From positions 186,001-250,000 of the forward strand of contig NZ_WODA01000025.1 of the NCBI RefSeq assembly GCF_009729855.1: DNA of 64,000 bases, given 5' to 3'. Below are positions 1-64,000 of this stretch, one piece after another. The position numbers and the translations under genes were made by a program. This stretch comes from Agromyces luteolus. GTDB lineage: Bacteria; Actinomycetota; Actinomycetes; Actinomycetales; Microbacteriaceae. Each line of letters opens with the position of its first letter. The first letter of the stretch is position 1. The notes below the pieces were generated by a model, which searched no databases, had not been told where the DNA came from, and saw only the letters and a program-made list of their open reading frames with translations.

Positions 1-1208
1 AGCTGCGGCTTGGCGTCGGTCATGACCTTCGGCGCGTCGCCGGCGAGCCACGCCTCGAAGGGGGCGAGCTCGGCGTCGCCCGCGGCCCAGTCGAGCCGGA
101 CGCTCTCGGTCGTGCTCGCGATGCCCGCGCCGATCACGCGCCCGTCGAGGACCTCGAGGCTGAGTCCGAGGCCCGCGGGCTCGGCGGCGGTCGAGCGCGC
201 GAGCCAGTCGGCGAGGTCGTCGCCGCGGAGCGACTGCGGAACGGGGGTCACCGCCGCGGGTTCCGCCTCGGCGGACAGGGCCGCGGTGCCGTCGGCGGTC
301 AGCCCGTTCGACTCGGCCGCCATCTTCGTGACGCGCTCGAGCAGGGTCTTGAACTCGAGCCGGTCGAACAGCTCCCGCACGGCCGCCTCGTCCATGGGCT
401 GCGCGGCGAGGTCGCGGATCGCGACGTCGAGCTCGAGGTCGCGGACCAGGCGGTTGAGGCGACGGTTGCGGATCGCGTTCTCACGCTCTCGACGCAGGTT
501 GTCGCCGACCACGCCCTTGATCTCGTCGATGTGCTCGAGGATGCCGTCGAGGCTGCCGTACAGGCCCAGCCACTTGACCGCGGTCTTCTCGCCGACCTTC
601 GTGATGCCGGGCAGGTTGTCGCTCGTCTCGCCGACGAGCGCGGCGACCTCGGGGTACTGCTCGGGTCGCACGCCGTAGCGCTCGAGCACCGCATCGGCGT
701 CGTAGCGCTTCAGCTGCGACACGCCCTGCACGTTCGGATAGAGGAGCGTCACGTCGTCGTCGACGAGCTGGATGGTGTCGCGGTCGCCCGAGACGACGAG
801 CACCTCGTAGCCCTCGGCCGCGCCGCGCGTTGCGAGCGTGGCGAGGATGTCGTCGGCCTCGTAGTCCTCCTTCTCGAGCACCGTGATCCGCATGGCGCGG
901 AGCGCGTCCTTCAGGAGGCCGATCTGGCCCTTGAACTCCGACGGCGTCTCGCTCCGGTTCGCCTTGTACTCGGTGTACTCGCGCGTGCGGAACGACTGCC
1001 GCGACGTGTCGAACGCGACGGCCAGGTGCGTCGGACGCTCGTGCCGCAGCAGCATGAGGAGCATCGACAGGAAGCCGTGGATGGCGTTCGTGTGCTGGCC
1101 GTCTCGGGTGCTGAAGCTGTCGACCGGCAGTGCGTAGAACGCGCGGTAGGCCAACGAGTGGCCGTCGACGACGAGCAGGGTGGGCTTCACGGGGGTGGGG
1201 TCCGGCAC
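1..1208 (-). CDS. polA: DNA polymerase I, N-terminal part (gene runs off the window)
   Basis: Repair polymerase; the visible 402 codons carry the 5'-3' exonuclease (flap nuclease) domain and the start of the central domain. The polymerase domain lies beyond the window edge. Residues 11-16 read LLVVDG, the first metal-binding Asp of the FEN family, followed by SLAYRAFYAL. Further conserved blocks are AFDTSRQSFR, DDILATLA, VSGDRDTIQLV and the helix-hairpin-helix region around GETSDNLPGI. The GTG at 1208 is chosen because a TAGTCT -10 box ends six bases before it, which suggests a leaderless mRNA; an in-frame GTG at 1190 is the alternative. No Shine-Dalgarno is visible before either start. The upstream region matches a DNA-damage promoter motif (see findings). 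Confidence 0.95.
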   Translation of the reverse strand, partial: MPDPTPVKPTLLVVDGHSLAYRAFYALPVDSFSTRDGQHTNAIHGFLSMLLMLLRHERPTHLAVAFDTSRQSFRTREYTEYKANRSETPSEFKGQIGLLKDALRAMRITVLEKEDYEADDILATLATRGAAEGYEVLVVSGDRDTIQLVDDDVTLLYPNVQGVSQLKRYDADAVLERYGVRPEQYPEVAALVGETSDNLPGITKVGEKTAVKWLGLYGSLDGILEHIDEIKGVVGDNLRRERENAIRNRRLNRLVRDLELDVAIRDLAAQPMDEAAVRELFDRLEFKTLLERVTKMAAESNGLTADGTAALSAEAEPAAVTPVPQSLRGDDLADWLARSTAAEPAGLGLSLEVLDGRVIGAGIASTTESVRLDWAAGDAELAPFEAWLAGDAPKVMTDAKPQ

Positions 1209-1214
1209 CCGACA

Positions 1215-1236
1215 AGACTACAAGCGGGCACCGACA
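1215..1236 (-). promoter_or_regulatory. polA promoter with RecA-NDp/PafBC-like motif
   Basis: Reading on the minus strand, TGTCGGTG (1236-1229), eight bases, then TAGTCT (1220-1215), then six bases to the GTG start. This fits the mycobacterial RecA-NDp consensus tTGTCRGTG-N8-TAnnnT at every position except the first t. That motif is known as the target of the PafBC activator. The same architecture occurs before rarA. Regulation of polA by DNA damage is inferred, not shown. Confidence 0.6.
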
Positions 1237-1276
1237 CCGCCGGACGCCCCGGACCGGTCGCGGAGCGCCCGCAGAC

Positions 1277-1315
1277 GACGGATGCCGCGACGAACGAATC
1301 GTCGCGGCATCCGTC
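1277..1315. terminator. 17-bp perfect hairpin between pdtaR and polA
   Basis: Arms 1277-1293 and 1299-1315 are perfect reverse complements of 17 bases around a 5-base loop. It lies just after the pdtaR stop and upstream of the polA promoter on the same strand, so it probably ends pdtaR transcription and insulates polA. There is no T-run, as is common for terminators in high-GC actinobacteria. Each arm contains one copy of the GGATGCC/GGCATCC word. Confidence 0.65.
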
Positions 1316-1342
1316 ATCGGGCGGGCCGCCCGCGTGGTCGGT

Positions 1343-1951
1343 TCAGGACTTCTTCGGCGCCAGCTGCTCGATGATCGCCTGCGAGACGTCCTTCATGGTC
1401 AGGCGCCGGTCCATCGACGCCTTCTGGATCCAGCGGAACGCCTCGGGCTCGGTCAGCCCCATCTTCTCGTTCAGGAGGCCCTTCGCCCGGTCGACGAGCT
1501 TGCGGGTCTCGAACCGCTCGACGAGGTCGCCGACCTCGGCCTCGAGCGCGATGATCTGCGCGTGGCGGGCGAGCGCGATCTCGATCGCGGGAAGCAGGTC
1601 GTTGGGGGTGAACGGCTTGACGACGTACGCCAGGGCGCCCGCCTCGCTCGCACGCTCGACGAGCTCCTTCTGGCTGAACGCGGTCAGCAGCACGACCGGG
1701 GCGATGTGCCCCTTCGAGAGTCGCTCCGCCGCCGAGATGCCGTCGAGTTGGGGCATCTTCACGTCCATGATGACCAGGTCGGGTCGCAGCTCGGTCGCGA
1801 GCTGGACCGCGGTCTCGCCGTCGCCGGCCTCGCCGACCACCTCGTAGCCGTGGTCGCGCAGGATCTCGACGATGTCGAGGCGGATGAGCGACTCGTCCTC
1901 CGCGACGACGACGCGACGCGGAGCCGGCTGGGTGTCTTCGGTGTCTGTCAC
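1343..1951 (-). CDS. pdtaR: ANTAR-domain response regulator, PdtaR type
   Basis: Cytoplasmic two-component response regulator that acts by binding RNA. The 202 residues hold a receiver domain (about 13-130) with the acidic pair EDE at 18-20, phospho-acceptor Asp63 in IMDVKMP and the conserved Lys in VVKPF. A C-terminal ANTAR domain (about 137-198) contains LVDRAKGLLNEKMGL. In mycobacteria the partner is the sensor kinase PdtaS, which is not in this window. The GTG at 1951 is chosen because a TAGGCT -10 box ends seven bases upstream and no Shine-Dalgarno is present, suggesting a leaderless message. A longer reading frame extends upstream but would run across the tRNA promoter. It is a single-gene unit between tRNA-Leu (divergent) and polA. 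Confidence 0.93.
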   Translation of the reverse strand: MTDTEDTQPAPRRVVVAEDESLIRLDIVEILRDHGYEVVGEAGDGETAVQLATELRPDLVIMDVKMPQLDGISAAERLSKGHIAPVVLLTAFSQKELVERASEAGALAYVVKPFTPNDLLPAIEIALARHAQIIALEAEVGDLVERFETRKLVDRAKGLLNEKMGLTEPEAFRWIQKASMDRRLTMKDVSQAIIEQLAPKKS

Positions 1952-1958
1952 GCAGAAG

Positions 1959-1964
1959 AGCCTA
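1959..1964 (-). promoter_or_regulatory. pdtaR -10 box, probably leaderless
   Basis: TAGGCT on the minus strand lies seven bases before the GTG start of pdtaR. On the opposite strand TATTCT at 1968-1973 could be the -10 of tRNA-Leu, with CTGTCA at 1945-1950 as a weak -35, so the two divergent promoters would overlap within 37 bases. Confidence 0.5.
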
Positions 1965-1988
1965 CGGTATTCTGGCCGGGGCCTCCGG

Positions 1989-2074
1989 GCCGGTGTGGCG
2001 GAATGGCAGACGCGGAGCACTCAAAATGCTTTGCCCGTGAGGGCGTGTGGGTTCGACCCCCACCACCGGCACCA
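1989..2074 (+). tRNA. tRNA-Leu(CAA)
   Basis: The acceptor stem pairs GCCGGTG (1989-1995) with CACCGGC (2064-2070), followed by discriminator A and an encoded CCA. The anticodon arm GAGCA/TGCTT encloses the loop CTCAAAA, giving anticodon CAA, which reads the UUG leucine codon. The variable arm is long, as in class II tRNAs (Leu, Ser), and the T arm GTGGG-TTCGACC-CCCAC is intact. UUG is rare in this high-GC genome, so this is a minor isoacceptor. It is divergent from pdtaR. Confidence 0.96.
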
Positions 2075-2111
2075 CTCGAGCGGATCCGGTGCACGACGAC
2101 GTCCGCGGACG

Positions 2112-2148
2112 CCGACGGCCCGGTCGCGTCACGCGACCGGGCCGTCGG
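2112..2148. terminator. Strong bidirectional hairpin between tRNA-Leu and pyk
   Basis: A perfect 17-bp stem (2112-2128 with 2132-2148) closes a 3-base loop, TCA. It lies between two convergent units, tRNA-Leu on plus and pyk on minus, and can terminate both. No T-tract follows on either side. Confidence 0.8.
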
Positions 2149-2160
2149 GCGGACCGTGGG

Positions 2161-3576
2161 TCAGAGCACCTCGCCGACGATGTGCACGCGCACGTCGTTG
2201 GTGGTGCCGGGGATGCCGGGAGGCGATCCGGAGATGATGACGACCTTCTCGCCCGTCACCGCCTTGCCGGTCTTCTCGAGCACGTCGTCGACCTGGCCGA
2301 CCATCTGGTCGGTGTGGGTCACGCGCTCGACCACGAACGACTCGACGCCCCAGTAGAGCGCCATGCGGCGTCGGATCGCAGGGTCGGGCGTGAACGCGAG
2401 GATCGGGATGACCGAGCGGATGCGCGCCATCCGTCGCACCGACTCGCCGGTCTCGGTGAACACGCAGAGGTACTTCGCCTCGACGAAGTCCGCGACCTCG
2501 ACCGCCGCCAGCGTGATCGCCCCGGACTGCGTCCGCGGCTTGGTGCCGAGCGGCGCGATGCGGTCGAGACCGTGCCGCTCGGTCGACTCGACGATGCGGC
2601 ACATCGTCTTCACCGTCTGCACCGGGTACTCGCCGACGCTCGTCTCACCCGAGAGCATGACCGCGTCGGCGCCATCGAGGATGGCGTTCGCGACGTCCGA
2701 CGTCTCGGCGCGCGTGGGCACCGGCGCGTGGGTCATCGACTCGAGCATCTGCGTCGCCACGATGACGGGCTTGGCGAGGCGCCGGGCGATCTCGATCGCG
2801 CGCTTCTGCACGATGGGCACCGCCTCGAGGGGCAGCTCGACGCCGAGGTCGCCGCGGGCGACCATGATGGCGTCGAACGCCTCGATGATCTCCTCCAGCG
2901 CGTCGACCGCCTGCGGCTTCTCGATCTTCGCGATGACCGGGAGGCGCCTGCCCTCCTCGGACATGATCTGGTGCACGCGGTCGATGTCCGCCGCGTTGCG
3001 CACGAACGAGAGCGCGATGAGGTCGGCCCCCAGCTTGAGCGCCCAGCGGAGATCGGCTTCGTCCTTCTCGGAGAGCGCGGGGACGTTCACCGCGACGCCC
3101 GGGAGGTTGATGCCCTTGTTGTTCGAGACGGGCCCGGCCACGACCACCTTGGTCGTCACGACCGTGCCGTCGGACTCGAGCACCTCCACGCGGACCTTGC
3201 CGTCGTCGATGAGGAGGTGGTCGCCCGGCTCGACGTCCTGGGGCAGGCCCTTGAACGTCGTTCCGACGATCTCCTTCGTGCCGGCGACGTCGTCCGTCGT
3301 GATCTTGAAGATGTCGCCCTCGGCCAGCTCGTGCGGCCCGTCGGCGAACTTGCCGAGGCGGATCTTCGGCCCCTGCAGGTCGACGAGCACGGCCACCGCC
3401 CGACCGGAGTCGTTCGCCGCCTTCCGCACGTTCTGGTAGACGCCCTCGTGCACGTCGTAGCTGCCGTGGCTGAGGTTCATGCGGGCCACGTCGACGCCCG
3501 CATCGATGATCGCGCGGATCTGCTCGTAACTCGACGTCGCCGGACCGAGGGTGGCGACCACCTTCGCTCTTCTCAT
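2161..3576 (-). CDS. pyk: Pyruvate kinase
   Basis: Converts phosphoenolpyruvate and ADP to pyruvate and ATP, the last step of glycolysis, in the cytoplasm. It has 471 residues, the usual bacterial length. The A domain starts with KVVATLGPATSS and ARMNLSHG (31-38). The B domain is the beta-barrel lid (about 70-165). The active site contains IAKIEKPQA, the signature lysine of the family, then ARGDLGVELP and QMLESM. The C-terminal domain ends in VHIVGEVL. The ATG has a GGAGC ribosome site about 10 bases upstream. A GGCGCC-gtc-GGCGCC hairpin separates it from gltD, so it is probably its own unit. Confidence 0.97.
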   Translation of the reverse strand: MRRAKVVATLGPATSSYEQIRAIIDAGVDVARMNLSHGSYDVHEGVYQNVRKAANDSGRAVAVLVDLQGPKIRLGKFADGPHELAEGDIFKITTDDVAGTKEIVGTTFKGLPQDVEPGDHLLIDDGKVRVEVLESDGTVVTTKVVVAGPVSNNKGINLPGVAVNVPALSEKDEADLRWALKLGADLIALSFVRNAADIDRVHQIMSEEGRRLPVIAKIEKPQAVDALEEIIEAFDAIMVARGDLGVELPLEAVPIVQKRAIEIARRLAKPVIVATQMLESMTHAPVPTRAETSDVANAILDGADAVMLSGETSVGEYPVQTVKTMCRIVESTERHGLDRIAPLGTKPRTQSGAITLAAVEVADFVEAKYLCVFTETGESVRRMARIRSVIPILAFTPDPAIRRRMALYWGVESFVVERVTHTDQMVGQVDDVLEKTGKAVTGEKVVIISGSPPGIPGTTNDVRVHIVGEVL

Positions 3577-3627
3577 GTGGTGTGTGCTCCAGGGGTTGCG
3601 CGCCGAAGCGCTGGATCGGGGTCTGCA

Positions 3628-3642
3628 GGCGCCGTCGGCGCC
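3628..3642. terminator. Small GC hairpin between gltD and pyk
   Basis: GGCGCC (3628-3633) repeats as its own complement at 3637-3642 around a 3-base loop. It follows the gltD stop on the minus strand and precedes pyk. It may be a weak terminator for gltBD or a structure in the pyk leader. Confidence 0.45.
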
Positions 3643-3645
3643 GGG

Positions 3646-5103
<1,458 letters not shown>

Positions 5104-5153
5104 CCGTCACCTCCATGCTGTCGATCGGGACCGCGCGGCCGTGCGCCCTGCGC

Positions 5154-8100
5154 TCAGCCACCGGTCACCTCCAGGATGCGGCTCCACACCACGTCGCCGT
5201 CGGGGTCGAGGCCCTCGTCGACGGCGCTCTGGCGGGTGCGGAGGACCGCGGCGTAGTCGCGCGGGAGCACCTTGGTGAAGCGGTCGAACGCGGCGTCGCC
5301 CTCGGCGAGCAGCTTCGCCGCGACCGCCGAGTCCGTGTGCTCGAGATGCTGCTCCAGCAGGTCGCGGACGATCTCGTGGTCGGCGCTGCCGAGCCCGTGC
5401 AGCTCCAGCTCGCCGGTCGAGAGCGACTCCCGGTTGACCTTGGGCTCGGCGAGGTCGAGCACGTAGGCGGTGCCGCCGGACATGCCGGCGCCGAGGTTGC
5501 GCCCGGTCGGCCCGAGGATCAGTGCGAGCCCGCCCGTCATGTACTCCAGCGCGTGATCGCCGACGCCCTCGGCGACGGCGGTCGCCCCGGAGTTGCGGAC
5601 GAGGAACCGCTCGCCCACGATGCCGCGGATGAACATGCTGCCCTGCGTCGCGCCGTAGCCGATCACGTTGCCCGCGATCACGTTGCGCTCGGCGACGAAG
5701 CCCGCCTCCCTCGACGGGCGCACGATGATCTGGCCGCCCGAGAGACCCTTGCCGACGTAGTCGTTCGAGTCGCCCTCGAGACGCAGGCGGATGCCGCCCG
5801 GCAGGAAGGCGCCGAAGGACTGCCCTGCGCTGCCCGTCAGGGTCACGTCGATCGACCCCTCGGGCAGGCCCTGGGCGCCGTGACGGACCGTGACCTCGTG
5901 GCCGAGCATCGTGCCGACGGCGCGCTCGGTGTTCCGGACCGGAAGCTCGATCTCGACGCGTCCGCCCGATTCCAGGACGAGCGCGCTCCGACGGATGAGC
6001 TCGTTGTCGAAGTGCTCGTCGAGCTCGTGGTCCTGCCGGCGCGTGTTGCGGCGCGGCTCGGAGTCGGAGAAGTCGGGGCCGACGAGCACGGGCGTGAGGT
6101 CCAGGCCGGAGGCCTTCCAGTGACGCACCGCGCGCTCGACGTCGAGGAGCTCGCGGCGGCCGATGATCTCGTCGAGCGAGCGGTAGCCGAGTTCCGCGAG
6201 GTACTCGCGCACCTCCTGCGCGATGAACTCGAAGAAGTTGACGACGAACTCGGGCTTGCCCGTGAAGCGCTTGCGGAGCTCCGGGTTCTGCGTCGCGACG
6301 CCGACCGGGCACGTGTCGAGGTGGCAGACGCGCATCATGACGCAGCCCTCCACGACGAGCGGAGCGGTCGCGAAGCCGAACTCCTCGGCGCCGAGCAGCG
6401 CGCCGATGACGACGTCGCGCCCGGTCTTGAGCTGCCCGTCGACCTGCACGACCACGCGGTCGCGCATGCCGTTCAGCATGAGCGTCTGCTGCGTCTCGGC
6501 GAGGCCGAGCTCCCACGGCGTCCCCGCGTGCTTCAGCGAGTTCAGCGGGCTCGCACCGGTGCCGCCGTCGTGGCCGGAGACCAGGATGACGTCGGCGAGC
6601 GCCTTGGCGGTGCCGGCGGCGACCGCCCCGATGCCCGACTGGCTCACGAGCTTGACGTGCACGCGCGCTCCGGGGTTCGCGCGCTTCAGGTCGAAGATCA
6701 GCTGCTTCAGGTCTTCGATCGAGTAGATGTCGTGGTGCGGCGGGGGCGAGATGAGGCCGACGCCCGCCGTCGCGTGCCGCGTGCGCGCGACCCAGGGGTA
6801 GACCTTGGTCGGCGGCAACTGCCCGCCCTCGCCGGGCTTGGCGCCCTGCGCGAGCTTGATCTGGATGTCGTCGGCGTGGGTGAGGTACATGCTCGTCACG
6901 CCGAAGCGGCCCGATGCCACCTGCTTGATCGCGCTGCGACGCTCGGGGTCGAGCAGGCGGTCGAGGTCCTCGCCGCCCTCACCAGTGTTCGACTTCGCGC
7001 CGAGCCGGTTCATGGCGATCGCGAGGGTCTCGTGCGCCTCCTTGGAGATCGAGCCGTAGCTCATCGCCCCCGTCGAGAAGCGCTTGACGATCGACTCGAC
7101 CGGCTCGACCTCGTCGATCGGCACTGCCGGACGCGCGCCGGTCCGCAGGGCGAACATGCCGCGGAGCGTCATGAGCTGCTCCGCCTGCGTGTCGACCATG
7201 TCGGTGTACTCGCGGAACACGTCGTAGCGACGGTTCCGGGTCGAGTGCTGCAGGCGGAACACCGTCTCGGGGTTGAACAGGTGCGGCGAGCCGTCGCGGC
7301 GCCACTGGTACTCGCCGCCGGTCATCAGCCGTTCGTGCGCCCGCACCGCGACATCCGCCGGGTAGGCCACGGCGTGGCGCGACCGGTTCTCGTCGGCGAT
7401 CACGTCGATGCCGACGCCGCCGAGCTTCGAGGTGGTGCCCGTGAAGTACTCGTCGATGAAGTCCTGCGAGAGTCCGACGGCCTCGAAGGCCTGCGCGCCC
7501 GCGTAGGAGGCGATCGTCGAGATCCCCATCTTGGACATGATCTTCAGCACGCCCTTGCCGAGCGCGGTGATCACGTTGCGGACGGCCTGCTCCGGGGTGG
7601 TGCCCGTGAGCACGCCCGAGCGGACGAGTTCCTCGCATGTCTCCATCGCGAGGTACGGGTTCACGGCCGACGCGCCGTAGCCGACCAGCAGCGCGACGTG
7701 GTGCACCTCGCGGACGTCGCCGGCCTCGACGACGAGGCCGACCTTCATGCGGGTCTCGGAGCGGATGAGGTGGTGGTGCACCGCCGAGAGCATGAGCAGC
7801 GACGGGATCGGTGCGAGGTCCTTCGTCGTGTCGCGGTCGCTCAGGACGATGAACGAGGCACCCTCCTCGATCGCCTCGTCGACCTCGTGGCAGAGCTCCT
7901 CGATCCGCTCGCGGAGGCCGGCGGCACCTTCGTCGACGCGGTAGAGCCCGCGGAGCGTGCGCGCGGCGCGCGCGCCCGACGGGGCGGTCATGTGCACGAT
8001 CTTGGCGAGCTGGTCGTTGTCGATGACCGGGAAGTCGAGCGACACCTGGTGAGCGTGCTCGGCACCCGCGTCGAGCAGGTTCCGCTCGGGACCGAGCGAG

Positions 8101-9731
8101 GTCGACAGCGAGGTGACGACCTGCTCGCGGATCGAGTCGAGCGGCGGGTTCGTCACCTGGGCGAACTGCTGGGTGAAGTAGTCGAAGAGCAGGCGCGGGC
8201 GCTGCGAGAGCACGGCGATCGGCGTGTCGGAGCCCATCGCGCCGATCGGTTCCTGGCCCACCTTCGCCATGGGGGCGAGGAGGACCTTGACCTCCTCCTC
8301 GGTGTAGCCGAAGGTGCGCTGCCGGCGATTGACCGATGCCGGCGGGTGCACGATGTGCTCACGCTCGGGCAGGTCCGCGAGGCGGATGCGGCCCTCGTCG
8401 AGCCATTCCTGCCAGGGGGCGGATGCCGCGAGCTCGGCCTTGATCTCGTCGTCCTCGATGAGGCGACCCGCCTCCGTGTCGACGAGGAACATGCGACCCG
8501 GCTGGAGGCGGCCCTTGCGGACGACGCGTCGCTGCGGGAGGTCGATCACGCCGATCTCGCTCGCGAGGACCACGAGGCCGTCGTCGGTCACGAGGTAGCG
8601 GCCGGGACGGAGTCCGTTGCGGTCGAGCGTCGCGCCGACGAGGGTGCCGTCGGTGAACACGATGGCGGCCGGGCCGTCCCACGGCTCCATGAGCATCGAG
8701 TGGTAGTCGTAGAACGCCCGGCGGGCCGGGTCGATCTCGGTCTGCTTCTCCCACGCCTCGGGCACCATCATCATGACGGCGTGCGGGAGGCTCCGGCCGG
8801 CGAGGGTGAGCAGTTCCACGACCTCGTCGAACGAGGCGGAGTCGCTGGCGCCGGGCGTGACGATCGGCATGATCGGCGCGAGGTCGCCGAGCGCCTCGGA
8901 CTCGAGCTGCGACTGGCGCGCGCGCATCCAGTTGCGGTTGCCCTGGATGGTGTTGATCTCGCCGTTGTGGGCGATCATCCGGAAGGGCTGCGCGAGCGGC
9001 CACGACGGGAAGGTGTTCGTGGAGTAGCGGGAGTGGACCAGCGCGAGCTTGGAGGCGAACCGCTCGTCGGAGAGGTCGGGGTAGAAGGGCTCGAGCTGGA
9101 GGGTCGTGACCATGCCCTTGTACACGAGGGTGCGGCCGGACAGCGACGCGAAGTAGAGCTCGAGCTCGCGCTCGGCCCGCTTGCGCAGCCGGAACGTCAG
9201 GCGGTCGAGGGCGATGCCGGTGACGTGCGCGCCGTCGGACGTGGTCGCGGAGCTCCGGACGTAGAGCTGCTGGACGACCGGCATCGCGGCGCGTGCGAGC
9301 GTGCCGAGCTCGTCGGGGCGGACGGGGACCTCGCGCCAGCCGATGACCTCGAGGCCCTCGGTGGCCGCGATGCGCCGCAGCTGCTGCTTGACCTGGCTGC
9401 GCGCGGTGGGGTCGACGGGCAGGAACGCGTTCCCGACCGCGTAGGCGCCGGCCTCGGGGAGCGGGAAGTCGACGACCTCCCGGAGGAACGCGTCGGGGAC
9501 CTGCGTGATGATGCCGGCACCGTCGCCCGTTCCCGCGTCGGAGCCGACCGCGCCGCGGTGCTCGAGGTTGCGCAGTGCGTCGAGGGCCGCGGTGATGATG
9601 TCGTGCCCGGCCGTGCCGCGCAGGGTCGCGACCATCGCGAGGCCGCAGGCGTCCTTCTCGGCGGCGGGGTCGTACATGCCCTGCGCGGGCGGAGTCAGAC
9701 CGAACCTGGCGTGGGGAGGGGGAAGCGACAC
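5154..9731 (-). CDS. gltB: Glutamate synthase, large (alpha) subunit
   Basis: The 1525-residue large subunit hydrolyses glutamine and transfers the ammonia to 2-oxoglutarate. The GTG at 9731 is chosen because GAGGA lies about nine bases upstream. It gives a 28-residue leader ending just before Cys29 in DACGLAMV, the nucleophile of the class II glutaminase domain; this leader is removed in the family. Next come the central domain, the FMN-binding synthase domain ([34 protein letters not shown]), the iron-sulfur cysteines in CHLDTCPVG, and the C-terminal GXGXG beta-helix repeats ([17 protein letters not shown]). It is co-transcribed with gltD. Confidence 0.97.
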
Positions 9732-9843
9732 GTTGGACCGTCCTCGGTATCTCGGTGGCAACGGGGACGTCGTCGGCCCACGATGGAGGATTCGCAGCGC
9801 GAGGTGCGGCGCGGCGATGGGGAACGCGGTATCGGCGTGGCCC

Positions 9844-10833
9844 CTATTCGGAGGCCGAGCGGCTCGAGCTTGTGGCAGCCGGCTCGCCGTGTGCGTTCTC
9901 GCCCTCGACGCCATCGTCGAGAGAGTCGGTGTCGGACTCGGTGTCGTCAGAGTCTACCTCAGCATCAGCGGGCACCCATTCACGCCCCGGGCGGTACACG
10001 CTCGGCTCGATCCCGGTGTGACGACGGCTCTGCACGATGATGATGACGAGGCCGATGAGGATCGCCGCGAACGACGCCCACACGTTCGAACGGATGCCGA
10101 GGAACATCTCGCTCGGGTCGACGCGGATCGTCTCGAAGACGGCCCGGCCCGCCCCGTACCAGATGAGGTAGGCGGCGAACATCTTGCCCCAGCGGAGGCG
10201 GAACGCGCGCTCGAGCGCGAGCAGGACGACGACGCCGAGGAGGTTCCAGACGATCTCGTAGAGGAACGTCGGGTGGAACAGGGTGCCCTCGGGCAGGCCC
10301 GCGGGGAACGCCGCGTTGTCGGCGCCGATCTCGAGGCCCCACGGGAGGTCGGTCGGCCAGCCGAAGAGCTCGTGGTTGAACCAGTTGCCCAGGCGCCCGA
10401 CCGCCTGCGCGACGAGGAGGCCCGGAGCGAGGGCGTCGGCGAACGACCAGAAGCGGAGACCCGTGAGGCGACACGCGATGATGACGCCGACCGCACCGCC
10501 GATGAGCGAGCCGTAGATGGCGTTGCCGCCCTCCCAGATCGCGAAGACCTTCCACCACTCCTGGCCGGCGAAGTAGTCGTCGGGGTGCGTGAGCACGTGG
10601 TAGAGCCGAGCACCGATGATGCCGAGCGGCACCGCCCACAGGACGACGTCGAGCACGATCCCCGGCTCCGCGCCGCGCTTGGTGAGGCGTCGCGAGGTGA
10701 TGATCGTGGCCAGGACGATGCCCACGAGGATGCACAGGGCGTACATCTGGATGTTCAGCGTCAGTCCGAAGATCGGGATCTCCAGCGTGCGCCACGCCTC
10801 GTCGGGGCTCGGGATGCTGAGCGGTGCGATCAC
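9844..10833 (-). CDS. lgt: Prolipoprotein diacylglyceryl transferase
   Basis: Membrane enzyme that transfers diacylglycerol from phosphatidylglycerol to the lipobox cysteine of prelipoproteins. It has 329 residues with several hydrophobic helices (for example 31-47 and 107-121) and the family signature [13 protein letters not shown] at 146-158. The last 40 or so residues are a hydrophilic, Asp/Glu-rich cytoplasmic tail ([15 protein letters not shown]), longer than in the enterobacterial enzyme but common in actinobacteria. The start is GTG, with AAAGG upstream. It lies between trpA and gltB on the same strand. Confidence 0.96.
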
Positions 10834-10898
10834 GCCGGGCTCTGCCTTTCGTCGATGCTGCGGGGCGCGCCGTCAGGGGCGGCCCCGTCGAGACTACT

Positions 10899-11684
10899 TC
10901 ACTGTCGGACGGTGCCGCGCGCGAGCTCGGCCGCGAGCGCGCCGACCGCGTCGACGCCGCCGTCGGCGAGCGCCTTCACGAGCGCCGAGCCGACGATCGC
11001 GCCCTCGGCGTACTCGAGCACCTCGGCGACCTGCGCGGCCGTCGAGATGCCGACGCCGACGCAGCTGGCCGGGGAGCCGGCCTCGCGGAGTCGCCCGACG
11101 AGCGTCCGGGCCGCGCGGTCGACGTCGCTGCGCGCCCCCGTGATGCCCATCGTCGAGACGGCGTACACGAACCCGCGGCTCGCGTCGATCGTCTTCCGCA
11201 GGCGCGCGTCGGTCGAGGTCGGCGCCGCGAGGAACACGCGGTCGAGCCCGGTCCGCTCGGAGGCGGCGATCCAGTCGGCGGCCTCGTCGGGGATGAGGTC
11301 GGGCGTGATGAGCCCGGCTCCCCCGGCCGCCGCGAGATCGTCGGCGAACCGGTCGACGCCGTACTGCACCACGGGGTTCCAGTAGGTCATGAGCAGCACC
11401 GGGGCGTCGACTCGCTCGGTGACGCGACGGACCGCCTCGAAGCCGTGCGCGAGCCGGAAGCCGTTCGCGAGGGCCTGCTGCGTGGCCGCCTGGATCACGG
11501 TGCCGTCCATGACGGGATCGGAGTAGGGCAGGCCGAGCTCGAGCACGTCGACGCCGTTCTCGACGAGGGCGACCGCGGCCTCGACGCTCTCGTCGAGCGT
11601 CGGGAAGCCGACGGGGAGGTAGCCGATCAGCGCGCCCGCGGCCTCCTCGTTGCGCCCCGCGATGACCGACCCGACGTTCCTCAC
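10899..11684 (-). CDS. trpA: Tryptophan synthase alpha chain
   Basis: Cleaves indole-3-glycerol phosphate to indole, which is channelled to TrpB. It has 261 residues. The two catalytic acids are visible as Glu49 in [11 protein letters not shown] and Asp56 in the same block, and the phosphate-binding loops (VVGSALV near the C terminus) are present. The GTG start overlaps the trpB stop by four bases (GTGA), so the subunits are translationally coupled. It is the last gene of the small trp cluster. Confidence 0.97.
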
Positions 11685-12886
11685 CGCTCGCCTCCGTCGT
11701 ACAGCCCGAAGTAGCGGGCGGCCGTGTCCATGTCCTTGTCGCCGCGACCGGACAGGTTCACGAGGATCGTGGCGTCCCGGCCGAGTTCGGTGCCGAGCTC
11801 GATCGCGCCCGCGAGCGCGTGCGCCGACTCGATCGCGGGGATGATGCCCTCGGTGCGCGTCAGCAGCCGCAGCGCCTGCATCGCCGCGTCATCCGTCACG
11901 GCACGGTAGGTCGCCCGGCCGAGCGCGGCGAGCCAGGAGTGCTCGGGGCCGACGCCCGGGTAGTCGAGGCCCGCGGAGATCGAGTGCGACTCGATGGTCT
12001 GGCCGTCCTCGTCCTGCAGGAGGTAGCTGCGCGCGCCGTGCAGCACGCCCGGTCGGCCCTTGGAGATGGTCGCGGCGTGACGCGGCGTCTCGACGCCCTC
12101 GCCGCCGGCCTCGAAGCCGTAGAGCGCGACGTCGGCGTCGTCCAGGAACGCGTGGAAGATCCCGATCGCGTTCGACCCGCCGCCGACGCACGCGGCGACG
12201 GCGGTCGGCAGCGCACCCGTGAGGTCGAGCACCTGCTCGCGCGCCTCCTCGCCGATGATCTTCTGGAAGTCGCGCACCATCTCCGGGAACGGGTGCGGGC
12301 CCGCCACGGTGCCGAAGATGTAATTCGTCGTCTCGACGTTGGTGACCCAGTCGCGCATCGCGTCGTTGATGGCGTCCTTGAGCGTGCGCGATCCGGTCTT
12401 CACCGCGACGACCTCGGCGCCGAGCAGCCGCATGCGCGCGACGTTCAACGCCTGGCGCTCGGTGTCGACCTCGCCCATGTAGATCGTGCAGTCGAGCCCG
12501 AAGAGCGCGGCTGCGGTGGCGGTCGCGACGCCGTGCTGGCCGGCCCCGGTCTCGGCGATGACGCGCTGCTTGCCGATCCGCTTCGTCAGCAGCGCCTGGC
12601 CGAGCACGTTGTTGATCTTGTGCGAGCCGGTGTGGTTCAGGTCCTCGCGCTTGAGGATGACGCGGGCGCCGCCCGCGTGCTCGGCGAAGCGCGGCACCTC
12701 GGTGATGATCGACGGTCGCCCCGTGTAGGTGCGACCGAGGTCGGCGAGCTCGTCGCCGAACGCGGGGTCGAGCTTCGCGAGCGCGTACGCCTCGGAGAGC
12801 TCGTCGAGGGCCGCGACGAGGGATTCGGGCACGAAGCGACCGCCGAACTCGCCGAAGTAGGGACCGGTCTGGGCACGCAGGGCCAT
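11681..12886 (-). CDS. trpB: Tryptophan synthase beta chain
   Basis: PLP enzyme that condenses indole with serine to give tryptophan. It has 401 residues. The PLP lysine is Lys90 in [11 protein letters not shown]; the phosphate-binding GGGSNAIG and the conserved [10 protein letters not shown] are present. The ATG at 12886 is chosen over upstream starts because it begins the conserved N terminus ([15 protein letters not shown]) and overlaps the trpC stop by a few bases. It acts as a complex with TrpA, encoded directly downstream. Confidence 0.97.
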
Positions 12887-12887
12887 G

Positions 12888-13658
12888 TCACACCGCCAGG
12901 AATGCAGAGAGGTTCGAGATGGGATCGCCCGTGACCAGCGCCTCGCCCACGAGCACCGCGTCGGCGCCCGCCGCGCGATAGTGCGCGACATCCGCCGCCG
13001 AGAGCACGGCCGACTCGGCGACCTTGATCGCCCCCTCGGGGAATCGGTCGACGATGCGGCCGAACAGGTCGCGGTCGAGCTCGAACGTGGTGAGGTCGCG
13101 GGCGTTGACGCCGATGAGCTTGGCGCCGATCCGCGCGGCGCGGTCGAGCTCCTCGGCGGAGTGCGTCTCGACGAGCGGCGTCATGCCGAGCTCGGTGATG
13201 AGCCCGTAGAGCTCGGCGAGGGTCGCGTCGTCGAGCGCGGCGACGATGAGGAGCACCATGTCGGCGCCCGCAGCGCGCGCCTCGAACACCTGGTAGGCCG
13301 TCGCGATGAAGTCCTTGCGGAGGATCGGGAGCGAGACCGCGGCGCGCACCGACTCGAGGTCGGCGAGCGAGCCGCCGAACTTCCGGCCCTCGGTGAGCAC
13401 GCTGATCGCGCTCGCGCCGCCGAGTTCGTACGTGCGGGCGAGTGCGGCGGGGTCGTCGATCGCGGCGAGCGACCCTCGCGAGGGGCTCGAGCGCTTGATC
13501 TCGGCGATGACCTTGACATGCGCGGCCGGAGCGAGCGCGGCCAGCGCGTCGAGTGCGTCGGGGCGCGCGAGGGCCGCGGCCTCGACCTCGGCCATCGGGC
13601 GGTCGACGCGACGCGCTTCGGCGTCGGCGACGGCGTTCGCGGTGAGCTCGGCGAGCAC
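12888..13658 (-). CDS. trpC: Indole-3-glycerol phosphate synthase
   Basis: Closes the indole ring of the tryptophan pathway. It is a 256-residue TIM barrel with [13 protein letters not shown] (catalytic and phosphate-contacting region), [23 protein letters not shown] and [10 protein letters not shown]. It is monofunctional, with no TrpF domain. The start is GTG. It lies between the 76-residue membrane protein and trpB, and the stop and start of trpC and trpB nearly coincide. No trpD or trpF is present in the window, so the phosphoribosyl steps are encoded elsewhere. Confidence 0.96.
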
Positions 13659-13661
13659 GCG

Positions 13662-13892
13662 TCAGTGCGCCTTGGGCGCGACCTTGTCGCCGTCGACGCC
13701 GTAGCCGGCGCGGGCGAGCGCCCACCCGACCACCAGGCCGACGACGAGGAGCGCCGCCGACGCCCACACGAGCCACTGCACGTCGAAGAAGAAGGCGACC
13801 GTGCCGATGGTGAAGGCGAGCAGCATGATCACCACGGCCGTCCAGGCCGCGGGCGAGTGTCCGTGGCCGGGGTCAACGTGCTCAGTGCTCAT
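13662..13892 (-). CDS. Small membrane protein linked to trp genes (HGxxxxAW family)
   Basis: A 76-residue protein of unknown function. The N terminus MSTEHVDPGHGHSPAAW has the His-Gly...Ala-Trp signature of a small actinobacterial family that often sits beside trpC. Two hydrophobic helices follow (about 18-36 and 39-60) and the tail is short and charged. The start is firm: AAGGAG lies six bases before the ATG. The gene begins the unit with trpC, trpB and trpA. A TAGACT box that includes the stop codon of the upstream gene may be its promoter. Confidence 0.85.
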   Translation of the reverse strand: MSTEHVDPGHGHSPAAWTAVVIMLLAFTIGTVAFFFDVQWLVWASAALLVVGLVVGWALARAGYGVDGDKVAPKAH

Positions 13893-13921
13893 GGTGCTCC
13901 TTCTGTGCGGGGTCGGGGAAG

Positions 13922-13927
13922 AGTCTA
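13922..13927 (-). promoter_or_regulatory. Candidate -10 box overlapping a stop codon, ahead of the trpC unit
   Basis: TAGACT on the minus strand, whose first three bases are the TAG stop of the upstream Trp-associated membrane gene. It would start transcription about 20 bases before the 76-residue membrane protein and so drive trpC-trpB-trpA separately from trpE. No clear -35 was found. Confidence 0.4.
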
Positions 13928-14641
13928 GCGGGTGGGTCCGGCGCGCCCGTCGCCATCGGCCGGGCGATCGGGCTCGCCGCCGCCGGTCGGGTGGTCGGGC
14001 GCATCGTCGATGCGCGACGGTGCGGATGCCTCGGTCGGATCGTCGCCGCGACTGAGGTCGTCCCACGCATCGACGGCTCGGTCGGATGCCGGAACCGCCG
14101 TCGCGCCGTCCGCCGCCATGCGCACCCCTCCGCCGTACCGACGGGACGTGGGCCAGGCGCGGCCCGTGACGACGACCGCCAGGCCGGCGATCACGACGAC
14201 GACACCGCCGGCGACCGCGACGGCGGGCCACGGCGACGCGACCACGTCGGCGACGAGCTCGGCGGTCGACCCGGCGCCGGCGACGCCCGTGGCCTCGGCG
14301 ACCGCCGACGACACCGCGGCCACGGGATCGGCGATCGCGAGCGAGGCGGCGAGCACGACGCATCCGCCGAGCAGCGCCGCGAGCAGGCCGAGCACGATCC
14401 GGATCAGCGGGCCGGCGATCGTGAGCGCTCCGGCCAGCGCCAGCCCGGCCAGCGCGAGCGCGGAGAGCGCGGGCGATGCGGCCTGGCCGCCGACGTCGAG
14501 GGTCGCCGCCGAACCCGCGGCCGCGCCGTCGACGAGGGTCGCCGTGTACCAGGTCTGGCTCCACGCCAGGAGCGCCAGCCCGGATCCGATGAGGATGCCG
14601 AGGATCGCGACGAGCTTCACGCGTCGGGCGGTCACGCTCAC
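13925..14641 (-). CDS. Trp operon-associated membrane protein
   Basis: A 238-residue membrane protein of the actinobacterial Trp-operon-associated (Trp_oprn_chp) type, function unknown. It has hydrophobic helices at about 9-27, 60-78, 82-104 and 138-160 and a long hydrophilic, Asp/Pro-rich cytoplasmic tail from about 165. The motif SQTWY at 28-32, after the first helix, is typical of the family. The GTG start overlaps the trpE stop by four bases, so it is coupled to anthranilate synthase. A role in tryptophan supply or feedback is inferred from this context only. Confidence 0.82.
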   Translation of the reverse strand: MSVTARRVKLVAILGILIGSGLALLAWSQTWYTATLVDGAAAGSAATLDVGGQAASPALSALALAGLALAGALTIAGPLIRIVLGLLAALLGGCVVLAASLAIADPVAAVSSAVAEATGVAGAGSTAELVADVVASPWPAVAVAGGVVVVIAGLAVVVTGRAWPTSRRYGGGVRMAADGATAVPASDRAVDAWDDLSRGDDPTEASAPSRIDDAPDHPTGGGEPDRPADGDGRAGPTR

Positions 14642-16179
14642 CCCGCCCGCACGGGCCGCATGGCGTTCGCGACCGCGACCGCCCGCAGCGGCGCGGCGGC
14701 CTTGTTCACCGACTCCTGGTACTCCGACTCGGGGTTCGAGTCGGCCACGAGGCCGCCGCCCGCCTGCACGCGAGCGACGCCGCCGATGATGGTGGCCGTG
14801 CGGATCGCGATCGCGAGGTCGGCGTCGCCGCCGAAGCCGAAGTAGCCGACCACTCCCCCGTAGACGCCGCGCTGCGCGGGTTCGAGTTCGTCGATGATCT
14901 CGAGCGCGCGCGGCTTCGGCGCGCCGGAGAGCGTGCCGGCCGGGAACGTCGCCCGGAACACGTCGACCGCGTTCGCGTCGGGTGCGAGGTCGCCCTCGAC
15001 CGACGAGACGAGGTGCATGATGTGGCTGAACCGCTCGACGCGCATGAACTCGGTCACCTCGACCGTGCCCGCCGTGCACACCTTCGCGAGGTCGTTGCGC
15101 GCCAGGTCGACGAGCATGAGGTGCTCGGCCTGCTCCTTCGGGTCGGCGACCAGTTCGGCCTCGAGGTCGGCGTCGTCCTCCGGCGTCGCGCCGCGGGGCT
15201 TCGAGCCGGCGATCGGGTGCGTGTACACGCGGCCGTCCTCGACCTTCACGAGGGCCTCGGGCGAGGATCCGACGATCCAGTACGGCTCCCCCGCGACGTC
15301 CTCGAGGTGGAGCAGGTACATGTACGGGCTGGGGTTGAGGCTGCGCAGCACGCGGTACACGTCGATCGGGTGGGCCGTGGCATCCTGCTCGAAGCGCTGC
15401 GAGACGACCACCTGGAAGACGTCGCCCTCGCGGATGTACTCCTTCGACCGCTCGACCGCGGCGAGGAAGTCCGCCTTCTCGGTGCGGTACCGCGGTTCGG
15501 GGGCGCGCGAGAGGTCGATCTCGGCGAGGTGCGCCGCGGCCGGCTCCGCGAGCGCACCCTGCATGCGGTCGAGGCGCGCCTGCGCGTCGGCCCAGAGCTG
15601 CTCGGCGGGCTCGTCGCGGTCGTTGAGCACGGATGCCACGAGCTGCACGGTGCCCGTGCGGTGATCCATCACGACGAGCTCGGACACGAACGCGAACGCC
15701 TGGCCGGGCACGTCGAAGTCGGCCGGCGGCCGGTTCGGCAGGTGCTCGATCTGGCGGATCGCCTCCCAGCCGATGAAGCCGACGAGACCGCCCGTGAGGG
15801 GCGGCGCGCCCGGCACGTCCTCCGTCTGCCAGCGCGCGTACAGCGCCTCGAGCGCGGCGAGCGGCGCGAGGTCGGCGGATGCCTCGCCGAGTGCGCGCTC
15901 GCGCGACATGCCGTAGTCGAGCCACTCGACCCGTCCGTCGCGGTCGGTGAGCACGCCGTGCGACGCCGCCCCCACGAACGAGTACCGCGACCAGATGCCG
16001 CCCTGCTCGGCGGACTCGAGGAGGAAGGTGCCGGGCCGACCGCCCGTGAGCTTGCGGTAGATGCCGACGGGCGTCTCGCCGTCGGCGAAGAGCTCGCGCA
16101 CGACGGGCACGACGCTCCGGCCGGACAGCAACGCGGCGAAGTCGTCGAAGCGGGTCGTGGCGGTGCGGGCGGCCGTCAT
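14638..16179 (-). CDS. trpE: Anthranilate synthase component I
   Basis: Makes anthranilate from chorismate, the committed step of tryptophan synthesis, with ammonia from a TrpG subunit that is not in the window. It has 513 residues. The N-terminal domain has the tryptophan-feedback motif LLES (in [17 protein letters not shown]). The chorismate-binding domain has [26 protein letters not shown] and [17 protein letters not shown]-like blocks. GGAGGAG precedes the ATG. The start overlaps the hisI stop by four bases, linking a his and a trp segment into one transcript. Confidence 0.96.
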
Positions 16180-16604
16180 CGTGCTCCTCCGGCGGGCTGT
16201 TCGGGATCGGGGGCGCCGACGACGACCTGCAGCGGGTCGCCGTCGAAGCAGGTGCGCGTGCCGGTGTGGCAGGCGACGCCCACCTGCTCGACCTGCACGA
16301 GCAGCGTGTCGGCGTCGCAGTCGAGCGCCGCGGACCGGACGTACTGCGCGTGACCGGACGTGTCCCCCTTGCGCCAGTACTCCTGCCGGGATCGCGACCA
16401 GAACGTCACACGCCCCTCGCTGAGCGTGCGCCGCATGGCCTCGCGGTCCATCCAGCCGAGCATGAGCACCTCGCCGGTGTCCCACTGCTGGATGACGGCG
16501 GGCAGCAACCCGTCGGCGTTGAACGCGGCCCGGTCGACCGCGGTCGCGTCGGGCGCCCAGCCCTCGACGTCGCGCTCGAGCTCCTCGTCGTCGCGGTACG
16601 TCAT
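16176..16604 (-). CDS. hisI: Phosphoribosyl-AMP cyclohydrolase
   Basis: Third step of histidine synthesis: zinc- and magnesium-dependent opening of the adenine ring of PR-AMP. It has 142 residues, a monofunctional cyclohydrolase; the pyrophosphohydrolase HisE is a separate gene at 18259-18522. The metal ligands are in [12 protein letters not shown] and [28 protein letters not shown] is the conserved substrate loop. It overlaps hisF upstream and trpE downstream by four bases each. Confidence 0.96.
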
Positions 16605-17362
16605 CGCACGACCCTTCCGTCGGCGGCGAGGGCCCGCTTGACCTCGCCGATGGTGAGTTCGCCGTTGTGGAAGACGGATGCCGCGAGCACGGCGTCGGCT
16701 CCGGCCTCGATCGCGGGCGCGAAGTGCTCGAGCGCGCCCGCGCCGCCGGACGCGATCACGGGCACGCTCGAGAGCTCGTGCATGAGTCGCACGAGCTCGA
16801 GGTCGAAGCCCTGCTTGGTGCCGTCGGCGTCGATGGAGTTGACGAGGAGTTCGCCGGCTCCGAGCTCGATCGCCCGACGCGCCCAGTCGAGCGCGTCGAG
16901 CCTCGTCTCGGTGCGCCCGCCGTGCGTGGTCACGACGAAGCCGGACCCGGTGCGGTCGGAGCGCTTGACGTCGAGGGAGAGCACGCAGACCTGGGCGCCG
17001 AACCGGTCGGCGATCTCGGCGATGAGCTCGGGTCGCGCGATCGCCGCGCTGTTCACGCCGATCTTGTCGGCGCCGTGTCCGAGCAGGCGCGCGACGTCGT
17101 CCGGGGTGCGGACGCCGCCGCCGACCGTGAGCGGGATGAACACCTGCTCTGCCACGCGGCGCACCATGTCGAACGTCGTCGAACGGTCGTCGACCGTGGC
17201 CGTGACGTCGAGGAAGGTGAGCTCGTCCGCACCCTGCTCGGCGTAGCGGGCGGCGAGCTCGACCGGGTCGCCGGCATCACGGAGGTTCAGGAAGTTGACG
17301 CCCTTGACGACGCGGCCGCCCGCCACGTCGAGACAGGGGATCACGCGGACGGCGAGGGACAT
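16601..17362 (-). CDS. hisF: Imidazole glycerol phosphate synthase, cyclase subunit
   Basis: Cyclase half of IGP synthase, a TIM barrel of 253 residues. Catalytic Asp12 lies in [16 protein letters not shown] and the second Asp in [13 protein letters not shown]. Phosphate-binding glycines occur in VGGGVRTP and ASGGAGAL. The HisH glutaminase partner is not in the window. The start is ATG and the stop overlaps hisI. The gene lies 10 bases after the hisG stop on the same strand. Confidence 0.96.
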
Positions 17363-17372
17363 GCGTCGCCCC

Positions 17373-18212
17373 CTACAACCGCGCGGCGTGGATCGCGCTC
17401 ACGAGGATCGCGCGCGCACCCAGCTCGTACAGGGCGTCCATCACGTGGTTGGTCTCGACCCGCGGGATCATCACGCGGACCGCGACCCACTCGGGGTCGT
17501 GGAGCGGCGAGACCGTGGGCGACTCGAAGCCGGGCGCCGCCGCCGTCGCCGCCTCGAGCTTCTCGACCGGGACGTCGTAGTCGACGAGCACGTACTGCCG
17601 GGCGACCAGGACGCCCTGCAGTCGGCGCACGAGCGTCTGCGTGCCGGGCTTCTCCACGCCGGAGCCGATGAGCACCGCTTCGGAGTCGAGGATCACCGGG
17701 CCGAAGATGTCGAGGCCGGCCTTCCGGAGCGTCGAGCCCGTCGAGACGACGTCGGCGACGGCGTCGGCCACGCCGAGCCGCACCGCGGACTCGACCGCGC
17801 CGTCGAGCTTGACGAGCTTCGCCGTCACGCCGTGGCGGGCGAGGAAGTCCCCGACGAGGCCGGGATAGCTCGTCGCGACGCGCACGCCCTCGAGGTCGGC
17901 GAGCCCGGCGTAGGCGCCGGGCGGGCCGGCGAACCGGAACGTCGAGTCGCCGAACCCGAGCGGCGCGATCTCGGTCGCCTCGGAACCCGAGTCGAGCAGC
18001 AGGTCGCGGCCGGTGATGCCGACGTCGAGCGCGCCCGAGCCGACGTAGGTGGCGATGTCGCGGGGGCGGAGGTAGAAGAACTCGACCCCGTTGCGGGGGT
18101 CGGCGACCACGAGCTCGCGCGAGTCCCTGCGACCGGTGTACCCGGCTTCGTGGAGCATCTGCGCGGCGGTCTCGGAGAGCGAGCCCTTGTTGGGCACGGC
18201 GATTCGGAGCAT
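17373..18212 (-). CDS. hisG: ATP phosphoribosyltransferase, long form
   Basis: First and feedback-controlled step of histidine synthesis: couples ATP to PRPP. The ATG at 18212 begins the conserved N terminus [15 protein letters not shown] and gives 279 residues. An in-frame ATG at 18251 would add 13 residues and lies just after the hisE stop; it is less likely because those residues are not family-like. PRPP binding is seen in [13 protein letters not shown]. The C-terminal about 75 residues form the regulatory domain of the long form, so no HisZ is needed. Confidence 0.94.
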
Positions 18213-18258
18213 TCCCTGGCTTTCGTGTCGACGGAACTGATCTGCGGGCATGGCGTGA

Positions 18259-18522
18259 TCAGAGATGTCGGTACACGTCGGCGGGCTCGAGCCCCTTGGC
18301 CAGCATCAGCACCTGCAGGTGGTACAGGAGCTGGGAGATCTCCTCGGCCGTCTCGTCGTCGCCCTGGTACTCGGCGGCCATCCAGACCTCGGCCGCCTCC
18401 TCGACGATCTTCTTGCCGATGGCGTGCACGCCGGCGTCGAGCTGACGAACGGTGCCGCTGCCATCGGGGCGGGTGCGGGCCTTGTCCTGGAGCTCGACGA
18501 AGAGGTCGTCGAAGGTCTTCAC
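18259..18522 (-). CDS. hisE: Phosphoribosyl-ATP pyrophosphohydrolase
   Basis: Second step of histidine synthesis, hydrolysing PR-ATP to PR-AMP. It is 87 residues, all alpha-helical, with the metal-binding [15 protein letters not shown] and the partner helix [19 protein letters not shown]. The GTG start overlaps the rpe stop by four bases, yet a TAGTCT box ends exactly six bases before it, inside the last codons of rpe. The gene may therefore also be expressed from its own leaderless promoter. hisG follows closely. Confidence 0.95.
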
Positions 18523-19211
18523 CCGTCCAGACTAGCGGTGCGTCCCGTGTGCTCGTGGCGGTGTGACGCGACCGCGGCGCGGAGCTCGGCGATGCGCTCC
18601 TCGGGAACCCCGCGGAACACGGCCGACCCGGCGACGAACGTGTCGGCGCCCGCCTCCGCCGCGATCCCGATGGTGTCGACCGTGATGCCGCCGTCGACCT
18701 GCAGCCACACGTCGAGGCCCGCGGCGGCGACGGCGTCCGCGACCCGTCGGAGCTTCGCCATCGTCTCCGAGATGAAGGACTGCCCGCCGAACCCCGGTTC
18801 GACGGTCATGATGAGGACCTGGTCGAACTCGGGCAGGAGGTCGAGGTAGGGCGCGGCATCCGTCCCCGGCTTCAGGGCGATGCCCGCGCGCGCGCCGATC
18901 TGCCGCAGGTGCCGGGCGAGCGCGACGGGCTCGTTCACGGCCTCGGCGTGGAAGGTGACCGACGCGGCACCCGCCTCGGCGTAGCCGGGCGCCCAGCGGT
19001 CGGGGTCGTCGATCATCAGGTGCACGTCGAGCGGGATCGGGCTGACCTGCTGGAGCCGCTGCACCATGGGCAGGCCGAAGGTCAGGTTCGGCACGAAGTG
19101 GTTGTCCATGATGTCGACGTGCACGAGGTCGGCGGTGCCGATCCGTCCGAGTTCCCGCTCGAGGTTCGCGAAGTCGGCCGCGAGGATGCTCGGGTTGATG
19201 CGCGTCGCCAT
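18519..19211 (-). CDS. rpe: Ribulose-phosphate 3-epimerase
   Basis: Interconverts ribulose 5-phosphate and xylulose 5-phosphate in the pentose phosphate pathway. It is a 230-residue TIM barrel. [28 protein letters not shown] (metal-binding His/Asp), [20 protein letters not shown] and VDGGITVDT are all conserved. The ATG at 19211 is preferred over one at 19238 because it starts the conserved region. A TAGGGT box ends seven bases upstream, suggesting a leaderless transcript. It sits between rsmB and hisE. Confidence 0.95.
18529..18534 (-). promoter_or_regulatory. Candidate leaderless promoter of hisE inside rpe
   Basis: TAGTCT on the minus strand ends six bases before the hisE GTG, the same hexamer and spacing as at polA. 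It lies within the last codons of rpe, so it would allow hisE-hisG to be transcribed apart from rpe. Confidence 0.4.
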
Positions 19212-19218
19212 GTCCGCA

Positions 19219-19224
19219 ACCCTA
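19219..19224 (-). promoter_or_regulatory. rpe -10 box, probably leaderless
   Basis: TAGGGT on the minus strand lies seven bases before the rpe ATG, directly after the rsmB stop. It would start the rpe-hisE-hisG unit. Confidence 0.4.
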
Positions 19225-19242
19225 TCGGCGTCGGCCATGAGC

Positions 19243-20730
19243 TCAGCGCTTGCGCACGAGCGCGATGAACATCGCGTCGGTGCCGTGCCGGTGCGGCCAC
19301 AGCTGTACCGCGCGAGCGTCATCGACCAGGTCGAGCGGATGCTCCGCCAGCTCCTGCACGACGGCGGCCGTGTCGAGCGCCTCGGCCGCGTCGCCCCAGC
19401 GCGCGAGCGCGCGTCCGAGGGCGCCGTGCGTCTCCGCGGTGTGCGGCGAGCACGTGACGTAGGCGAGGACGCCGCCCGGCGCGAGCGCGGCGAACGCGGC
19501 ATCCGCCAGCTCGCCCTGCAGCGCGGTGAGCTCGGCGACGTCCGTCGGACGCTTCCGCCAGCGGGCCTCGGGTCGGCGGCGGAGCGCGCCGAGGCCCGTG
19601 CACGGCGCATCGAGCAGGATGCGATCGAACCCGCCCTCCGCACCCAGTGCCATCGGATCGATCTCGCGCCCGTCGCCCACATGGACCTCCACGTCGAGCG
19701 GGACGGGCGCGACGGCCTTCCGCACGAGCTCGGCACGTGCGGGCACGACCTCGTTCGCGACGAGCGACGCCCCGCCCGCGAGCGCCTCGGCCGCGAGCAG
19801 CGCGGTCTTGCCACCGGGCCCCGAGCAGAGGTCGAGCCAGCGCTCGCCGGGCCGCACCGGGGCGACCCGGCTCAGCGCGAGCGCCGCGAGCTGGGAGCCC
19901 TCGTCCTGCACGCGCACCCGGCCCGCGTTCGCGGCGACGAGGTCGAACGGCGCCTCGGCCGTCAGGCCCGTCGGCGAGTAGCGATCGGGCTCGCCGAGCT
20001 CGGCCGGGTCGGCCGCGAGGCCGGGAAGGGCGGCGAGGTTCACTCGCGGCGACGCGTTGTCGGCTTCGAGGAGCGCGACGAGCTCGTCGCCGCGGCCCTC
20101 GCGCTCGAGCGCGGCCCGCAGCGCGCGGATCACCCAGACGGGATGCGAGTGCACGGCGGCCAGCGCGGCATCCGCCGAACCGGCCTCCTCCGCGATCAGC
20201 TCGAGCCAGTCCGCCGGCTCGCGCCGCGAGACGGTGCGGAGCACGGCGTTCACGAAGCCGGCCGCCGACGGCGCGACGCGGCGCGCGAGCGCGACCGACT
20301 CGTTGACGGCCGCGTGCGTCGGCACGCGCGTGGCGAGCAGCTGGTGTGCGCCGAGCCGGAGCACGTCGAGCACCGGCGGGTCGATCGCGGCGACGTCGCG
20401 ACCCGCCGCGAGCGCGATGATCGCGTCGTAGCGGCCCAGGAGGCGGAGCGTGCCGTAGGTCAGCTCGGTCGCGAGCGCGGCATCCGCCGGGCTGAGCCTC
20501 GCCCGCTCGATCCGGGTCGGAAGCAGCAGGTTCGCGTAGGCGTCGGAGTCGCGGACGGCGGCGAGGACGTCGTACGCGACGAGCCGGGCCGGCGAGACCC
20601 GTTCGACCCGAGGGCGACCGCCGCGGCCGTCCGGACGGTTCGGCCGCCGCCCGGGGCGACCCGATCCGTCAGGTCGGCCGCCACCGTCCGAGCGCTCCGG
20701 CCGGCCGCTCCGCGGCGCGTCGTCGCTCAT
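19243..20730 (-). CDS. rsmB: 16S rRNA m5C967 methyltransferase, RsmB type
   Basis: SAM-dependent rRNA cytosine-5 methyltransferase. It has 495 residues. After an Arg/Gly/Pro-rich disordered N terminus (about 1-45) comes a NusB-like RNA-binding domain (VSPARLVAYDVL onward), then the Rossmann domain with WLDLCSGPGGKTALLAA, DAPCTGLGALRRRP (catalytic Cys motif) and TCSPHTAETHG. The canonical second catalytic motif TCS is present. The ATG overlaps the fmt stop by four bases, the usual fmt-rsmB pair. Confidence 0.94.
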   Translation of the reverse strand: MSDDAPRSGRPERSDGGGRPDGSGRPGRRPNRPDGRGGRPRVERVSPARLVAYDVLAAVRDSDAYANLLLPTRIERARLSPADAALATELTYGTLRLLGRYDAIIALAAGRDVAAIDPPVLDVLRLGAHQLLATRVPTHAAVNESVALARRVAPSAAGFVNAVLRTVSRREPADWLELIAEEAGSADAALAAVHSHPVWVIRALRAALEREGRGDELVALLEADNASPRVNLAALPGLAADPAELGEPDRYSPTGLTAEAPFDLVAANAGRVRVQDEGSQLAALALSRVAPVRPGERWLDLCSGPGGKTALLAAEALAGGASLVANEVVPARAELVRKAVAPVPLDVEVHVGDGREIDPMALGAEGGFDRILLDAPCTGLGALRRRPEARWRKRPTDVAELTALQGELADAAFAALAPGGVLAYVTCSPHTAETHGALGRALARWGDAAEALDTAAVVQELAEHPLDLVDDARAVQLWPHRHGTDAMFIALVRKR

Positions 20731-21662
20731 CGCGCGTCCGCCCGCTCGACGCCGAGGCCGCGCCACCAGTCTGCGGCGGCCATCGAGTTCCGCCCGGCCG
20801 GCTGGACGCGGCGCAGCTCCATGGCGCCGTCGGCCGTGCCCGCGAGGACGAGCTTGCGATCCAGGCGGAGTTCGCCAGGCTCGAGTCGCGGCACGTCGAC
20901 TCCGACCGAGGCGGGTCGAGCCTCGAGGACCTTCAGCCGGATGCCGCCGACCTCCGTGTGCGCACCGGGCTCGGGCGTCACCCCGCGGACGCGCGCGTCG
21001 ACCTCACCGGTCGACCGGGTCCAGTCGATGCGGCCGTCCTCGATGCCGAGCTTCGGTGCGAAGGTCGGCTCGCCGGATTGGGGGGTCGCGACCGCGGTCC
21101 CGGCCGCGATCGCGTCCACGACGCCGAGCACGAGTTCGGCCTCGGTCTCGGCCAGCGACTCGAGCGCCAGTCCGGCCGTCTCGCCCGGCGCGACGGGCCT
21201 CGTCCGGGACGCGTACACGTCGCCGGCGTCGAGCTCGGGCACGAGCCGGAAGACGCTCGCGCCGAGCTCGGCGTCGCCCGCGATGAGCGCGCGCTGCACG
21301 GGCGCCGCACCCCGCCACGCGGGCAGCGCGGAGAAGTGCAGGTTGATCCAGCCGTGCGGGGGCGTCGACAGCAGCGGCTCGCGGACGAGGCCCCCGTACG
21401 CCACCACCACGCCGAGGTCGGGACGGAGCGCCGCGATGCGCTCGGTCGCCTCGACGTCGAGGCGCACCGCGTCGATCACCGGGAGGCCGAGCCGCTCGGC
21501 GGCCTGCGCGACCGGCGACGGCGTGAGGACGCGCTTGCGGCCGAGCGGCGCGGGCGGCCTCGTGACGACGCCGACGACCTCGTGGCCGGATGCCGCGAGG
21601 CGCTCGAGGGTGGGCACGGCGACGGCGGGCGTTCCCGCGAACACGATCCGGAGGTGGGGCAC
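20727..21662 (-). CDS. fmt: Methionyl-tRNA formyltransferase
   Basis: Formylates initiator Met-tRNA so that translation can start. It has 311 residues. The N terminus is RIVFAGTPAVAVP. The catalytic region holds NLHFSALPAWRGAAPVQRA, an SLLP-like loop with the catalytic Asn and His, and the family's ELDAGDVYA. The C-terminal OB-like tRNA-binding domain follows. The GTG at 21662 is 17 bases from the priA stop. The start codon is not backed by a strong Shine-Dalgarno. Confidence 0.95.
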   Translation of the reverse strand: MPHLRIVFAGTPAVAVPTLERLAASGHEVVGVVTRPPAPLGRKRVLTPSPVAQAAERLGLPVIDAVRLDVEATERIAALRPDLGVVVAYGGLVREPLLSTPPHGWINLHFSALPAWRGAAPVQRALIAGDAELGASVFRLVPELDAGDVYASRTRPVAPGETAGLALESLAETEAELVLGVVDAIAAGTAVATPQSGEPTFAPKLGIEDGRIDWTRSTGEVDARVRGVTPEPGAHTEVGGIRLKVLEARPASVGVDVPRLEPGELRLDRKLVLAGTADGAMELRRVQPAGRNSMAAADWWRGLGVERADAR

Positions 21663-21679
21663 ACCCCATTGTCCCAGTG

Positions 21680-23638
21680 TCACGGGAGGTCGGGATCGTC
21701 CATGCGGACGCGCACCACCGGTGGACGGCCCGGGCGTCGACCCGCGACCGGTCGGCGGCGCTCGGTCGCGGCGCGGATCGCCTCGCCCTTCAGCCGCTGG
21801 GCGACCTCGACTCCGGCGGCGTAACCGAAGCGGACGATCGCCCGCTCGAGGCCCTCGTCGGCGGCGGGCGTCGGGCCGAGCACGTCGACGCCGTCGACCC
21901 CGCGCACTCGCTCGAGCGCCGCGGCGAGGCGCTCGTGGGACGACGTCACCGAGGCCATCCGGACCGCGGGCGGGAAGCGCAGCGTGCGACGCGTCTCGAG
22001 CTCCTCGGCCGCCCACGCCGCCTGCCGCCACGTCGCGAGCGCGGTGCCGAGGGCGCCCCCGACCCCGACGAGGAACACGGGCGACCCGGGCGCGGCGAGC
22101 GCGGACGCGTTCGACCACCAGCGCAGGCAGTCCTCGGCGACGCGAAGGGACTCGCGCAGCAGCATCCGCTCGCCGTCGAGCAGCAGGATGGCGCGATACC
22201 CGCCCTCGGCGATGGGCTCCGCCCCGCGCGTCGCCACCACCAGTTGCGGCTCGGCGCCGACGCGCAGGATCGGTCGCTCGCCGTCGGAGACCACGACGCG
22301 CGATCGCGGGAACGCACGACCGAGCTCCTCGGCGGTGCGGCTCGCGCCGACGACCGCCGCACGCAGCTTCGTGCCCTCGCAGACGCCGCAGCGCCACGCC
22401 GTGGCAGCGGTGCCGCAGAGCCCGCACGCGGGTGTGCCGCCGCCGCGCGGCACGACGAGCGCTCCGCCGCACGCCGCGCAACGTGCCGGCTCGCGGCAGC
22501 GGTCGCAGACGAGCATCGGGGTGTGCCCGGGTCTCGCGACCTGGACGAGCACCGGCCCCGCGGTGACGGCCGCCTGCGCCTCTCGCCAGGCCGCCGACGG
22601 GATCCGCGCTCCCCCGCTCTCCGGCGCCGCCTGCTGCTCGGTGAGGACGATCCGCGGGCGGGCGCCCCGCAGCGGCGGCACGTCGTGCACCCAGCCCACC
22701 TCGACCAGTCGCTGCACGTCGACGCTCCGGCTGTGCGCGAGGAACAGCAGTGCCGCCCCCGTCTGCTCCTGGCGGATGAGCGCGGCGTCGCGACTGTGCA
22801 CGCCGGGCGCGAGCGGCTCCGACTGCAACGCGTCGCCGTCGTCGACGACGATGATGACCCCCGGGCGGGCGGCCGGCGCGTACACCGTGGAACGGCTGCC
22901 GATGACGACCCGGGCCGCATCGCCGGTGGCGTCGAGGAACGCGCGGTACCGCGCCGGACCGGTCTGGCGCGCGTCGGTCCGCAGCACCCGGCGCGGGTCG
23001 ACGAACTCGGCGAGGGCGGCCTCGAGCTGCTCCTGGTCCCGGTAGTCGGGCACCGCGACGATCGTCGAGCGGTCGTGCGCGAGGGCGTGCGCGGCGGCCT
23101 GCGCGACCGTGCGCGCCCAGCCGCCGACCCACGCCCCGGACGAGAGCCGGACCGGCCGCGCGTCGGCGGCCAGCGCCATCCGCTCGCCCGCCGCGATGCC
23201 GCGCTCGACGCGCCCCGGGCCGTACCCGTCGATCGCCGTGGGCCGGTCGGGCAGGGGCCCGGGATCGGGCTCGGCCGCGCGCCAGGCCCGCTCGGCGCGG
23301 ACGTACCGGGGTGGGATCGCGATCCGCAGGATGTCGCTCGCGTTGCCCGCCGCCCGATCGGCGGCCGAGCGCGCGAGTCGCCACACGTCGGGCGTGAGCG
23401 CTGGCACGTCGGAGACGACGTCGTCGAGGTCGCTGAGCTCGCCGCGGTACTCGGACCGCTCGGCGAGCTCGACGATCCACCCCTGGGCGATCCGTCCGCC
23501 GGACCGGAGCGGCACGCGCACGCGCACCCCGCGCACCGCGGTGCCGGCGAGCCGCTCGGGCACCCGGTAGTCGAACAGCTGGTCGAGCTGCGGCAGCGGC
23601 GAGTCGACGAGGACCCGGGCCACCGGGAGCCCGGTCAC
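21680..23638 (-). CDS. priA: PriA-like primosomal protein lacking ATPase motifs
   Basis: Homologue of the replication-restart helicase PriA, 652 residues. The N-terminal 3'-DNA-binding domain (LPQLDQLFDYRVPERL) and the zinc-binding cysteines (CDRCREPARCAACGG, then CGLCGTAATAWRCGVC) are kept. The Walker A loop is absent, and the DEEH box of true PriA is replaced by VVDDGDAL. This degenerate form is known in actinobacteria and is annotated there as a probable PriA without helicase activity. A structural role in primosome loading is inferred. The GTG start follows the metK stop by 18 bases. Confidence 0.9.
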   Translation of the reverse strand: MTGLPVARVLVDSPLPQLDQLFDYRVPERLAGTAVRGVRVRVPLRSGGRIAQGWIVELAERSEYRGELSDLDDVVSDVPALTPDVWRLARSAADRAAGNASDILRIAIPPRYVRAERAWRAAEPDPGPLPDRPTAIDGYGPGRVERGIAAGERMALAADARPVRLSSGAWVGGWARTVAQAAAHALAHDRSTIVAVPDYRDQEQLEAALAEFVDPRRVLRTDARQTGPARYRAFLDATGDAARVVIGSRSTVYAPAARPGVIIVVDDGDALQSEPLAPGVHSRDAALIRQEQTGAALLFLAHSRSVDVQRLVEVGWVHDVPPLRGARPRIVLTEQQAAPESGGARIPSAAWREAQAAVTAGPVLVQVARPGHTPMLVCDRCREPARCAACGGALVVPRGGGTPACGLCGTAATAWRCGVCEGTKLRAAVVGASRTAEELGRAFPRSRVVVSDGERPILRVGAEPQLVVATRGAEPIAEGGYRAILLLDGERMLLRESLRVAEDCLRWWSNASALAAPGSPVFLVGVGGALGTALATWRQAAWAAEELETRRTLRFPPAVRMASVTSSHERLAAALERVRGVDGVDVLGPTPAADEGLERAIVRFGYAAGVEVAQRLKGEAIRAATERRRPVAGRRPGRPPVVRVRMDDPDLP

Positions 23639-23656
23639 CTCAGCCCACCGGCCACG

Positions 23657-24850
23657 TCAGAGCCCGGCGGCCGCGCGGAGGTCGTCGACGCGGTCGAGCC
23701 GCTCCCAGGTGAAGTCGGGCAGCTCGCGGCCGAAGTGGCCGTAGGTCGCCGTCTTCGCGTAGATCGGGCGGAGCAGGTCGAGGTCGCGGATGATCGCGGC
23801 CGGGCGCAGGTCGAACACCTCGCGGATCGCCTCGGTGATCCGCTCCTCCGGCAGGTGGCCGGTGCCGAACGTCTCGACGTAGAGCCCGACGGGCGCGGCC
23901 GCGCCGATCGCGTACGCGACCTGCAGTTCGAGCCGGTCGGCGAGGCCGGCCGCGACCGCGTTCTTCGCGACCCACCGCATGGCGTACGCGGCCGAGCGGT
24001 CCACCTTCGACGGGTCCTTGCCGCTGAAGGCACCGCCGCCGTGCCGACTCGCGCCGCCGTAGGTGTCGATGATGATCTTGCGACCGGTGAGCCCCGCGTC
24101 GCCCTGCGGGCCGCCGATCTCGAAGCGGCCGGTGGGGTTGATGAGCACCTTCAGGTCGGGGCGCGCGAGCTCGACGCGGTCGAGCGTGGGCCGGATGACG
24201 AGCTCCTCGACCTCGGCGCGCAGCTGCTCGGTCGACACCTTCGGCGAATGCTGGGTCGACAGCACGACCGTCTCGATGGTCCGCGCGGTCTGCCCCTCGT
24301 AGCCTATGGTCACCTGCGTCTTGCCGTCCGGACGGAGGTAGTCGAGTTCGCCCTGCTTGCGGACCTCGGCGAGACGCTCGGCGAGGCGGTGCGCGATCCA
24401 GATCGGGACGGGCATGAGTTCGGGGGTCTCGCGCACCGCGTACCCGAACATGATGCCCTGGTCGCCCGCGCCCTGGCGATCGAGCTCGTCGAGGCTCGCG
24501 CCCTCGCGCGTCTCGAAGGCGTCGTCGACGCCCTGCGCGATGTCGGGCGACTGCGCGCCGATCGACACCGAGACGCCGCACGAGCGGCCGTCGAACCACA
24601 CGTCGGACGACTCGTACCCGATCGAGGTGATGCGGTCGCGCACGATCGCGGGGATCTCGACGTATCCCGACGTGGACACCTCACCTGCGACATGCACCAG
24701 CCCGGTCGTCACGAGCGTCTCGACCGCGACACGGGCCGCCGGATCGACGGTCAGGAGGGCGTCGAGGATCGCGTCGGAGACCTGGTCGCAGATCTTGTCG
24801 GGGTGCCCCTCGGTGACCGACTCGGAGGTGAACTGGCGCAGTGCGCTCAT
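23657..24850 (-). CDS. metK: S-adenosylmethionine synthetase
   Basis: Makes SAM from methionine and ATP. It has 397 residues. The N terminus [13 protein letters not shown] holds catalytic His16 and Asp18. The signature [12 protein letters not shown] and the phosphate loop [19 protein letters not shown] are intact. The ATG overlaps the coaBC stop by four bases. No SAM riboswitch is seen before it, as expected for an internal operon gene. Confidence 0.97.
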
Positions 24851-26121
24851 GCGGGGTGGGTGTCCTTCGTGATGGGCTCGGCGCCTGGCGCGACGCGCTC
24901 GGCGATGACATCGAGGATGGCGTGCGCCACCGACATCTTGGGTCCGGATGCCTCGGCCGCGACGGTGTCGTCCGCCGCGATCACGCTCACCGCGTTCTCG
25001 TCGGCGGCGAAACCGTGCGTCCAGCCGACGCGGTTGACGACGAGCAGGTCGGCGCCCTTCGCGCGTCGCTTCGCCCGGCCGAGCTCCAGCAGCCGGGCGG
25101 GATCGGTCTCGGTCTCGGCCGCGAAGCCGACGAGCACCGTGCCGTCGTGCGGTGCGGTGCCGAGGCCGGCGAGGATGTCGGGATTCCGGACCAGCTCGAT
25201 CGACATACGCTCCTGGCCGTCGACCTTCTTGATCTTGGTCTCGCTCACGTCGGCCGGTCGGAAGTCCGCGACCGCCGCGGCCATCACGACCACGTCGGCG
25301 CCCGCTGCGGCGGCGGTCACGGCCTCCTGCAGCTCGAGCGCGGTCGAGACGGGCACCACGCGGCATCCGCCGGGCGAGGCAACCTCGAGGTTCGCGGCGA
25401 TGAGCGTGACCTCGGCCCCGCGCGCCGCGGCCGCCTCGGCGATCGCGACGCCCTGCTTGCCGCTCGAGCGATTGCCGAGGAATCGGACGGGATCGAGCGG
25501 CTCGCGCGTTCCGCCGGCCGTGACGACGACACGGCGACCGGCGAGGTCGGCGACGGATGCCGCGGCCGGCGTCCCCGCGTCGAGCCCGTGCCGCCGTGCG
25601 ACCTCGAGCGCCGCCGCGACGATCGCGTCGGGCTCCTCGAGCCGGCCGGGACCGCTGTCGGTTCCCGTGAGCTGCCCGACGGCGGGGCCGACGATCGTGA
25701 CCCCTCGGTCGCGGAGCGTCGCGATGTTCGCCTGCGTGGCGGGATGCCGCCACATCTCGGTGTGCATCGCGGGCGCGACGACGACCGGCGCCTCGCTGGC
25801 GAGGACCGTGTTGCCGAGCAGGTCGTCGGCGAGGCCCGTCGCCAGCTTCGCGATCGAGTTCGCGGTCGCCGGAGCGATCACGATGAGGTCGGCCGCCTGG
25901 CCGATCGCGACGTGGCGCACCTCGGCGACGCCCTCGAAGAGGTCGACGTGGACCGGGTTGCGCGAGATCGCCTCGAGCGTCGGTCGACCGACGAACCGCA
26001 GCGCCGACTCGGTCGGCACGACGTGAACGTCGTGGCCCGCGAGGACCAGCGAACGCACCACCGACACGGCCTTGTACGCCGCGATGCCGCCGGTGATGCC
26101 GACGACGATGTTCAGCGGCAT
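24847..26121 (-). CDS. coaBC: Bifunctional phosphopantothenoylcysteine synthetase/decarboxylase
   Basis: Two consecutive steps of coenzyme A synthesis. It has 424 residues. The CoaC half (about 1-185) is an FMN-binding flavodoxin-like domain with [26 protein letters not shown] and [11 protein letters not shown]. The CoaB half has [22 protein letters not shown] (CTP-dependent synthetase), [10 protein letters not shown] and the KIKK loop. The ATG at 26121 starts the conserved N terminus; it lies 13 bases after rpoZ and overlaps metK at its end. Confidence 0.96.
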
Positions 26122-26134
26122 CCGGGCCTGCCGG

Positions 26135-26392
26135 CTACTCGCCGATCGGGCGGAGGCGCAGCTTGTCCTCGTTGACCTCGTGGAGCGCGACCGAGAGGGG
26201 CTTGTCGTCGATCGACGAGTCGACCAGCGGGCCGACGTTGTCGAACAGGCTGCCCTCGTGGAGGTCGGCGTAGTAGTCGTTGATCTGTCGCGCCCGCTTG
26301 GAGGCGAAGATGACCAGCTGGTACTTCGAGTCGACCTTCGACAGCAGGTCGTCGATGGGCGGGTCGATGATGCCGGACAGCTTCTCAGCCAT
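26135..26392 (-). CDS. rpoZ: RNA polymerase omega subunit
   Basis: Small subunit that helps RNA polymerase assembly. It is 85 residues with the conserved [19 protein letters not shown] and the core [21 protein letters not shown] lies eight bases before the ATG. The start codon region overlaps the gmk stop by eight bases. A TAGACT box inside the gmk 3' end could supply an extra promoter. Confidence 0.97.
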
Positions 26393-27371
26393 GGAGAGTC
26401 TCCTTCAGGTGGGGCGCACCCCCGGTGCGCGCAAGATCGTGGCGCGAGGCAGGCTGACGCCGGCCCCGGCGAGGCCGCATCAAGTCTACGACCTTTTGCG
26501 CGGCCTCGCGGACCTCGTGGTTGACGACCTGGTGATCGAACTCCTCGACGGCGGCGAGTTCGACCTTCGCGGTCTCGAGTCGGCGCTGCTGCTCGGCGGG
26601 GCTCTCGGTGCCCCGCCCGACGAGGCGCCGCACCAGTTCGTCCCACGTCGGCGGCAGCAGGAACACGAGCGTCGCCTCCGGCATCGCGCGGCGCACCGAA
26701 CGCGCACCCTGGATGTCGATCTCGAGCAGCACGCTGCTGCCCCCGGCGATCGCCTCCTCGACGGGGCGCCGCGGGGTGCCGTACCGGTAGGCGTTGTGCA
26801 CGGTCGCCCACTCGAGCAGTTCGCCGGCCTCGACCATCCGGTCGAACTCGTCGTCGGAGACGAAGAAGTAGTGCTCGCCCTCGACCTCGCCCGGCCGGGG
26901 CGCGCGCGTCGTCGCCGACACGGAGAGCTTGACGTCGGGGTGGTGCTCGCGGATGTAGCCCGCGACCGTGCCCTTGCCGACGGCGGTCGGACCCGCGAGC
27001 ACGACGAGCCGGTCCCCGGTGCCGCCGTGGTCGGCGACCCAGCCCGCGGTGAACTCGCGCAGGCGGCGGCGCTGCAGGCGGCCGAGGCCGCCGAGGCGCT
27101 TGGAGTTCGCGATCTGGAGCTCCTCCATGATCCGCGCGCACTTGGTCTGCCCGATGGCGGGGATGGAGGTGAGGAACTCGGAGACCCGGAGCCGGCCCTC
27201 GACGCCCTCCGGCTCGTCGTAGGCGGCGCGGAGCACGTCGAGCGGGCTCCGGTCGCCCTCGGCGATGTCGTGCTTGACCGCGGCACGCGCGCGCCTGGCG
27301 GCGACCGCGGCGCGCGATGCGGCGACCCGGTCGACCTCCGGCGGGGCGGATGCCACGCTGCGATCAGACAT
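26385..27371 (-). CDS. gmk: Fusion of mIHF-type nucleoid protein and guanylate kinase
   Basis: The 328 residues hold two domains in one frame. Residues about 15-110 match the actinobacterial integration host factor m[42 protein letters not shown] (helix-two turns-helix) and [10 protein letters not shown]. From about 120 follows guanylate kinase, with P-loop GPTAVGKGT at 127-135, [19 protein letters not shown] and LLEIDIQGA. In Mycobacterium mihF and gmk are separate neighbours before rpoZ, so this is a fusion of adjacent genes. Guanylate kinase makes GDP from GMP; mIHF binds DNA. The ATG overlaps pyrF by eight bases. Confidence 0.93.
26483..26488 (-). promoter_or_regulatory. Candidate internal -10 box before rpoZ
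   Basis: TAGACT on the minus strand, about 90 bases before the rpoZ start and within gmk codons GTA-GAC-TTG. GTA and TTG are uncommon in this genome, which hints that the hexamer is kept for a reason. No -35 was identified. Confidence 0.3.
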
Positions 27372-28235
27372 CGAGCGCCCCCACCTCGTCGGCGCGGCGC
27401 GCGATCGCGTCGGCGATGCCGTCGGGGCCGGCGGCGAGGAGGCCGCGGCTGTCGGTCAGGATCGCACCGGGCGCCAGCGCGCCCAGTCGCGCGGGGACGT
27501 CGCGCAGCTCGCCGCCCTGGAAGCCGATCCCGGGCACGAGCACGGGCACACGGGGCCGCGCGTCGCTCGAGACGTCGATGCCGAACTCCTCGGGCAGGAT
27601 CGTGGCGCCGAGGACGACGCCGATCGAGCCGAACGGCCGTTCGTCTGCACCCTCGCGGCTCCGGTTCCACGCGTCCACACCCGACACGATCGCACCAGCC
27701 ACCGACGAGCCCTCGCGGCTCGAGCCCTGCAGCACGGCCTGCTGGATCGCCGCCGCCTCGGGGTTCGAGGTCGCCGCCACGACGAACAGGCCGGCCTGCG
27801 CGGCCTCCGCCTGGCGCATCACGCCCTCGATCGAGCCGAGGCCCTGGTACGCGTAGATCGTCATGGCGTCGGCTCGCAGCGACGAACCCGGCGAGAGCCA
27901 GGCCTCGCCGTACGCCTCGACGGTCGAGCCGATGTCGCCGCGCTTGACGTCGGCGATGACGAGGAGGCCCGCGTCGCGGGCGAGGGCGAGCACGCGCTCC
28001 AGGGCGGCATAGCCCGCCGAGCCGTGGCGCTCGAAGAACGACACCTGAGGCTTCACGATGCCGACGCGGCCGGCCGCGGCATCCACCACCCGGAGGCCGA
28101 ACTCGCGGACGCCGGCGCCCGAGTCGGGCAGGCCCCACTCGTCGAGGAGCCACGCGTGCGGGTCGATGCCCACGCAGAGGCGCCCGCGCGTGGCGAACGC
28201 CGCGTCGAGGCGCTCGCCGAACGAGGCGACGACGC

Positions 28236-28239
<4 letters not shown>
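27364..28239 (-). CDS. pyrF: Orotidine 5'-phosphate decarboxylase (long actinobacterial type)
   Basis: Last step of UMP synthesis. It has 291 residues, the longer subfamily. The catalytic block is [17 protein letters not shown] with the Lys-Asp pair, and [29 protein letters not shown] and [10 protein letters not shown] are conserved. The GTG start overlaps the carB stop by three bases, at the end of the pyrimidine operon, and the stop overlaps the mIHF-gmk start. Confidence 0.95.
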
Positions 28240-31528
<3,289 letters not shown>

Positions 31529-31529
<1 letters not shown>

Positions 31530-32716
31530 CAGCGGGTGGTCTCCTTGCTCGCGATGACCATGTCGCGGAAGCGGTCGAACAGGTAGTTGGCGTCGTGCGG
31601 GCCGGCCGCCGACTCGGGGTGGTACTGCACCGAGAACGCGGGGATGTCGAGGCAGTTCAGGCCCTCGACGACGTCGTCGTTGAGGTCGACGTGGCTGACC
31701 TCGACCCGGCCGAAGCCCTGGCTGGACTCGCTGATCGCGTCGGTCGGCGCCGCGACGGCGAAGCCGTGGTTGTGCGCGGTGATCTCGACGCGACCGGTCG
31801 CGCGGTCGAGCACGGGCTGGTTGATGCCGCGGTGCCCGAAGGGCAGCTTGTAGGTGTCGAAGCCGAGGGCGCGACCCAGGAGCTGGTTGCCGAAGCAGAT
31901 GCCGAAGTACGGCAGGCCGGCGCGCAGCGCTGAGCGGAGGAGCTCGACGTGGCGCTCGGAGGCGCTCGGATCGCCGGGCCCGTTGGAGAAGAACAGCGCG
32001 TCGGGCTCGAGTGCGAGCACGTCCTCGGCCGTCGCGGTCTGCGGGAGCACGTGCACGTCGAAGCCGCGCTCGGCGAGGTAGTTCAGCGTCGACGTCTTCA
32101 CGCCGAGGTCGAGCACGGCCACCGAACCCACGCGCTCACTCGTCGCGGGCAGCGTGTACCGCTCGCTCGTCGAGACCGCACCGGAGAGGTTGCGGCCGGC
32201 CATCTGCTCGCCCGACTGGACGAGGTCGAGCTGCTCGCCGTGCGAGAGGTACGCCTCCTCGCCGGAGAACACGCCCGCGCGCATCGCGCCGAGCGAGCGG
32301 ATGTGCCGCGTCACCGCCCGCGTGTCGATGCCGCTGATGCCAACGATCCCAGCCGAGGCGAGGTCGTCGTCGAGGCTCCGCTGCGAGCGGAAGTTCGACA
32401 CGACCCGCGAGGGGTCGCGCACCACGAAGCCCGCGACCCAGATGCGCGCGGACTCCATGTCCTCGTCGTTCATGCCCGTGTTGCCGATGTGCGGCGCGGT
32501 CATGAGCACGATCTGCCCGGCGTACGACGGGTCGGTCAGCGTCTCCTGGTAGCCGGTCATGCCGGTCGCGAACACGGCCTCGCCGAGCGTGCGTCCGCGG
32601 GCGCCGTAGGCGCGCCCCTCGTAGCGGGTGCCGTCCTCGAGCACGAGCACGGCTCGGGTGAGGTCGATCGGGGCGGCGGGCGCCTGCTCGTCGACGGTGG
32701 TCGGGGTCTCAGCCAT
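31529..32716 (-). CDS. carA: Carbamoyl-phosphate synthase small chain
   Basis: Glutamine amidotransferase subunit that feeds ammonia to CarB. It has 395 residues. The N-terminal CPSase domain ([18 protein letters not shown]) is followed by a class I glutaminase with the nucleophile Cys in [16 protein letters not shown] and the His/Glu pair in [12 protein letters not shown]. The start overlaps the PH-like protein gene by eight bases; carB follows with a one-base overlap. Confidence 0.97.
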
Positions 32717-33272
32717 CCGAGGCCTCGCTCTCTTCTGCGTCCGGCCGCGGCGCCTCGGGCGCTGCGGCGATCTCGTTCACGGCTGCCACGAACCGGGCTG
32801 AGTCGCCCGGGTACCGGCACCGGAGGTAGCTGTCGACCCGCGTGGGAACCTCGGGCTCCGAACGGTCGTCGACGATCCAGGTGAGGGCCACGAGGCCCTC
32901 GGGCTCGACCCCGCGATCGATCGCGTAGGTCGCCGTCCCGGCGGCCGCGATGCGGTCGGCCGGGATGAAGCTCGGGAGTTCCCCGGCGATGCGCAGGAGC
33001 ACGCCCGTGCGGTGCACCTCGACGCGCGCCGATCCGCGGAACGCGAGGCCCTCGACGGCGAGACGCTCGAGCGGGTCGCCCTCGGGGGTCGTCGCCACGT
33101 AGAGCGCCTCGAGCTCGAGGATCGTCGAACCGGGGTCGTTGGGCGGCCCGTAGGCCGCGAGCGTCTCGTCGCGAACCGTGCGGCGACGCCATGACCGCAG
33201 CATGAGCCACGCGGCGACGGCGACGATCGCGACGGCGACGAGTGCGCCGATCCAGCGGCTATCCACGCGCAC
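32709..33272 (-). CDS. Membrane-anchored PH-like protein of the pyrimidine operon
   Basis: A 187-residue protein of unknown function. One hydrophobic helix spans about 7-25 ([19 protein letters not shown]), followed by Arg-rich residues and a predicted beta-rich PH-like cytoplasmic domain. The tail is acidic. Mycobacterium has a protein of this kind at the same place, between pyrC and carA, so the position is conserved. The GTG at 33272 overlaps pyrC by 14 bases; a GTG at 33266 is the alternative. A link to membrane recruitment of pyrimidine enzymes is only a guess. Confidence 0.8.
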
Positions 33273-34605
33273 CGCCGTCGGTGAGGCGGGCGGATGCCTC
33301 GGCGACCTCGTCGGCCGGACGGACCGCGCCGTCGAGCAGCGTGGGCACTCCGCGGTGGAACGTCGCGACGACGCGGCCGGGGAGCCTGCGCCCGAGGTAG
33401 GGCGAGTTGACGCTCCGCCCGGCGAGCCGGTCGGTGCCGAACTCGGACGACGCGGCCGGGTCGACGAGGGTCAGCTCGGCGGCGGAGCCGACCGCGATCG
33501 GCTCGCCGTGACCGGCCAGGCGGCCGATGCGCGCCGGGGTCTCGGACAGCACGCGCGCGACATCCGCCCAGCCCATGAGCCCTGAGTCGACCATGGCCTG
33601 CTGCACGACCGACAGCGCCGACTCGAGGCCGACCATGCCGTTCGCGGCGGCGTCCCACTCGGACTCCTTCGCCTCGACGGGGTGCGGGGCGTGGTCGGTC
33701 GCGACGATGTCGATCGTGCCGTCGGCGAGCGCGGCGCGCAGCGCCTCGACGTCCTCCTGGCGGCGCAGCGGCGGGTTGACCTTGTACCGCGGGTCGTAGC
33801 CCGCGACCAGGTCCTCCGTCAGCAGCAGGTGGTGGGGCGTGACCTCGGCGGTCACGTCGATGCCGCGGGCCTTCGCCCAGCGGATGACCTCCACCGACCC
33901 GGCCGTGGAGACGTGGCACACGTGCAGGCGCGAGCCGACGTGCTCCGCGAGGAGCACGTCGCGGGCGATGATCGATTCCTCGGCGACGGCGGGCCAGCCG
34001 GCGAGGCCGAGCTCGCCGGAGAGCGCGCCCTCGTTCATCTGGGCGCCCTGCGTGAGGCGCGGCTCCTGCGCGTGCTGCGCGATGACGCCGTCGAACGCCT
34101 TCACGTACTCGAGCGCGCGGCGCATGAGCAGCGGGTCGAAGACGCAGAAGCCGTCGTCGCTGAAGACCCGCACGCGAGCGCGCGAGGCGGCCATCGCGCC
34201 GAGCTCGGCGAGCCGCTCGCCCTTCAACCCGACCGTGACGGCGCCGATCGGCTGCACGGTCGCGTAGCCCGCCGCCTCGCCGAGCGAGAGCTCCTGCTCG
34301 ACCACCCCTGCGGTGTCGGCGACGGGGAAGGTGTTGGCCATCGCGAACACAGCGGTGAAGCCGCCGGCGGCGGCCGCCTGCGTGCCCGTCAGCACGGTCT
34401 CGCTCTGCTCGTAGCCCGGCTCGCGGAGGTGCGTGTGCAGGTCGACGAGGCCGGGCAGGGCGACGAGCCCGTCGGCGTCGACGACCGTCGCGCCCGCGGC
34501 ATCCGCCACCGTGCCGACCTCGGCGATGCGCCCGCCGTCGAGCAGGATGTCGGCGCGCTCGCCCGTCGGCAGGGTCGCGCCGCGGACCAGGAACGACTCG
34601 CTCAT
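33259..34605 (-). CDS. pyrC: Dihydroorotase
   Basis: Zinc amidohydrolase that closes dihydroorotate from carbamoyl aspartate. It has 448 residues, class I. His57 and His59 in [10 protein letters not shown] are metal ligands, with further ligands in [10 protein letters not shown] and [11 protein letters not shown]. The ATG is preceded by GGGGGAGG at five bases and overlaps the pyrB stop by four bases. Confidence 0.96.
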
Positions 34606-35555
34606 CGGGCCTCCCCCCGTTCGCCGGACAGCAACAGGTAGAGGGCGGCCATTCTCACTGATACTCCGTTCGCGACCTGCTCGCGCACCGTCGACTGCGT
34701 GGAGTCGGCGGCGCGGGCGGCGATCTCGAGCCCGCGGTTCATGGGGCCCGGATGCATGACCATCGTAGTCTCGGGAAGCTGGGCGAACCGGTGGTCGTCG
34801 AGCCCCCAGGTGCGCGCGTATTCGCGGCTGTTCGGGAAGAACGCGCCGTGCATGCGCTCCGCCTGGATGCGGAGCATCATGACGACGTCGGGCCCGTCGG
34901 CGAGCGCCCGGTCGAGGTCGTACTCGATCGTCGCGGGCCAGCCGGACACGTCGACCGGCACGAGCGTCGGCGGGGCCACGAGCGTGACGTCGGCTCCGAG
35001 CGTCTCGAGGAGCCACACGTTCGAGCGCGCGACGCGCGAGTGCAGGATGTCGCCCACCACCACGACGCGGACGCCGTCGAGGTCGCGACCCCGCGAGGCG
35101 TCCCCGTGGAGCCGGCGTCGCATCGTGAAGGCGTCGAGCAGGGCCTGCGTGGGGTGCTCGTGCGTGCCGTCGCCGGCGTTGACGACGCCCGCGTCGATCC
35201 ATCCGCTCGTCGCCAGCGTGAACGGCGCGCCCGATGACGGATGCCGGATCACGACGCCGTCGGCGCCCATGGCCTGCAGCGTCTGCGCGGTGTCCTTCAG
35301 CGACTCGCCCTTGGAGACGCTCGACCCCTTCGCGCTGAAGTTGATGACGTCGGCCGAGAGCCGCTTCGCGGCGGCCTCGAACGAGATGCGCGTGCGCGTG
35401 GAGTCCTCGAAGAAGAGGTTCACGACGGTGCGGCCGCGGAGCGTCGGCAGCTTCTTGACCTCGCGCTCCTGGACGGCGGCCATGTCCTCGGCCACGTCGA
35501 GCAGCGCGATGGCCTCGTCGCGCGAGAGGTCGCGCGTGCTGAGCAGGTGCCTCAC
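34602..35555 (-). CDS. pyrB: Aspartate carbamoyltransferase, catalytic chain
   Basis: Committed step of pyrimidine synthesis: carbamoyl phosphate plus aspartate. It has 317 residues. STRTR at 52-56 binds carbamoyl phosphate, [10 protein letters not shown] and the aspartate domain (HPGPMNRG) are intact. There is no pyrI regulatory chain nearby, so control is by PyrR and not by allosteric CTP. It overlaps pyrR and pyrC by four bases each. Confidence 0.97.
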
Positions 35556-36085
35556 TCGTCGCCCCCCTCGATCGTGACGGCGTCCTCGCCGTCGACCTCG
35601 GCGAGCCGCACGTTGATGCGTTCGCGGGTCGAACTCGGCAGGTTCTTGCCCACGTAGTCAGCCCGGATCGGGAACTCGCGGTGGCCGCGGTCGACGAGCA
35701 CCGCGAGGCGCACGGCACGGGCGCGGCCGAGGTCGGCGAGCGCGTCGAGGGCGGCACGGATGGTTCGGCCCGAGTAGAGCACGTCGTCGACGAGCACCAC
35801 CACGCGGCCGTCGATGCCGTCGCCCGGCACCTCGGTGGGATGGGTGGCACGGATCGGGTTGCGGCCGAGGTCGTCGCGGTACATCGTCACGTCGAGCGCG
35901 CCCGCCGGCACGTCGACGCCGGCGATCCGGGACACGATCCGGGCGAGTCGCTCGGCGAGCGCCACGCCGCGCGTGGGGATGCCGAGGAGGACGAGATCGT
36001 CGGCGCCGCGATTGGCTTCGAGGATCTCGTGGGCGATGCGGGTCAGCGCCCGCTCGAGGTCTGCCTGCTGGAGCACGGTGCGCAC
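35552..36085 (-). CDS. pyrR: Pyrimidine operon regulator / uracil phosphoribosyltransferase
   Basis: RNA-binding regulator of the pyr genes that also has uracil phosphoribosyltransferase activity. It has 177 residues. The PRPP motif is [14 protein letters not shown]. The GTG at 36085 has GAAGGGAG upstream, a rather long 11 bases away, and next to it lies a match to the PyrR RNA target at 36107-36120. In Mycobacterium PyrR represses translation of its own mRNA through such a site; the same is inferred here. First gene of the pyr operon. Confidence 0.96.
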
Positions 36086-36106
36086 AGCGGTGCGGACTCC
36101 CTTCTC

Positions 36107-36120
36107 CGCCTCACGGGACG
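36107..36120 (-). promoter_or_regulatory. PyrR RNA-binding element in the pyrR leader
   Basis: CGTCCCGTGAGGCG matches the PyrR binding-loop consensus ARUCCNGNGAGGYU at 12 of 14 positions; only the first and last bases differ. The CC and GG can pair around the CGTGA loop, and CTT/AAG flanks can close a lower stem. The element ends a few bases before the ribosome site of pyrR, a layout suited to translational repression when UMP is high. Confidence 0.7.
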
Positions 36121-36144
36121 GGCTTCAAGGTTGTCGGTCGGTCG

Positions 36145-36150
36145 ATCCTA
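36145..36150 (-). promoter_or_regulatory. pyr operon -10 box
   Basis: TAGGAT on the minus strand, about 60 bases before the pyrR start, which leaves room for a leader carrying the PyrR element. The flanks GG-TAGGAT-CG are the same at the rpsD promoter. Confidence 0.45.
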
Positions 36151-36199
36151 CCAGCGACGCGAAGGCCGCGGATGCCGCGGCGAGCGGGGCGGGACGCGA

Positions 36200-36233
36200 C
36201 GGAGGGGCGGAGCGCAGCGCGCCCGCCCCTCCG
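36200..36233. terminator. Hairpin after the DoxX-like gene
   Basis: An 11-bp perfect stem (36200-36210 with 36223-36233) around a 12-base loop, directly after the stop of the DoxX-like gene and before the pyr promoter on the same strand. It probably ends the DoxX unit. No T-tract. Confidence 0.65.
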
Positions 36234-36255
36234 ATGTCGATCGGTGCCGCCGAGG

Positions 36256-36780
36256 TCACCGGCTTCCCGCCCGGCCGCGCAGGGCCCGCGAGGCGATGAC
36301 GAGCGCCGCGGCGATGAGCACGACGTTCTTCGCGACGTACTGGCCGAGGAGCGTCGGACCTGCGGCCGTGACCAGCTCGTCGGTGAAGAACACGATCGGC
36401 GAGAGGATGCCGACGAACGCGATCGCCAGGACCACGAGGCCGAGCCGGGCGAATCGGCCCGAGATCAGCAGCAGGCCCGCCGTGGTCTCGATGACGGCCG
36501 TGAGCACGAGCGCGAGCTGCCCGCCCACGAGGCCGAAGGTGAGCACGCCCCAGGTCGCCTCGACGAGCGGCTCCAGGGGGCTCGCGCCGGGGATGAACTT
36601 CAGGGCGCCGAAGACGACGAACACGGCGCCGAGCGCGACGCGCAGGGCGGGAATGCTCCAGCGCTCGAGGAACGCCTTGAGGGCGCCCTCGGCGTCGGCG
36701 AGTCGGGTGGCGAGCGACCGGTGGCCGGCCGAACGACGGGTGCCGGCCTGCGAGAGGCCGTGCGCGGAGATGGTGGTCAT
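36256..36780 (-). CDS. DoxX-like membrane protein
   Basis: A 174-residue membrane protein. After a hydrophilic N terminus of about 40 residues come four hydrophobic helices (near 47-62, 83-107, 112-126 and 148-165), with ALRVALGAVFVVFGALKF, the conserved first-helix pattern of the DoxX family. The family is poorly characterised; members have been linked to redox stress and quinol chemistry. GGAAGGAG precedes the ATG. It is divergent from the glycosyltransferase, and neither belongs to the flanking nusB and pyr operons, so the pair looks like an insertion between them. Confidence 0.8.
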   Translation of the reverse strand: MTTISAHGLSQAGTRRSAGHRSLATRLADAEGALKAFLERWSIPALRVALGAVFVVFGALKFIPGASPLEPLVEATWGVLTFGLVGGQLALVLTAVIETTAGLLLISGRFARLGLVVLAIAFVGILSPIVFFTDELVTAAGPTLLGQYVAKNVVLIAAALVIASRALRGRAGSR

Positions 36781-37031
36781 GACGGGGTTGCTCCTTCCAG
36801 AGCGGTCGGGTGCTGGGTGGCGGAAGCCGCAGAATGCGACGTCTCCCAGTGAACGACCGGGCGCGATCCCGCGGATCAGTGCCGGCGCGGGAACCCGCGG
36901 AGGGACGTCCCCGTTTCCGGGCTCGGGCCCGCCCGGGTCGCGCCTCCGGGCGCGCCCGCAGTCGTCCCCCGTCCGGGGGATCCTGCTCGCGAGGGCTGGC
37001 CGCAGGCCCGCGGCACGTGCTGCAATGACCC
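36781..37031. other. 251-base divergent intergenic region with GC palindromes
   Basis: Spacer between the DoxX-like gene and the glycosyltransferase. It contains GGGACGTCCC at 36902-36911 and the inverted repeat TCCCCCG-TC-CGGGGGA at 36965-36980, about 50 bases before the glycosyltransferase start. Either could be an operator. No convincing -10 box was found for either gene and no gene is seen in it. Confidence 0.45.
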
Positions 37032-38336
37032 ATGGCCGACGTCATGATCGCCGTGATGCCCTTCGCGGGCCACGTGGCGCCGCTCGCCGCGGTCGCCGAG
37101 GCGTTCGTGGAAGCCGGCCACCGGGTGCGCGTCTACACGGGCCGTGCGTACGCGGACCGGTTCGCGGCGCTCGGCGCCGAACCCGTCCGCTGGTCGGCCG
37201 CACCCGACTTCGACGAGCACGACATCGCCGCGACCTTCCCCGCCCTGCGGGACAGGAAGGGTCCACGACAGCTGCTCGCGAACGTCGAGCACCTGTTCGT
37301 CGGCACGGGGGCGGCGCAGGGCGACGACCTCGTCGCGGCGTACGGGCAACGACCGTGGGACGTCATCGTCGCCGACGGCCTCAGCCTCGGCACGCACTTC
37401 GCCGCCGAACGCACCGGCACGCCGTCGGTCACCGTGAGCATCGTCCCGCTCTCGATCCCGACGCCGGAGCTCCCGCCGCCGATCCTCCCGCTCCGACCGG
37501 CGAGGGGACCCCTCGGCAGGATCCGCGATCGGGTCCTCAACTCGACGCTGACCCTGACGACCCGCGGAATCAAGCGCGCGTACGACGCGCAGCGCGCGGC
37601 GTCCGGACTGCCGCCGACCGATGCGCCGCTCGACGCCGCATGGCACTCCCCCGACCTCGTCTGCGCGTCCGGCGTTCCCGAGCTCGAGTTCCCGCGGTCC
37701 GGCTGGCCCGTGCGCATCGAGTTCGTCGGCGCGCTCGCCCCGACCGGATCGATCCGCCCCGATCCGCCCGACTGGTGGGCGCGGCTGCCCGAGGACCGTC
37801 CGATCGTGCACGTCACGCAGGGCACCCTCAACGTCGACCCCGACGACCTCATCCGGCCGGCGTTCGCGGCCCTCGGTCGTCAGCCGGTCTCGATCGTCGC
37901 GACCACCGGGCGTGCGGACGCACCCGACCTGCCGTTCCCGGCTCCGCCGAACGCCCACGTCGCCGGCCTCGTCGACTACGCGGAACTCCTGCCCCGGACC
38001 GACGCGATGATCACGAACGGCGGGTGGGGCGGCGTGCTCGCGGCGCTCGCCCACGGCATCCCGCTCATCGTCGCCGGCGGCGACATCGACAAGCCGGTCA
38101 TCGCCGCGCGCGTCGCGTGGGCGGGAGCGGGCATCGACCTTCGCACCGGCACGCCGTCGCCGCGCGCGATCCTGCGCGCGTGGCGACGACTCTCGGCGGA
38201 CCCGTCCTACCGGGAACGTGCAGAGGAGATCGGGCGCGAGCTGCGGGCGCACGACGGTCCGCGCGAGGTCGTCGCGCACACGATGGCGCTCGTCGAACGC
38301 CGCCGCGCGCAGCACCGGCCCGCGCCCGCGGCCTGA
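37032..38336 (+). CDS. GT1-family glycosyltransferase (UGT/MGT type)
   Basis: A 434-residue GT-B fold enzyme likely to move a sugar from a nucleotide donor to a small acceptor. His14 in PFAGHVAPLAA is the expected catalytic base. The C-terminal donor domain has HVTQGTLN, VAGLVDYAELLPRTDAMI and NGGWGGVLAALAHGIPLIVAGGD, matching the macrolide-glycosyltransferase motif, but with Asn where HGG-type enzymes have His. The acceptor is unknown; antibiotic or macrolide detoxification, or decoration of a secondary metabolite, are options. It is the only plus-strand gene in a long minus-strand stretch and is convergent with nusB. The Shine-Dalgarno is weak. Confidence 0.85.
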   Translation: MADVMIAVMPFAGHVAPLAAVAEAFVEAGHRVRVYTGRAYADRFAALGAEPVRWSAAPDFDEHDIAATFPALRDRKGPRQLLANVEHLFVGTGAAQGDDLVAAYGQRPWDVIVADGLSLGTHFAAERTGTPSVTVSIVPLSIPTPELPPPILPLRPARGPLGRIRDRVLNSTLTLTTRGIKRAYDAQRAASGLPPTDAPLDAAWHSPDLVCASGVPELEFPRSGWPVRIEFVGALAPTGSIRPDPPDWWARLPEDRPIVHVTQGTLNVDPDDLIRPAFAALGRQPVSIVATTGRADAPDLPFPAPPNAHVAGLVDYAELLPRTDAMITNGGWGGVLAALAHGIPLIVAGGDIDKPVIAARVAWAGAGIDLRTGTPSPRAILRAWRRLSADPSYRERAEEIGRELRAHDGPREVVAHTMALVERRRAQHRPAPAA

Positions 38337-38345
38337 CCTCCTGGG

Positions 38346-38384
38346 CCGACGTCGCCGGGCGTCGGTGCTCGGAGCTCCGGCACT
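38346..38384. terminator. Hairpins between the glycosyltransferase and nusB
   Basis: CCGACG/CGTCGG (6 bp) followed by an imperfect stem GTGC-CGGAG/CTCCG-GCAC with one bulged base, in the 62 bases between two convergent genes. Likely bidirectional termination, moderate support only. Confidence 0.4.
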
Positions 38385-38398
38385 CGACCGTCCGGACC

Positions 38399-38812
38399 TC
38401 AGCCCTTCGCGTGCGAGACGGCGGCGAGCAGGCCGTTGACGAAGCCGGCCGAGTCGTCCGTGGACAGCACCGTCGCGGCCTCGACCGCCTCGGAGATCGC
38501 GACCGGGTCGGGGACCTCGTCGTTGTACACGATCTCCCACACGCCGATCCGGAGGAGTGCGCGGTCGACCGCCGGCATGCGCTCCAGGGTCCAGCCCCGC
38601 GAGTGCGTGGCGATCAGCTCGTCGATCTCCTCGCGGTGGTCGACGATGCCGTCGACGATCTCGCGCGCATACAGCCACGACGCCTGCCGCTCGGGCTCGT
38701 TCACGGCCCGCTCGGCCTCGGCCACCAGCACCTGCTCGACCGGGACCTGGCGCATGTCGGCCGAGTAGAGCATGTCGAGGGCGCGCTTGCGCGCCTTCGT
38801 ACGGGCGCTCAC
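38399..38812 (-). CDS. nusB: Transcription antitermination factor NusB
   Basis: Binds boxA RNA with NusE (S10) in rRNA antitermination. It is 137 residues, all helical: ARTKARKRALDMLYSADM at the RNA-binding N terminus, then [18 protein letters not shown] and ISEAVEAATVLSTDDSAGFVNGLL. The GTG start shares one base with the TAG stop of efp, so it is co-transcribed. Confidence 0.96.
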   Translation of the reverse strand: MSARTKARKRALDMLYSADMRQVPVEQVLVAEAERAVNEPERQASWLYAREIVDGIVDHREEIDELIATHSRGWTLERMPAVDRALLRIGVWEIVYNDEVPDPVAISEAVEAATVLSTDDSAGFVNGLLAAVSHAKG

Positions 38813-39375
38813 TAGTCGTTCACGCGGCCGAGGTAGTCGCCCGAGCGGGTGTCGACCTTGACCTTGGTGCCGGTCTCGAGGAACAGCGGGACCTGGATCT
38901 CGTAGCCCGTCTCGACGGTCGCGGCCTTGGTGCCGCCGGTCGAGCGGTCGCCCTGCAGGCCCGGCTCGGTGTAGGTGATCTCGAGCACGACCGACGCGGG
39001 GAGCTCGATGTAGAGCGGGTTGCCGTTGTTCAGCGCGATCGTGACCGCCTGGTTCTCGAGCATGAAGTTCTTCGCGTCGCCGACCACGGTCGCCGGGACG
39101 GTGAGCTGGTCGTAGTCGGTCTGGTCCATGAACACGAAGCCGTCGCCGTCGTTGTACAGGTAGGTGAAGTCGCGGCGGTCGACGTTCTCGATGTCGACCT
39201 TGGCACCCGCGTTGTACGTCTTGTCGACGACCTTGCCGGTCACGACGTTCTTCAGCTTGGTGCGCACGAACGCGCCGCCCTTGCCGGGCTTGACGTGCTG
39301 GAACTCGACGACGCTCCAGAGCTGGCCGTCGATGTTCAGGACGACGCCGTTCTTGATGTCAGCGGTGGATGCCAT
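38812..39375 (-). CDS. efp: Elongation factor P
   Basis: Relieves ribosome stalling at proline stretches. It is 187 residues with three beta-barrel domains. The loop that reaches the peptidyl centre is KPGKGGAF with Lys32 at its tip. Actinobacterial EF-P often has a Pro in this loop (PGKGPA); here it is Gly. No modification enzyme is seen nearby. The conserved C-terminal domain reads [23 protein letters not shown]. The ATG has GGAAAG upstream. Confidence 0.96.
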
Positions 39376-39412
39376 GGAAGTGCTTTCCGTTCGATGGAGG
39401 GGAAGTCTGCGG

Positions 39413-39430
39413 GCACGCCGAAGGGCGTGC
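39413..39430. terminator. Hairpin between aroQ and efp
   Basis: GCACGCC (39413-39419) pairs with GGCGTGC (39424-39430) around GAAG. It may end aroQ transcription or, if the TACACT box at 39440-39445 is the efp promoter, form part of the efp leader. Confidence 0.4.
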
Positions 39431-39439
39431 GACTGGTCG

Positions 39440-39445
39440 AGTGTA
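39440..39445 (-). promoter_or_regulatory. Candidate efp -10 box
   Basis: TACACT on the minus strand, directly after the aroQ stop and about 65 bases before the efp start. It fits TAnnnT; no clear -35. Confidence 0.35.
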
Positions 39446-39451
39446 GTCGAC

Positions 39452-39892
39452 TCAGCTGGGCGATCGCAGGAGCCAGTCGACCGCGAGCCGGTACGAATCC
39501 GACCCGAACCCCGCGATGACGCCGGAGGCGACGCCGGAGATCACGCTCGTGTGGCGGAAGGCCTCGCGCGCGTGCGGGTTCGAGAGGTGCACCTCCACGA
39601 GCGGGATTCCGGCCGTCGTCAGCTGCGCCGCCGCGTCCCGCAGCGCGTAGCTGTAGTGCGTGAACGCTGCCGGGTTGAGCACGACCGGGAGCCGGCCATC
39701 CACCGCCTCGTGGATCCACCCGATGAGCTCGCCCTCGTCGTCGGTCTGGCGCAGGTCGATCTCCACGTCGTCGGGAACGGATGCCGCGAGGCTCGCGCCG
39801 ATGTCGGCGAGCGTCTCCGATCCGTACACCTCGGGCTCGCGCGTGCCGAGTCGGCCGAGGTTCGGCCCGTTGAGGACGAGGATCGTGGTCAT
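39452..39892 (-). CDS. aroQ: 3-dehydroquinate dehydratase, type II
   Basis: Third step of the shikimate pathway. It is 146 residues, the small dodecameric type. [20 protein letters not shown] carries the catalytic loop with Tyr23; [15 protein letters not shown] and [17 protein letters not shown] complete the site. TAGGCT ends six bases before the ATG with no Shine-Dalgarno, so a leaderless transcript is likely even though aroB lies just upstream. Confidence 0.96.
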
Positions 39893-39898
39893 GCCGGA

Positions 39899-39904
39899 AG
39901 CCTA
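39899..39904 (-). promoter_or_regulatory. aroQ -10 box, probably leaderless
   Basis: TAGGCT on the minus strand ends six bases before the aroQ ATG. The same hexamer stands before pdtaR, the cyclophilin and the DUF349 gene. Confidence 0.45.
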
Positions 39905-39940
39905 GCGGCGCGGCATCCGCCCGCTTTCGTCATGCAGGCG

Positions 39941-41023
39941 TCAGGACGCGATCTCCTGGTACGCGGCGAACAGCAGCGACTGGTCGGGTGCGAGCATGAC
40001 CGTCGGCTTGCCGAGGTCGTCGAGCACGATGAACCGCAACTGGCCCGCCCGGGCCTTCTTGTCGCGCTGCATGGTCGCGAGGAGCGTGTTCCAGCGGCCC
40101 GCCGGGTACGACGTCGGCAGGCTCAGCAGGTCGAGCACCCGCTTGTGCCGATCGGCGACCTCGTCGGAGAGCCGCCCGGAGAGCCGGCCGAGCTCGGCCG
40201 CGAAGGCCATGCCGACCGCGACGGCCGCGCCGTGACGCCACTGGTAGCGCTCGGCGTGCTCGACCGCGTGCCCGAGCGTGTGGCCGTAGTTGAGGATCTC
40301 CCGGAGGCCCTGCTCGGTGAAGTCCTCGCTCACGACATCGGCCTTCATCTGCACGGCGAGTTCGACGACCCGCCGGAACTCGGGCGTCGTGGGGTCGGTC
40401 GCGACCTCCGGATCGGCCTCGATCACGTCGAGGATCTCGGGGTAGCGGATGAAGCCGGCCTTCACGATCTCGGCGAAGCCCGCGAGGATCTCGTTCTTCG
40501 GCAGCGTGTCGAGCACCTCGAGGTCGCACAGCACCTCGGCCGGGGCGTGGAACGCGCCGACGAGGTTCTTGCCCTCGTTGGTGTTGATGCCCGTCTTGCC
40601 GCCGACGGCCGCGTCGACCATGCCGAGCACCGTCGTCGGCACCTGCACGATGCGGACGCCGCGGAGCCAGGTCGCCGCCACGAAGCCCGCGAGGTCGGTG
40701 ATCGCGCCCCCACCGAAGCCGACGATCACGTCGGTCCGCGTGAAGTCGGCCTGGCCGAGGATCTGCCAGCAGAACGCCGCGACCTCGACGCGCTTGGCCG
40801 CCTCGGCGTCGGGGACCTCCGCGAGGAGGACCTCGAACCGGTCGGCGAGTGCCTCGCGGAGCGCCGCGGCGCGCGCGCCGAGCGTGGCCGGGTGCACGAC
40901 GAGCACCTTGCGGGCCGACGCGCCGATCGCCTCGGCGAGCCCGTCGACGACGCCGCGCCCGATGCGCACGTCGTAGCCCTCCTCGCCGCCGACCCTGATC
41001 ACCGTCGCCTCGTGCGCGCTCAT
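39941..41023 (-). CDS. aroB: 3-dehydroquinate synthase
   Basis: Second step of the shikimate pathway, NAD- and metal-dependent. It has 360 residues. VIVGFGGGAITDLAGFVAA binds NAD, VPTTVLGMVDAAVGGKTGIN and FHAPAEVLCDL surround the substrate, and NYGHTLGHAVEH plus HGAAVAVGM supply metal-binding His residues. The ATG at 41023 overlaps the aroK stop by four bases. Confidence 0.97.
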   Translation of the reverse strand: MSAHEATVIRVGGEEGYDVRIGRGVVDGLAEAIGASARKVLVVHPATLGARAAALREALADRFEVLLAEVPDAEAAKRVEVAAFCWQILGQADFTRTDVIVGFGGGAITDLAGFVAATWLRGVRIVQVPTTVLGMVDAAVGGKTGINTNEGKNLVGAFHAPAEVLCDLEVLDTLPKNEILAGFAEIVKAGFIRYPEILDVIEADPEVATDPTTPEFRRVVELAVQMKADVVSEDFTEQGLREILNYGHTLGHAVEHAERYQWRHGAAVAVGMAFAAELGRLSGRLSDEVADRHKRVLDLLSLPTSYPAGRWNTLLATMQRDKKARAGQLRFIVLDDLGKPTVMLAPDQSLLFAAYQEIAS

Positions 41024-41568
41024 GCGCGTCCTCCTGCCCACTCGGTGATCTCCGCGACGATCCGCGCGACCGAGCGACGCGTGGTGTCGATGCTGAGGCC
41101 GGCGACCTCGTCGTACAGGGGACGGCGCTCCTCGCGGATGCGGATCCATCGCTCGATCCCGCCGTCCGCGAGCAGCGGCCTGGTGCCGCCGCTGAGCCTC
41201 GGGGCGACGGCCTCGGGCCGGACGTCGAGCCGGACCACCGCGAGGCCGGCGAGGTCGGCGCGCGTGTCGGCGTCGAGCACCGCGCCGCCGCCGAGCGAGA
41301 CGACCGCCTCCTCGCGGAGCGCTTCGGCGACCACCTCGCGCTCGATCACCCGGAAGGCCGCCTCGCCCTCGCGATCGAAGATCTCGGCGATCGGGCCGTG
41401 GCGCTCGACGATGCGCTGGTCGGTGTCGACGAAGGGTGCGCCGACGGATGCCGCGAGCCGGGCGCCCACGCGGGACTTGCCCGAGCCCATCGGCCCCACG
41501 AGCACGATCGGCAGCGGCACCGGACGCCGGCCGCTCGGCGAAGCGCTCGGTGCGGCCGGCTCAGGCAC
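41020..41568 (-). CDS. aroK: Shikimate kinase
   Basis: Phosphorylates shikimate. It is 182 residues with the P-loop GPMGSGKS at 25-32, the DTD motif (FVDTDQRI), GGGAVLD for shikimate binding and the adenine/lid region RPLLAD. The GTG at 41568 overlaps aroC by eight bases. Confidence 0.95.
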
Positions 41569-42772
41569 GGACCGCGCCGTCGGCGACCTCGCTCGCGAGC
41601 GCGTCGGGGATCGCCGCGAGGTACCCCTCGAGGTTGCGGCGGGTCTCGCCGACCGAGTCGCCGCCGAACTTCTCGAGCACGGCGTTCGCGAGGGTCAGCG
41701 CGACCATCGCCTCGGCGACGACGCCCGCGGCCGGAACCGCGCACACGTCGGAGCGCTGGTGGTGGGCGGGCGCCGGCTCGCCGGTCGCGACGTCGATCGT
41801 GGGAAGGGCGTGCGGGACGGTCGCGATCGGCTTCATGCCGGCGCGCACGCGCAGCACCGTGCCGGTGGACATGCCGCCCTCGGTGCCGCCGGCGCGATCG
41901 CTCGCGCGCACGATCCGCCCGTCGGTCAGGTGCAGCTCGTCGTGCGCGGCGGAGCCGCGCCGCATGGTCGTGAGGAAGCCGTCGCCGACCTCCACGCCCT
42001 TGATGGCCTGGATGCCCATGAGCGCGGCCGCGAGCTGGGCGTCGAGGCGGCGGTCCCAGTGCACGTGCGACCCGAGTCCGGGCGGCAGGCCGTACGCGAG
42101 GACCTCGACGACGCCGCCGAGCGTGTCGCCCTCCTTGTGCGCGGCGTCGACCTCGGCGACCATGCGCTCGCTCGTGGCGGCGTCGAAGCAGCGGAGCGGG
42201 TCGGCGTCGAGCCGGTCGACGTCGGCCGGCATCGGCAGTTCGCTGCCCTCGGGGACCTGGACGGGGCCGATCGCGACGGTGTGCGAGACCAGGCGGACGC
42301 CGAGCTCGGCGAGGAACGATCGCGCGACCGCCCCGAGCGCGACGCGCGCGGCCGTCTCGCGGGCGCTCGCCCGCTCGAGCACCGGCCGGGCCTCGTCGAA
42401 ACCGTACTTCTGCATGCCGACGAGGTCGGCGTGCCCCGGGCGCGGGCGCGTGAGCGGCGCTCCCCGGCCACGACCGAGCGCCTCCGCGTCGACCGGCTCC
42501 GGGCTCATGACCTGCTGCCACTTCGGCCACTCGGTGTTGCCGATCCGCAGCGCGACCGGGCTTCCGAGCGTCAGGCCGTGCCGGACGCCGCCCGAGACGG
42601 CGAGCTCGTCCTGCTCGAACTTCATGCGCGCGCCGCGGCCGTAGCCGAGCTTGCGGCGCGCCAGGTCGGCGCGGATGTCGTCGAGGGAGACGGGGATGCC
42701 TGCGGGGAGGCCTTCGAGGATCGCGACGAGTTCGGGGCCGTGCGATTCCCCGGCGGTGAGCCAACGGAGCAT
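41561..42772 (-). CDS. aroC: Chorismate synthase
   Basis: Last step of the shikimate pathway, uses reduced FMN. It has 403 residues. [18 protein letters not shown] at the N terminus, [11 protein letters not shown] and [18 protein letters not shown] are the family signatures. GGGAGG lies immediately before the ATG at 42781 but nine bases before the ATG at 42772, so the latter is the start. The substrate comes through aroB, aroK and aroE products, and chorismate feeds trpE in this window. Confidence 0.97.
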
Positions 42773-42796
42773 GACCACCATCCTCCCACAGCGGCG

Positions 42797-43672
42797 TCAG
42801 AGGCTCCGGCGCATGACGTCGAGCACGCGGGCCTCGTCGGGCAGCGGCTCGAACGGATCGCCCGACGCGAAGATGCGCACCTGGAGGAGCGCCTGGTGGA
42901 GGAGCATCCCGAGCCCGTGCGTCACCCGCCCGTCGCGTTCGAGCCAGGCGGTCGCGAGCGTCGACGGCCACGGGTCGTAGGCCACGTCGAGCAGCAGCGC
43001 CGCGCCGGCCAGCTCGTCGGACGGCACGACGCCGAGGTCGGAGCCGCCCGGCGCCGTGCTCACGACCAGGTCGGCGGATGCCACATCCGCGAGCTCCGAG
43101 AGCGGTCGCACCCGGACCACGAGCCCGAGCCGTCGCCCGAGGTCCTGGACGCCGACCGCCCGGTCGGGGTTCCGCACCAGCACGTCGACCTCGGCGGCGC
43201 CGAGCTCGGCGAGGGCCACGAGCGCCGACGACGCCGTCGCCCCGCCGCCGATCAGCACGCCGCGGTGCACCCGGCGCAGGTCGGCCTCACCGAGCGTCCG
43301 GACGATGCCGCCGATGTCGGTGTTGAACCCCTGCAGGGAGCCGTCGTCGGCGAACCGCACGGTGTTCGCCGCGCCGGCGAGGTCGACGAGGCGGTCGGCC
43401 CCGTCGAGGTGCTCGAGCACCTCGTGCTTCAGCGGCATCGTCAGCGAGAGGCCGCGCCACGCGGCATCCGCATCGCCTCGCACGCGCGCGAGGAACGCCC
43501 CGAGCTCCCCCGATCGCACCTCGATCGCGTCGTAGCGCCACTCGAGGCCGAGGCGGTCGTACGCCGACCGGTGCAGCGCCGGGCTCTTCGAGTGCGCGAT
43601 CGGCGAGCCCAGCACGGCCAGCCGGACCGGTCGCTCCCCCGTCGTCGCGCTCGTCGTGCCGGGCGTCGCCAT
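42797..43672 (-). CDS. aroE: Shikimate dehydrogenase
   Basis: Reduces 3-dehydroshikimate with NADPH. It has 291 residues. LGSPIAHSKSPALHRSAY binds substrate, SLTMPLKHEVLEHL carries the catalytic Lys, and GFNTDIGG the Asp. The dinucleotide motif is GGGATASSAL. It lies between mltG and aroC on the same strand, with 24 bases before aroC. A 13-residue Ala/Thr-rich N terminus is longer than usual. Confidence 0.94.
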   Translation of the reverse strand: MATPGTTSATTGERPVRLAVLGSPIAHSKSPALHRSAYDRLGLEWRYDAIEVRSGELGAFLARVRGDADAAWRGLSLTMPLKHEVLEHLDGADRLVDLAGAANTVRFADDGSLQGFNTDIGGIVRTLGEADLRRVHRGVLIGGGATASSALVALAELGAAEVDVLVRNPDRAVGVQDLGRRLGLVVRVRPLSELADVASADLVVSTAPGGSDLGVVPSDELAGAALLLDVAYDPWPSTLATAWLERDGRVTHGLGMLLHQALLQVRIFASGDPFEPLPDEARVLDVMRRSL

Positions 43673-43678
43673 CGCTTG

Positions 43679-45415
43679 CTATCCGTTCTCGTCGAGGTAG
43701 CGCAGGAACTGCTCGACGGCCGCCTCGTGCTCCTCGAAGGTCGCGGAGAACACGGTCTCGCCGGTCTCGAGGTTCACCGTCACGAAGTACAGCCAGGGCC
43801 CGTCCTCCGGATGCTGTGCCGCGTCGATCGCGACGTCGCCCGGGTTGCCGATCGGCCCCGGCGGGAGCCCCGGATGCACGTACGTGTTGTACGGGTTCGA
43901 GGCGTCGGCGCGCTCGGCGTCGGTGGTCGTGACGAGGGTGTCGTCGCCGGTCCCGTAGTGCACCGTCGAGTCGAACTGCAGCAGCCGGGTCGGGAACTGG
44001 TTCTCGTCGAGGCGGTTCCGGATGACCCGGGACACCTTGTACGCATCGGCCTCGGACCCCGCCTCGCGCTCGATGAGGGAGGCGATGATCACGGTCTCCC
44101 AACGGTCCTCCGGCGCCACCCCGGCCTCGTCGAGCGACTGGAAGGAGCGGTCGACGAGCGTCTGCACGACCTCGTCGGCGGTGACGTCGGGCCCGAATGT
44201 GTAGGTCGCCGGGAAGAGGAAGCCCTCGACGCTCGTGGCCTCGGCCGGCAGGCCGAGGGCCTGCGGGTCGGATGCGGCGGCCTCGAGCTCCTCGATCGGG
44301 ATCCCGGTCGCGGCCGACGCGTTCGCCAGGGCGTCGCGAGCCCAGAGCCCCTCCTGGATCACGAACGTGTTCTCGAGCTTGTTCTCGGGGTCGAGCAGCG
44401 CGTCCAGCGCGTCCGAGGCGCTCATCTGGTTCGCCATCCGGTACGCGCCGGGGTAGAAGATCGGCTGCTCGGACCGGCTCGTGACCTCCTCGATGAAGGC
44501 CTCCGACGAGGCGACGATGTCCTGCTCCTCGAGGTTGCCCGCGATGGTCTCGCCGCCGTCGCCCTCGTTGATCATGAAGACCACCTCGCCGGTGCCGGCG
44601 CCCGTGTAGTCCTCCGGCGGCTGGAAGCGCTCCATGAGCGACGTGATCGGCCCCTGGAGGAAGAACGCGGCACCGGCGACGAGCGCACCCAGCACGATCA
44701 GCGCGATGAGGCAGCCCCACGCGCCGCGTCGGCGGCGGTTCGGCTCTCGCTCGTGCTCCTCGAACTCCCATGCCGCGGCGGCGCGCCGGTCGGCGCGCGA
44801 CGGGCGCGTCGCGTCGTCGTCGATGTCGGCGAACGGGTCCAGGTCGTGCGGGTCGGCCTCGGTGACGAGCCCGCGACCGCCGGTCGGCGGCCACTCCTCC
44901 GGCGAGCCGCCGGCGCGCCCGCGGGCCGGTGCGGCGGATGCCGCGGCGAGCGTGTCGTCGACGGCGTAGCGGGCATCGTCGTAGACATCGTCGTAGGCCT
45001 CGTGCCCGTGCACGCCCTCGTCGTCCCAGTGGCCCGCCTGCTCGCGCGCCGGCGACTGGACGGGGTGCTGGCCGGGCAACCCCATCGGGCCGGTCGCCGC
45101 GGCGCGGGCGGACTGCGGCGGCGGGACCTGCGGGCGGCGCGGGGCCTGCGCCTCGACGCGCCGGGCCTCCTGCGCGGCACGCCATTCGGCCTCGGCGACC
45201 CGCTCCGCCTCCTCGGCCGCGGCACGTCGGGCCTCGATGGCGGCCTCGCGCTCGGCGGCCTCCGCCGCCTGCCGCTGCTCCATCTCCCGCAGCTCCCGCC
45301 TGGTCCTCGGCGCGGGCGTCGGACCGGGTGCGGTGCCGCGATCGGCCCCGGAGGGGTCGGATGGCGACGGCACCGGCGCGGAGCCGTTTCGGCGCTCTGG
45401 GGGGAGCTGGGTCAC
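43679..45415 (-). CDS. mltG: Endolytic murein transglycosylase MltG (YceG)
   Basis: Inner-membrane lytic transglycosylase thought to release growing glycan strands. It has 578 residues. The first 230 or so residues are cytoplasmic and unusual: a Pro-rich start, an Ala/Glu/Arg-rich coiled-coil-like part (about 40-95) and an acidic linker. One membrane helix follows (about 233-253), then the YceG domain with the catalytic Glu in IASLIEREAGSEADAYKVS and the signature NPYNTYVHPGLPPGPIGNPG. The GTG start is four bases after the ruvX stop. Confidence 0.93.
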   Translation of the reverse strand: MTQLPPERRNGSAPVPSPSDPSGADRGTAPGPTPAPRTRRELREMEQRQAAEAAEREAAIEARRAAAEEAERVAEAEWRAAQEARRVEAQAPRRPQVPPPQSARAAATGPMGLPGQHPVQSPAREQAGHWDDEGVHGHEAYDDVYDDARYAVDDTLAAASAAPARGRAGGSPEEWPPTGGRGLVTEADPHDLDPFADIDDDATRPSRADRRAAAAWEFEEHEREPNRRRRGAWGCLIALIVLGALVAGAAFFLQGPITSLMERFQPPEDYTGAGTGEVVFMINEGDGGETIAGNLEEQDIVASSEAFIEEVTSRSEQPIFYPGAYRMANQMSASDALDALLDPENKLENTFVIQEGLWARDALANASAATGIPIEELEAAASDPQALGLPAEATSVEGFLFPATYTFGPDVTADEVVQTLVDRSFQSLDEAGVAPEDRWETVIIASLIEREAGSEADAYKVSRVIRNRLDENQFPTRLLQFDSTVHYGTGDDTLVTTTDAERADASNPYNTYVHPGLPPGPIGNPGDVAIDAAQHPEDGPWLYFVTVNLETGETVFSATFEEHEAAVEQFLRYLDENG

Positions 45416-45419
45416 GAGG

Positions 45420-45890
45420 TCAGGGGCCTTCCTCGACGGAGATCGTGCGTCCGGGGGCGGAACCCGATGCCCGTTCGGCATCGATGGCGTGTTGCAGAAT
45501 GATAACGGCTGCAGCTTGGTCGATGATCGGACGCTGCTTCTTCGACGACTTGCCGGCCGAGCGCAGCGCCTGCTGCGCACTCACCGTCGACATCCGCTCG
45601 TCGACCAGTCGCACCGACGCCCCGGCCGCCGCGAGTCGCTCGGCGAACCCGACGGCGTCGGCGGTCGACGCGGTCGCCTGGCCGGAGAGCGAGAGCGGGT
45701 GCCCGACCACGAGCTCGACGGCCTCGAACTCGGCCGCGAGCTCGAGCACGCGACGGAGGTCGGTGCCGTCGTCGTCGGCGCTCCGGGCGACCGTCTCGAC
45801 GGGCACCGCGAGGATCGCCGAGGGGTCGCACCGTGCGACGCCGATCCGCGCCCGGCCGACGTCGATGCCGAGTCGCGCGCCCGATCGCAC
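45420..45890 (-). CDS. ruvX: Putative Holliday junction resolvase / pre-16S rRNA nuclease
   Basis: A 156-residue YqgF-family RNase H-like nuclease. LGIDVGRARIGVARCD carries the first metal Asp (residue 10), VVGHPLSLSGQ the second strand, DERMST a catalytic acidic site and DQAAAVIILQ the last Asp. In E. coli YqgF is needed for 16S rRNA 5' maturation. It is coupled to alaS upstream and mltG downstream, the usual alaS-ruvX-mltG order. Confidence 0.94.
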   Translation of the reverse strand: MRSGARLGIDVGRARIGVARCDPSAILAVPVETVARSADDDGTDLRRVLELAAEFEAVELVVGHPLSLSGQATASTADAVGFAERLAAAGASVRLVDERMSTVSAQQALRSAGKSSKKQRPIIDQAAAVIILQHAIDAERASGSAPGRTISVEEGP

Positions 45891-45892
45891 GA

Positions 45893-48550
45893 TCAGGCTC
45901 CCGATGCGGTCCGCGCGGCGCCGAGCGCCGCCGGGATCGCGCCGAGGTCGGTGCCGCCGCCCTGCGCGAGGTCGGGCTTCCCGCCGCCGCCGCCGCCGAG
46001 CGCCGCGGCCATGGCCTTCGCGATCGTGCCGGCGTTCGCTCCCGCGTCGCGCGCAGCCGGCGACGTCGCGGCGATCGCGAGCGGCTTCCCGCCGACCTCG
46101 CCGACGAGCGCGACGACGGAGGCCGCGTCGCCGAGCCGGCCGCGCACGGCCGTGGCGAGCGAACGCAGCTCATCGCCCGATCCGAGCCGGCCGACGGCCT
46201 CGGTCACGAGCAGCAGGTCGCCGACGCGCTCCGCCTTCGAGGCGAGGTCCGGGACACGGTCGTTCAGCGCCTTCGCCTCGAACGCCTGGATCTTCTTCTC
46301 GGCCGCCTTGAGGCTCGCGACGAGCTCGCCGACCCGGTCGACCAGCAGCTCCGGACGCGTCTTCAGCGTCCCGGTGAGCTCCTGCACGAGGGCGCGCTCG
46401 GCGGCGAACCGCTGGAACGCGTCCTTGCCGACGAGCGACTCGACGCGACGGTTCGACGCACCGACCGAGGACTCGCCGACGATGTTGATCATGCCGACCT
46501 CGGCACTGCGCGCCACGTGCGTGCCCGCGCAGAGCTCACGCGACCACGGGCCGCCGATGTCGACGACGCGCACGACGTCGCCGTACTTCTCGCCGAACAG
46601 CGCCATCGCCCCGAGGGCCTTGGCCTCGTCGATCGGCATCTCGCGCGTGACGACCTCGAGGTTCTCGCGCACGGCGCCGTTCGCGACCTCCTCGATCTCG
46701 CTGCGGGTCTCGGCCGACAGCGCCTGGTTCCAGCCGTAGTCGAGGCGCAGGTAGCCCGCCTTGTTGAACGAGCCGGACTGGTGCGCGGTCGGCCCGAGGA
46801 CCTGTCGGAGCGCCGCGTGCACGAGGTGCGTGCCGGAGTGGGCCTGCGTCGCGCCGCGGCGGTAGTCCTCGTCGACGATGCTCGTCGCCGGGACCCCGAC
46901 GCCGACCTCGCCGGTCGTCACCGACACGGTGTGGCTGATGAGCCCCTTGACGGGCTTCTGCACGTCGAGCACCTTCAGCTCGAAGCCGTCGCCGACGATG
47001 CGGCCCTGGTCGGGCGCCTGGCCGCCGGACTCGGCGTACAGGGACGTCTCCGCGAGGATGACCTCGGCCGTCTGCCCGGCGATCGCCGAGGCCACGGGTC
47101 GGCCGTCGACCAGGATGCCGAGCACGCTCGAGTCGGTCACGAGGTCGGTGTACCCCGTGAACACGGTCTCGCCCCTGGCGCGGAAGTCGCTGTAGACCGA
47201 GAGGTCGGCGAGCACCTTCTTCTTCGACTTCGCATCGGCCTTCGCGCGCGAGCGCTGGTCGGCCATGAGCGTGTCGAACGCCGGGCGGTCGACCGCGAGC
47301 CCGGCCTCCTCGGCCATCTCGAGCGTGAGCTCGATCGGGAAGCCGTAGGTGTCGTGGAGCAGGAAGGCGGTGTCGCCGGCGAGTTCGGCCGCGCCATCCG
47401 CCTTCGTCTTCGCGACCGCGGTGTCGAGGATCGCCGTCCCCGCCGTGAGCGTGCGGAGGAAGGTCGCCTCCTCGCCGAGGGCGAGCTGCTCGATCTGCGT
47501 GTAGCTCGTCGCGACCTCGGGGTAGGCCGCCTTCATCGCGTCGCGCGACGCCGCGAACAGCTCGCGGAAGGTCGGCCCCTCGACGCCGAGCAGGCGCATC
47601 GCGCGGATGCTGCGGCGGAGCAGGCGACGCAGGATGTAACCCCGGCCCTCGTTGGACGGCGTCACGCCGTCGCTCATGAGCATGAGCGACGAGCGGATGT
47701 GGTCGGCGATGACGCGCATGCGCACGTCGTCCTCGTGGTCGGCGCCGTAGCGACGGCCGGAGAGGCGCGCTGCCGCGTCGAGCACCGGCCGGACCTGGTC
47801 GATCTCGTACATGTTGTCGACGCCCTGCTTGATGAACGCGACGCGCTCGAGGCCCATGCCGGTGTCGATGTTCTTCTTCGGCAGCTCCTTCACGATCGTG
47901 AAGTCGACCTTCGACTTCACGTCGGCGATGAGGTACTGCATGAACACGAGGTTCCAGATCTCGACGTACCGGTCGTCGTCCGTGGCCGGACCGCCGTCGA
48001 TGCCGTACTCGGGCCCGCGGTCGAAGAAGATCTCCGAGCAGGGGCCCGCAGGGCCGGGCTGCCCCGTGTGCCAGTAGTTCGTGTCCTTGCCGAGCCCCTG
48101 GATCCGCTCGTCCGGAAGGCCCGCGACGCGCTTCCAGATCTCGCGCGCCTCGTCGTCGTCCTCGTAGACCGTGACCCAGAGATCCTTCGGGTCGAAGCCG
48201 TAGCCTCCCTCGGCCTCGGAGGTGGTCAGGAGCTCCCACGCCGCCGTGATCGCCCCCTCCTTGAAGTAGTCGCCGAACGAGAAGTTGCCGTTCATCTGGA
48301 AGAACGTGCCGTGGCGAGGCGTCTTGCCCACTTCCTCGATGTCGTTCGTGCGGATGCACTTCTGCACGCTCGTCGCGCGCGGGTACGGCGCGGGGACCAC
48401 GCCGGTCAGGTACGGCACGAACGGGACCATGCCGGCGACCGTGAAGAGCAGCGACGGGTCGTCGGACACGAGCGAGGCCGACGGCACGACCGTGTGGCCG
48501 CGCTCGGCGAAGAAGTCCAGCCAGCGCTGGCGGATCTCGGCAGTCTGCAT
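45893..48550 (-). CDS. alaS: Alanyl-tRNA synthetase
   Basis: Charges tRNA-Ala. It has 885 residues. The class II aminoacylation domain starts at IRQRWLDFFAERGHTVVPS. The editing domain has the zinc ligands in HSGTHLVHAALR and CAGTHVARSAEVG. The C-terminal oligomerisation (DHHA1) domain ends in a Gly-rich GGGGGGKPDLAQGGG. The upstream spacer has a perfect hairpin (48584-48602). Confidence 0.97.
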   Translation of the reverse strand: MQTAEIRQRWLDFFAERGHTVVPSASLVSDDPSLLFTVAGMVPFVPYLTGVVPAPYPRATSVQKCIRTNDIEEVGKTPRHGTFFQMNGNFSFGDYFKEGAITAAWELLTTSEAEGGYGFDPKDLWVTVYEDDDEAREIWKRVAGLPDERIQGLGKDTNYWHTGQPGPAGPCSEIFFDRGPEYGIDGGPATDDDRYVEIWNLVFMQYLIADVKSKVDFTIVKELPKKNIDTGMGLERVAFIKQGVDNMYEIDQVRPVLDAAARLSGRRYGADHEDDVRMRVIADHIRSSLMLMSDGVTPSNEGRGYILRRLLRRSIRAMRLLGVEGPTFRELFAASRDAMKAAYPEVATSYTQIEQLALGEEATFLRTLTAGTAILDTAVAKTKADGAAELAGDTAFLLHDTYGFPIELTLEMAEEAGLAVDRPAFDTLMADQRSRAKADAKSKKKVLADLSVYSDFRARGETVFTGYTDLVTDSSVLGILVDGRPVASAIAGQTAEVILAETSLYAESGGQAPDQGRIVGDGFELKVLDVQKPVKGLISHTVSVTTGEVGVGVPATSIVDEDYRRGATQAHSGTHLVHAALRQVLGPTAHQSGSFNKAGYLRLDYGWNQALSAETRSEIEEVANGAVRENLEVVTREMPIDEAKALGAMALFGEKYGDVVRVVDIGGPWSRELCAGTHVARSAEVGMINIVGESSVGASNRRVESLVGKDAFQRFAAERALVQELTGTLKTRPELLVDRVGELVASLKAAEKKIQAFEAKALNDRVPDLASKAERVGDLLLVTEAVGRLGSGDELRSLATAVRGRLGDAASVVALVGEVGGKPLAIAATSPAARDAGANAGTIAKAMAAALGGGGGGKPDLAQGGGTDLGAIPAALGAARTASGA

Positions 48551-48583
48551 GGTTCCGTTCTGGTTCGTGGGGATGGTGGAACG

Positions 48584-48602
48584 TCCCGCGCGTGGCGCGG
48601 GA
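48584..48602. terminator. Hairpin before alaS
   Basis: TCCCGCGC (48584-48591) pairs with GCGCGGGA (48595-48602) around a 3-base loop, in the 69 bases between the 62-residue protein and alaS. It could reduce read-through into alaS or be part of the alaS leader. Confidence 0.4.
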
Positions 48603-48619
48603 TGCGTCGCGCGCCGCGA

Positions 48620-48808
48620 CTAGTGGTCGTCGGCCGCCCGGAGCTCGGCCTCGCGGGCGTGGTAGCCCTCGGCCACCGCGCGTCCGAACGCACGCGCCTT
48701 GGCGTCGATCCCCGAGAAGAACTCACGGCCCTGGGCCGTGCGGTTGACCTGGTGCGCGACGGCGAATCCGGCCGCGACGCCGACGGTGAACCACAGGATG
48801 CTCTTCAC
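48620..48808 (-). CDS. Small membrane-anchored protein upstream of alaS
   Basis: A 62-residue protein of unknown function. The N terminus (ILWFTVGVAAGFAVAHQV, about 4-21) is one hydrophobic helix. The rest is a charged cytoplasmic part, FSGIDAKARAFGRAVAEGYHAREAELRAADDH. The GTG start is firm, with GAGGAG about seven bases upstream. It lies between rpsD and alaS in the same orientation and has its own TAGACT box. It may be an accessory of the alaS-ruvX-mltG unit; no function is assigned. Confidence 0.8.
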   Translation of the reverse strand: MKSILWFTVGVAAGFAVAHQVNRTAQGREFFSGIDAKARAFGRAVAEGYHAREAELRAADDH

Positions 48809-48862
48809 GTCTCACTCCTCGATGGGTCGTGCTCGCGCCGCGCGGTGCGCACGCATCTCCTC

Positions 48863-48868
48863 AGTCTA
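48863..48868 (-). promoter_or_regulatory. -10 box of the small protein-alaS-ruvX-mltG unit
   Basis: TAGACT on the minus strand, after the rpsD terminator and about 55 bases before the small membrane gene. Confidence 0.4.
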
Positions 48869-48898
48869 GGGCGTGCGACGGATGCCGCGGGGAGACGA

Positions 48899-48932
48899 CG
48901 AACGGGGCCGCGGCGAACCGCGACCCCGTTCG
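48899..48932. terminator. rpsD terminator
   Basis: CGAACGGGG (48899-48907) pairs with CCCCGTTCG (48924-48932), a 2x2 mismatch follows, then GCGG/CCGC closes a CGAA loop. It lies 14 bases after the rpsD stop. Confidence 0.75.
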
Positions 48933-48945
48933 GGCGTACCGCCGA

Positions 48946-49569
48946 CTAGCGGGCGGCGTAGTACTCGACGACGAGCTGGACGTCGCACGTGACGGGCACC
49001 TCGGCGCGCTTCGGGCGACGCACGAGGGTGGCCTGCAGCTTGTCGAGCTCGACCTCGAGGTAGCCCGGGGTCTTGGGGAGCACGTCGACGTGACCGCCGG
49101 CGGCCGCGACCTGGAAGGGCTCGGTGCCCTCGGAGCGCTGCTTGACGCCCACGACCTGGCCCGGCTTCACGCGGAAGGACGGACGGTCGACGAGCTTGCC
49201 GTCGACGGTGATGTGGCGGTGCACGACGAACTGGCGGGCCTGCGAGATGGTGCGGGCGAAGCCGGCGCGGAGCACGAGGGCGTCGAGGCGCATCTCGAGC
49301 AGCTCGACCAGGTTCTCACCGGTCAGGCCGTCGGTGCGGCGGGCCTCGTTGAACGCGATGCGGAGCTGCTTCTCGCGGATGCCGTACTGGGCGCGCAGGC
49401 GCTGCTTCTCGCGGAGGCGCACGGCGTAGTCGGAGTCCTGCTTGCGCTTGGTGCGGCCGTGCTCACCGGGAGCGTACGGACGCTTCTCCATGTACTTGGC
49501 GGCCTTCGGGGTGAGGGCGACGCCGAGCGCACGGGAGAGGCGGGTCTTGCTTCGGGACTGGTTGGTCAC
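48946..49569 (-). CDS. rpsD: 30S ribosomal protein S4
   Basis: Primary 16S rRNA-binding protein of the small subunit. It has 207 residues, in the zinc-free form without N-terminal cysteines. LSRALGVALTPKAAKYMEKRPYAPGEHG and the S4 RNA-binding domain FARTISQARQFVVHRHITVDG are visible. The GTG at 49569 has AAAGGA upstream. It stands alone, with a leader of about 160 bases and its own terminator. Confidence 0.97.
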   Translation of the reverse strand: MTNQSRSKTRLSRALGVALTPKAAKYMEKRPYAPGEHGRTKRKQDSDYAVRLREKQRLRAQYGIREKQLRIAFNEARRTDGLTGENLVELLEMRLDALVLRAGFARTISQARQFVVHRHITVDGKLVDRPSFRVKPGQVVGVKQRSEGTEPFQVAAAGGHVDVLPKTPGYLEVELDKLQATLVRRPKRAEVPVTCDVQLVVEYYAAR

Positions 49570-49754
49570 GATGTCCTTTCGGAGGATTCTCAAACGGTGT
49601 GGTTCCGGGCGCGCTCGGCGCCGGAAAGACGATGTTCAGAGGGGTTCGCCACGGGGCGACCGGCTACAGGTCGCGTCCCTTCGCCGTGGAGACCGCGCAG
49701 CCGCACGCGAGAATCTGGCTTCAGGCCAGCGACGATCCTACCACGAGCGCCCGG
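49570..49754 (-). promoter_or_regulatory. rpsD leader and promoter
   Basis: A TAGGAT -10 box at 49735-49740 would give a leader of roughly 155-160 bases. Part of it can pair (CCACGG with CCGTGG), and several GC stems are possible. S4 represses its own operon through leader RNA in other bacteria; whether that is so here is unknown. No gene is seen in it. Confidence 0.45.
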
Positions 49755-51224
49755 TCAGCGCTGACCGCGCACGATCCGGCGCAGTTTCGCGAGCCGGGCC
49801 GACACCTCGCGCTCGTTGCCGTGCTCGGTCGGCGTGTAGTACACGGCGCCGCGGAGCGGATCGGGCAGGTACTCCTGCGGCACCACGCCGATCGGGTCGT
49901 CGTGCGGGTACGCGTAGCCCGTGCCGTGCCCGAGCCGCTTCGCGCCGGGGTAGTGCGCGTCGCGGAGGTGCTTCGGGACGCGCCCGGCACGGCCCGCCCG
50001 GACGTCGGCCAGCGCGGCGTCGATCCCGAGGTACGCCGCATTGGACTTCGGCGCGGTCGCGAGGTGCACGACCGCCTGGGCGAGCGGGATCCGCCCCTCG
50101 GGCATGCCGATGTACTGCACGGCGTCGGCGGCGGCGACCGCGACGCCGAGTGCCGTCGGGTCGGCCATGCCGATGTCCTCCGACGCCAGCACGATGATCC
50201 GACGGGCGATGAAGCGCGGGTCCTCCCCGGCCTCGATCATGCGAGCGAGGTAGTGCAGCGCGGCATCGACGTCGCTGCCGCGCACGGACTTGATGAACGC
50301 GCTGATCACGTCGTAGTGCTCGTCGCCGTCGCGGTCGTAGCGGAGGAGGGCGCGGTCCACGGCCCGCGCGACCACCTCAGGCGTGATCAGCGGGAGCGGC
50401 TGGCCGCCGGCCTCGACTCCGTCTCCCCCGGCGCCGTCGCTGTCGTCGTCATCGGCCGATCCGCCATCGGCCGATTCGCCTTCGGCATCGTCGTCGAGGC
50501 CATCGGCATCGCCCGAGGCATCCGCCGACGTCGCGTGCGCGGCCGCGCTGATGGCCGAGGTCGATGCCGCCTCGAGGGCGGTCAGCGCGCGTCGCGCGTC
50601 GCCCGAGGCGAGGCGCACGATGGCCGCACGCGCCTCCGACGCGAGCTCGACGCGGCCGCCGAGGCCGCGCGGGTCGGCGACGGCCCGATCGACGAGCATC
50701 CCGAGGTCGTCGTCGTCGAGCGTCTCGAGGGTGAGCAGCAGCGAGCGCGAGAGCAGCGGCGAGATCACGGAGAAGGACGGGTTCTCAGTGGTCGCCGCCA
50801 CGAGGATCACCCAGCCGTTCTCCACGCCGGGCAGGAGCGCGTCCTGCTGGGCCTTGGTGAACCGGTGGATCTCGTCGAGGAAGAGCACCGTGGAGACGCC
50901 GTACAGGTCGCGATCGGCGCGCGCGGCCTCCATCACCTGCCGGACGTCGCGGACGCCGGCCGTCACGGCCGAGAGCTCGACGAACTTGCGCCCCGACGAC
51001 CGCGCGATCGCCTGGGCGAGCGTGGTCTTGCCGGTGCCCGGCGGCCCCCACAGGATCACCGAGACCGCGCCGGACTCCCCGGTACGGTCGGCCGCGAGCG
51101 CCACGAGCGGTGACCCCGGCGTCAGGAGGTGCCGCTGGCCGGCCACCTCATCGAGGCTCCGCGGTCGCATGCGCACCGCGAGCGGGGTCGCGCCCGCACG
51201 CAACCCCTGGGCCGAATCCACCAT
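49755..51224 (-). CDS. rarA: Replication-associated recombination protein A (MgsA/WRNIP1 family AAA+ ATPase)
   Basis: AAA+ ATPase that acts at stalled replication forks. It has 489 residues. Walker A GPPGTGKT at 60-67, Walker B LFLDEIH at 114-120, sensor 1 in AATTENPSF, and the C-terminal MgsA domain with [23 protein letters not shown]. Residues about 225-275 are an inserted low-complexity segment rich in Asp, Gly, Ser and Ala between the lid and C-terminal domains. The ATG has no Shine-Dalgarno; TACGCT ends six bases upstream, so the mRNA is probably leaderless. The upstream motif resembles the RecA-NDp box. Confidence 0.93.
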
Positions 51225-51230
51225 GCGGAC

Positions 51231-51252
51231 AGCGTAATCGCGGCGACCGACA
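51231..51252 (-). promoter_or_regulatory. rarA promoter with RecA-NDp/PafBC-like motif
   Basis: TGTCGGTC (51252-51245), eight bases, TACGCT (51236-51231), six bases, ATG. It fits tTGTCRGTG-N8-TAnnnT except at the first and last positions of the first half. With polA it shares the 12-mer GGCGGTGTCGGT at the same distance from the -10. Confidence 0.55.
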
Positions 51253-51305
51253 CCGCCCGCACCCGGACGGGCGGGCCCGATTCGCCCGGGCGCGCCGCGG
51301 TTGCG

Positions 51306-51311
51306 TAGGCT
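51306..51311 (+). promoter_or_regulatory. -10 box of the cyclophilin gene
   Basis: TAGGCT about 30 bases before the GTG start, leaving room for the visible GAAGGAG ribosome site. Divergent from rarA. Confidence 0.45.
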
Positions 51312-51342
51312 CTCCTCCGCAGGATTCCCCCGAAGGAGCAGC

Positions 51343-52110
51343 GTGGCAACGAACGACCGTCAGGCGCGCGAGGAGCGCTCGCGCCTCCGCACCTACCAGG
51401 CCCGCCAGGAGGTGCACCGCCGCGCGGTCCGCCGCCGGACGCGGGACAACGTGCTCGCCGGCATCGGCCTCGTCGTGGTGCTCGCACTCGCGACGGGCGC
51501 GCAGCTCTTCTACTTCTCCGGCGGCCCCGGCACGCCCGCGGCGGAGCCCACCCCCACGCCGACGCCGACGGCGGAGGCCGCCGAGGTCCCGTCGCCCGAC
51601 CTCGCCGAGGGTCGCACCTGGGTCGGCGCGATCACGCTCAACGACACCGCGCTCTCGATCGAGCTCGACGGAGCCGCCGCGCCGCAGGGCGTCGCGAGCA
51701 CCGTGAGCCTCGTCGACTCCGGGTTCTACGACGGACTCACCTGCCACCGCCTCACGACCGAGGGCATCTTCGTGCTCCAGTGCGGCGACCCGAACGGCGA
51801 CGGCTCGGGCGGCCCCGGGTACAGCTACGGCCCCATCGAGAACGCTCCGGCCGACGACGTCTACCCGGCGGGCACCATCGCCATGGCCCGCCAGGGCGGG
51901 GTCGCCGAGAGCCAGGGCAGCCAGTTCTTCATCGTGTACGAGGACTCGACGATCCCCTCCGACGCCGCAGGGGGCTACACGGTGATCGGCCGCGTGACCG
52001 ACGGGCTCGATGCGCTGCGAGCCGACATCACCGACCAGGGCGTCGCCGAGGACGCCACCGACGGTGCGCCGGTCCGGCCGGTGAGCATCACGTCGTTCGT
52101 CGTCGAGTGA
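51343..52110 (+). CDS. Membrane-anchored cyclophilin-type peptidyl-prolyl isomerase
   Basis: A 255-residue protein: a charged cytoplasmic N terminus (1-35), one membrane helix (about 37-58), a Pro/Thr/Glu linker and an extracytoplasmic cyclophilin domain (about 92-255). [19 protein letters not shown] keeps the catalytic Arg, Phe and Gln, and [10 protein letters not shown] and [10 protein letters not shown] are conserved. It probably folds proteins outside the membrane. GAAGGAG lies five bases before the GTG. Its own promoter faces away from rarA. Confidence 0.92.
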
Positions 52111-52160
52111 GCGCGCGCGTCCGGGTCCGGTCGCGACCGACGCCGTCCCCGGGGGTGCAA

Positions 52161-52166
52161 TAGGCT
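52161..52166 (+). promoter_or_regulatory. -10 box of the DUF349 gene
   Basis: TAGGCT about 54 bases before the GTG start of the DUF349 gene. Confidence 0.4.
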
Positions 52167-52219
52167 TGATGCCGTCATCCGCCGCGCACGCGGCATCCGC
52201 ACGACGACAGGGTGGGTTC

Positions 52220-53452
52220 GTGACCGATTCAGCACAGCAACCGTGGGGCCGCGTCGACGAGACGGGCACCGTCTTCGTGCGGACCGGCGAGGGCGAGCGC
52301 GAGGTCGGGCAGTACCCCGATGCGACCCCCGAGGAGGCGCTGGCCTACTTCGAACGCAAGTACGCCGACCTCGCCGGCGCGGTCGGACTGCTCGAGCAGC
52401 GCGTGCGCCGCGGTGCACCGGCAGCGGATGTCGCCAAGGCCGTCGCCACCCTCCAGGCGAGCGTCGCCGACGCCCACGCCGTCGGCGACCTCGACGCGCT
52501 CACTCGCCGACTCGAGGCCCTGTCCGGCACGACGCAGGAGCTCACCGCGCAGCAGCAGGCCGAGGCGAAGGCCGCGCTCGCCGACGCGATCGCCGAGCGC
52601 ACCCGCATCGTCGAGGAGGCCGAGGCCCTCGCCGCGCAGGACCCCGCGAAGACCCAGTGGAAGCAGACCTCCGCCGACCTCGACGCGCTGTTCGCGCGCT
52701 GGCAGCAGCACCAGCAGGAGGGCCCGCGACTGCCGAAGGGCGAGGCCAACGAACTCTGGAAGCGATTCCGCGCCGCACGCTCGACGATCGAGCAGCATCG
52801 GAAGGCGTTCTTCGCGGAGCTCGACGCCGCGCACCGCGAGGTGCGCCAGCGCAAGCAGCGGCTCATCGAGCGCGCCGAGGCCCTGGCCCCTCGCGGCGCC
52901 GACGGCGTCGTCGAGTATCGGGCGCTGCTCGACGAGTGGAAGCAGGCGGGACGCGCGGGCAAGAAGGTCGACGACGCGCTCTGGGCGAAGTTCAAGGCCG
53001 CCGGCGACGTGCTCTTCCAGGCCAAGGCCGAGATCGACGCGAAGGACGACGAGGAGTACCGCGCGAACCTCACGCAGAAGCTCGCACTGCTCGACGAGGC
53101 CGACGCGCTGCTCACCGCGAAGGACGCGCGGGCGGCACGGTCCACGCTGAACGGCATCCAGCGCCGCTGGGACGAGATCGGCCGCGTCCCGCGCGACCAG
53201 GTGCGCACCGTCGAGGACCGCCTGCGCAAGGTCGAGAACCACGTCCGCGCCCTCGAGGACGAGCGCTGGGAGCGCGACGACCCCGAGAAGAAGGCGCGCT
53301 CGGAGGGCATGCTCGGCCAGCTGCACGATGCGATCGCGAAGCTCGAGGCCGAACTCGCCGAAGCGGAGGCCGCCGGCGATGCCAAGGCCGTCGCCGAGGC
53401 GCGCGAGGCGCTCGATGCGCGCCGCGCGTGGCTCAAGGCCGTGGGCGGCTGA
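52220..53452 (+). CDS. DUF349-domain coiled-coil protein
   Basis: A 410-residue, mostly helical, highly charged protein with repeated DUF349 units: KTQWKQTSADLDALFARWQQ, LLDEWKQAGRAGKKVDDALW and LNGIQRRWDEIGRVPRDQV. A coiled-coil C terminus (KLEAELAEAEAAGDAKAV) follows. Function is unknown; a chaperone or nucleic-acid role has been suggested for the family but is not established. The GTG at 52220 is chosen because VTDSAQQPWGRVDETGTVFVRT is the family-like N terminus; the ribosome site is weak. A 10-bp hairpin follows the stop. Confidence 0.88.
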   Translation: MTDSAQQPWGRVDETGTVFVRTGEGEREVGQYPDATPEEALAYFERKYADLAGAVGLLEQRVRRGAPAADVAKAVATLQASVADAHAVGDLDALTRRLEALSGTTQELTAQQQAEAKAALADAIAERTRIVEEAEALAAQDPAKTQWKQTSADLDALFARWQQHQQEGPRLPKGEANELWKRFRAARSTIEQHRKAFFAELDAAHREVRQRKQRLIERAEALAPRGADGVVEYRALLDEWKQAGRAGKKVDDALWAKFKAAGDVLFQAKAEIDAKDDEEYRANLTQKLALLDEADALLTAKDARAARSTLNGIQRRWDEIGRVPRDQVRTVEDRLRKVENHVRALEDERWERDDPEKKARSEGMLGQLHDAIAKLEAELAEAEAAGDAKAVAEAREALDARRAWLKAVGG

Positions 53453-53470
53453 GCGTCCGCCTCCCTCGTC

Positions 53471-53507
53471 ATTCGACCCGTCACCGCACCGCGGCGGCGG
53501 GTCGAAT
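53471..53507 (+). terminator. Terminator of the DUF349 gene
   Basis: ATTCGACCCG (53471-53480) pairs with CGGGTCGAAT (53498-53507) around a 17-base loop that can itself pair CCGC with GCGG. It lies 18 bases after the stop. Confidence 0.7.
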
Positions 53508-53599
53508 CCGTTCCGCTCGACTCCTGCACACCGGACCGGGTGGAGCGATCATCCACAACCTGCGGCATCGACGCCGTCGGTCTCGACGGATGCCGGAAC

Positions 53600-54193
53600 A
53601 TGGGTCGCATGGCGCGACTCCCCTCGGTCCTCGATCCGGACGACCTCCCCATGGCCGAGCTCTGCGCGGCGAGGCTCGATGGCGAGGTGATGCGGATCGG
53701 ACACGGCTGGTGCCCGGTCGACGAACCCGACCTGCCGAGCCTCCGCGCTGCTGCGGTGGCACCGGGCCTGCCGTCGCCGTTCGTGATCGAGCGCCGTTCC
53801 GCCGCGTGGGTGCACGGCGCGCTTCCGGTGCCCCCGCCCGTCGCGGAGTGCTGCGTGCCGCACTCCGCGCGCGTGTCGACACGCTCGCTGCCGGCTGGGA
53901 TGCTGCTCCGCGAAGTCGCGATCACGGCCGCCGACATCGTCGTGATCGGCGGCGTCCGCTGCACCAGCCCCGACCGGACGGCCTTCGACCTGGTCCGTGA
54001 GGCGGAGCCGGTTCCCGGCGCCGTGGGCATCGTGGCCGCACTGTTCGCAGCGGACGCGGACGCGGCCGGACGCGTCAGGTCGCGCCTGGAACTCGCGCAC
54101 CGGCTGCCGCACAAGGCGGCCGCGCTGTCGCGCCTGGCCGCAGCCGAGGACGCCGCGGCGGATCAGCCGTCGCTGACCCGGTACACGTCGTAG
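53600..54193 (+). CDS. AbiEi-like hypothetical protein, no partner toxin
   Basis: About 197 residues from the ATG at 53600; ATGs at 53540 and 53609 are alternatives and no good ribosome site decides between them. The middle reads [16 protein letters not shown], and later [18 protein letters not shown]. This pattern resembles the C-terminal domain of AbiEi-type antitoxins, which is common as orphans in this family. There is no winged-helix N-terminal domain and no AbiEii nucleotidyltransferase nearby, so it is not a complete toxin-antitoxin pair. Its 3' end overlaps the 3' end of rel by 31 bases on the opposite strand. Confidence 0.6.
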
Positions 54194-56418
54194 ACGGCGT
54201 CGATGCGGCGGACGGCGTTCAGCACGCGGTCGAGGTGCGTGGTGTCGCCCATCTCGAAGACGAACCGGCTGATCGCGAGCCGATCGGCGGAGGTGGATAC
54301 GTTCGCCGACAGGATGTTCACGTGATGCTCGCTGAGGACCCGGGTCACGTCCGAGAGCAGCCCGGCACGATCGAGGGCCTCGATCTGGATCTGCACGAGG
54401 AACACGCTCTTGGAGCTCGGCGCCCACTCGACATCGATCATGCGATCGGGCTCGCGGAGCAGCGACTGCACGTTGTGGCACGACGCCTGGTGCACCGAGA
54501 CGCCCGAGCCGCGCGTGATGAATCCGATGATGTCGTCGCCCGGCACCGGCGTGCAGCACCGCGCGATCTTGACGAGGATGTCGGGCGCGCCGCGCACGAG
54601 CACGCCCGAGTCGCTGGTCCGCGGGAGCGGTCGCGAGCGGACCGGGATCGCGGGCAGTTCGGGCTCGTCGGCATCGTCCACGTCGCGCACGAGCGCGATG
54701 ACCTTCTCGATGACCGACTGCGTCGAGACGTGCCCCTCGCCGACGGCGGCGTACAACGCCGAGACGTCGTCGTAGCGCAGTTGGGCGGCCACCTCGGCGA
54801 ACGACTCCTGGCTCATGAGCTTCTGGAGCGGGAGGTTCTGCTTGCGCATCGCGCGCGCGATCGCGTCGCGGCCGTGTTCGATCGCCTCGTCGCGGCGCTC
54901 CTTGGTGAACCACTGGCGGATCTTGCTCCGCGCGCGAGGGCTCTTGACGAAGGTCAGCCAGTCCTTGCTCGGTCCCGAGTCGGGATTCTTCGACGTGAAG
55001 ACCTCGACGACATCGCCGCTCACCAGCTCGCTCTCGAGCGGCACCAGCCGACCGTTGACCTTCGCCCCCATCGTCCGGTGACCGACCTCGGTGTGCACCG
55101 CGTAGGCGAAGTCGACCGGGGTCGCGCCGGCCGGCAGGCCGATGACGCGGCCCTTCGGGGTGAAGACGTAGACCTCCTTCGCGCCGATCTCGAACCGCAG
55201 CGAGTCGAGGAACTCGCCGGGATCGGCCGTCTCGGCCTGCCAGTCCGAGATGTGGGCGAGCCAGGCCATGTCGGCGTCACCGCGCGTCGTCCCGCCGTCG
55301 GCATGGCCGGCAGCCATCCGCTCCTTGTACTTCCAGTGCGCCGCCACGCCGTACTCGGCGCGCTGGTGCATGTCGTGCGTGCGGATCTGGATCTCGACGG
55401 GGCGGCCCTTCGGCCCGATCACCGTCGTGTGCAACGACTGGTACAGGTTGAACTTCGGCGTCGCGATGTAGTCCTTGAATCGTCCCGGCACCGGCGTCCA
55501 GCGCGCGTGGATCGAACCGAGCACGGCGTAGCAGTCGCGGACCGAGTTCACGAGGATGCGGATGCCGACGAGGTCGTAGATGTCGTCGAAGTCCCGACCG
55601 CGGACGATCATCTTCTGGTAGATGGAGTAGTACTGCTTGGGCCGACCGACGACCTTGCCGCGGATGCGCGCCGCCTTGAGGTCGTCGGAGACGAGGTCGA
55701 TGACCGACTGGACGTACTCCTCGCGCTGCGGGGTGCGCTGCTTGACGAGGCTCTCGATCTCGGCGTAGAGCTTGGGGTACAGCACCGCGAACGAGAGGTC
55801 CTCGAGTTCCCACTTGATGGTCTGGATGCCGAGGCGGTGCGCGAGGGGCGCGTAGATCTCAAGCGTCTCGGTCGCCTTGCGCGAAGCGGAGGCCGCGGGC
55901 ACGAAGCCCCAGGTGCGCGCGTTGTGCAGGCGGTCCGCGAGCTTGATGATCAGGACGCGGATGTCCTTCGACATCGCGACGATCATCTTGCGGACGGTCT
56001 CCGCCTGCGTCGAGTCGCCGTACTTGACCTTGTCGAGCTTGGTGACGCCGTCGACCAGCATCGCGATCTCGTCGCCGAAGTCGGCGCGAAGCTGATCGAG
56101 CGTGTACGCGGTGTCCTCCACGGTGTCGTGGAGGAGGGCGGCTGCGACGGCCTTCGACCCGATGCCGAGGTCGGCGAGGATCTGGGCCACCGCGATCGGG
56201 TGCGTGATGTACGGCTCGCCGCTGCGCCGCTTCTGGCCCTCATGGGCGCGCTCGGCGACCGTGTACGCACGCTCGATGACCGAGAGGTCGGCTTTCGGAT
56301 GGTGCATGCGCACCGTCCGCATGACGCTGTCGACCGCCCCGGCGGGCAGCGCCTTGGAGAAGATCCGTGGCACGAGTCGACGCAGTGACGCCGTCGAGTT
56401 GACACCGGTATCGGTCAT
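54163..56418 (-). CDS. rel: Bifunctional (p)ppGpp synthetase/hydrolase Rel
   Basis: Makes and degrades the stringent alarmone. It has 751 residues. The HD hydrolase domain keeps His73 (THP), and His97-Asp98 (LLHDTVEDT). The synthetase has [15 protein letters not shown] and [22 protein letters not shown]. Next are TGS ([19 protein letters not shown]), a zinc-finger-like region with [12 protein letters not shown] and HQASCHN, and a C-terminal ACT domain ([14 protein letters not shown]). All parts look intact, so both activities are expected. The ATG at 56418 has GGAGG 10 bases upstream. Confidence 0.96.
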
Positions 56419-56492
56419 GAGCCCCGCACCTCCAGACCTCAATTATCACCGCTTCCGAAACGGTCGCGCGCCATCGAGGTCCGGAGGACGCT

Positions 56493-57506
56493 TCAGGCGA
56501 CCGGCAGGGCCTCGGCCGTCGACCCGCCCGCGCGCTCCCGCTCCTTGAGCACCTTCTGGTCGTGGCGCTTGATCGCGGGCTCCCCCTCGCGCAGCTGCGA
56601 GTAGAGCGGCGCGGCGATGAAGACCGTGGACCAGGTGCCGACGAGGATGCCGATGAGCAGCGCGAGCGAGATGTCTCGCAGCGTGTCGGCGCCGAGCACG
56701 CCCGCACCGATGAACAGGATGGCCGCGACGGGCAGCGCCGCCACCACGCTCGTGTTGATCGAACGGACCAGCGTCTGGTTCACGGCGAGGTTCACCGACT
56801 CGGCGAACGTGCGACGCGACTCCTGGCCGTCCTCCGACGTGTTCTCGCGGATCTTGTCGAAGACCACGACCGTGTCGTAGAGCGAGTAGCTGAGGATCGT
56901 CAGGATGCCGATCACCGCCGCCGGGGTCACCTCGAAGCCGACCGCGGCGTAGAGCCCCGCCGTCACGACCAGGTCGCCGAGGAGCGACAGGATCGCGGCG
57001 AGCGACATCTTCCATGTTCGGAAGTACAACGCCATGATGACGGCGGCGAGCAACAGGAACGCTGCGAGGCCGAGGAGCGCCTGCCTGGTGATGTCCGCAC
57101 CCCAGCTCGCGCCGATGAACGAGGAGGTCACCTCGGACTCGGGCACGCCGTAGGCATCGGCGAGGACCGCGGTGAGTTCGCGCGACTCCGCCTGCTCGAG
57201 CTGGTCGGTCTGCACGCGCACGCCGTCCTCGCCCACGATGGTCACGCGGGCGACGGCTCCGGGGACGACCTCGGCGACCGCGTCGATCGCGGGCTGCTCG
57301 GTCGCGTTCTGGACTCCGGAGATCTGGAACTGCGAGCCGCCGCGGAACTCGATGCCGAAGTTGAAGCCGCGCACGACGGGGATGAGCACCGAGAGGATGA
57401 TGAGCACGGCCGCGACCGTGTACCACTTCTTGCGCCCGCCGACGAAGTTGAACGAGCGCTTGCCCGTGTAGAGGTCGTTGCCGAACGTGGTGAGTCGGTT
57501 GGCCAT
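56493..57506 (-). CDS. secF: Protein translocase subunit SecF
   Basis: Six-helix RND-type membrane protein that works with SecD to aid proton-driven protein export. It has 337 residues. FGIEFRGGSQFQI lies in the first periplasmic loop start, and AVIGILTILSYSLYDTVVVFDKIREN is the signature. Its ATG shares one base with the secD stop (TGATG). It is followed by rel after a small hairpin region. Confidence 0.96.
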   Translation of the reverse strand: MANRLTTFGNDLYTGKRSFNFVGGRKKWYTVAAVLIILSVLIPVVRGFNFGIEFRGGSQFQISGVQNATEQPAIDAVAEVVPGAVARVTIVGEDGVRVQTDQLEQAESRELTAVLADAYGVPESEVTSSFIGASWGADITRQALLGLAAFLLLAAVIMALYFRTWKMSLAAILSLLGDLVVTAGLYAAVGFEVTPAAVIGILTILSYSLYDTVVVFDKIRENTSEDGQESRRTFAESVNLAVNQTLVRSINTSVVAALPVAAILFIGAGVLGADTLRDISLALLIGILVGTWSTVFIAAPLYSQLREGEPAIKRHDQKVLKERERAGGSTAEALPVA

Positions 57507-59248
57507 CAGGACTCCTTGCTCTCGCCGGCGCCGACGGTGGCGTCGGCCTGCGCGGCCTTGCGCTCGGCGATGGTCTGGCGCTTCTGCGCCTCGCGCGAGC
57601 TGGATGCCGCCTTCTTCGCCGGGACGGCGACCGGCTTGCGGAACTCCGCGCGGCCGCGGTAGACCGCGCCGAGCGCCTGCGGGTCGAGCCCCGACCACGA
57701 GTGGCCGCTGGAGAAGAACCGCGTCTGCGCGAGCAGCTGCAGCATCGGATGCGTGAAGAGGATCACGACGATGACGTCGATGATCGTGGTCAGGCCGAGC
57801 GTGAACGCGAAGCCGCGAACGCTGCCGACCGCGAGGATGTAGAGGACGACCGCCGCGAGCAGGTTCATCGACTTCGACGACAGGACGGTGCGCAGGGCGC
57901 GCTTCCAGCCCGCCTCGACGGCCCCGACGAGGGGCCGGCCGTCGCGCAACTCGTCGCGAACGCGTTCGAAGTAGACGATGAACGAGTCGGCCGTGAAGCC
58001 GATCGCGACGATCAGGCCCGCGATGCCGGCCAGCGACAGGCGATAGCCCTGGTACCAACCGAGGATCGTGATCATCAGGTACGTGATGACACCGGCGATG
58101 ATCAGCGAGGCGATCGTCACCGAACCGAGCGCGCGGTACTGGAACAGCGTGTAGATCACGACGAGGATGAGGCCGATGATGCCCGCGATGAGGCCCGACT
58201 GCAGCTGCGAGGTGCCGAGCGTCGCGGAGATCGTGTCGGAGGATTGCACCTCGAAGCTGATCGGGAGGGCGCCGAACTTCAGCTGGTCCGCGAGCGCCTT
58301 CGACGACTCCTGGGTGAAGTTGCCGGTCACCTGCGGACGACCGTCGGTGATGACGCCGTTCATCTGCGGCGCCGAGAGCACCGCGCCGTCGAGCACGAAT
58401 GCGAACTGGTCGCGAGGCGTCTGGCCGTTGAGTGCGAACAGCCGCTGGCTGACCTCCGAGAACGCCTCGGTGCCGCGCTCGTTGAAGACGATGTTGACGG
58501 CCCACTGGCCGGTGGTCGCACCGGTCTGCGTCTGGACCATGCCGTTGGTCGCGTCGACGATGTCCTCACCGCTGACCTCGACCGGACCGAGCAGGTACTT
58601 GATGGTGCGCGTGGAGTCGCAGGTGACGAGCGGCTCGTCGGACGGGGCGACGTTCGCCCCGCTCTCGTCGAGCGTCGCGCAGTCGAACGTGTCGAACTCG
58701 TCCTGCAGGGCGGGCGTCACCCAGTTCGGGTCGCTCGCGTCCGTCGGCTCGACGCTCGGCGTCGCGGAGAGCTCCTCCTCTGCGCCGTCGGTCGGCTCGG
58801 GGCTCTCGCTCGGGTCGATCGACTGGTTGGTCGCGGCATCCGCGAGCAGCACCGGCCGGAGCTCGAGCTTCGCCGACGACTCGATCCGGTTGCGCGTCTG
58901 CTCGTCGAGCTCGCCCGGGATGGCGACGACGACGTTCTGGCCGCCCTGCGTCGTGATGTCGGCCTCGGAGACACCGGACGCGTCGACGCGCTGGCGGATG
59001 ATCGAGACCGCCTGGTCGAGCTGCTCCTGCGACACGGTCTCACCCTCGGCGACCTGCGGCGCCAGGATGATCTGCGTGCCGCCCTCGAGGTCGAGCGCGA
59101 GCTTCGGCGTCCAGGAGCCGCCGCCCCAGATGACGCCGGCCGCGTTGATGCCGAACAGCGCGACGATGAGGACGCCGAGCCAGGTCAGTGATCGCACGGC
59201 CTTCCGGACGGGCGTCGGTCGCGAGGACCGCTTGGATGGTGCAGCCAC
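57506..59248 (-). CDS. secD: Protein translocase subunit SecD
   Basis: Partner of SecF in protein export. It has 580 residues: helix 1 (about 20-41), LALDLEGGTQIIL, a large extracytoplasmic domain, then five helices with GFTADSFIVYFERVRDELRDG. The extracytoplasmic domain carries an acidic Ser/Pro/Glu-rich insertion of about 60 residues (from about 140), typical of actinobacteria. The C-terminal tail is Lys/Ala-rich and cytoplasmic. The 62-base spacer before it holds a GCCCGCGC/GCGCGGGC hairpin. Confidence 0.96.
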   Translation of the reverse strand: MAAPSKRSSRPTPVRKAVRSLTWLGVLIVALFGINAAGVIWGGGSWTPKLALDLEGGTQIILAPQVAEGETVSQEQLDQAVSIIRQRVDASGVSEADITTQGGQNVVVAIPGELDEQTRNRIESSAKLELRPVLLADAATNQSIDPSESPEPTDGAEEELSATPSVEPTDASDPNWVTPALQDEFDTFDCATLDESGANVAPSDEPLVTCDSTRTIKYLLGPVEVSGEDIVDATNGMVQTQTGATTGQWAVNIVFNERGTEAFSEVSQRLFALNGQTPRDQFAFVLDGAVLSAPQMNGVITDGRPQVTGNFTQESSKALADQLKFGALPISFEVQSSDTISATLGTSQLQSGLIAGIIGLILVVIYTLFQYRALGSVTIASLIIAGVITYLMITILGWYQGYRLSLAGIAGLIVAIGFTADSFIVYFERVRDELRDGRPLVGAVEAGWKRALRTVLSSKSMNLLAAVVLYILAVGSVRGFAFTLGLTTIIDVIVVILFTHPMLQLLAQTRFFSSGHSWSGLDPQALGAVYRGRAEFRKPVAVPAKKAASSSREAQKRQTIAERKAAQADATVGAGESKES

Positions 59249-59270
59249 GGTTGTGCCTTCTCTGCAGGGA

Positions 59271-59292
59271 GCCCGCGCAGCATCGCGCGGGC
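59271..59292. terminator. Hairpin between yajC and secD
   Basis: GCCCGCGC (59271-59278) pairs with GCGCGGGC (59285-59292) around a 6-base loop. It may attenuate read-through so that yajC is made in excess over secDF. Confidence 0.45.
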
Positions 59293-59310
59293 AGAGCTAT
59301 GGGGTGGGCC

Positions 59311-59688
59311 TCAGTCGTCCGACTTCTTGGTGTCGGGCGTCTCGTCGTTCGGCGACTCGTCGACGCGCTCGCCGAACTCGGGCTCACCCTCGATCGCAGC
59401 GGCAGCCTCGGCGGGCGCCTCGACCGGCTCCACCACGCGGGCGATGGTCTGGCGGTGCACCGTGAGGACGGTGCCCGGCGACGACTCGAGCTCGACGCGG
59501 TTCTCCTCCTCGTCGATCGAGAGGATGGTGCCGAACACCCCGAAGTTCGTCATCACCGTCGCGCCCGGAACGACCTTCGTCTGCAGTTCGCGCTGCTCCG
59601 CCTGGCGCTTCCGCGAGTTCCGGAACATGAAGAAGATCAGCACCGCCAGGACGGCGAGCATGATGAGAGTCAGCGGATCAAGGACCAT
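59311..59688 (-). CDS. yajC: Preprotein translocase accessory subunit YajC
   Basis: A 125-residue single-helix membrane protein associated with SecDF. The helix LTLIMLAVLAVLIFFMFRN is at about 5-23, followed by RKRQAEQRELQTKVVPGATVMTN and an acidic tail of about 40 residues. The ATG at 59688 begins the family-like sequence and has GGAAGG upstream. A perfect TATAAT overlaps the ruvB stop about 70 bases before it. Confidence 0.94.
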   Translation of the reverse strand: MVLDPLTLIMLAVLAVLIFFMFRNSRKRQAEQRELQTKVVPGATVMTNFGVFGTILSIDEEENRVELESSPGTVLTVHRQTIARVVEPVEAPAEAAAAIEGEPEFGERVDESPNDETPDTKKSDD

Positions 59689-59756
59689 GGGGTGGGAACC
59701 TTCCGGTGTGCGCGCCATGCGCACGATCAGGGGCGGGGTGGCCGGAGCCTCAAAGG

Positions 59757-59762
59757 ATTATA
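59757..59762 (-). promoter_or_regulatory. yajC-secDF -10 box overlapping the ruvB stop
   Basis: TATAAT on the minus strand, the only perfect consensus -10 noticed in the window. It includes the TAA stop of ruvB and lies about 70 bases before yajC. No convincing -35. Confidence 0.45.
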
Positions 59763-60801
59763 GGTCATCGATGGGCAGCGCCACCCCGGTGCCCTCGGCC
59801 TCGCGGACGAGTCCGAAGTGGCGCCAGGCGGCGGGCGTCGCCATCCGACCGCGCGGGGTCCGGGTGACGAGGCCGATGCGCACGAGGAACGGTTCGACGA
59901 CCGCCTCGATGGTCTCGGCCTCCTCTCCCACGGACACGGCGAGCGTGTTGAGGCCGACGGGACCGCCGCCGAACCTCGTGAGGATCGTCATCATCACGGC
60001 GCGATCGAGGCGGTCGAGCCCGACCGGGTCGACGTCGTAGAGCTCGAGCGCGGCGCGCACGGCGTCGATGTCGGCCCGCCCGCCGTGCACGAGCGCGTAG
60101 TCGCGCACTCGGCGCAGCAGGCGGTTCGCGATGCGCGGCGTTCCTCGGCACCGTCCGGCGATCTCGGCGATCGCCGCCCGGTCGATGTCGAGCCCGAGCA
60201 TGACGGCGGCTCGCCCGAGGACCTGCTCGAGCTCGGCCTCGTCGTAGAACTCCAGGTGGGCGGTGAAGCCGAAGCGATCGCGCAGCGGGTTCGGCAGCAG
60301 GCCCGCGCGCGTGGTCGCCCCGACGAGCGTGAACGGCGCGAGGTCGAGGGGCACGGATGTCGCCCCAGCGCCCTTGCCGACCATGATGTCGATGCGGAAG
60401 TCCTCCATCGCGAGGTACAGCATCTCCTCCGCGGAGCGAGCCATGCGGTGGATCTCGTCGATGAACAGCACCTCGCCGGGGACGAGTGAGGACAGGATCG
60501 CCGCGAGGTCGCCGGCGTGCTGGATCGCGGGGCCGCTCGACATGCGGAGCGGCCGGCCGCCCTCGTGCGCGACGATCATGGCGAGCGTCGTCTTGCCGAG
60601 CCCGGGCGGGCCGGCCAGCAGGATGTGATCGGGGGTCCGCTGCTGCATCGCGGCGGCCGACAGGAGCAGCTGCAGCTGCCCTCGAACGCGGGTCTGCCCC
60701 ACGAACTCCTCGAGGCTCCTCGGCCGCAGCGCGCCTTCGAACGCGAGCTCTGCCTCGGAGGCGAGTTCGGGATCGGTCAGGTCGAGGTCGTCATCGGTCA
60801 T
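59758..60801 (-). CDS. ruvB: Holliday junction DNA helicase RuvB
   Basis: AAA+ motor of branch migration. It has 347 residues. Walker A GPPGLGKT at 64-71, Walker B FIDEIHRM, sensor in [18 protein letters not shown], and the C-terminal winged helix ([23 protein letters not shown]). It overlaps ruvA by four bases. It acts with RuvA and RuvC, encoded just upstream. Confidence 0.97.
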
Positions 60802-61418
60802 CGCGCCCGCGCCCCCTGCTGCGCCGGGCCGAGCCGGGCGAGCGTGAGCCGCAGCAGGACGGGCACCGAGGTCGCGGCCGAGTCATCCGCCGTCTCGAGC
60901 GTCTCGGCGAGCGCCTCGCCCGCGAGCTTCTCGGACCAGCCCAGGCCGGTCAGCGCGGCGAGCACGTCGTCGGCCACGCCGCCCGTCGCGACGGGCGCGC
61001 CACTCGCGGCGACGGCCGGCGCGACGAGCTTGCCCGACAACGAGACGGTGATGAGCTTCGCGGTCTTCGGCCCGATGCCGCTGACGCGTCGGAACGCGGC
61101 GTCGTCGTCGGCCTGCACCGCGCGGGCGACGTCGGTGGGCGACATCGCCGAGAGCACTCCGAGGCCGGACTTGGGCCCGACGCCCGTGACGCCGATGAGC
61201 AGCTCGAAGACCTCGAGTTCGTCTCGCGAGGCGAAGCCGAAGAGGGTGAGCGAGTCCTCGCGGACGACGAGCGACGTGTGCACGATGACCTCGTCGCCGA
61301 CCCGGCTCGCGAGCACGAAGGCCGGCGTCGCGTTGACGAGGTAGCCCACCCCGGAGACCTCGACGACGAGCGAGCTGCCGGAGGCATGCAGCACGCGGCC
61401 GCGGAGTGAGGAGATCAC
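60798..61418 (-). CDS. ruvA: Holliday junction DNA helicase RuvA
   Basis: Tetrameric DNA-binding partner of RuvB. It has 206 residues. [27 protein letters not shown] is the OB domain; the two helix-hairpin-helix motifs are in [14 protein letters not shown] and [13 protein letters not shown]. The C-terminal RuvB-binding domain has [13 protein letters not shown]. It overlaps ruvC and ruvB by four bases each. Confidence 0.97.
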
Positions 61419-62050
61419 TCCTTCACCCTACGGGCTGCCCCCGACACGGCCGCGGCGCGCTCCGCGGCGAGCCACGCCTGCTGGGCGGGCGTCAACGCGC
61501 CGCCGGATGCCTCGCCCCCGGCCCGCGCCGCCGCGCCGGCGCCGCCCCGGGCATCGGCGATCGCGGCGCCCGCGGCTCCCCCGGTGCGCCAGGCGTGGCA
61601 GATCGCGAGGGCGAGGGCGTCCGCGGCATCCGCCGGCTTCGGCACCGCCTCGAGCCCCAGGATGCGCGCGACCATCGCGCCGACCTGCGCCTTGTCGGCT
61701 CGGCCGTAGCCGGTGATCGCCGCCTTCACCTCGCTCGGCGTGTGCAGCGCCACCGGCAGCGCGCGACGAGCGGCGATGAGCATCGCGACGCCCGAGATCT
61801 GCGCGGTACCCATGATCGTCGACACGTCCGATCGCGCGAAGACTCGCTCCAGTGCGACGGCCTGCGGCCGATGCTCCTCGAGGATCGCCTCCAGCCCGTC
61901 GGCGATGCGCGCCAGGCGCCTCGGCGTGTCGAGGTCGGCCGGCGATCGCAGGACCACCACGTCGACGAGCGTCGCCGTGCGGTTCGGCTCGACGTCGACC
62001 ACGCCCACGCCGCAGCGCGTGAGTCCCGGGTCGATGCCGAGCACGCGCAC
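61415..62050 (-). CDS. ruvC: Holliday junction resolvase RuvC
   Basis: Cuts Holliday junctions. It has 211 residues. Asp7 in [14 protein letters not shown], the Glu in ALERVFA, and the C-terminal acidic residues in [17 protein letters not shown] are the active site. An Ala/Gly-rich tail of about 45 residues is longer than in E. coli. The GTG start is 10 bases after yebC. Confidence 0.97.
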
Positions 62051-62060
62051 GGCGATCGGC

Positions 62061-62819
62061 CTAGTCCTCGTCCTCGAGCTCGGCCTGGACCTCGGCGGTC
62101 AGGTCGAAGTTGCTGTAGACGTTCTGCACGTCGTCGCTGTCCTCCAGCGCGTCGATCAGGCGGAACACCTTGCGGGCCGTGTCGGCGTCGATCTCGACCT
62201 TGAGGTTCGGCACGAACTCGATGTCGGCGGACTCGTAGTCGAGCCCGGCATCCTGCAGCGCCTTGCGCGTGTCCACCATCGACGACGGGTCGGTGATGAC
62301 CTCGAAGCCCTGGGCGTGCGGCTCGATCTCCTCGGCGCCGGCCTCGAGCGCCGCCATCATGACGTCGTCCTCGGTCGTGCCCTCGCCGGTCACGACGATG
62401 ACGCCCTTGCGCGTGAAGTTGTAGGCGACCGAGCCGGGGTCGGCCAGCGTGCCGCCGTTGCGGCTGAGCCCCGTGCGGACCTCGGCGGCCGCGCGGTTCT
62501 TGTTGTCGGTGAGCACCTCGATCATGAGCGCGACGCCGTTCGGGCCGTACGCCTCGTAGGTGATGTTCTGGTACTCGACGGCCTCGCCGCCGATGCCGGC
62601 CCCGCGCTTGATGGCGCGGTCGATGTTGTCGTTCGGCACCGACGTCTTCTTGGCCTTCTGCACCGCGTCGTACAGCGTCGGGTTGCCGCCCAGGTCGGGG
62701 CCGCCGAGCTTGGCCGCGACCTCGATGTTCTTGATGAGCTTGGCGAACGACTTCGCACGGCGTGCGTCGATGACGGCCTTCTTGTGCTTGGTCGTCGCCC
62801 ACTTGGAATGCCCGGACAT
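62061..62819 (-). CDS. yebC: YebC/PmpR-family regulatory protein
   Basis: A 252-residue protein of the YebC family, which includes transcription regulators and, more recently, translation factors. [32 protein letters not shown] is the conserved N terminus (first 20 residues decisive). GGGAG lies about six bases before the ATG. It usually stands before ruvC in actinobacteria, as here. A TAGAAT box is at 62852-62857. Confidence 0.95.
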
Positions 62820-62851
62820 GCCTCTCCCGTCACGGTGATCAGTACCCCGAC

Positions 62852-62857
62852 ATTCTA
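62852..62857 (-). promoter_or_regulatory. yebC-ruvCAB -10 box
   Basis: TAGAAT on the minus strand, 32 bases before the yebC ATG. No RecA-NDp half-site precedes it at the required distance. Confidence 0.45.
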
Positions 62858-62900
62858 GGCCAGCGCGCACGCCGGCCCCCGCGTCCACGCAGGTCGGGCG

Positions 62901-63545
62901 CTACGCCGCGGCGGTCACCGCCGCGCGGACCTTCGCCAGGAAGTACTCGTGGAACCGGTGGTCGCCCTGGATCTCGGGGTGGAAGCTCGTCCCGACGAGG
63001 TTCCCCTGCTCGACGGCCACCACGCGCCCGTCGGCGAGCGTGGCGAGGGGCGTCGCGCGCTCCCCCACCGCCTCGACCACCGGGCCGCGGATGAAGACGG
63101 CGTGCACCGGCCGCTCGCCGAGCGCCGGCACGTCGAGGTCGGTCTCGAACGACTGGTTCTGCGAGCCGAAGGCGTTCCGCCGGACGACCACGTCGAGCCC
63201 GCCGAGGTTCCGCTGCCCCTCGATCGTGTCGAGCAGCGTGTCGGCGATCATGATGAGGCCGGCGCACGTGCCGTAGACCGGGAGGCCCTCCGCGATCCGG
63301 CGCTTGAGCGGCTCGGCGACTCCGAACGCGCGCGACAGCTTGTCCATGACGGTCGACTCGCCGCCGGGGATCACGAGCCCGTCGATGCCCTCGACGTCCT
63401 CGGGCCGGCGGACGAGCACGACGCGCGCGCCGAGCTCGCCCAGCACGCGCGCGTGCTCGCGGAAGTCGCCCTGGAGGGCGAGGACGCCGACGGTCGGCCC
63501 CGCGGCATCCGTCGCCCCCAGGGACTCGTCGCGGAGACTCACCAT
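62901..63545 (-). CDS. pdxT: Pyridoxal 5'-phosphate synthase, glutaminase subunit
   Basis: Supplies ammonia to PdxS for vitamin B6 synthesis. It has 214 residues. GGES at 61-64, the nucleophile Cys94 in YGTCAG, and [15 protein letters not shown] with the His/Glu pair. The ATG overlaps the pdxS stop by seven bases; a GTG three bases later is possible. Confidence 0.96.
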
Positions 63546-64000
63546 CCGCGCTCGGCGAGCCGGTGCGGTGCGGGCAGGTCGCCGACGTTGATGCCGACCA
63601 TGGCCTCGCCGAGGCCGCGCGACACCTCGGCGACCACCTTGGGGTCGTCGTAGAAGGTCGTGGCCTTGACGATCGCGGCGGCGCGCTGCTCGGGGTTGCC
63701 CGACTTGAAGATGCCGGAGCCCACGAAGACGCCGTCGGCGCCGAGCTGCATCATCATCGCGGCATCGGCCGGCGTCGCGACGCCGCCCGCGGTGAAGAGG
63801 ACGACGGGGAGCTTGCCGGTCTCGGCGACCTCGAGGACGAGCTCGTACGGCGCCTGCAGCTCCTTCGCGGCGACGTAGAGCTCGTCGCGCGTCATCGACT
63901 TCAGCTGGTTGATCTCGGAGGTGATCTTGCGGATGTGCTTGGTCGCCTCGGAGACGTCGCCCGTGCCGGCCTCGCCCTTCGAGCGGATCATCGCCGCGCC
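63539..64000 (-). CDS. pdxS: Pyridoxal 5'-phosphate synthase, PdxS subunit (3' part only)
   Basis: About 153 C-terminal residues of the PLP-forming TIM barrel; the start lies beyond the window. [19 protein letters not shown] and [31 protein letters not shown] are signatures, the latter with the phosphate-binding loop. It ends [18 protein letters not shown]. It is directly followed by pdxT, forming the usual pdxST pair. Confidence 0.96.

Follow-up and report, generated by a model that had tools for sequence, protein, structure and literature searches.

A putative leaderless promoter of the PafBC/RecA-NDp type at polA of Agromyces luteolus

For mycobacterial promoters of the RecA-NDp type, the consensus is quoted in PMC5656591 as tTGTCRgtg - 8 nt - TannnT. 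In M. smegmatis, single-stranded DNA activates PafBC, which is described in PMC11804915 as placed between the promoter and domain 4 of sigma-A, with PafB on the -26 element. The PafBC regulon of this organism includes UvrABC, RecA and RuvA, as presented in PMC8223512. The promoter type is already known beyond mycobacteria (PMC8223512, PMC5087735), and SCO6735 of Streptomyces is described as UV-induced (PMC5087735). As for S. venezuelae, the M. smegmatis motif was not conserved there according to the initial search mentioned in PMC9380542.

We analysed a stretch of 64,000 nucleotides, referred to as the window, which corresponds to positions 186001-250000 of contig C18 of a 3.9-Mb genome. The minus strand from 1236 to 1206 reads TGTCGGTG-CCCGCTTG-TAGTCT-TGTCGG-GTG, and this GTG starts polA, whose identity is given by Pfam 5_3_exonuc_N (E=7.3e-59). 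Motif and gene are thus on the same strand, and the elements are the following.

1229..1236, minus strand: candidate -26 element TGTCGGTG (PafBC/RecA-NDp octamer) of the polA promoter; exact motif, with a conserved TGTCGG core
1221..1228, minus strand: spacer CCCGCTTG, 8 nt, from the sequence and the spacer scan
1215..1220, minus strand: -10 element TAGTCT; in 72 of 80 polA loci, TAGnnT is followed by an in-frame start after 6-7 nt
1209..1214, minus strand: TGTCGG, the 6 nt read between the -10 and the start codon
1206..1208, minus strand: GTG start codon of polA, 6 nt past the -10, and probable transcription start (sequence and gap scan)
1..1208, minus strand: polA (DNA polymerase I), 5' part; the remainder lies outside the window (full gene 895 aa)

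The site matches TGTCRGTG-N8-TAnnnT exactly, in the octamer and its TGTCRG core, in the 8-nt spacer and in the TAnnnT -10. Against the longer form tTGTCRGTG-N8-TAnnnT, the preliminary description had counted a single miss, and we could confirm it, the leading lower-case t being a G here; the range it had given, 1208-1241, covers the site and, of the GTG, includes the G only. By eye, no TTGACA-like hexamer was seen 16-18 nt before the -10 and no stretch resembling a ribosome-binding site between the -10 and the GTG. From its sequence, and notably the 6-nt gap between -10 and GTG, the polA mRNA would be leaderless. The LexA box has the pattern GAAC-N4-GTTC, and a scan of positions 901-1500 of the window with four variants of it, allowing no further mismatches, found none near polA. 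The TGTCGG(TG) element, the fixed spacing, the -10 and the start 6 nt further on point to a leaderless PafBC promoter at polA. As described below, the genome encodes PafB and PafC, a set of repair genes is preceded by the same element, and the polA site is conserved across much of the class, all of which argues for a reading by PafBC. Altogether, we consider it very probable that a leaderless RecA-NDp-type promoter, read by sigma-A and activated by PafBC, drives polA.

The frequency of the motif was compared with that of chance controls. The polA site was the only exact match of the window, in which five matches with at most one mismatch were detected for 0.28 expected; none of 100 shuffles reached five. 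The genome scan proposed in the preliminary description returned four exact matches, those of polA, uvrB and recA among them, and none for the reversed pattern; with up to one mismatch, the figures were 59 and 9. When the spacer was left free from 2 to 16 nt, five matches were obtained, four with N8 and one with N9 (C21:86995), and two for the control. Once N6-RTG was added to the motif, the polA site became the sole match without mismatch in the genome. This leaderless pattern gave 68 matches against 5 reversed at up to two mismatches, and 19 against 0 at up to one. Reversing the octamer alone, with the -10 and the start kept, left 8 matches; the intact octamer with a reversed -10 and start gave 38 at up to two mismatches. 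The octamer alone is therefore common in the genome, and the list of 68 includes chance sites. Finally, 30 sites were sought regardless of the start codon (octamer with at most one mismatch, -10 intact), and RTG was found at gap 6 in 11 of them and at gap 7 in seven; an RTG frequency of 0.025 predicts about 0.8 at each gap.

We then looked at polA loci of other genomes, scoring TGTCRG exactly 10 nt before a [TC]AnnnT that is followed by an in-frame start after 6-7 nt. A named set was made of the best 80 of more than 581 loci, whose names we take to belong to Microbacteriaceae, except three named above family level only. In these best 80 loci, the site was present with at most one mismatch in 63 and exact in 32, and no other distance gave more than 4. 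Over the 72 loci with TAGnnT, the core columns were conserved as T 73, G 93, T 94, C 88, G 69 and G 80 percent, and the next two bases were not conserved. At the scale of the class, 196 evenly drawn genomes all contained polA, and 89 of them were examined at this gene: the 30 best-scoring loci, our genome included, and 59 chosen for family spread. Of these 89 genomes, 63, which represent 21 of 28 families, had the site at distance 10 with at most one mismatch, and in 37 it was exact. The gap to the start was 6 nt in 34 genomes and 7 nt in 29. Other distances gave at most 6 genomes with the site. As controls, 180 letter orders of TGTCRG gave means of 2.2 for the 80 loci and 1.7 for the 89 genomes, including the near-identical orders TGTCGR and TRTCGG, which reached 60-61 and 55-56, respectively; the best unrelated order reached 11 and 8. 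A chance motif at polA was rejected on the basis of the spacer scan, the letter orders and the other distances.

The site was not found at this threshold in 26 of the 89 genomes, including all five examined of family f25, which has PafC matches. In family f20, with genomes of 6-11 Mb and presumably Streptomyces, the polA site keeps TGTC and the -10 reads CAGGAT in seven of eight genomes and GAGGAT in the eighth; among the seven CAGGAT sites, the octamer is TGTCAGTG in five, TGTCGGTG in one and TGTCATTG in one. A search restricted to TAnnnT would overlook a polA site with such a -10. This may bear on whether Streptomyces has a damage response of this kind, a question left open in PMC9380542 on the ground that the mycobacterial motif was not found conserved in an initial search.

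PolA is also required in normal growth. This fits a promoter that is mainly constitutive and read by sigma-A, with PafBC raising its activity modestly upon damage and polA being a weak responder. The element is moreover degenerate at polA in parts of Microbacterium (TGTCCG, TGTCTG, TGTCCC), and the TG end of the octamer, as mentioned above, drifts at this gene. However, the sequence at the -35 position does not resemble TTGACA by eye, and the TGTC core is strongly conserved while the flanking columns drift, so that we regard a mainly constitutive promoter as rather unlikely.

The leaderless PafBC promoter was also considered in the light of the other genes preceded by the motif. The exact sites are located before polA (gap 6), uvrB (gap 7), recA (111 nt) and an ORF of 135 aa (42 nt). 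The copy before this ORF lies at L004:2001-2022 (C17:3179-3200), with starts possible 42 or 72 nt downstream, and the 135-aa product matched no Pfam family at E 1e-5. With one or two mismatches and a start 6 nt on, the motif precedes uvrA, ruvA, rarA, dinB, ligA, recQ, an mfd-like gene, ligase genes and five DUF222 genes, as well as non-repair genes. Two of these genes are in the window.

51231..51252, minus strand: putative rarA promoter, one mismatch, TGTCGGTC-N8-TACGCT, 6 nt before rarA
49758..51224, minus strand: rarA/mgsA-like gene for an AAA+ recombination factor (Pfam MgsA_C, E=9.2e-72)
61425..61446, minus strand: putative ruvA promoter, one mismatch, TGTCGGGG-N8-TAGGGT, 6 nt before ruvA
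60801..61418, minus strand: ruvA, Holliday junction helicase subunit (Pfam RuvA_N, E=7.1e-19)

Among the 68 matches of the leaderless pattern, 53 start an ORF that passes the length and codon score (one of these starts being CTG, not RTG) and 15 do not; one of the latter is a real methylase gene and was scanned as a 54th protein. The Pfam scan of the 54 proteins assigned 18 to repair, recombination or replication, a number that becomes 16 without two generic DEAD helicases and 23 with the DUF222 proteins. These 18 are PolA, UvrA, LigA, an Mfd-like protein (UvrB_inter only), the two generic DEAD helicases, RecQ, RarA, DinB, RuvA, an alkylation-repair enzyme, two ATP-dependent ligases, a RadA-like protein, a DNA polymerase III delta'-like protein, DnaX, a LigD polymerase and an AlkZ-like protein. 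The remaining 31 comprise transporters, acetyltransferases, metabolic enzymes, proteases, nine proteins without a family and others. At gaps other than 6 and with at most one mismatch, the motif was also found before genes for a UvrD-like helicase (gap 7), a second AlkZ-like protein (gap 9) and a RecF-like protein (about 27).

The preliminary description had set its reading against an equal motif frequency before unrelated genes. Repair-type proteins represent 10 of the 18 closest sites, at zero or one mismatch (9 without a generic DEAD helicase, 12 with two DUF222 proteins), and 8 of 36 at two mismatches (11 with DUF222), the comparison being one between mismatch classes. Seven coding ORFs of the window start 6 or 7 nt after a TAnnnT. 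The motif is present at three, those of polA, rarA and ruvA, and the other four belong to genes for a dehydroquinase, a PRA-PH protein, a ribulose-phosphate epimerase and an ANTAR response regulator. The repair type thus accounts for 3/3 starts with the motif versus 0/4 without it, and these counts do not support an equal motif frequency before unrelated genes.

Several motif copies had features of their own. The five DUF222 genes start 6 nt past the motif (L025:1559, L043:1501, L168:229, L153:1473 and L174:1473), three of them with an HNH domain match, and the -10 of these copies reads CAGGAT, CAGAAT, CAGGAT, TTGACT or TTGGAT. A gene with an Arr-ms (rifampin ADP-ribosyltransferase) domain (L163:1066-1473, C20) starts 6 nt past a two-mismatch copy; a damage-responsive Arr of M. 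smegmatis is mentioned in PMC5087735. The longer string TGTCGGTGGCATCCGC is common to four copies that differ in their -10 (L008:1487, L010:5522, L015:1533 and L024:1493), and may mark a family of repeats or a longer form of the element. On C19, two copies are located back to back on opposite strands, L045:1456 (minus) and L045:1489 (plus), and precede genes for an EamA transporter and for DNA-alkylation repair. Contig C1 of genome G070 carries identical or near-identical 31-nt motif copies several times, as if on a multiplied gene family.

PafBC was said in the preliminary description to be missing from the window, with a search for pafB and pafC as a check. Both genes were indeed found outside it, as two overlapping genes at about C18:18.9-20.9 kb, and were recognised by their domains, their solved relatives and the arginines of the recognition helix. 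Pfam detects WYL and WCX domains in both proteins and an HTH_PafC domain in PafC. The N-terminal HTH of PafB gave no Pfam match at E 1e-5, and it aligns with the PafB HTH of 6sj9. The best solved relatives of the two proteins are PafBC 6sj9 from Arthrobacter aurescens (4.1e-37 for PafB and 1.7e-42 for PafC) and 7p5x and 9fnd from M. smegmatis. The recognition helix LERQFER of PafB aligns with FGRMFER (residues 42-48) of 6sj9, with both arginines kept and the first F replaced by L; these arginines, R44 and R48 in the A. aurescens protein, are described as strictly conserved in PMC6789036. The family profile search gave no Pup ligase match in this genome.

A different protein could read the motif, such as the ClgR-like XRE regulator earlier reported to recognise it in mycobacteria (PMC5656591), and a gene for a small HTH_3 protein is located upstream of recA (L007:1238-1549). 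We find this very unlikely, since the published PafBC work assigns the -26 element to PafB, and the two PafB arginines are kept. That the promoter is a plain leaderless one with a chance TGTCGGTG, PafBC being uninvolved at polA, is hardly credible. Leaderless-type starts free of the motif do occur in the window, two at gap 6 and two at gap 7, and many copies of the octamer by itself exist in the genome, but the site recurs at one and the same position in 63/89 class genomes against at most 8 for unrelated letter orders. LexA (SOS) control of polA, which might be imagined because some mycobacterial repair genes bear both kinds of sites (PMC8223512), was set aside as the least probable of all since the four-variant scan of 901-1500 found no SOS-like box near the gene.

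With a leaderless PafBC promoter at polA, the sequence of events would be as follows. By analogy with the M. smegmatis work, single-stranded DNA resulting from damage would activate PafBC, the HTH of PafB would read the -26 element, and that of PafC would contact domain 4 of sigma-A and so replace a -35. RNA polymerase would start at the G of the GTG, giving a polA mRNA that begins with its start codon. The expected outcome is more DNA polymerase I upon DNA damage, without LexA cleavage, and in this genome the PafBC system would run without a detectable Pup ligase.

Next, motif, PafC and Pup ligase were compared across the class. PafC-domain matches were detected in 193 of the 196 genomes and Pup ligase matches in 167. 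The PafC profile also matches five of 14 control genomes, including E. coli, and three of the five are over the cut-off, so that a match is not a proof of PafC. The co-occurrence tally covers 79 of the 196 genomes (families f1, f2, f3, f4, f5, f7, f20, f25, f29 and f31, and one f17 genome without a PafC match). In f1, our own family, which should be Microbacteriaceae, all 11 genomes have a PafC match and none a Pup ligase match, and the leaderless motif was counted 218 times versus 5 for the control. Two f29 genomes present the reverse situation, with a Pup ligase, no PafC match and a motif count of 5 versus 4. Genome G060 (91% complete) has a Pup ligase and no PafC match, with 4 versus 0. Family f31 has PafC matches and a motif count of only 15 versus 9, and f25 gave 96 versus 19. 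The f29 genome G068 keeps the polA motif without a PafC match. In a scan of 14 genomes with a relaxed -10 (NAnnnT), the PafC-negative G025 and G068 gave 3 versus 0 and 3 versus 2. Motif abundance thus seems to follow PafC better than the Pup ligase, but the negative side is thin and mixed, with three PafC-negative genomes, one of which does not fit.

We tentatively propose, as a possibility that we hold about evenly balanced, that the PafBC response goes back to the ancestor of the class Actinomycetes and included polA, as a leaderless gene, from its beginning, and that it is separable from pupylation. On the same reading, Microbacteriaceae would have kept the regulator and the promoters without a Pup ligase, and the response would be ended there otherwise than in mycobacteria. 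With Pup ligase matches in 0/11 of its sampled genomes, this family lends itself to asking whether the response needs pupylation in order to end. Outside mycobacteria, the genes listed here would make up a concrete and testable regulon of the second damage response, the one independent of LexA, and polA would be a conserved target of it. The gene name polA was not found in the main text of the PafBC-related articles examined for it, PMC11804915, PMC9380542, PMC5656591 and PMC8223512 among them, and we do not claim that polA is unreported as a PafBC target.

Compared with the systems described so far, the polA promoter has the octamer, the 8-nt spacer and the -10 of the mycobacterial RecA-NDp (P1) promoter of recA. 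Its core and spacing are those of the M. tuberculosis PafBC motif TGTCGG-10N-TA-3N-T (PMC8151990), an organism in which induction was measured. As in the M. smegmatis regulon, genes for UvrA, UvrB, RecA and RuvA are among those that bear the motif, and the Streptomyces RecA-NDp promoters presented in PMC5087735 (recA, SCO6735) are of the same type at other genes. Unlike mycobacteria, Agromyces presumably belongs to Microbacteriaceae, has no Pup ligase match in its genome, and has 18 of its 30 close sites 6-7 nt before a start codon. PafBC of A. aurescens is described as a fused protein (PMC6789036), whereas two overlapping genes are present here. To a promoter type already familiar from these organisms, our analysis adds its class-wide conservation at polA and its persistence without pupylation.
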